From the IMG/VR virus record IMGVR_UViG_3300002514_000087, positions 11,918 through 37,863 of that record: 25,946 nucleotides of DNA; one strand, written 5' to 3'. The stretch's first letter is position 1; every line of letters starts with the position of its first letter. Position numbers and translations under genes: made by a program. The notes beneath the pieces were generated by a model, which was given only the letters and a program-made list of their open reading frames with translations, had not been told where the DNA came from and made no database searches. Source of the stretch: a virus. Shown here piece after piece: positions 1 through 25,946 of this stretch.

Positions 1-128
1 GTGTTCTTCCATCTGCTTGTTACAGATGATGGAAAGTCTGAAACTTTAATGAATTTCATTTGTCGTTGAAACCCTGATTTGTTTGTAAAGGTTCCAGTGT
101 ATACCGTAAATTGTTGTGTGATGTTCAT
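1..128 (-). CDS. Partial small protein of unknown function (N-terminal 42 residues)
   Basis: The gene starts inside the window and runs off its left edge. The ATG is preceded by a strong Shine-Dalgarno site, AAGGAGG, and by the early promoter at 166-194. The visible protein begins MNITQQFTVYTGTFTNK and continues with alternating polar and hydrophobic residues, including QRQMKFIKVSDFP, which suggests a small beta-rich fold. The pattern of a threonine/aromatic strand, a short turn and a second basic strand weakly recalls the WYL_2/Sm-like SH3 beta-barrel proteins common in phages, but too little is visible to assign it. The promoter type places it with the early genes rather than the virion genes. 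Confidence 0.75.
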   Translation of the reverse strand, partial: MNITQQFTVYTGTFTNKSGFQRQMKFIKVSDFPSSVTSRWKN

Positions 129-165
129 AATTCCTCCTTATATTTTGATTTTATTGAACATATAT

Positions 166-194
166 AATATAACCCGTTGAGGTTATGTTGTCAA
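166..194 (-). promoter_or_regulatory. Early sigma-70 promoter P1
   Basis: The -35 box TTGACA is at 194-189 and the -10 box TATATT at 171-166, separated by exactly 17 nt. The 3' half of the spacer, ending AACGGGT, is shared with P2. The start codon it serves is at 128, giving a leader of about 30 nt. It is one of four near-identical promoters in this end of the window. Confidence 0.85.
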
Positions 195-210
195 GTATTT
201 TTCAATACTT
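193..210. other. Perfect stem-loop abutting promoter P1
   Basis: AAGTATT (193-199) and AATACTT (204-210) form a perfect 7-bp A/T-rich stem around a 4-nt loop. The stem overlaps the first two bases of the P1 -35 box and begins five bases after the stop codon of the lipoprotein gene. On the minus strand no T tract follows, so it is not an ordinary terminator for the upstream gene. Stem-loop plus early promoter is the layout of the PeSL cassettes described in T4-type phages. Confidence 0.6.
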
Positions 211-214
211 TTTT

Positions 215-307
215 TTATCCCTCCGAGGGGGATTCGACAACTGCTTCCGCAGTGTCATCTTCTTTTTCGCCGCACCCAATGATGGTGAGCAACATTAAAC
301 TAAGCAT
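215..307 (-). CDS. Tiny putative lipoprotein (30 aa)
   Basis: This short open frame begins MLSLMLLTIIGC and reads on to EGEKED-like acidic sequence (actual residues after Cys12: GEKEDDTAEAVVE), then a TAA stop. The hydrophobic N-terminus ending I-I-G-C fits a lipobox, so signal peptidase II would release a 19-residue, strongly acidic lipopeptide anchored by Cys12. An AAGGAGAT ribosome site lies 5 nt before the ATG, and early promoter P2 lies about 30 nt upstream, so it is a separately expressed gene. The signal peptide is very short and lacks the usual N-terminal Lys/Arg, which is the main doubt. Known phage or plasmid lipoproteins of small size include superinfection-exclusion lipoproteins (phage T5 Llp), Rz1 spanins and colicin release proteins; early expression favours a host-envelope or exclusion role, but that is inference. 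Confidence 0.7.
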   Translation of the reverse strand: MLSLMLLTIIGCGEKEDDTAEAVVESPSEG

Positions 308-336
308 GTTATCTCCTTGCTTTTTATTATGTTTAT

Positions 337-365
337 AATATAACCCGTCAAGGTTATGCTGTCAA
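337..365 (-). promoter_or_regulatory. Early sigma-70 promoter P2
   Basis: TTGACA is at 365-360 and TATATT at 342-337 with a 17-nt spacer that ends GACGGGT. The TGA stop codon of the 137-residue gene upstream lies inside the -35 box. It serves the lipoprotein gene starting at 307. Confidence 0.85.
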
Positions 366-775
366 GTTTTTTCTGGAACAAAATTATACTTTGTTCCATC
401 TGGAAATTCTATAGACGACAAATTTATTCCTGCGGCTTGAAATTCTTTAACTCTTCTGATGTTAATTGAATCATAAGGGTGGTCTTGAATTTCTACTAGC
501 AAATCTCTCATAGCTGTTAGGTTCTCTATTCTTGGTTGATTATTGTGCCCTTGAGGAGTAAATTTATCTCCCAAAAGCGTACTATAAACCTTATAAACAG
601 ACCAACCTGTGACATCCTGCGAAGGCCTAACTGCTTTGGCCCACAGGGCAATTTGATCGTTAACCCAAACACGAGTGTCCCTATTTGGTTTTGTTTCTTG
701 CCATCCGATTCTTTCAATAATATCGTCATGGATTTCTTGCCTATCTGGTTTCTTAAGATCAATTACGTTATTCAT
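362..775 (-). CDS. Hypothetical protein, 137 aa, coupled to the FtsZ-like gene
   Basis: I do not recognise this protein. I chose the start at 775 (MNNVIDLKKPD) over an in-frame upstream ATG at 841 because CAGGAG lies at good spacing before it and because the ATG overlaps the TGA of the preceding FtsZ-like gene by 4 nt, a typical translational-coupling junction. The protein is polar, with a charged N-terminal helix-like segment (residues 9-26), a tryptophan-rich centre and a C-terminal region with IRRVKEFQAAG. There is no signal peptide or membrane segment. As the last gene of the polymerase/FtsZ-like operon it could be an accessory or adaptor of the filament protein, as TubR is for TubZ, but no winged-helix signature is evident and this is guesswork. 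Confidence 0.8.
   Translation of the reverse strand: MNNVIDLKKPDRQEIHDDIIERIGWQETKPNRDTRVWVNDQIALWAKAVRPSQDVTGWSVYKVYSTLLGDKFTPQGHNNQPRIENLTAMRDLLVEIQDHPYDSINIRRVKEFQAAGINLSSIEFPDGTKYNFVPEKT
374..398. other. Perfect 9-bp stem-loop just upstream of promoter P2
   Basis: TGGAACAAA (374-382) and TTTGTTCCA (390-398) form a perfect 9-bp stem with a 7-nt loop. It sits 8 bases upstream of the P2 -35 box and inside the last codons of the 137-residue gene. There is no T tract on the coding strand, so it resembles the stem-loop half of a PeSL cassette, or a 3'-end RNA stabiliser, more than an intrinsic terminator. Confidence 0.6.
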
Positions 776-1584
776 TTTTTCTCCTGTATAAAATGTGTGT
801 AGTGTTTGGTATAGTAGTAACTCTCTGTTTCTTCTGTTGACCAAATTGCAAATGAAGTTTCTCTCCCTAAATCTTTACTCTCTTTAGCCATAGCTTTTAC
901 GTTAGGCAAGACAGAAATGTCATTAGCAAGCTCTTCCTCATTTATGTTTATAATATAACTCGTTTCAGTGATGTTGTCAAGTGGAAAGAATAGTTTTTCT
1001 TCACTTTTTTCTAAAAGGCCATGGCCCAGTGTTGTGATACGACTGATTGGTTTGGGACGATGAAGGCTTCCGAATTCAGGCTTTACATTTTTACAATAAT
1101 TCAATGTATGAATGGCGGAATAAACATAATGATTGACCTTTGTGAAGTAATCATAGATAGTCCCATGTCCTACCAAGTCTATAAGCGATCTATTATCCAA
1201 GAGCACAACCTCGTTAATCAGTCCAGATCTGCTATATTCCTGTATGACGTTAAAATGTACACGACTTCTCAACCTATCTTCTTCAGAAGAATATTCCAAG
1301 TCTGTCACAATGAAGACTACCGTCATTTTAACGTGCTTGAGGCCCTCTAGAATGCGCAGCGTGGATCCAGCAACCTTACCGCTACCACAAACAAATAGAA
1401 TGCCCTCACGGGCCGATTTGATAGCCTTTTTACGAGGCTTGTATTCCACTGAGTCATACGCTTCAACTGTGTCTTGTTTCTTGATTCCTTTTCCTTCATC
1501 AAGAAGTTCCACATGGTATTGATCATGGACCTTAAACAACTTTGCAATGTTGCATCCGCCTTCTCCAAGTCCTACAATTATCAT
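772..1584 (-). CDS. Divergent tubulin/FtsZ-like GTPase-fold protein
   Basis: The 270-residue protein follows the FtsZ fold from end to end. Residues 1-16 (IIVGLGEGGCNIAKLF) match the first FtsZ nucleotide loop GxGxxGxN. Residues 62-80 (ILFVCGSGKVAGS onward) sit where FtsZ and tubulins carry the GGGTGTG signature, but the loop is altered. Residues 88-105 match the strand and loop TVGVVTKPF...R of FtsZ, and N151 with YVYSAIHTL fits central helix H7, where FtsZ has ANDVLKGAV. The T7 loop reads VKPEFGS where FtsZ has NVDFAD, so the catalytic acid appears to be lost. Residues 209-267 show the strand-helix-strand-strand of the C-terminal domain. It is shorter than FtsZ and lacks a C-terminal tail. 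It starts with ATG 4 nt inside the upstream gene (ATGA junction). Phage tubulins (PhuZ, TubZ) position DNA; this one is too divergent to place in those families by eye. Confidence 0.65.
   Translation of the reverse strand: MIIVGLGEGGCNIAKLFKVHDQYHVELLDEGKGIKKQDTVEAYDSVEYKPRKKAIKSAREGILFVCGSGKVAGSTLRILEGLKHVKMTVVFIVTDLEYSSEEDRLRSRVHFNVIQEYSRSGLINEVVLLDNRSLIDLVGHGTIYDYFTKVNHYVYSAIHTLNYCKNVKPEFGSLHRPKPISRITTLGHGLLEKSEEKLFFPLDNITETSYIININEEELANDISVLPNVKAMAKESKDLGRETSFAIWSTEETESYYYTKHYTHFIQEKK
952..980 (-). promoter_or_regulatory. Early-type promoter P3 inside the FtsZ-like gene
   Basis: TTGACA is at 980-975 and TATATT at 957-952 with a 17-nt spacer ending ACGAGT. It lies within the coding sequence, about 175 nt before the start of the 137-residue gene, which it could express separately. 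The -10 region and following bases (TATATTATAAACATAA) are identical to those of P2, so a chance match is unlikely. Confidence 0.65.
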
Positions 1585-1787
1585 TTTTTCTCCACTTTTT
1601 CTATTTCATCACGGAAGAGATAGTAAACCTTTCCATCGATAAGAACTCCATAAACATTTTGATTATCAAATTTTGGTTCTGTTTCTACCACCACTCCCAC
1701 CAGTCCTGCCTTTATTGTTCCGGCAGGTGATCTCATTTGATCTATTCTTGGAAGAGTAATAACCAAATCCCCTTCGCTCAAGTCCAT
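1581..1787 (-). CDS. Small SH3-like beta-barrel protein, 68 aa
   Basis: The protein opens MDLSEGDLVITL and contains GLVGVVVETEP, YGVLIDGKVYYL and a charged C-terminus, a run of short strands separated by turns that looks like a small SH3/KOW-type barrel. Similar short strand-rich proteins are widespread in large marine phages, generally without known function. AGGAG lies 6 nt before the ATG; the gene overlaps the end of the polymerase gene by 10 nt and its TGA overlaps the ATG of the FtsZ-like gene by 4 nt, so it is translationally coupled on both sides. That position suggests an accessory to either neighbour. No signal peptide or membrane segment is present. Confidence 0.8.
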   Translation of the reverse strand: MDLSEGDLVITLPRIDQMRSPAGTIKAGLVGVVVETEPKFDNQNVYGVLIDGKVYYLFRDEIEKVEKK

Positions 1788-2971
1788 TTAAGCTCCTGCA
1801 TTTCCCCTAAATTTTTGCCTATATGACAAGAAGAGGGAAATCTCCCCAAACGAGTATCTTCGAAAATTTCTTTTAACTGCGGAATAATAGAACGATCATC
1901 CCGATGAAGGTCAATAATAACGCAATCGTGTATAGTAAAGGCGACATAACTTTTCCTGTCCCTTAAGAATACATTGATCTTATTGACCCGTTCCAGACAA
2001 TTATCACTGGAATGTGACTGGAGCACATAGTTGAGGGCGTGGAAGGAGTCGCAGGCGGCTTGTCGTCCGAATCTGGTTTGTATTTTTTCTTCTCGGTAGT
2101 ATTGTCCCAAAATGGCTTCTTTGTCGTAGGGACTGGATTCGAGTGTTTGGGAGTTGGGGTTGTAGAGCCACGCGAAGAATCTTTGCTTTGCTTCGTCACG
2201 ATCAATTTCTTCTTTAAAAATATTTTGTTGATGCCATTCATGTATATCTCCTTGTGGTTGGCTTTCTCCCGAGAGGGAGAGCAGGGTTCTTATCTCAGCA
2301 GCGTTGAAGTCGAGTTCTACAAAACAATCCCATTTAGGTTCTACTGCTGATTTTAATTCTTTTTTTAAATTCATAATGGGAAAGCTTCCTGGTCTGGTTG
2401 TGAGGCGTCCGGTTTTACTACCGAACAGATTATAGTTCACAATGGGATTTGGATTTGATTGGAGCCATGACAACAGTTGTTTTGCTTTTAAGTCGGTCTT
2501 GGCCCAATTATATAGTTTGTGAAGGTTTATGTTCACTCTGTTTTTACTAATGTCTTGGATTGTTATATAAGAGTCATGAAGAAAAGAATAGTTCTTTGGC
2601 TTCTCCAAGTTTTCGAAAACCCAATCGCAAATTTCATTTTTTACTTCAAAATAATGCTGGAGTATTTTGTGTGGAACCAAGTCATAAAAACAAATATCAT
2701 CAAAATTTATCTGAGCTATCTGGAAAGACTTAAAGTGTGCTTTGATAGATCTCTCATAAGCTTCAAATCTAATTTTTAAATGCTCTGGACAACAATCTTT
2801 GATAGATTGACCGCCAGTCCAAAGGTAACCGTAGTGAATAAACTTATCCCTAAGATGGTCAGAATAGCCCCAAGTGCTATCGAAATCTTGAAAATTCTTT
2901 TCATAATTAAACTCTCCATCTGCATAAAACCCTATGCAGTCTTGCTTGTTGTCTAAGACTTGAAATACCAT
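1778..2971 (-). CDS. Compact family A DNA polymerase (PolA-like palm/fingers)
   Basis: The C-terminal 215 residues carry the family A polymerase motifs in order. TGRL at 187-190 precedes motif A, D221-FNAA-E226-I-R228, matching Pol I DYSQIELR. Motif B, R258..K262...F266...Y270, matches Pol I R754/K758/F762/Y766. FGR at 301-303 and Q318 follow, and motif C is H348-D349-C350. The second acidic residue of HDE is replaced by Cys; both metal-binding aspartates (D221, D349) are kept. The N-terminal 170 residues show no 3'-5' exonuclease or 5' nuclease motifs. At 397 residues it is far shorter than Pol I (about 930) or T7 gp5 (about 700). It should extend DNA in the cytoplasm, perhaps for repair, gap filling or initiation. 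It is the first gene of an operon driven by P4; GGAGG precedes the ATG. Reduced activity from the motif C change is possible. Confidence 0.85.
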   Translation of the reverse strand: MVFQVLDNKQDCIGFYADGEFNYEKNFQDFDSTWGYSDHLRDKFIHYGYLWTGGQSIKDCCPEHLKIRFEAYERSIKAHFKSFQIAQINFDDICFYDLVPHKILQHYFEVKNEICDWVFENLEKPKNYSFLHDSYITIQDISKNRVNINLHKLYNWAKTDLKAKQLLSWLQSNPNPIVNYNLFGSKTGRLTTRPGSFPIMNLKKELKSAVEPKWDCFVELDFNAAEIRTLLSLSGESQPQGDIHEWHQQNIFKEEIDRDEAKQRFFAWLYNPNSQTLESSPYDKEAILGQYYREEKIQTRFGRQAACDSFHALNYVLQSHSSDNCLERVNKINVFLRDRKSYVAFTIHDCVIIDLHRDDRSIIPQLKEIFEDTRLGRFPSSCHIGKNLGEMQELKWT

Positions 2972-3000
2972 GTGTCCTCCAGTGTTTCATTGTCTCTTAT

Positions 3001-3029
3001 AATATAGCCTGTTTACTGCTTGCTGTCAA
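3001..3029 (-). promoter_or_regulatory. Early sigma-70 promoter P4
   Basis: TTGACA is at 3029-3024 and TATATT at 3006-3001 with a 17-nt spacer ending CAGGC. The spacer contains the TAA stop codon (3015-3013) of the 399-residue virion-region gene. It is placed to transcribe the polymerase, SH3-like, FtsZ-like and 137-residue genes as one early operon. Confidence 0.85.
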
Positions 3030-4212
3030 GCATTTTCTTGAACTTTTTATCATAATAAGTCAAACTACCATCTTTGAGATTATATTTAGAGCGGAATTGA
3101 TCATCAATAAACCGAAGCATTTTCCCTTGCGAATGTTGTCTCATTAAGATAGCATTCTTTTGTAAGTCTTTAATGCGTGTCATATTGAAAGGATTTCTTT
3201 CTTCTATGTTTCTTATATGTATATATAAATTAATAATTTTATTATTATATATACCTTCTATATTATTCATTGTTATATAATCCCTGGTTGTGATTGTTGA
3301 TGATAATTTAGCTTCACAAACAGTAAAAGTTCGTTTAAGATAGTTGGAACTTATAAAAGAATTATATCCATCTAATAATAATTGGGTTAATTTTGGAATG
3401 TCTTGATACAGTGTTCTCTGGAATTGTTGCCTGAAGATAACGTTGATAGAAGGAAGACCTATCTTGGCTCTATAAGGTGCTGTTCCTGGACTTTGAAGAT
3501 CGGAAATAAGAACCCCCGGGTTTCGTTTGTTCACAGAAAAACCATACTGTTTTGCTAAATTTAAATAAAATGGTAAACAAGGGCTATCTAAGATCAGCTG
3601 TTCTTTTTGGAGGTCACTAGAGAATGAAAGACCTGCAATGTCTACAGCCAGAGCAGAAGTAAAAATAGAACTATTATTAGACTTTTGAAAACCCGAATAA
3701 GTAACTGGACTTCCGTCTCTCATAATTTTCATAAATTGGGGGAAATAAGTCAAATAGTCATCAAAGCTATTAATATCATGGGCATATTTTGTCAAGAATT
3801 GATTTGAATAAAGACCAAAGATTTCGTCAACGTAGGAATCATACAGATCTTCGGGATCCTCATAACCACGCCTAGCCTGAATATTTGAAAAAATAGGATC
3901 ATCATTTGGAAGCAGCCCCATTCTTATAGCATTACTAAAGTGTGCACTAAAATCTCGAAATTGATCAGCAACAAAATTCATCAGCACAACTGTGCTGGTG
4001 GCATCATTACTCTCTGCCACTTTTAATCTCTCCAGTTTAGGAACTACAGGTGTTAAAGACCTATCTACTCGCCCATAGAGAGTTCGCTCGGCGAAATTAA
4101 AATCTACAACCTGAGGTGGATTGTCCCCGAAGGCTTGTGAATTATATTTGACTCGCGTACCAGCGAGTGCACGAGTGGATTTGATTGAGTTTTTTCCATA
4201 AAATTTAGGCAT
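3013..4212 (-). CDS. Unassigned protein at the end of the late operon, 399 aa
   Basis: I do not recognise a family. The protein starts MPKFYGKNSIKS with GGAG before the ATG and lies 17 nt after the 1808-residue hub-like protein, in the same run of baseplate genes, so it is probably a virion or tail-assembly component. It has a basic N-terminus, a region rich in Phe, Tyr and Asp (about residues 80-160), and a basic, helix-prone C-terminus with KDLQKNAILMRQHSQGKM. No signal peptide, membrane segment or catalytic motif is evident. Its last codons overlap early promoter P4, so this gene marks the border between late and early regions. A baseplate wedge, fibre-attachment or chaperone role would fit the position, but the sequence does not distinguish these. 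Confidence 0.8.
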   Translation of the reverse strand: MPKFYGKNSIKSTRALAGTRVKYNSQAFGDNPPQVVDFNFAERTLYGRVDRSLTPVVPKLERLKVAESNDATSTVVLMNFVADQFRDFSAHFSNAIRMGLLPNDDPIFSNIQARRGYEDPEDLYDSYVDEIFGLYSNQFLTKYAHDINSFDDYLTYFPQFMKIMRDGSPVTYSGFQKSNNSSIFTSALAVDIAGLSFSSDLQKEQLILDSPCLPFYLNLAKQYGFSVNKRNPGVLISDLQSPGTAPYRAKIGLPSINVIFRQQFQRTLYQDIPKLTQLLLDGYNSFISSNYLKRTFTVCEAKLSSTITTRDYITMNNIEGIYNNKIINLYIHIRNIEERNPFNMTRIKDLQKNAILMRQHSQGKMLRFIDDQFRSKYNLKDGSLTYYDKKFKKMLDSKQ

Positions 4213-4229
4213 TTTTATATCTCCACCGG

Positions 4230-7200
4230 TTAATCGATCAAGTTAAATTGCTTCAGCAAGTCTTTTGCTGACTCACCATAGGCATGGACCCCATCATAAT
4301 TTGTATATGGGTTTCCAAAGTAGGTTTGGGAGGCGGCATCGAATTGCTTGTCCCAACCGGCAGCCTGATAAGGATCAAAAATCTGGACATCCCTGAGTGC
4401 GCTCTGTCCTATTCCTGTTCGGATCGCAGCACCTTTCTTTTTCCTCGCATCATATTGCCCTTTCTTTTGCCCATACGGTGTCTTATTGGCTGGAGGTGGT
4501 GGGAGCACCCAGAAGACCATTGCCTCAGAGGAATACGTGTAAATTACGTCACATAATTTTTTAGCGTCTGAGGCTGTTGCGCCATTGCCACCCAAAAAGA
4601 TAAAAATTGAGGAAGGCCCAGTTTTTAGATATTTGATAAGCTGATTTTTCTGAGTGGTTTTCAAGAACCAGCTTACCGACTTACTGCTTTTTCTGAGGCT
4701 GTCGCCGATGACCGTTTGTTTGTACGTGTCTTTCTGGTGTTTCTCGAGTAAGCCACCCATGGTTTTCCCTGATGTTGATTGGCTGTCCCCTAAGATCAGC
4801 ACTAGATCTGCATCATATGAGCCTTCCAAGGCTGTGGGATCAACTTGAGGTGGAGGCGGCTGTGATGGGGTTGGAGGAGGCTTTGGTGGCTCTTCCATTG
4901 TTCCTTTAACATCCCATTGTTTATCTAAGGTTGTGTCCTCTGGAGATAAGTCTGTGTCGTTAATTTCCAACTCCTCAAGAGTTGGAAAATCTATTGCAGC
5001 ACCATATGCTTTATACTCCTTCCAGCCACCTTCGACATAAACTGTGAGAACTGCTTCTTCCATTTCATCGGTATCTATTGTTTTCTTTAGTTCAGCTACC
5101 AAGGTGCCATTTAGCGTAAATTTCATTGGCTTTCCAGCACCTGCTTGTTCGACGCCATCATATTCAAAGGTCACTAACTTATCTATCTCAGCCAAATCTA
5201 CGGCCTCGTTTTCGTATTGGAAAGTAAAAATGTTAGGGCCCCGGACAGGCGGAGGAACGACCTCAGTGTTGTTTGCAGGAGTGAAGTTGCCTCCGCCGCC
5301 ATCGCCTCCACCGCCGCCGCCGCCGGAGCTGGGTTGGTTGATTGGCGGGGCTGGTTTATCTTCAAGACGGGATCCGTCAAGACCAGTGTCCCAAGAGTCG
5401 GCTAATTCAGCTAAGGCTCCTCTGCAGAATTCCTTGGCCTCATCTCCTTCGGGCTCTTGAGTCTCTGAAATGTTTGATAAATCCACATTCACCCCTCTTT
5501 GAACCAAATTGGGGTTTCCGGATCCATCTCCACTATAATACTGTAGGGCTTTAACTGATGTCTTGAATCCACCGGGTCCAATACTGCTGTTTACATGGGT
5601 GATGGTATGGTAGCCCCCTAAACCTAGGATATTAGCTAATGATCTTCCACCGACAGAACCAGCACCTCGAGTAGGAGATCCTAAAGTAGTCCCACCCATT
5701 CCGAAGGGATTTACAAACACTTCCATTCCCGGGTAGAACAAAGTGTTGCCGTACATTTCCAGATTGACGTTGTACACGGCCGATAGCTGTAACAATCCAT
5801 TGGTTCCCTGTTGCATGAAACGTGCTTCCCGGATATACATAATATCGGGCTTTTCAAAAGACACTGTTTTTACAATCCCCTTTTGGGATCCGATGTCTAC
5901 ATGATATCGGCCACTGTCAATGTCATCAACATAATCACCATGACCTGTATAGGTTAGTGAACTGCCGAGCACGTTCAAAGTAATGTAATTAAAGAAACCT
6001 TTGGATTTATCTTTTCCTTCTTGTTCGGAATCTCCCATCAAAGGAAGGTGGGGATTATTGTCGCTGAGAAGTATCATTCTGCCGCTTGCTTCCCACGCTT
6101 CTTTCATTGGATCTGAAGGAGGGTTTGTTGTACTATAAGCACTAATTTGTCCTGTGGTGAACCTTAAGGTCTTTTTTATCTTGCGATTGACACAGGTCTC
6201 TAGAAGAGATTGTGCCAAGGCGCTATTTGATAGGTTGCGAATAAATTCAATAATCGGAAAAGACTTTCGCGTGTCTCCTTGTGAAATAACATTCTCCGCG
6301 AACCAATTACTGAAAAAATCTACTGATAAAGGAATTTGGGCAATGTTCATAACACTGTCATTCTTTGCCGCGTCGCCCAAGTAAGCATCAAAATCAAAAC
6401 TTCCCAAGATATATTTGGTATTTTCCATCGATTCAACTGGGGTTATGCCGTCGGTCTCATATAAGGTGTCCGAGATGGTGTCCAAGAGATCTCCGAAAAA
6501 GAAAAATTGAATTGTTGTATTTTGCATATCAGTAAAGTCAAAGCCATCCTCAGGGATTTGACTTTCTAGTAAAATTTTCCCTATTTCTCCTTCGTCTGGG
6601 GAACCGGCTGAGCTTAGTTTTTCAGCCGGGCTTGGTTGCTCGCTTTTCGCAGGAGTGGAATTACTAATAGGGATCAACTCGACTTCTTCAAAATACCCAT
6701 TAGTAAAAAAGAAGTTTTTATGGGCTTCTTGTAGTTTTGTTATATAGATTTTATCTCTTTGAAGAAGCCGACGAATAATCGATTGCAGGGATGCTTTTCT
6801 TAATTCTTCTTCCATGGCTTCGATGGCCACCTTATAATCTCTAATATCCTGTTTGTTACACTTCTTTTGAATCATCTCTGCGAGAGTGTTTTGTGCTTCT
6901 TTTCTCTTCTGTTGTAGTTCCGGTGTTGATAAGGCATCAAACCTATATGTTTTTAACGCCGTCTCTACGTAGGCCCTATAGGAAATCTCTATAGTGACGG
7001 TTCCATCATTGTTTACATCAATGTTGTGGTCGACCATACAAAGGTAAAAGGATCGATTAGTTTGTTTAATGCCCTGGGTTAGCCGCTGTGTTTCTCTGGC
7101 ATTCCAGGGTATATCATCTTTTGGGATCCAATATCCAACCTCTGCTCGAATTCTATAAAAGGACGGGTCGTATTGATTGACATCAACTATTTCTACACCA

Positions 7201-9656
7201 TTGATTTTGTTGCCATCAGGAGCAGGTTGAATAACTAAATCAACAAACCTATACTCCTTGCCATTGGCAGCAACCCTGGCTTTCACAAAATCATTAAACG
7301 ATTGAAAGAATAATGTGAGTTTAGCTTTAATGTCATTTCTCGCCGTCGCAGGGTTAGTTCCATTAAATTCCCAACTAAATTCTTTCACTCCACAACCAGA
7401 GCCCTTATCAAAATCACTCTCTAAAAAAGTGTCTTGTTTCTTTACATAATTTTCTTTTCTGTTTATGTCGGTATACCTGCTAAAGATAAATTCAGTATCA
7501 ATAAGCTCTCCGCCCGTATTATTTTCCACTTTATATAAGCGTAATTTTGGAGTCAAATATGTCATTACCTGAGGAGGAACATCAAAAAATGCTGCTCCGG
7601 CCGGGGATGCAACCAGATTACCAATTAATCTTTCCTGGTCAGTTTGGCATTTTGCCATATAAAACCTTCCTCGAAAAGGCCTGTTTTGAGGATCACTGGG
7701 GTTGCTATTATACTGTCTGCTTAAATCATCGACTAGTTGGTTTTTGAGAGTGTGAGCCTTTAACATAAGGGCACATTGCTTATAAGATTTTTTCCGGTTT
7801 TCAATTTCTTCATCGGTGAGTGCATCAGATTTGAGTTGCTGTTTTTGCTCCTCATCATTGAGGAACCCATCGGCCATCCCTCCTCCGATTTGCGCTTCTA
7901 GATCAGCAACATCATCTGCACTCCATGCTCCGACTTCTTTATCATATTTTTCTAGTTGTCCGTTTAAATCTCGATATTGTAAATCCGCGCAATCCTCAGA
8001 TCCGTCTTCGCGTGTTAAACATTTATTTGCTACTCCTGCTAGCTCCCACCATTTTCCCGATCGTCTTCCCATTTCCTTGTCGACAAGGATCATAGTGAGT
8101 AAACACCAAAAGGGGTGGTTTTTATCCTTCCAGTTGTTATTCCCTTCGTCGACTTTAAAAACACTCTCCCAAATTTCTCGAACGTTATAGACTTCGGTTT
8201 TATCCTTGGAGTACTTCTTGGCTGCGTCCATTACCATCAGAATAAAACCCGTGTAGGCTCTGTTGAAAGCTCGCGCTGCGGGCTTTTTGATGTTTTCTTC
8301 AAAGGTGGTTTCATAGTCATCTGCTTGATCCGAGCCAAAGATCCAAGTTGCTGCTGCGGCATAGCCAAGGACCACGGCCCCTATTGGGCCGGCGAGGATG
8401 GCGACGGGCCAGTACCCGGAAACATCGTCAATCAGTTTCTCCCAGCCCCATTCCACATTCGCTACTTTTGGTTGCCAGTCCACCAACTGTGTCCCGGAAG
8501 CTATCGCTTGTTCATTTTTTAATTCCTCCATGAAGGCGTTCCAAATATCGCGATCTAAAACTTCTTTACCGCCGCCGTCGGGATTGGCAGTATAAAGCCC
8601 AGGGTTAATAATAGTTGCGCCATCAGGACTTTGTACCCAATCATTATAACGAATTTTTTGAAGAAACATATCAGAGATAGTTGAGTCAGCCTTAGCTTGG
8701 TCTTCTGTCATTGCTACACCGTCTGCACTTTGAAAAAACATAGCAGGAATAGTCACTTCTTTTATAGTATTGGAAGCAAACACGTTTGATCCCACGTTGC
8801 CTTCCTTCATTTCCCCACTGAACTTGCCCTTGCCGCCCATACCCCAGCGAGCTTGCTCTCCATGTAAAAAAGGATAAGTAGCATGATAGATATCGTCTGT
8901 TATTTCTATGTCAAAAGAAATCTCATTCGATCCGATCTTTTTGACAATTTCATTGAGCTTCTCAATCATATAATCTTGTGTCTTATTATAAGAATAGTTT
9001 TCGGTTATAACTTTTGAGATGATTGGGTTGGACATAAGAATCGAGGGATATCTCTGCATAATCTGCGGCAGGACGTCAAGAATTTTACCTGCCATTCCTG
9101 CGCCTGTTAATCCCTCGGAGGTTAACCCAATCCTGTCGTGCCACGGATATTGAGCATTATAGTCGTAGGGGTTTCCGGAGCTGATCAGATTGAAATCAGT
9201 AGGGATTTGCAAATCTGAAGAAATCGTTGGCATGATCCAGGAGGATTCGTAGATGGTCTCTGATAACATCTGTTTCCAAGTGTAGTTTATTGTTATATCT
9301 ATCACACCCTTGGGGGCCCTGGTCCCATCTCCTTCAGCCCACCAATCAGGATCCGCCATACTAAGTGCCAACAGTTGTTTTAAAAGCGTCTTTTGCCATT
9401 CTTCGAAGTCGGGCTTAGTTTTATCTTCATAGAACGCAGGGTCTGCTAATTGCCATATTTTCATCAAAACATAATTTACAGCTTGGGCTTGTTCTGGGCC
9501 GCCTTGGCCGAGACCTAAGAGGGCCTTGGCATTCAACCAATCGTACTGAAGCCAGGTTCCGATTTGGGTGTCGAACTCATTTTTCTGCTGTTCATTATCC
9601 CAACTCAAATCTATTGTAAGATCTTGATTCTTAAATTGGCTTTTTGTGGGGCTCAA
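4230..9656 (-). CDS. Giant baseplate hub-like protein with C-terminal SGNH hydrolase domain, 1808 aa
   Basis: It begins with TTG, overlapping the TGA of the LysM gene (TTGA junction), with GGGAG 7 nt upstream. A hydrophobic stretch around residues 415-440 (WPVAILAGPIGAVVLGY) could insert into membrane. Around residues 1310-1420, YGNTLFYPGMEVFVNPFG and LGLGGYHTITHV with a following GGFKT resemble the beta-barrel of phage hub proteins (gp27/gpD type). A Gly-rich linker with 13 of 14 small residues and a Pro-rich linker (about 1590-1612) flank a beta domain. Residues 1615-1808 form an SGNH esterase: GDS with Ser1625, Gly1651, LGGNG with Asn1691, and D1788-GV-H1791. This would deacylate host surface polysaccharide or wall. 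It follows tape measure, a tube-cap-like protein and gp53-like LysM, where hub genes belong. The esterase call is strong; the hub call is moderate; the N-terminal half is unassigned. Confidence 0.8.
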   Translation of the reverse strand: MSPTKSQFKNQDLTIDLSWDNEQQKNEFDTQIGTWLQYDWLNAKALLGLGQGGPEQAQAVNYVLMKIWQLADPAFYEDKTKPDFEEWQKTLLKQLLALSMADPDWWAEGDGTRAPKGVIDITINYTWKQMLSETIYESSWIMPTISSDLQIPTDFNLISSGNPYDYNAQYPWHDRIGLTSEGLTGAGMAGKILDVLPQIMQRYPSILMSNPIISKVITENYSYNKTQDYMIEKLNEIVKKIGSNEISFDIEITDDIYHATYPFLHGEQARWGMGGKGKFSGEMKEGNVGSNVFASNTIKEVTIPAMFFQSADGVAMTEDQAKADSTISDMFLQKIRYNDWVQSPDGATIINPGLYTANPDGGGKEVLDRDIWNAFMEELKNEQAIASGTQLVDWQPKVANVEWGWEKLIDDVSGYWPVAILAGPIGAVVLGYAAAATWIFGSDQADDYETTFEENIKKPAARAFNRAYTGFILMVMDAAKKYSKDKTEVYNVREIWESVFKVDEGNNNWKDKNHPFWCLLTMILVDKEMGRRSGKWWELAGVANKCLTREDGSEDCADLQYRDLNGQLEKYDKEVGAWSADDVADLEAQIGGGMADGFLNDEEQKQQLKSDALTDEEIENRKKSYKQCALMLKAHTLKNQLVDDLSRQYNSNPSDPQNRPFRGRFYMAKCQTDQERLIGNLVASPAGAAFFDVPPQVMTYLTPKLRLYKVENNTGGELIDTEFIFSRYTDINRKENYVKKQDTFLESDFDKGSGCGVKEFSWEFNGTNPATARNDIKAKLTLFFQSFNDFVKARVAANGKEYRFVDLVIQPAPDGNKINGVEIVDVNQYDPSFYRIRAEVGYWIPKDDIPWNARETQRLTQGIKQTNRSFYLCMVDHNIDVNNDGTVTIEISYRAYVETALKTYRFDALSTPELQQKRKEAQNTLAEMIQKKCNKQDIRDYKVAIEAMEEELRKASLQSIIRRLLQRDKIYITKLQEAHKNFFFTNGYFEEVELIPISNSTPAKSEQPSPAEKLSSAGSPDEGEIGKILLESQIPEDGFDFTDMQNTTIQFFFFGDLLDTISDTLYETDGITPVESMENTKYILGSFDFDAYLGDAAKNDSVMNIAQIPLSVDFFSNWFAENVISQGDTRKSFPIIEFIRNLSNSALAQSLLETCVNRKIKKTLRFTTGQISAYSTTNPPSDPMKEAWEASGRMILLSDNNPHLPLMGDSEQEGKDKSKGFFNYITLNVLGSSLTYTGHGDYVDDIDSGRYHVDIGSQKGIVKTVSFEKPDIMYIREARFMQQGTNGLLQLSAVYNVNLEMYGNTLFYPGMEVFVNPFGMGGTTLGSPTRGAGSVGGRSLANILGLGGYHTITHVNSSIGPGGFKTSVKALQYYSGDGSGNPNLVQRGVNVDLSNISETQEPEGDEAKEFCRGALAELADSWDTGLDGSRLEDKPAPPINQPSSGGGGGGGDGGGGNFTPANNTEVVPPPVRGPNIFTFQYENEAVDLAEIDKLVTFEYDGVEQAGAGKPMKFTLNGTLVAELKKTIDTDEMEEAVLTVYVEGGWKEYKAYGAAIDFPTLEELEINDTDLSPEDTTLDKQWDVKGTMEEPPKPPPTPSQPPPPQVDPTALEGSYDADLVLILGDSQSTSGKTMGGLLEKHQKDTYKQTVIGDSLRKSSKSVSWFLKTTQKNQLIKYLKTGPSSIFIFLGGNGATASDAKKLCDVIYTYSSEAMVFWVLPPPPANKTPYGQKKGQYDARKKKGAAIRTGIGQSALRDVQIFDPYQAAGWDKQFDAASQTYFGNPYTNYDGVHAYGESAKDLLKQFNLID

Positions 9657-9985
9657 GTTAAGACTCCCAAGACTATTGATAATTCTAGAGGGATTTTAAT
9701 TATATCCCCGGGATCAAGATGTTGTTCTGTTGGCTTACCGTTGAATTGAGCTATGATCCACCACAAAGTGGCATCACCATAGTTTTCTGTGGCTATTCTC
9801 CAAAATTTATCACCGGATCTCCATGTATAATCTTGAGTGCGAATTCTTAATTTATCTTCATCAGTGATTTGTTTGAATCGCGGGGTAGTATATTGAACAA
9901 TTTGGTTAACCCCTCTTCTACTAAGGACGTCTTCATACATCTCTTCTTCGTTAATACCTTTTCGTCGTCCCGAATATCTTGACAT
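9653..9985 (-). CDS. LysM-domain baseplate wedge protein (gp53-like)
   Basis: Residues 52-99 form a LysM domain: YTWRSGDKFWRIATENYG, then ATLWWIIAQFN and a closing DPGDIIKIP. T4 baseplate wedge protein gp53 carries the same domain, and small LysM proteins next to tape measure and hub genes are a regular feature of contractile tails, where they bind the baseplate or lysozyme assembly. The N-terminal 40 residues are charged and include RYSGRRKG. GGAGG precedes the ATG by 9 nt, 5 nt after the previous stop codon. The TGA overlaps the TTG start of the giant hub-like gene, so the two are coupled. The domain is clear; equivalence with gp53 is by domain and position. Confidence 0.8.
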   Translation of the reverse strand: MSRYSGRRKGINEEEMYEDVLSRRGVNQIVQYTTPRFKQITDEDKLRIRTQDYTWRSGDKFWRIATENYGDATLWWIIAQFNGKPTEQHLDPGDIIKIPLELSIVLGVLT

Positions 9986-9990
9986 TTACA

Positions 9991-10638
9991 TTATCCTCCG
10001 AATGGAAAGTTTACTGGCGTGTCCCCCGCAGGAGACTCACCGAGTGTGTGCTCGTGCTGCACTGTGAAATCAACGGCTAAACTAATAACCTTGGGATAAA
10101 ACTCTCCCTTTTTCCCCGTAAACATTCCCATGTCCAAAACGGGTGTCCATGAGACATTCCCAATAAAACCAAGCAGCCCTGTTGACCCATTTTTTTTGTG
10201 GTTACGGATTAAGTTACCAAATCGCATACGAATCAATGGAGGTTTACTAATTACTAAAGCGTTGCCTCCTACGAGAACGGTTTCACCCGCAGAATCACCA
10301 CTTTTAACTGTTACAGAGGTTTCGGATGTAGCATATGTGGGATATAACATCGCCACCAAACTGTTCATTTTTTTAAAATTTTCTTTTGCATTGCTGAGGT
10401 TGTTGGAAGGAACGTCCCAAGCCACATTGATGTTACGTTGTGTTCCTTGATAGTTTCCAATAGGGTCAGCCCTTCCGTAAACAAGTTCAGAAGACCAATC
10501 ACTAGCGAAAGTTTGTGAGAAAGAAGTCAAATAAGCCATGAATTTTATGGTAGAAGCCCGGTGTTTTTTTAGAGGCTTAAATTCTAAAAAAGCCGACTGG
10601 GCATTTGCATAGTTTTTATCCGCATCTATTTCCGACAT
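9991..10638 (-). CDS. Baseplate/tail-tube-cap protein candidate, 215 aa
   Basis: The protein contains FMAYLTSFSQTFASDWSSE followed by VYGRADPIGNYQGTQR and a conserved-looking SKPPLIRMRFGNLIR, ending in DFTVQHEHTLG. I recognise this overall pattern as that of structural proteins placed directly after the tape measure gene in large myoviruses. By position it would correspond to T4 gp48 or gp54, which cap the baseplate and start the tail tube, though I cannot show direct similarity. No signal peptide or membrane segment is seen. GGGGGAG precedes the ATG, two bases after the tape measure stop codon. Confidence is high for a virion protein and moderate for tube cap. Confidence 0.7.
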   Translation of the reverse strand: MSEIDADKNYANAQSAFLEFKPLKKHRASTIKFMAYLTSFSQTFASDWSSELVYGRADPIGNYQGTQRNINVAWDVPSNNLSNAKENFKKMNSLVAMLYPTYATSETSVTVKSGDSAGETVLVGGNALVISKPPLIRMRFGNLIRNHKKNGSTGLLGFIGNVSWTPVLDMGMFTGKKGEFYPKVISLAVDFTVQHEHTLGESPAGDTPVNFPFGG

Positions 10639-10640
10639 TA

Positions 10641-12983
10641 TTAGTCTCCCCCAAGAACTTGTTTTTGTGCCACTTTCTCTATATAACCGGTTAGGCTAGT
10701 TTTATCATCAATCTTAATAGTCATCTGCATTCCTTTAAAAATGTTGTTGACTTTGGCAGAAACTTGATTAATATTGGCCGTTACTACTTTATTGGAAAAT
10801 GCATCTTTTGCCTTTCCGATTGTAAGAAGGGCGAGATTTGTTATTGTAGCTGAGACCTCGGGGTCTAAATTGCCGAACTCATTGGCTTTTTGAATAAGAC
10901 CTGAGAGGCTCGCCATGGCAGATCCAAAATCAGCGTTTGCAATTTTTTCTAAACTATCTAACATATGCTCCGCATCTCGTGTCATACCTGCTGTCTCTTT
11001 GGCAATCTCTGCTCGCGAATCGGATTCGGCTGTTGAAGCAAATCCCCAAGCGGTTGCTAATGCTGTGACTGCTATAGACATCGCAACAATTGCAATTGTC
11101 ATATTCTGGACAATGGACAATCCACCGGCCCAAATCGCTCCGAGAACTAATCCACCAACACCAGTACTGGCAACAGCAGTCAACTCCGCTGCAACGGTCG
11201 TAAAAGCGGTTCCGATGGCTGTAATAGCAGTTGCTGTGGCAGCGCCGAAGGCTGGAGCGGTGATGGATGCAGCAGCCATAATAGCTTTAAGAGCAACGAA
11301 TGCTTTCACTACCAAAGGGATTGTAGAAATTATTAAAAGACTTGTCGCGATAAATTCTTTTTCTCCCGTGGTCAAACTTTGTAGCCACGTGGTGAATGAG
11401 TCCGCCCATTCTCCTAAGATTTCTAAAAGTGGTTGGACTGAAACCACCAATTCTGTTGCTAATAGTTTAAATTTGGTCATTATGGGTACTGTCTTAGCTA
11501 CCGCTGCTTCAAACTTTCCTTGAGCATCGGCATTTGCATCCATAACTTCCTTGTTTTTTTCGTATTCTGCACTGCTGGCTCCAAAAATCCTATTGGCCTC
11601 ATTCATGTCCTGAATTCCAGCTGCATGTGCAATGGCCATTTGAGTGTATTTGTCCATGTCCCCAAAAGCAACGCCTTGGGCTTGCACTGCGTCAACGATT
11701 GTTTTCATTCTTTCATCTTCTGTCATCATCAACAATTCAGTCGTTGACAGTTGGGTGCCCAATAGAGCGTTTAACTTGCCTGCTCCCTCAGCAGCTCCTG
11801 CGAATGTGTCGAATTGTTTTGTAATCCCCAAAAGAGTCTGGGTTTCTACTCCTGCTGCTTTTGCTTGTGCTGCCAGATCACTAAAAACGTCTACAGCCTT
11901 GTCTCCATAGACTGCTAAGGTAGGAAGCGCCGCTTGAAAGTCTTTTAAAATCTTACCAGAAGAAATACCAATTTCATTACCGAGCATAGCTAAAGATTTT
12001 CTTGCATCATCGGCCTCTGCGGCTGTCATTCCTAGATTGTTATTAAAGAATTCAAAAGTTTGAGCAGCCGTTGAGCTATCAACCCCCAATTTTTCCATCA
12101 TTGCCGAGGTTTGCACAAGCTGAATTTGCGTTGCATCAGAAAATTTTGCAAACCTTGAAGTTTCGGCTACCATAGACGCTGTAGCTTTTTGAGCATCATC
12201 CATGCTTACTCCATATAGGTTAGCGTTCCTCTGCGCCTCGAACATCGAATCAGAAAACTTATAACCAGCGCCTGTAGCCGCTGCAAGAGCAGCTCGGGAC
12301 TCGTCTAAACTCGCAAGCAACTTGGCGCTCATCTCAATGATGCCCGTTTGGATGCTCATCGCTAAGTTAGTAAAGTTAAAGATAGACTTAAAGTTTTCTT
12401 TGAAGGCCAGGGCAGACTTTCTTCCTTCTTCTCCGCCCTCTGCCATAGCTGTACTTACGTCAATTATTTGACCTAAAAAGGTATTTCCTAATCGAGTGGT
12501 GAGGCCAAGGCCATCTGCGATGTCTCCCAGAAGCTTCTTTTGTGCACTACCATATTTCTTCTGTGCGTCAGCGAGGTCCGACTCTAGTTTAATTTTGTTC
12601 GCTATTTGTTGTAAATTTGCGTCTAGGGCCACCCCTTCGTCGCCAAGCGCTAGGGTTCCATGTTTTCTAATTTCCTCTAAGGCTGCAGTTTCTCCTCCTG
12701 CTTTTTTGATTAAATCTATATATTCTTGGCTACTTTGAATTTGCTGTTGGAATTCTCCAATTGCGGAGTCTAGTCGTGCTTTATTTGCTTTGTCTACATC
12801 TCCCAATGCTCCCGCTGTTTTGGCTAAAAGATCGTTATATTCTTTAAGATCAGCAAGTTCTTTAGGGTTAACTATAGATGAACTTCCATCTGTCCCTATT
12901 GCCTGTTGCATTTCTTTTTTTGTTTTGGGGTCTTTGGCTAACTTTTTAATCGCAGCTAAAACTTCTTTTTTGTCTAATGCCAT
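10641..12983 (-). CDS. Tail tape measure protein, 780 aa
   Basis: This long Ala/Lys/Glu-rich protein is helical in its N-terminal half, with coiled-coil-like stretches (about residues 40-165), and has hydrophobic segments around residues 545-575 and 600-650 (GGLVLGAIWAGG, MTIAIVAMSIAVTALATAW). That combination, with repeated helical Ala/Gly-rich sections, is typical of tape measure proteins, which fill the tail tube, set tail length and enter the host envelope with the DNA. It is longer than T4 gp29 (590 aa), which predicts a longer tail if the usual length rule holds. It follows the gp26-like assembly gene and one small gene, as expected. AAGG lies 9 nt before the ATG. Confidence 0.88.
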   Translation of the reverse strand: MALDKKEVLAAIKKLAKDPKTKKEMQQAIGTDGSSSIVNPKELADLKEYNDLLAKTAGALGDVDKANKARLDSAIGEFQQQIQSSQEYIDLIKKAGGETAALEEIRKHGTLALGDEGVALDANLQQIANKIKLESDLADAQKKYGSAQKKLLGDIADGLGLTTRLGNTFLGQIIDVSTAMAEGGEEGRKSALAFKENFKSIFNFTNLAMSIQTGIIEMSAKLLASLDESRAALAAATGAGYKFSDSMFEAQRNANLYGVSMDDAQKATASMVAETSRFAKFSDATQIQLVQTSAMMEKLGVDSSTAAQTFEFFNNNLGMTAAEADDARKSLAMLGNEIGISSGKILKDFQAALPTLAVYGDKAVDVFSDLAAQAKAAGVETQTLLGITKQFDTFAGAAEGAGKLNALLGTQLSTTELLMMTEDERMKTIVDAVQAQGVAFGDMDKYTQMAIAHAAGIQDMNEANRIFGASSAEYEKNKEVMDANADAQGKFEAAVAKTVPIMTKFKLLATELVVSVQPLLEILGEWADSFTTWLQSLTTGEKEFIATSLLIISTIPLVVKAFVALKAIMAAASITAPAFGAATATAITAIGTAFTTVAAELTAVASTGVGGLVLGAIWAGGLSIVQNMTIAIVAMSIAVTALATAWGFASTAESDSRAEIAKETAGMTRDAEHMLDSLEKIANADFGSAMASLSGLIQKANEFGNLDPEVSATITNLALLTIGKAKDAFSNKVVTANINQVSAKVNNIFKGMQMTIKIDDKTSLTGYIEKVAQKQVLGGD

Positions 12984-12987
12984 TTAA

Positions 12988-13332
12988 TTAATCCTTAAAT
13001 GGCCATGGTAGACCTGTTCTGTTTGTGAAGTCTTTTCCTGCTTCATCTGCCGTGTGTTTTGCTTCTTTTGTTTGCTCAGCATTCCTACCGTGATCAACAT
13101 AGGCTCTTAGGTGATCAGATTCGGCCTTTAAGGCCGTTGCATAAGCTTTAACGTCTTCGTAGTCACCCTTGATCGAAAAATGGATTTCTTCCCCATCCTC
13201 CTCGTTTAAATTGGCCACCACATTTACATCATCGCCATAGATATGACGTAACAACTTTTTATTCCAGAAACCCCACCACTTCAAAATTGATTCATTGAGT
13301 AGAGGTTTTTTTGAGAAATCGATTTCAAACAC
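12988..13332 (-). CDS. Small protein preceding the tape measure gene, 114 aa
   Basis: The reading frame begins at a GTG (FEIDFSKKPLLNE follows); no in-frame ATG is available nearby, and GAGGG lies about 9 nt before it. The protein is charged, with a tryptophan-rich start (ILKWWGFWNKKLLRH), a central acidic strand region and a helical C-terminus ending TGLPWPFKD. It lies 4 nt before the tape measure gene, where contractile- and long-tailed phages place tape-measure chaperones, so a chaperone or tail-assembly role is likely by position only. A putative late promoter (13357-13364) sits directly upstream, making this the first gene of the tape measure/baseplate unit. Confidence 0.75.
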   Translation of the reverse strand: MFEIDFSKKPLLNESILKWWGFWNKKLLRHIYGDDVNVVANLNEEDGEEIHFSIKGDYEDVKAYATALKAESDHLRAYVDHGRNAEQTKEAKHTADEAGKDFTNRTGLPWPFKD

Positions 13333-13356
13333 TACATAACCCTCTTGTCTTCTTCA

Positions 13357-13364
13357 TAAATAGT
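13357..13364 (-). promoter_or_regulatory. Putative late promoter L1 (ACTATTTA)
   Basis: One of five copies of ACTATTTA on the coding strand, here followed by TGAAG. It lies 24 nt before the GTG at 13332, in the non-coding gap after the frameshift extension of the gp26-like gene. It would drive the tape measure and baseplate genes. Confidence 0.5.
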
Positions 13365-13398
13365 AACAGACGAGAAATGCCATTAAAATGGAGAGAAT

Positions 13399-13587
13399 TC
13401 ACCCCCTCCTTGCACTTTTAATTTGCTTGGCCTCTTCGTCGTATTGTTTTTGTAGTCTCTGCACAAACCAAGTTCTCAAGCCAATCGGAAGATTGTAAGC
13501 TTCGATAAAACTCCAGCCACCAAAATGTTTCAGAAGAAAGATTTGTTCGTAAACCACTTCATTATATTTAGAGGTCAGGCCAAAAAA
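13399..13587 (-). CDS. Probable frameshift extension of the gp26-like gene (tail assembly chaperone), about 61 aa
   Basis: An open frame with protein-like sequence overlaps the 3' end of the gp26-like gene in the +1 (equivalently -2) frame and ends at TGA 13401-13399. It reads SKYNEVVYEQIFLLKH, then FGGWSFIEAYNLPIGLRTWF and a charged helix. The W..-Y-LP-x-x-R-x-wf pattern is like that of small phage tail assembly chaperone proteins. No start codon with a ribosome site serves it: the only candidate, GTG at 13557, has none. The frames meet at a run of seven T (13588-13582), where ribosomes reading ACC TTT TTT could slip. Slippage would give a fusion of about 335 residues. Genes just before the tape measure gene commonly use programmed frameshifting (lambda G/GT; a -2 shift in Mu). 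An unslipped alternative is a separate, weakly initiated gene. Confidence 0.6.
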   Translation of the reverse strand, partial: FFGLTSKYNEVVYEQIFLLKHFGGWSFIEAYNLPIGLRTWFVQRLQKQYDEEAKQIKSARRG

Positions 13588-14404
13588 AGGTTGTTCCGTA
13601 AGGAACGTCGACCTCCCGCTCTTCAGAGCATTTCTTGCATTTTAAAGTTTCTTTTATCTCTACATTAGGGGTTACCCACTGAATGCAGGTCTTAAAGTGT
13701 CGAGAATCAACCGTGGGCATATTTTCCACGTATTGATCAATAATGTGTTGTTCTTCATGTCCTTCAATACTAGTAAGAATTCTTTTGAATTGACCCGTCA
13801 ATAGATTTTGCTCCCGATCTTCCGGAGCCTTTTGTATCTCCTGCGTTATAGTTTTCTCATCTGAGCTGTTCATTAGTCGAAAATTAACTGTAAATTTAGT
13901 CAAAGGCATCTTTGTCGAATACAATCCTGGTGAGATTCTGGTCACCATGGTCTGCTCCGGGTTATAAGTTCCTATGACTTTGGTGTTATGCAGATCAAAA
14001 TTTAACAAATTTGGTGTTCCGCAGTTTAAACACTTGACTTTTGCTTCATACTCGTGCCCAAAACCACTGGCCCTGGCTGCCACAAGGATCGCATTTTTAT
14101 CTCCAATGAGTAAAGTATCTAAATCAATCCTCTTATCTACCACTATATTCTTAATAAACCTATCAATTGCCAATCCTTTCTTGAGAAGCGGCTGTGAGGT
14201 AAGAATATCCTCATCTTTAGCGGTCATAAATTTAATTTCTATTACTTCTTCGTTGTGAAGAGGGTGACCTTCGGCGTATTCTGTCCCTCTGGAAGGGAGT
14301 TCTACAAATTCTGTTGGGGTTACAAAATCCAACGGATTAAATGTAAGGGGCGTTTCGGAATGTTCTGGCTGGTGCCCTTCCAACCTATTTTTATTTCTAC
14401 TCAA
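13568..14404 (-). CDS. gp26-like tail/baseplate assembly protein, 278 aa
   Basis: The protein resembles the T4_baseplate family (gp26 and relatives): an N-terminal ELPSRGTEYAEGHPL, then KFMTAKDEDILTSQPLLKKG, a GDKNAILVAARASGFGHEY segment, and paired zinc-ribbon cysteines at C125/C128 and C256/C259. It ends VPYGTTFFWPDL. In T4, gp26 takes part in baseplate hub assembly; in this position, two genes before the tape measure, a chaperone role is plausible. The start is TTG, with GAGGT 6 nt upstream; no ATG is available in frame nearby. The stretch coding FFW contains seven T and is the likely slip site for the overlapping extension at 13399-13587. The family call is by motif pattern, not alignment. 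Confidence 0.75.
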   Translation of the reverse strand: MSRNKNRLEGHQPEHSETPLTFNPLDFVTPTEFVELPSRGTEYAEGHPLHNEEVIEIKFMTAKDEDILTSQPLLKKGLAIDRFIKNIVVDKRIDLDTLLIGDKNAILVAARASGFGHEYEAKVKCLNCGTPNLLNFDLHNTKVIGTYNPEQTMVTRISPGLYSTKMPLTKFTVNFRLMNSSDEKTITQEIQKAPEDREQNLLTGQFKRILTSIEGHEEQHIIDQYVENMPTVDSRHFKTCIQWVTPNVEIKETLKCKKCSEEREVDVPYGTTFFWPDL

Positions 14405-14425
14405 ATTTCACCTCGTTTGTGAGTT

Positions 14426-14953
14426 TTAACTGCCTGCTAGAGTTGCATAATCATATGAAACATCTAGTTCAATTTCGACCAAGTCATCGTCTGCAAACGA
14501 CAGAGCGCCGAAATTAACTTTCTTTATCCAAGCGCCATTAAGAGTCCAAGTTTCTATAGGGGCGCCTTTGGAGTCCAATTGTTCAATTACTATTTGATCA
14601 ATCACACCGTCCGTTGAGGAAGGGCTTTGCTTAAAAATCCCAGATCCTCCGGGTTTCGTTTTATGACCACGAGCTTCCAGTTCGTCGATTAAAGCTTTAG
14701 TGGGGCTGATTCCTAGCGTTGTCTCGGAACCTGGATCTACAACTGTAATGCTGATATCTTCCCAAGTTGCAATCCCAGGATATTTAAACTTGTGGTTTAT
14801 TAACTGATATTCTCCGCCATTGACAGAATAAGTGGGTTTATCGATAGATTTTGCAAACCACCAAAACCCTTCAATTTGTGCAGAGCTCGGGGTTGAAAAT
14901 CGGAATCGAAATTTTCGCTTGGGTTCTAATTTTGAGTTTGCCCAAAAAGTCAT
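14426..14953 (-). CDS. Tail tube protein, second paralogue (gp19-like), 175 aa
   Basis: The protein shares its architecture with the tube protein encoded just upstream: MTFWANSKLEPKRKFRFRF, a WWFAKSIDKPTYSV segment, FKYPGIATWEDISITVVDP, and a C-terminal ETWTLNGAWIKKVNFGALS followed by DDDLVEIELDVSYDYA. These correspond block by block to MAFW, WWAKGFKTPSYEI, YYFPGRLTWGDSSMTLVDP, EQWTLKNAFIKSVSFSDLA and DDLRTIDITFRYDWA of its neighbour. T4 has a tube protein (gp19) and a related tube initiator (gp54), so this could be a second tube subunit, an initiator or a terminal ring. The ribosome site is weak (CTGAGG), suggesting lower expression than the upstream copy. Confidence 0.85.
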   Translation of the reverse strand: MTFWANSKLEPKRKFRFRFSTPSSAQIEGFWWFAKSIDKPTYSVNGGEYQLINHKFKYPGIATWEDISITVVDPGSETTLGISPTKALIDELEARGHKTKPGGSGIFKQSPSSTDGVIDQIVIEQLDSKGAPIETWTLNGAWIKKVNFGALSFADDDLVEIELDVSYDYATLAGS

Positions 14954-14976
14954 TGTGGCCTCAGGGGGTTATTAAA

Positions 14977-15519
14977 TTATGAGCCGTTGCTAAATTGCTC
15001 GGTAGTCCCTCCATCACTTGAGCATGTTGCCCAGTCGTAACGGAAAGTAATGTCAATTGTTCTTAGGTCATCGTTGTCGTATGCAAGATCGGAGAAAGAC
15101 ACAGATTTAATAAAAGCGTTTTTCAAAGTCCATTGTTCAACCGAATTGCCTTCGGCATCTATAATGTCAACAACTACAGAACCCAATGCGCCATGAGAAG
15201 CCGGACGACTGATTGTGTCATATTCAGCCTCATTCTTAACTTTATAACCAGATCCAATAATAATCTGGTTGGTTTCCTCTACCGCATTGATTGGTGAAAT
15301 AGGATCAACTAAAGTCATGGAAGAATCTCCCCATGTTAACCGTCCTGGGAAATAATATTTATTATCCAAATAATCATGAGCAGTTTCTGAGATTTCATAT
15401 GAAGGTGTCTTAAAACCTTTTGCCCACCAAATTACTGAACCTCCGTTCATTCCCTGAATGAGAACCTTAAAACGATAGTTTCGTTTCGGTGCTGCGGATG
15501 ACTGATTCCAAAATGCCAT
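14977..15519 (-). CDS. Tail tube protein, first paralogue (gp19-like), 180 aa
   Basis: It starts MAFWNQSSAAPKRNYRFKV and shows the phage tube pattern: a WWAKGFKTPSYEI strand pair, LTWGDSSMTLVDP, EQWTLKNAFIKSVSF and DDLRTIDITFRYDWA near the end. Length fits T4 gp19 (163 aa). The gene follows the sheath gene, as in T4, and has a better ribosome site (AGGAG, 9 nt from ATG) than the second copy. It is probably the main tube subunit, forming the inner tube through which DNA passes. The C-terminal 15 residues (SSDGGTTEQFSNGS) are an extra, flexible tail not shared with its paralogue. Confidence 0.88.
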   Translation of the reverse strand: MAFWNQSSAAPKRNYRFKVLIQGMNGGSVIWWAKGFKTPSYEISETAHDYLDNKYYFPGRLTWGDSSMTLVDPISPINAVEETNQIIIGSGYKVKNEAEYDTISRPASHGALGSVVVDIIDAEGNSVEQWTLKNAFIKSVSFSDLAYDNDDLRTIDITFRYDWATCSSDGGTTEQFSNGS

Positions 15520-15556
15520 TATTAAATACTCCTGTTTTTCTAATTAGTTAATTTTA

Positions 15557-18500
15557 TTAAAATTCTACACCACTACGTGTAATGATGAAATCAACAGCAA
15601 TAAATTCTATTGATCTTGCTGGCTTTACATAAACCTTGGCATAAAGAATGTTGCGGTCTATTAAGTCAGGGGTGGTGGTGGTTTCATCCAGCACCAATTT
15701 GTATTCTACGATTCCCAATTCTGCTTGAATTTCAGAGAGAACTGTTTCAGCTCTACTCTTGAACCTTAACCAAGTTGCTTGCACATTTTGATCAAAGAGA
15801 ATAGTGTCTGCAATTTCGCCAATTTTTCTCTTAAGATAAATCATCATTCTTCGAACGTTAATTCGGTCGAGAGCTGACGGTGTCTGTTGAAGTGTTTTTT
15901 GGCCAAACACTACGGTGTCACCAGTTGCTGGGAATCTAGCAATTGGGTTGATATTCGATTCATAAAGAACATCTCTATCATCTTTTGTAAGATGCATTGT
16001 GGTTCCGACTACCATAGGACCAGTAGATCCTCCGAGTCTTGAAAGTCCACCGCGATTGAACCCGGCGGGTGCAAACCATGGCTGCGATTGTGCTTCGGAT
16101 TGAGCTATTGCTCCAATTCCTGCCAATGAAGGTGGTGCTTTAAGGATAGTTCCATTTCCACTTAAAGTATCTTTAATGCGAACATTAGGGAAATAAGTGC
16201 ATGCATAAGAACTATCAATCAGATAATTTGTATTCATTTGAGTTGTTAAAGTATTGATATTGGCTGATTGTTCAGTTCCTCCGTTATCAGTTTTTGGTTG
16301 AAAGATTCCTTTTATGTCAACAACTGCAAGGGCATCCCCGCGTGTAGTTGCCATATCAGCAATCTTAGTTACCAAAGCACTTTTAAGAAGACCTGGTTTT
16401 GCAACCAAATCAAATTGAACTTGTTCTGGGTCGCTGACCATTTCTATGGCCTGCTCAACAGAGTAATAAGGATATTGAGTAGTTCCTGCGTCCAAACGAT
16501 CATTACTAAATGGATCGGCATATCTTACATCAACACCATCTGCGCCACCGAAGAACGGTGCGGCAAATTGTTTAATCTTTTTACCATCGACCAAACCATT
16601 AGCTCCGTCGAGACCATATCTCTTAGCAATACTCCAGGTCGGAGTGCTTAGTTCATAAGAACCAGAATTCCAGTAATAAGTTGTGGCACCTGCAGAACTC
16701 GAAACTATATCTTCCAAGGTGAAAACAAATGATGCGTTTGCAAACGCAGCACCTTCTGCGAGATCCGGATCAATGTTATAGCGTCTTCTTGCGATATCTG
16801 CAAAACTTTGATCATTAACAAGACTTGTTGATTTAACATGGCGCAAGCCAAAGTTAGCTGTTGCAGGGTAGTCTTGACTTCCCAGTTTAGAATTTTGTGT
16901 AGTCATTCCAAACTTTGGCCATTCAATTGATGCTGTTAAGTGAGCATGAGTACCCGGGCTGTCGGCAGTGGGCCAACCGGCAATCATAGGAGAGTCATCT
17001 GCTGCTCCGTGATTCAGATTGTTACCTAAAGCAATAGACGAAGAACCGTGAATCCAAGAAGAACCAGAGGTTGCAGACAACACAGTGTCACTCTCTAAAG
17101 TAACTGTGGTCGGCCTGACTGGTCCTAGGAATCCCATTGGAACATCCGATGGAACAATGCTTGAATTCGTTGCCATCTCAATTCTAACAAAATCAGATAT
17201 GTTAGGATAAAGTCCACTTAGAATGTATTTCTCTTCAGAGGGACTCCAGCTTTCTGAAATGTCTCCGATTCTCTTAACAATATAATTCTCACTATCTGGG
17301 TCCAAAGTTAAGTTAGTGAAAGATTCAACAGTTGTGTCATTGAGAACCGTTCCACCTCTTTTAACAATTTCCAAACTAAAAGTAGCTCGTGGTTGTAATG
17401 CTGTTGCTAATCGAATATTTTTGATTCGGCAATAATAATTGTTTTGAAATTCCTCTCCGTCTTGCAAAGCAATCAAGCGGAATAAATACTTTTGCTCTGG
17501 TTTAGCTCCGATGAACCATCCAGATTTGGCTGCTGTTAATTCTTGGCGGAAATTATCATAATTTGCAAGTCCCGTGACGCCAAGTCCAGCGATAAAAAAG
17601 TAAGAAGATGCTGCTGCACCATTTCCCGAAAGACGATCAACATTAACGTCAAAGGTTTCTCCTAGGAAATATGAAACATCAGTCTCACCATAATTTGTGT
17701 TATTAAAGAATTTAGTTGGGTCTGTGTTAAGAACATTGCGAATGTAATTTCCATTACTATAATCAGTAAAGTTAACATCGAAGTAATCAACAGCTGTAGC
17801 AGAACTACTTAAGCCCAATTTAACTCCATAAGAGGCAGCGTTTCCGCCCATCAATGTACTCGCACTCAAACTTGTGGTTGCTGCAGATGCAGAGACCCAT
17901 GATCCGGACACACCAAAAGCAGATCCAGAAGAGTAGAGAATTGCTGCGAGAGTTCCTGTAACAGCGGCCAAGGTGTCTTCACCACCTGAGAGCGTTGCTG
18001 CAGCAAGAGTAAAATTACCCGGTGCAGACGTAGCCAGAGCTATTGTGTTACCAATAGACCCTGCGGTATTAGCAGTAAGAGTGATCGCATCAGTCGAGAC
18101 ATCCGCAGCAGTTAAGCCGTAAGCGAGCCCTTTAGCTGCAGCACTTCCAAAATCGATATCAACTCCTTCCGGTAATCCAGTTCCATATGAGACGTTTGCA
18201 TTTGCAACACCGGCCACCGCATCCGCGATTCGATCTCGAATTTCCTCAGCAGAAGATCCACCAGCGAGACTAACGGTGATGTCATTAACTGTACTGGCGC
18301 CGTAAACAGATGCTCTATTACCTGCGGCATTTGTGGCTACGATATACATTATAACAGACCCTACACCGCCTGCTCCAGCGGGGACATTAATGGTGATAGT
18401 GTCACCTGCTGTTGGAGTCGCACTGGCTACCGTAATAGCACTAGCAAGTGTCGCTGCAACTTGACCAGTTTCAGTTGATCCGGAAGGAACAATGAATAGA

Positions 18501-18943
18501 CCATAAGCAGCGGCATTGGATGGAACTCTAGTTGCCCCATAATCAATTTCATCTGCACCGGCAAGCCCAAAAGAACTTCCCATATACCAACCAGCAGCGT
18601 CATTTCCGGTAACTGCGTTGTCTTTGCTCTTTCCTAAGAGACGGACATACTTGACAGGTCCAACGCCTGCGGCTAAATAAGCTTGCGCTGCATAAGCAGC
18701 ATAGTTTGGAGCACCAGTGTTTCCTTGTCTCCAAGGGTCATCTTGTCTAACGCCGTCAATTGGGTTACCAAAGACTTCAACAAAATCATTGAGTGTTTTT
18801 ACTCTGATCGGCTTCATAGCAGGACCCGACCTTGCTCTTCCAATTAAAAGGATCCCTGGGTTTTCAGGTGTTTCTGGGACCTGTGATTCATCAATTTCTC
18901 TCAATTGAATTCCAGGCGAAAGAAAATCAAATTTTGTAGGCAT
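15557..18943 (-). CDS. Contractile tail sheath protein (gp18-like), 1128 aa
   Basis: The N-terminus (FLSPGIQLREIDES, then GILLIGRARSGPA) and the C-terminal 260 residues (GFNRGGLSRL, VVFGQKTLQQTPSALDRINVRR, YLKRKIGEIADTILFDQN, AKVYVKPARSIEFIAVDF) are characteristic of sheath proteins. Sheath contraction drives the tube through the host envelope. At 1128 residues it is much longer than T4 gp18 (659 aa). The excess includes an Ala/Gly/Ser/Thr-rich insert at about residues 130-380 containing DTITINVPAG, DITVSLAGG and DAITLTANTAGSIGNTIAL, which reads like beta-sandwich surface domains. GAAGGAG lies 8 nt before the ATG, and a putative late promoter lies 34 nt upstream. It begins the sheath-tube-tube-gp26 unit. 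Confidence 0.92.
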   Translation of the reverse strand: MPTKFDFLSPGIQLREIDESQVPETPENPGILLIGRARSGPAMKPIRVKTLNDFVEVFGNPIDGVRQDDPWRQGNTGAPNYAAYAAQAYLAAGVGPVKYVRLLGKSKDNAVTGNDAAGWYMGSSFGLAGADEIDYGATRVPSNAAAYGLFIVPSGSTETGQVAATLASAITVASATPTAGDTITINVPAGAGGVGSVIMYIVATNAAGNRASVYGASTVNDITVSLAGGSSAEEIRDRIADAVAGVANANVSYGTGLPEGVDIDFGSAAAKGLAYGLTAADVSTDAITLTANTAGSIGNTIALATSAPGNFTLAAATLSGGEDTLAAVTGTLAAILYSSGSAFGVSGSWVSASAATTSLSASTLMGGNAASYGVKLGLSSSATAVDYFDVNFTDYSNGNYIRNVLNTDPTKFFNNTNYGETDVSYFLGETFDVNVDRLSGNGAAASSYFFIAGLGVTGLANYDNFRQELTAAKSGWFIGAKPEQKYLFRLIALQDGEEFQNNYYCRIKNIRLATALQPRATFSLEIVKRGGTVLNDTTVESFTNLTLDPDSENYIVKRIGDISESWSPSEEKYILSGLYPNISDFVRIEMATNSSIVPSDVPMGFLGPVRPTTVTLESDTVLSATSGSSWIHGSSSIALGNNLNHGAADDSPMIAGWPTADSPGTHAHLTASIEWPKFGMTTQNSKLGSQDYPATANFGLRHVKSTSLVNDQSFADIARRRYNIDPDLAEGAAFANASFVFTLEDIVSSSAGATTYYWNSGSYELSTPTWSIAKRYGLDGANGLVDGKKIKQFAAPFFGGADGVDVRYADPFSNDRLDAGTTQYPYYSVEQAIEMVSDPEQVQFDLVAKPGLLKSALVTKIADMATTRGDALAVVDIKGIFQPKTDNGGTEQSANINTLTTQMNTNYLIDSSYACTYFPNVRIKDTLSGNGTILKAPPSLAGIGAIAQSEAQSQPWFAPAGFNRGGLSRLGGSTGPMVVGTTMHLTKDDRDVLYESNINPIARFPATGDTVVFGQKTLQQTPSALDRINVRRMMIYLKRKIGEIADTILFDQNVQATWLRFKSRAETVLSEIQAELGIVEYKLVLDETTTTPDLIDRNILYAKVYVKPARSIEFIAVDFIITRSGVEF

Positions 18944-18977
18944 TAATCATACTCCTTCAATACGTTATTATTCCTAG

Positions 18978-18985
18978 TAAATAGT
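18978..18985 (-). promoter_or_regulatory. Putative late promoter L2 (ACTATTTA)
   Basis: ACTATTTA followed by CTAGG, 34 nt before the sheath start codon and in the 59-nt gap after the gp15-like gene. No -35-like box is present at a proper distance. Confidence 0.5.
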
Positions 18986-19002
18986 TTAATAAAATGTGAA
19001 AG

Positions 19003-19854
19003 TCAAAATTCTCGATATTTACCATCATCTCCTGGGATATTTTTTGCCCAAGGCCGCTTATCCCCTACAATTACCCGTTCTCTTGAAATCTTGACGTCTA
19101 CGGCGTTTTGTTTGCGGATAATTGTAGGCTCTGTGAGGTTTGTTCCATCTCCCGTTAGGAAACCAAGCACTTTAAAGGTTACTTTGGCAGTAAACTCCCT
19201 CTCTTCTGTTCCCAAATTGCTAGCATTGCTACTCAAAGCATAGTCATCTTGAATAAATGCCTCGTATTTGTATCCGTCATGTTCAATCAATGAAACATTT
19301 TTTTGATCTACAATCATTGCGGGGATAATATCATTCATTTGCTGTTGATATTCTGTTCGGATATAGACCTCAAACATACAGGTGACATAGGTGGGCTTGG
19401 GAATCAACAAAGTTTCGTAGACGACTTTGTTGTTGGGAAACTTACGGTTTCTCCTTGTTGGGTCGCCTTTGCTTCGTTTGTTTTCATCGGAATTTGCAAA
19501 GTTTTGTGTTTTGTCTTGTTTGATGATGCGAGTGATCGCCACTCTGCCGCCTTCAGCAGAATTATCACCAGGAAAATAAGATTGATATGAGCCCTTAAAA
19601 TTATCATCGCGAGAAACACCAGATCTTGTGACTGTAATCAGAGGCAATCGTAGCTTTCCCACCTTGTCTCTAAGTTCTTTATTGTTCTTAATCTGGTATG
19701 GTCTTTCAGTCCCTAGCCAGATAACAGGAATTTTTTTCCTTCCTTGGTTGGTGAAAGTGTGAGGATTTAGGACCTCATCTACAAATTTAAAAACTGCTGT
19801 ATCTATGGTTTCTAGTGTCGAAGGGACAAAAGGTACGATTTCTTCACTCGGCAT
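19003..19854 (-). CDS. Tail completion/sheath stabiliser protein (gp15-like), 283 aa
   Basis: The pattern fits T4 gp15, which caps the sheath and joins tail to head. KKIPVIWLGTERPYQIKN and RLPLITVTRSGVSRDD parallel the KFIRVPITYASKEHF and LPRINLHL region of gp15. PKPTYVTCMFEVYIRTEY and NDIIPAMI parallel its PIKMIYELSIFTRYEDD and EQILPYF. REFTAKVTFKVLGFL parallels RRIEWSLTFEVNGWM. Length is close to gp15 (272 aa). It overlaps the gp14-like gene by 11 nt and has GGGAGG 9 nt before the ATG. It is followed by the sheath gene; in T4 the terminase genes 16 and 17 lie between, and they are absent here. Confidence 0.75.
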   Translation of the reverse strand: MPSEEIVPFVPSTLETIDTAVFKFVDEVLNPHTFTNQGRKKIPVIWLGTERPYQIKNNKELRDKVGKLRLPLITVTRSGVSRDDNFKGSYQSYFPGDNSAEGGRVAITRIIKQDKTQNFANSDENKRSKGDPTRRNRKFPNNKVVYETLLIPKPTYVTCMFEVYIRTEYQQQMNDIIPAMIVDQKNVSLIEHDGYKYEAFIQDDYALSSNASNLGTEEREFTAKVTFKVLGFLTGDGTNLTEPTIIRKQNAVDVKISRERVIVGDKRPWAKNIPGDDGKYREF

Positions 19855-20329
19855 TGAATAGGCCCTCCCTGGCTCTTATACATTCTGCTTGAATTTCAAA
19901 CCGAGATTCTGGTTGGCCAAAGAGAAGTTTTGGTTCGATCAGTTTAACGATTTCATAATAAATCTCGCCAAAACGAACAAAATCTCCCTCTCTAACAAAT
20001 AGGTTTTGATCTTCTGTCAAGCGTCTTTTGTGAAAATTAATTTTAATTTTAGTTGCTTTATCGATAGCAAAATTGTCCATGTCTGAGGTTTCAACTCCTT
20101 GGTAATCTACCAAGGCGTAGACTCTAATGGGATGCAGGAAAGTCTTTTCTAAGGCCTCTCCATAAAGAGGATGGTAGTTTGTGTGCTCAATGTTGATGGC
20201 AAAATAGAGAACTTGTTGCCCGACGACGCGTTCGATGATTTCATCGTTAACTTGTTTTACAAGATTCTTTTCTTTCTCCCCGAGGAACATTGGCGGAGGA
20301 GGTTGCGTTGGTCGTGTCCATTTGCCCAT
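19844..20329 (-). CDS. Neck protein (gp14-like), 161 aa
   Basis: After a proline-rich start (TRPTQPPPPMFLGEKEKN) the protein has NDEIIERVVGQQVLYFAINIE, HPLYGEALEK, YALVDYQGVET and REGDFVRFGEIYYEIVKL. These fit the general layout of T4-type gp14, a head-tail neck protein with an N-terminal helix and a C-terminal beta domain, although it is shorter than T4 gp14 (256 aa). It lies between the gp13-like and gp15-like genes, matching the T4 order 13-14-15. The ribosome site is weak (GGGG, 7 nt from ATG) and the gene begins 4 nt after the preceding stop codon, so it may rely on translation of that gene. The call is mainly positional with weak motif support. Confidence 0.65.
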   Translation of the reverse strand: MGKWTRPTQPPPPMFLGEKEKNLVKQVNDEIIERVVGQQVLYFAINIEHTNYHPLYGEALEKTFLHPIRVYALVDYQGVETSDMDNFAIDKATKIKINFHKRRLTEDQNLFVREGDFVRFGEIYYEIVKLIEPKLLFGQPESRFEIQAECIRAREGLFNAE

Positions 20330-20333
20330 TTAT

Positions 20334-21593
20334 TTACCCCACAAAGATTTTTAGCGGTGTTTTGGAAACAATGGCATCAGTGTTATCAACCATACCCTTG
20401 TCGGTCTCCGCTAATTTAGCATATAGAGTTTCATCTAGTTGTTTGTTTAATTCTTCCCTGAGTGTAGTTTGCTCAGTTGCTGCTTGAGACAGCAATTCAG
20501 TAGCATTTAACGATACATTATCTCCCGGGATCGGAACAGAGTTCCCAAACTTACCTCTAATTTGACCCAAGGTCTCTTTCGAAAGTGCCAAAGAAAATTT
20601 CCGAATCCATTGTTGCCCCATGGAGTTGATATTATTAAATGGAATATTTTCGAAAGGTAAAGAATTCATATTATTAATTCCGTCTATTCCTTCGTCAAAA
20701 GAACCAGTAGCATAGGGGTCGTTATCCGCGATGCTAAATCTAAACCAATAAGTCGCTGGTGAAACTTCACTAGGGGTTGGAAACAATCGAAGTTTGTTAT
20801 CAATTATTTCGTAACTGTAATGTGAAATACGAGTATAAAGATTGTCTTCATACATAATTGCTTGTAATTTATTTTGCCATGTAGGGATCACTTGCCACTG
20901 TGAGTCATCGGCATATTGTCCATAAGTATTATAATTACCTACAACATTGAGGCCTCCGTAATATCCATAAAATCTCCACATAGCGTAAGGAGTTGTAAAA
21001 TAAACCTGACGAATTTTGATCCTAGGGGCCAATGCTTTGGTATCATTTACAAGACTAGCATAAGGTACTCCGCCTGCTGCGGCTGATGCACTGACTATCT
21101 CTTGTAAATCATAATCTTGTTGATCGGTTACTCTCGTAAATGAAGCTGAATAGATAGGGGTAGTCCCTCCAACTACTGCTTCTGTGGAAAACTTATCAGC
21201 AACCCGAAACGCATAGTCAAACAAAAACTTAGGATATTTCATTGATTTACTGTCGGTCCCACTAACGGTCCCTTTGTGGTCAAAAGAGCCTGTATCGCCC
21301 CCTAAGGCGCTTCCTAAGGCATTTCTGGCCTGGTGGAGATTAACGATATAAGAATATTCTAGCACTGCTTCTTCATAGTGGTTATAGACATTCGAGGCTT
21401 TCATCTCTATGTCCAAAACGTCTCCACCCAATCTCTGATAGGTATAGGCAACTTGCGCAGCGGCCCCAGACAAGAACGCATTCGACGAATAAAAGCCAAT
21501 CGCTAGCGAGTTGACTACGTTTGCTTCAGAGCCACTTGCAGGCAGTGTAATTGCCGATACTGTCGACGATGGGGTTAAACTTGGAAAAGCCAT
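20334..21593 (-). CDS. Neck protein (gp13-like), 419 aa
   Basis: The C-terminal third carries IRKFSLALSKETLGQIRGKF, then SVPIPGDNVSLNATELLSQA and a helical TTLREELNKQLDE, the pattern I associate with T4-type gp13 neck proteins (LALAKE-LG-IR-K, PIPG, long helix). The central region is beta-rich with many Tyr and Trp (IRQVYFTTPYAMWRFYGYYGG). It is longer than T4 gp13 (309 aa). GGAGG lies 8 nt before the ATG. A second ATG 4 nt further upstream is out of frame. It is the first gene of the neck unit, preceded by a terminator (21635-21664) and a putative late promoter (21615-21622). Confidence 0.75.
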   Translation of the reverse strand: MAFPSLTPSSTVSAITLPASGSEANVVNSLAIGFYSSNAFLSGAAAQVAYTYQRLGGDVLDIEMKASNVYNHYEEAVLEYSYIVNLHQARNALGSALGGDTGSFDHKGTVSGTDSKSMKYPKFLFDYAFRVADKFSTEAVVGGTTPIYSASFTRVTDQQDYDLQEIVSASAAAGGVPYASLVNDTKALAPRIKIRQVYFTTPYAMWRFYGYYGGLNVVGNYNTYGQYADDSQWQVIPTWQNKLQAIMYEDNLYTRISHYSYEIIDNKLRLFPTPSEVSPATYWFRFSIADNDPYATGSFDEGIDGINNMNSLPFENIPFNNINSMGQQWIRKFSLALSKETLGQIRGKFGNSVPIPGDNVSLNATELLSQAATEQTTLREELNKQLDETLYAKLAETDKGMVDNTDAIVSKTPLKIFVG

Positions 21594-21614
21594 TCATTAT
21601 TCCTCCGCTCTTTG

Positions 21615-21622
21615 TAAATAGT
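21615..21622 (-). promoter_or_regulatory. Putative late promoter L3 (ACTATTTA)
   Basis: ACTATTTA followed by CAAAG, 21 nt before the gp13-like start codon and just downstream of a terminator. A 10-bp palindrome, TACTATAGTA (21624-21633), lies directly upstream of it. Confidence 0.55.
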
Positions 21623-21634
21623 TTACTATAGTAG

Positions 21635-21664
21635 AAACCCCCGAGCTTTTTTGCTCAAGGGTTT
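21635..21664 (-). terminator. Intrinsic terminator after the H1-like gene
   Basis: On the minus strand CCCTTGAGC pairs with GCTCGGGGG across an AAAAAA loop (nine pairs, two of them G-U), extended by AAA/TTT, and TTTCTACT follows. The U tract is short, so termination may be partial. It lies 16 nt after the H1-like stop codon. Confidence 0.7.
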
Positions 21665-21680
21665 GTACCACTTTACATGA

Positions 21681-21956
21681 TCATTTGGAGGAGTTGGTTT
21701 TTTTGCGTCTAGGAGTTGTTTTGGGTTTAGCTTTCTTGGCCGGAGCTTTTTTCTTCTTAGGGGCGACCTCTTTTGAGTTTACCGCAGCTTCGACTTTTTC
21801 TTCAATCGGTGTCGCTTCAACAGCAGGCTCTGCCTTAGTCGCCTGCTTAAGTTGTTCTTGCATTACAGAGTTTTCTATTTGCACCTTAGGGTTAATAGCA
21901 GCTTGGCGCTTTGCTCGCTTTAAAGCTAATTTAATACGTTTCTTTTTAATACCCAT
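21681..21956 (-). CDS. Lysine/alanine/proline-rich histone-H1-like protein, 91 aa
   Basis: Residues 3-18 are strongly basic (IKKKRIKLALKRAKRQ); residues 41-65 are Ala/Glu/Val-rich; and residues 66-91 are a Lys/Ala/Pro/Arg tail (PKKKKAPAKKAKPK and RRKK) like the C-terminal tails of histone H1 and bacterial H1-like proteins. It is likely to bind DNA or another acidic partner by charge. It lies alone between the capsid and neck genes with its own candidate late promoter and terminator, and AAGGAG before the ATG, suggesting distinct dosage. An internal head protein packaged with DNA is a reasonable guess; a scaffold-binding role with the very acidic gp22-like protein is another. No family is recognised with confidence. 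Confidence 0.8.
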   Translation of the reverse strand: MGIKKKRIKLALKRAKRQAAINPKVQIENSVMQEQLKQATKAEPAVEATPIEEKVEAAVNSKEVAPKKKKAPAKKAKPKTTPRRKKTNSSK

Positions 21957-21977
21957 AGTTATCTCCTTAGACTTTTC

Positions 21978-21985
21978 TAAATAGT
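21978..21985 (-). promoter_or_regulatory. Putative late promoter L4 (ACTATTTA)
   Basis: ACTATTTA followed by GAAAAG, 21 nt before the H1-like start codon and 6 nt below the capsid-gene terminator's T tract. Confidence 0.55.
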
Positions 21986-21991
21986 GTCTAC

Positions 21992-22023
21992 AAAAAGAAA
22001 ACCCCCGATCCGAAGATCGAGGG
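21992..22023 (-). terminator. Strong intrinsic terminator after the major capsid gene
   Basis: On the minus strand CCCTCGATC (22023-22015) pairs over nine positions with GATCGGGGG (22010-22002), with one G-U pair, around a TTCG loop closed by C-G, the extra-stable UUCG tetraloop. TTTTCTTTTT follows directly. It lies 29 nt after the capsid stop codon. Confidence 0.92.
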
Positions 22024-22052
22024 CATCTTATGTGATCTTAATCAGCTAGTGA

Positions 22053-23834
22053 TTAGGAACCACCCTCACCCATAAGTCCACGAATGATAACAAGACCATA
22101 CATATCAGGACGAACCATCTTCTTCGCATAACGAGTCATCACACCTTTTCTAGGTACGAAGTCCTCTGGTCCGAAGATTGTTGGTGTAGTTTGTAGAGGC
22201 ACGTAAGGTGCATATACATAACCACTTTCAAGGAAAGAACTTCCTTTACGACCAACAAGAACGATGTTACGTGGGAAGTAAGGATCAACTACAACGTCGA
22301 ATTTGCGGTTCAAAGAACCAACCTTAACAGCACCGATTTCGCCTTTATCTGCATCAGCAGTAACATTAGCACGGAATCCAGCAGTGAATTCTAGAATGTT
22401 AGCAACTTCTGGAGAAACGATAACGAAATTAGCGCCACCACGAAGGGTCTTTCTGTGAATCTGAGCAGAAACATCATTGATTGTTTCAATGAGAGTCTCA
22501 TACCATTCAGAAACTGTACCGGTGAAGTCAGGGGCAACGGCTTGTGCACCAATTTCAACACCAGTTTCACGATTCAAGAAAAGACCTGGAGACCGAGACC
22601 AATAGTAAGTAGCAGCAGTTGCGCCGTTTACAAGGTCAGCAAGGATCTCACGATCGATTTCCAAAGCAATTTGCTCTGAAAGAATAGAAGTCAATTCTAC
22701 TTCAGCATCCAAGTTATGGAAAGCATTCAAGTCTTGACCCAATTCTGGAGTCCACTTGGCTTTCAACTTCTTGGTTAGCGCTGTAATAGCAACAGAATCT
22801 ACCTTGATGTCGATCTCTGGGATATCTTTATTGTCTTCAAGAGGCCAAGGAACTGTTCCCTGAATAGCCCCAAATGGAGTAGCGTTTTCAAACGCATCAA
22901 CACGAGGGTATTGAGAGTAAGCAAGAGTTGAATTAGCAACTGTTCGTGGGTTAACCCCAGCAGCGCTAGCATTAGATCCTGAAGCTCCGAAGACCACAAA
23001 CGTAACACTGTCACCAGCAGCATTCATAGAAGTCAAACGACGAATCAAATCGGCGCCGGGGACAGTGATACCAGTGATGGAACCAATAGTTCCGGTAATA
23101 GCAGAGATGTTTCTCTTGTCTAGACCAGGCAAGTAAGTATCACAAGCACAAGTAAAAGCAGCCCAACCGTAAGCGGTAGCGGTACCAGAAAGAGCCATGA
23201 TGTCCGGATCAGCCTTAAGATAAGTAAGCTCATCAGCAGCAACAGTAGCAATACCGCTGTTGTTAAAACAACCGGAAGCAACTTTAACAATCTGGGTGGT
23301 GGCATTACTACCAGTAGCAGCAGCATATGCATAACCGACCATGTCACGAGGACCGGAAAGGTTGCCTTTATAATCAGCGCCAACAATGTTAACACCACCA
23401 GTGATTTCAGCACCAACTTGGTCAGTACCGTAAATTGACTTACCAGCCAAGTTACCAAGACGACCGGTCACAGCTGTACCAGACTCTCCGATTTGGTTTC
23501 CAAAAGTGAAGTCAAGGAAGAAGATGAGGCCACTAGGTAGACTCATTGGTTGAACACTAACAAGATCGTTAGCGATCAGTCCGGCGAATACTCGACGAAC
23601 GATTGGGAAAGCAACAGCAGCGAAACCTTCAACGTTTCCACCTGACATAGTGCTTGCCTCGCGAAGAAGTTCCTTCGCTTGGTTTTCTAGCAATCTAGCC
23701 ATGTTGTGCTTGGCTTGATCTGTTTGAAGGCCTTCAAGTAGACCGGTCGATGACCATTTGTTAAGAAGAGCAGCCCCTTCTTTGGACATATCACGATTTA
23801 CAATACCTTCAGTTAATTTTTGTACAATAGACAT
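22053..23834 (-). CDS. Major capsid protein (gp23-like), 593 aa
   Basis: The protein matches T4-type gp23. Residues 45-60 (MARLLENQAKELLREA) lead into VEGFAAVAFPIVRRVFAGL, then ANDLVSVQPMSLPSGLIFFLDF, the most conserved region of the family, and the C-terminus has the P-domain-like FVVVDPYFPRN type sequence (here FDVVVDPYFPRNIVLVGRKG). It forms the head shell. LRE followed by AST at residues 57-62 fits the L-x-E cleavage rule of the T4 prohead protease and aligns in position with the T4 cleavage after Glu65, so the mature N-terminus may be Ala60. At 593 aa it is longer than T4 gp23 (521 aa). The ribosome site AAGGAGGT is near perfect, as expected for the most abundant virion protein. It follows the scaffold gene by 22 nt. 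Confidence 0.95.
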   Translation of the reverse strand: MSIVQKLTEGIVNRDMSKEGAALLNKWSSTGLLEGLQTDQAKHNMARLLENQAKELLREASTMSGGNVEGFAAVAFPIVRRVFAGLIANDLVSVQPMSLPSGLIFFLDFTFGNQIGESGTAVTGRLGNLAGKSIYGTDQVGAEITGGVNIVGADYKGNLSGPRDMVGYAYAAATGSNATTQIVKVASGCFNNSGIATVAADELTYLKADPDIMALSGTATAYGWAAFTCACDTYLPGLDKRNISAITGTIGSITGITVPGADLIRRLTSMNAAGDSVTFVVFGASGSNASAAGVNPRTVANSTLAYSQYPRVDAFENATPFGAIQGTVPWPLEDNKDIPEIDIKVDSVAITALTKKLKAKWTPELGQDLNAFHNLDAEVELTSILSEQIALEIDREILADLVNGATAATYYWSRSPGLFLNRETGVEIGAQAVAPDFTGTVSEWYETLIETINDVSAQIHRKTLRGGANFVIVSPEVANILEFTAGFRANVTADADKGEIGAVKVGSLNRKFDVVVDPYFPRNIVLVGRKGSSFLESGYVYAPYVPLQTTPTIFGPEDFVPRKGVMTRYAKKMVRPDMYGLVIIRGLMGEGGS

Positions 23835-23856
23835 TTTATTAACCTCCTTATAATTG

Positions 23857-25095
23857 TTATTTAATGCCTGCCAACTTCTTCATCTTACTAAAGAAAGGGT
23901 CGGAAGTTTGGCTTTCGTTTAAGTTTTGTCTCCGATTAAGCATACCAGACAAATTCCCTTGACGATTAACGGACTCGCTCAGTGATTGTGGACCTTTTTT
24001 GATTTTTGATCCCACTGTCGTCCTTAATGTCTCGCAAAGATGTTTGGCTTCTTTCGGTGACTCCGCTTTAGAGATGGCTTCGACAATTTTATCTTTTTGT
24101 CGCTCATTCAAGGAGGCATCTGTTAAAGTGCGGTTTTGATAGAGAAGCTTTGCGTTTGAAAGCAAAGTCTCTTCCAGTTTATCGCTTAAGTTATAAACGA
24201 TTGACTCAAGTTTTTGGTTTTGAGTCATTAATAAATCAATTGTTTCTTCAAGTTGACGGCCGGCTTCAGGATATCCTTCTTCGTCATCCTCATCATCTTC
24301 GGCTTCATCTTCTTGTTCTTCAGGATAAAGGTTGTCGGCAATCTCTTGGTAGTCTTGCTCTTCTTCGTTTTCAAACGATGCGGTTGTTACCCAACCTGCT
24401 TTTTGAGCGCCACCTGTTGGTCCGCCTGGGCCAATCTTTTCCTCTAGGGTTTCTGTATTATATTCTGATAGTAAATTTAGAAGTTCCTCTAGTTGAAGAT
24501 CTTCTTCATCTGAGGTTTCTTCGGGGGCTCCAAGGATTTCTTCTTCTCCTTCGAGGTCCATCGCCATGTCTTCTATAGAGTTAAAGTCGGTCTCGTCGGC
24601 AGAAGCGCCGTCAAGTTCGTCTTCCATTTCTTTTTCCAATTGAGCCAAGTCAATTTCGAGATCTCCCTCAAGTGACTCTACATCAATACTTAAAGACACT
24701 GGGGTTTCTGGATTGGTCGTGGGATTAGCTGCAAACGGAGCAGTAATCGTAGCGTTGGGTGATTCACCGCCCATTGCGCCGGAAGTTCCCATATCCATCT
24801 CTTCTTCTTGGAGAATGTCTGATTCAGACAAATCCGAGAGCTCTCCTTCGCTTACCACAAAAGGCTTCCCTCCAGCTTCAACAACAGTAACATTTCCCGA
24901 GGCATCGGCACCGTGGACGACCTCGACGACTCTACCTTCATATTTCATCTTTGAAGGGGTATCTTCCAACATTGCTTCAACAGCTTCTTTTATTTGTGGC
25001 GCGTATTTTTCAATCAATGACTGTTCAGCGTTTTTTAAGGCTGCCTCTCGAAGCGCTGCTGCGTCGACGATTGCTTGTTCTAACATGCTCGACAT
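23857..25095 (-). CDS. Prohead core scaffold protein (gp22-like), 412 aa
   Basis: The N-terminus (MLEQAIVDAAALREAALKNAEQ) is helical and resembles marine T4-type scaffold proteins. A long acidic middle (about residues 75-280, with runs such as EEEQDYQEIADNLYPEEQEDEAEDDEDDEE split by short linkers) gives way to a helical, more basic C-terminus (QLEETIDLLMTQNQKLESIVYNLS, coiled-coil-like) ending FFSKMKKLAGIK. In T4, gp22 fills the prohead core and is degraded by the gp21 protease. It is larger than T4 gp22 (269 aa), mostly through the acidic insert. AGGAG lies 8 nt before the ATG, next to a palindrome in the leader. Position directly before gp23 matches T4. The protease and portal genes are not in the window. 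Confidence 0.85.
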   Translation of the reverse strand: MSSMLEQAIVDAAALREAALKNAEQSLIEKYAPQIKEAVEAMLEDTPSKMKYEGRVVEVVHGADASGNVTVVEAGGKPFVVSEGELSDLSESDILQEEEMDMGTSGAMGGESPNATITAPFAANPTTNPETPVSLSIDVESLEGDLEIDLAQLEKEMEDELDGASADETDFNSIEDMAMDLEGEEEILGAPEETSDEEDLQLEELLNLLSEYNTETLEEKIGPGGPTGGAQKAGWVTTASFENEEEQDYQEIADNLYPEEQEDEAEDDEDDEEGYPEAGRQLEETIDLLMTQNQKLESIVYNLSDKLEETLLSNAKLLYQNRTLTDASLNERQKDKIVEAISKAESPKEAKHLCETLRTTVGSKIKKGPQSLSESVNRQGNLSGMLNRRQNLNESQTSDPFFSKMKKLAGIK

Positions 25096-25107
25096 TCAAT
25101 TATCTCC

Positions 25108-25121
25108 TAATAGTACTATTA
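25108..25121. other. Perfect 14-bp palindrome abutting the scaffold ribosome site
   Basis: TAATAGTACTATTA is identical on both strands and shares its last base with the AGGAG ribosome site of the scaffold gene. If transcription starts about 7 nt below L5, this would be the very 5' end of the mRNA, able to form a 5-bp hairpin with a GTAC loop. Confidence 0.6.
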
Positions 25122-25128
25122 TTCTTAA

Positions 25129-25136
25129 TAAATAGT
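25129..25136 (-). promoter_or_regulatory. Putative late promoter L5 (ACTATTTA)
   Basis: ACTATTTA followed by TTAAG, 33 nt before the scaffold start codon, in the gap after the C1q-like gene. A sigma-70-like pair, TTGACA (25147-25142) and AATAAT (25123-25118) with an 18-nt spacer, overlaps it. Confidence 0.55.
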
Positions 25137-25167
25137 GTTCTTGTCAAGAAAAGGAACAAATGGCTTA

Positions 25168-25905
25168 TTAGAGTTTTTGTATGGTGAGATAACTGAGGTG
25201 AGGTTCGTGTCTGATACTAGTTCCACTCTCGGTTCCGGTGCGAATATTTCTAAATGTGATCTTCACCTCATCGCTACCACTTAAGTGGGCTACTCGGTCT
25301 AATCGATGTGTGTGTGCGGTGACGCCTGTTCCAAGCGCTGCAGGAAACATATTTCGAAAGGCGATGGCACCAAATGATTCTGACCAATCTGTCGAAGATG
25401 AAATTCTTACCTGATATTGAGTAGTATCAGTATTTGCGTTTTGTTGATATAGGGTAAGGTTTATAAAATAAAAACCTTCTTCCGGCGCCGTGAAAGTGTA
25501 GTTTGAAGTATTAAAGTCACTACCGCCAAAGGTGCTCTTTAGAATACTATTAAATGGAACAGTTTGGAATTCGTTATCACCGGAAGTATCATAAGCAAAA
25601 TCGGAAGAGAGGTGTACCATTAAAACTTCTGAATTGGCGCTGGCACCACCGGGATCAACCCAAGATACTGCTCCGGCGCCGTCTGTGGCAAGTACCTGAT
25701 CTCTATTTCCATCTGAGTGAGGGAACGTGAACGCTTCATTAAAGGTTACTTGACCCTGAGACCCAGAAATTTTCAATCGAGTAGATCCACCCGTCTGTAG
25801 GTCTATACGATCTTCCTCAAAGTCGATTTTGGTGTTGCCATCAGAATCATCTTCCCCAATGATATCTCCAAAAACTCTTTTCCCTTTAGAATACAAATAA
25901 GACAT
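25168..25905 (-). CDS. C1q/TNF-like virion surface protein, 245 aa
   Basis: The start at 25905 (MSYLYSKGKRVFG) has GGAGGAG directly upstream; an earlier in-frame ATG at 25938 has no such site. Residues 1-90 hold a short strand-rich stalk with phage-structural features (IDLQTGGSTRLKISGSQGQV, and DQVLATDGAGAVSWVDPGG, a pattern common in phage fibre proteins). Residues about 92-245 read as a C1q/TNF jelly roll: FQTVPFNSI, NYTFTAPEEGFYFINLTLYQ and, near the end, HLSGSDEVKITFRN and SYLTIQKL. Such domains trimerise and bind ligands. It is probably a head decoration or fibre tip protein, encoded just ahead of the scaffold gene, where T4 has its portal and protease genes. Confidence 0.75.
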   Translation of the reverse strand: MSYLYSKGKRVFGDIIGEDDSDGNTKIDFEEDRIDLQTGGSTRLKISGSQGQVTFNEAFTFPHSDGNRDQVLATDGAGAVSWVDPGGASANSEVLMVHLSSDFAYDTSGDNEFQTVPFNSILKSTFGGSDFNTSNYTFTAPEEGFYFINLTLYQQNANTDTTQYQVRISSSTDWSESFGAIAFRNMFPAALGTGVTAHTHRLDRVAHLSGSDEVKITFRNIRTGTESGTSIRHEPHLSYLTIQKL

Positions 25906-25946
25906 AATTTTTCTCCTCCCAATAATTAGCAAACACAAAAGAAAAC

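Follow-up and report, generated by a model that had tools for sequence, protein, structure and literature searches.

What does a tubulin-like gene do just downstream of a DNA polymerase gene in a phage genome, and does its product form a filament there? The pair lies at one end of the window, the stretch of 25,946 nucleotides analysed here, which spans bases 11918-37863 of a viral record 37.9 kb long. The polymerase operon is encoded on the minus strand, behind a cluster of virion genes (major capsid Gp23, tail sheath, tail tube, baseplate), and is organized as follows.

3013-4212, minus strand: conserved upstream neighbour of the polymerase gene, 399 aa
1778-2971, minus strand: mini family A DNA polymerase, 397 aa
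1581-1787, minus strand: putative SH3-like protein, a label taken from the first-pass annotation, 68 aa
772-1584, minus strand: FtsZ-like protein with a predicted divergent tubulin/FtsZ fold, 270 aa
362-775, minus strand: orphan, 137 aa counted from its ATG

The open reading frames of the window at 362-2971 confirm the tight packing described before, with overlaps of 10, 4 and 4 nt between the polymerase, SH3-like, FtsZ-like and orphan genes. Beyond the window the same strand continues with genes for a gp32-type SSB, RecA, a 5'-3' exonuclease and a DnaB-type helicase, and the polymerase/FtsZ-like locus is the head of a phage replication module. The 399-aa upstream neighbour is without a Pfam match. 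Elsewhere in the window, the adjacent minus-strand genes at 14426-14953 and 14977-15519 both match the tail tube family phrog_4542 and, judged by these matches, may be two tail tube paralogues.

The FtsZ-like protein is encoded by at least 188 viral contigs from uncultured phages, of which the best 80 were kept. It was found in none of 84,980 prokaryote genomes scanned, within the reach of the pattern-based method, and a protein search of 50,697 phage records returned no relative. The collections searched gave no isolated phage with its host for this clade. The order upstream neighbour, polymerase, SH3-like gene where present, FtsZ-like gene, SSB, RecA, 5'-3' exonuclease and DnaB is kept on one strand in 81/81 viral loci for the genes in view. 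The SH3-like gene aside, the polymerase gene is the nearest recognised gene upstream of the FtsZ-like gene in all 68 loci with the polymerase in view, the other 13 of the 81 being too short to judge; the two genes overlap by 7 nt in nine of the 68 loci and lie 187-949 nt apart in the others. The 399-aa neighbour precedes the polymerase in every locus where it is visible. These adjacencies were scored from loci fetched with the FtsZ-like protein, and a peptide-pattern search with the polymerase gave one locus only. The linkage of polymerase and FtsZ-like gene proposed in the first-pass annotation is hence conserved, while the wider proposal of a conserved four-gene unit holds for these two genes only: for the orphan no relatives were found in the loci at E 1e-3, and the SH3-like gene is conserved in the near clade only. 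The open literature searched, which covers part of the field, holds no earlier description of a polymerase-linked phage FtsZ or tubulin and returned only jumbo-phage PhuZ/TubZ work and general papers.

The FtsZ identity of the 270-aa protein is not revealed by single-sequence searches of Pfam, PHROG or the PDB, and a profile search of PDB sequences misses the fold as well. Structure prediction gives it clearly, in agreement with the earlier assignment. An AlphaFold model built from 27 relatives reached a pLDDT of 86.6 and a pTM of 0.87; among the five models two score about 85 and three about 70. Foldseek comparison of the model with the PDB gives FtsZ or TubZ for every one of the 50 best matches, with E from 4e-11 and a TMq of up to 0.72, and the top match in a structure search of a viral library is a phage protein named FtsZ. 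The model has the two-domain tubulin/FtsZ fold joined by helix H7, with the secondary structure elements in FtsZ order through H7 and the C-terminal domain. Based on these models we confidently assign the protein as a divergent member of the tubulin/FtsZ fold. That it is some other Rossmann-like nucleotide-binding protein, for example an NAD-binding one, and no tubulin relative is very improbable: 20-22 of the 27 members do have weak Pfam hits to NAD-binding domains (at best 2e-4 for Sacchrp_dh_NADP and 1e-3 for TrkA_N) and the sequence-profile match to FtsZ is weak, but the Foldseek matches to FtsZ and TubZ span almost the full length of the phage protein, with helix H7 of the core and the C-terminal domain both covered, and the 50 best PDB hits contain no dehydrogenase.

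The profile alignment to FtsZ is weak but in register, with P=0.0055 and a score of 28.4; none of 60 column shuffles scored above 26.2, and an unrelated polymerase profile scored 25.0. Because this support is weak, residue-by-residue equivalences are tentative. With this reservation, N131 and N151 occupy the positions of E. coli FtsZ N165 and N186 and are each present in 68/68 sequences, the position of F182 is Tyr or Phe147 in all 68, and R142 probably corresponds to R106 (68/68), where the alignment is one position off. The T4-loop signature GGGTGTG is absent from the family and GSGK[VI]AG stands in its place, with Lys70 of this motif found in 68/68 sequences. The T7 loop of FtsZ carries catalytic aspartates that act on the nucleotide of the next subunit, and the substitutions D210N, D213N and N208L (S. 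aureus numbering) impair filaments (PMC8936486). In the tentative alignment of the phage protein, the D209 position of this loop is Asp or Glu in 48/68 sequences, and most members have a non-acidic residue at the D212 position, chiefly Lys, Ser or Arg. The secondary structure list of the model contains no clear S3, H8 or H9. In the model the chain stops close to the end of strand S10 and carries no C-terminal extension; family members terminate at about 265-290 aa, shortly past the last strand, and lack the C-terminal peptide with which FtsZ contacts FtsA/ZipA. Retention of the pocket residues together with loss of the T4 signature and the T7 aspartate makes nucleotide binding plausible, with the kept residues likely forming a guanine pocket, while canonical GTP hydrolysis is unlikely and canonical filaments are doubtful. 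The phage protein thus resembles FtsZ in overall fold, in element order and at the positions of R142, N165, F182 and N186, and differs from it not only in the missing GGGTGTG loop, D212, S3/H8/H9 and C-terminal tail but also in having turned up only in viral contigs, where it is part of a replication operon.

Codons 54-82 of the FtsZ-like gene, which surround the T4 loop (window about 1340-1425, minus strand), show strong synonymous-codon constraint across distant relatives, for example at K70 (AAG), G69 (GGT) and E80 (GAG). RNA structure was considered as the cause and set aside, no pairs being predicted in the 18 sequences tested.

PhuZ and TubZ, tubulins of phages and plasmids, are about 315-480 aa long. 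They share the tubulin fold and an occurrence in phages with the FtsZ-like protein, and TubZ is among its top structural matches, whereas the phage protein described here has 270 aa, lacks the GTPase signature and the C-terminal extension used in the filament, and is encoded next to a polymerase in phages of about 190 kb. The first-pass annotation had suggested a filament that positions replicating phage DNA in the manner of PhuZ, which here would have to use a different longitudinal contact. Both the tubulin fold, nearest to FtsZ and TubZ, and the linkage to replication genes fit this idea. In addition, FtsZ D212G retains under 1% of GTPase activity and does not treadmill but still forms rings, which are static (PMC7320174), so that loss of D212 alone leaves filaments possible. 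However, GGGTGTG, H8 and any C-terminal extension past S10 are missing along with D212, and the genomes, at about 184-192 kb, are under jumbo-phage size. With the GTPase signature, the T7 catalytic aspartate and H8 all absent, a PhuZ/TubZ-like positioning filament is not supported and we regard it as unlikely. Divergent members of the FtsZ superfamily have been described as FtsZl-1 and FtsZl-2 (PMC2875224); they possess GGGTG(S/T)G and occur in cellular gene contexts, while the phage protein lacks the motif and keeps H7. For FtsZl-1, that study could not recognise the T6-H7 elements and did not decide on filament formation (PMC2875224).

The same pattern of kept and lost elements could also be expected of an inhibitor of host cell division, a protein that would cap host FtsZ or sequester it and so keep the infected cell undivided. 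The bottom (T7/H8) face is missing while the likely nucleotide pocket is kept; a GTP-bound top face is proposed to dock onto the bottom end that FtsZ filaments expose, and toxicity has been reported for bottom-face FtsZ mutants (PMC8936486). Phages do block FtsZ, as exemplified by T7 Gp0.4 (PMC13423816). On the other hand, the top face is altered too, having no S3 and a changed T4 loop, and the gene is fixed in the replication module at every locus, which is unexpected for a host-takeover gene. A role against host FtsZ is in our view improbable, to about the same degree as a positioning filament, although the kept and lost elements suit it, like a replication factor, better than a dynamic filament of the PhuZ/TubZ type.

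The reading we prefer, with a probability of roughly 0.45, is that the FtsZ-like protein binds a nucleotide and serves the phage replication machinery as a scaffold or regulator. It is favoured by the fixed position of the gene between the polymerase and the SSB-RecA-exonuclease-DnaB genes in 81/81 loci, although gene neighbourhood is no proof of a shared process. As such a replication factor the protein would most likely bind guanine nucleotide and would neither hydrolyse it nor stack head to tail as FtsZ, TubZ and PhuZ do. The more specific proposal, in which a tubulin-fold protein devoid of filament dynamics is a core nucleotide-sensing part of a replication machine whose labour is divided in a bacterial-like way between a DnaE replicase and a split Pol I, is tentative and somewhat less probable. 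Explanations other than those considered here have only a small share of the probability. Known phage relatives of tubulin are cytoskeletal filaments, whereas this widespread viral family keeps the tubulin fold and not the filament machinery. If the replication role is true, the tubulin fold would be used beyond cytoskeletal filaments, and a connection of a tubulin relative with DNA replication could be put to the test.

The partner gene encodes a minimal family A polymerase, as had been proposed. The Pfam DNA_pol_A match (E=1e-6, 28.4 bits) is under the cut-off of 34.3; the PHROG DNA polymerase match is at 8e-14, and an AlphaFold model, which contains fingers, palm and thumb-like helices, has Pol I-type enzymes as its Foldseek matches (E about 1e-10, prob 1.00). 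Motifs A (D221), B (R258, K262, F266, Y270) and C (H348-D349) are intact, invariant in the alignment and found in full-length loci. No 3'-5' exonuclease domain was matched in the 397-aa protein, which has no room for one, and PF01612 is absent from three long relatives. Compared with the Klenow part of E. coli DNA polymerase I, the phage enzyme shares the polymerase domain fold and motifs A, B and C but is without the proofreading domain, and the 5'-3' exonuclease is encoded by a separate gene of the module, an arrangement that would recall a split Pol I.

The first-pass annotation had assumed a T4-type family B replicase beside this enzyme, a premise at odds with the gene content of the relatives. 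No family B polymerase (PF00136) is found in five relatives' records, which are possibly incomplete, and phmmer returned no match to T4 gp43, gp44, gp62 or gp45 in the two longest relatives, G001 and G003. Instead, the family C replicase DnaE is present in 7/7 relatives tested (the window's own record is a fragment), with a length of 1155-1175 aa in the two longest. The relatives resemble T4 in their T4-type virion genes, a gp32-like SSB and gp41- and UvsX-like matches, and differ from it in their DnaE and in the four replisome proteins missing from G001 and G003. The idea that the mini-polymerase is the sole polymerase of these phages was dropped on finding DnaE. Because all seven relatives tested carry DnaE and no family B polymerase was found, the mini-polymerase looks like an accessory enzyme. 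It would represent an exonuclease-free Pol I core working beside a DnaE that is encoded elsewhere in the relatives, and probably fills gaps together with the separate 5'-3' exonuclease of the module. The two longest relatives (L038-L057) combine DnaE, T4-type virion relatives and a separate mini family A polymerase. In a further record, G006 (L121, L122), DnaE is matched by two separate reading frames, which are 544 and 717 aa long and lie about 1.3 kb from each other, perhaps because the gene is split or carries an insertion.

The gene order of mini family A polymerase, SSB, RecA, 5'-3' exonuclease and DnaB-type helicase is also found in Flavobacterium phage immuto and Microcystis phage Mel-JY01. 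In contrast to the loci described here, the stretches read from these two phages gave no FtsZ-like match, and a PolB is present in Mel-JY01. DnaE had no match in the immuto or Mel-JY01 record. In Mel-JY01 (L123 13561-14787, 18956-19996), a gene annotated as DNA polymerase I matches the 5'-3' exonuclease, and the match to the mini family A polymerase, in which the motifs are altered, is a hypothetical protein without annotation.

The operon had been described as driven by one strong promoter. This promoter is present ahead of the polymerase gene but is not the sole one, an equally good match lying inside the FtsZ-like gene.

3001-3029, minus strand: promoter ahead of the polymerase gene, TTGACA-17-TATATT, 11/12
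952-980, minus strand: promoter within the FtsZ-like coding sequence, TTGACA-17-TATATT
337-365, minus strand: promoter downstream of the orphan, TTGACA-17-TATATT type
166-194, minus strand: further promoter, TTGACA-17-TATATT type

The -35 box of the internal promoter is kept in 58 of 68 relatives, including 45 of 51 at under 85% DNA identity. Of the Leu codons at position 202 of the FtsZ-like gene, 46/49 are CTT (background 0.25), and of the Asp codons at position 203, 45/46 are GAC (background 0.39). The -10 box ends on the third base of codon 211, which is T in 58/58 carriers even though the encoded residue varies (I, Y, L, N, T). Among the ten sequences without the -35 box this base is T in only one, and Leu-Asp is replaced in nine. 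These counts come from related sequences and are not independent, and other parts of the gene show codon bias too; the combined conservation pattern nonetheless makes a strong sequence-level case for the internal promoter. The LDN peptide encoded at this site seems to be kept by the promoter rather than by the protein, and the element represents a clean case of one DNA stretch serving as both promoter and conserved coding sequence. It should supply extra transcript for the downstream replication genes, and its location suggests that the polymerase and the downstream genes can be expressed apart, a point that counts against the replication reading. Downstream promoters were considered as compensation in lineages without the internal promoter and were rejected, as the carriers mostly have such promoters too.

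On the main coding strand, G001 has 26 and G003 has 28 copies of the promoter motif, versus 1 and 3 on the other strand, mostly in intergenic positions. The consensus in these two genomes is TTGACA(A)-GTTATATT, nearly all copies being on one strand. At 215-307 of the window (minus strand), a 30-codon open reading frame with a lipobox-like LTIIGC, read by eye, lies directly behind its own TTGACA-17-TATATT promoter and possibly encodes a tiny lipoprotein.
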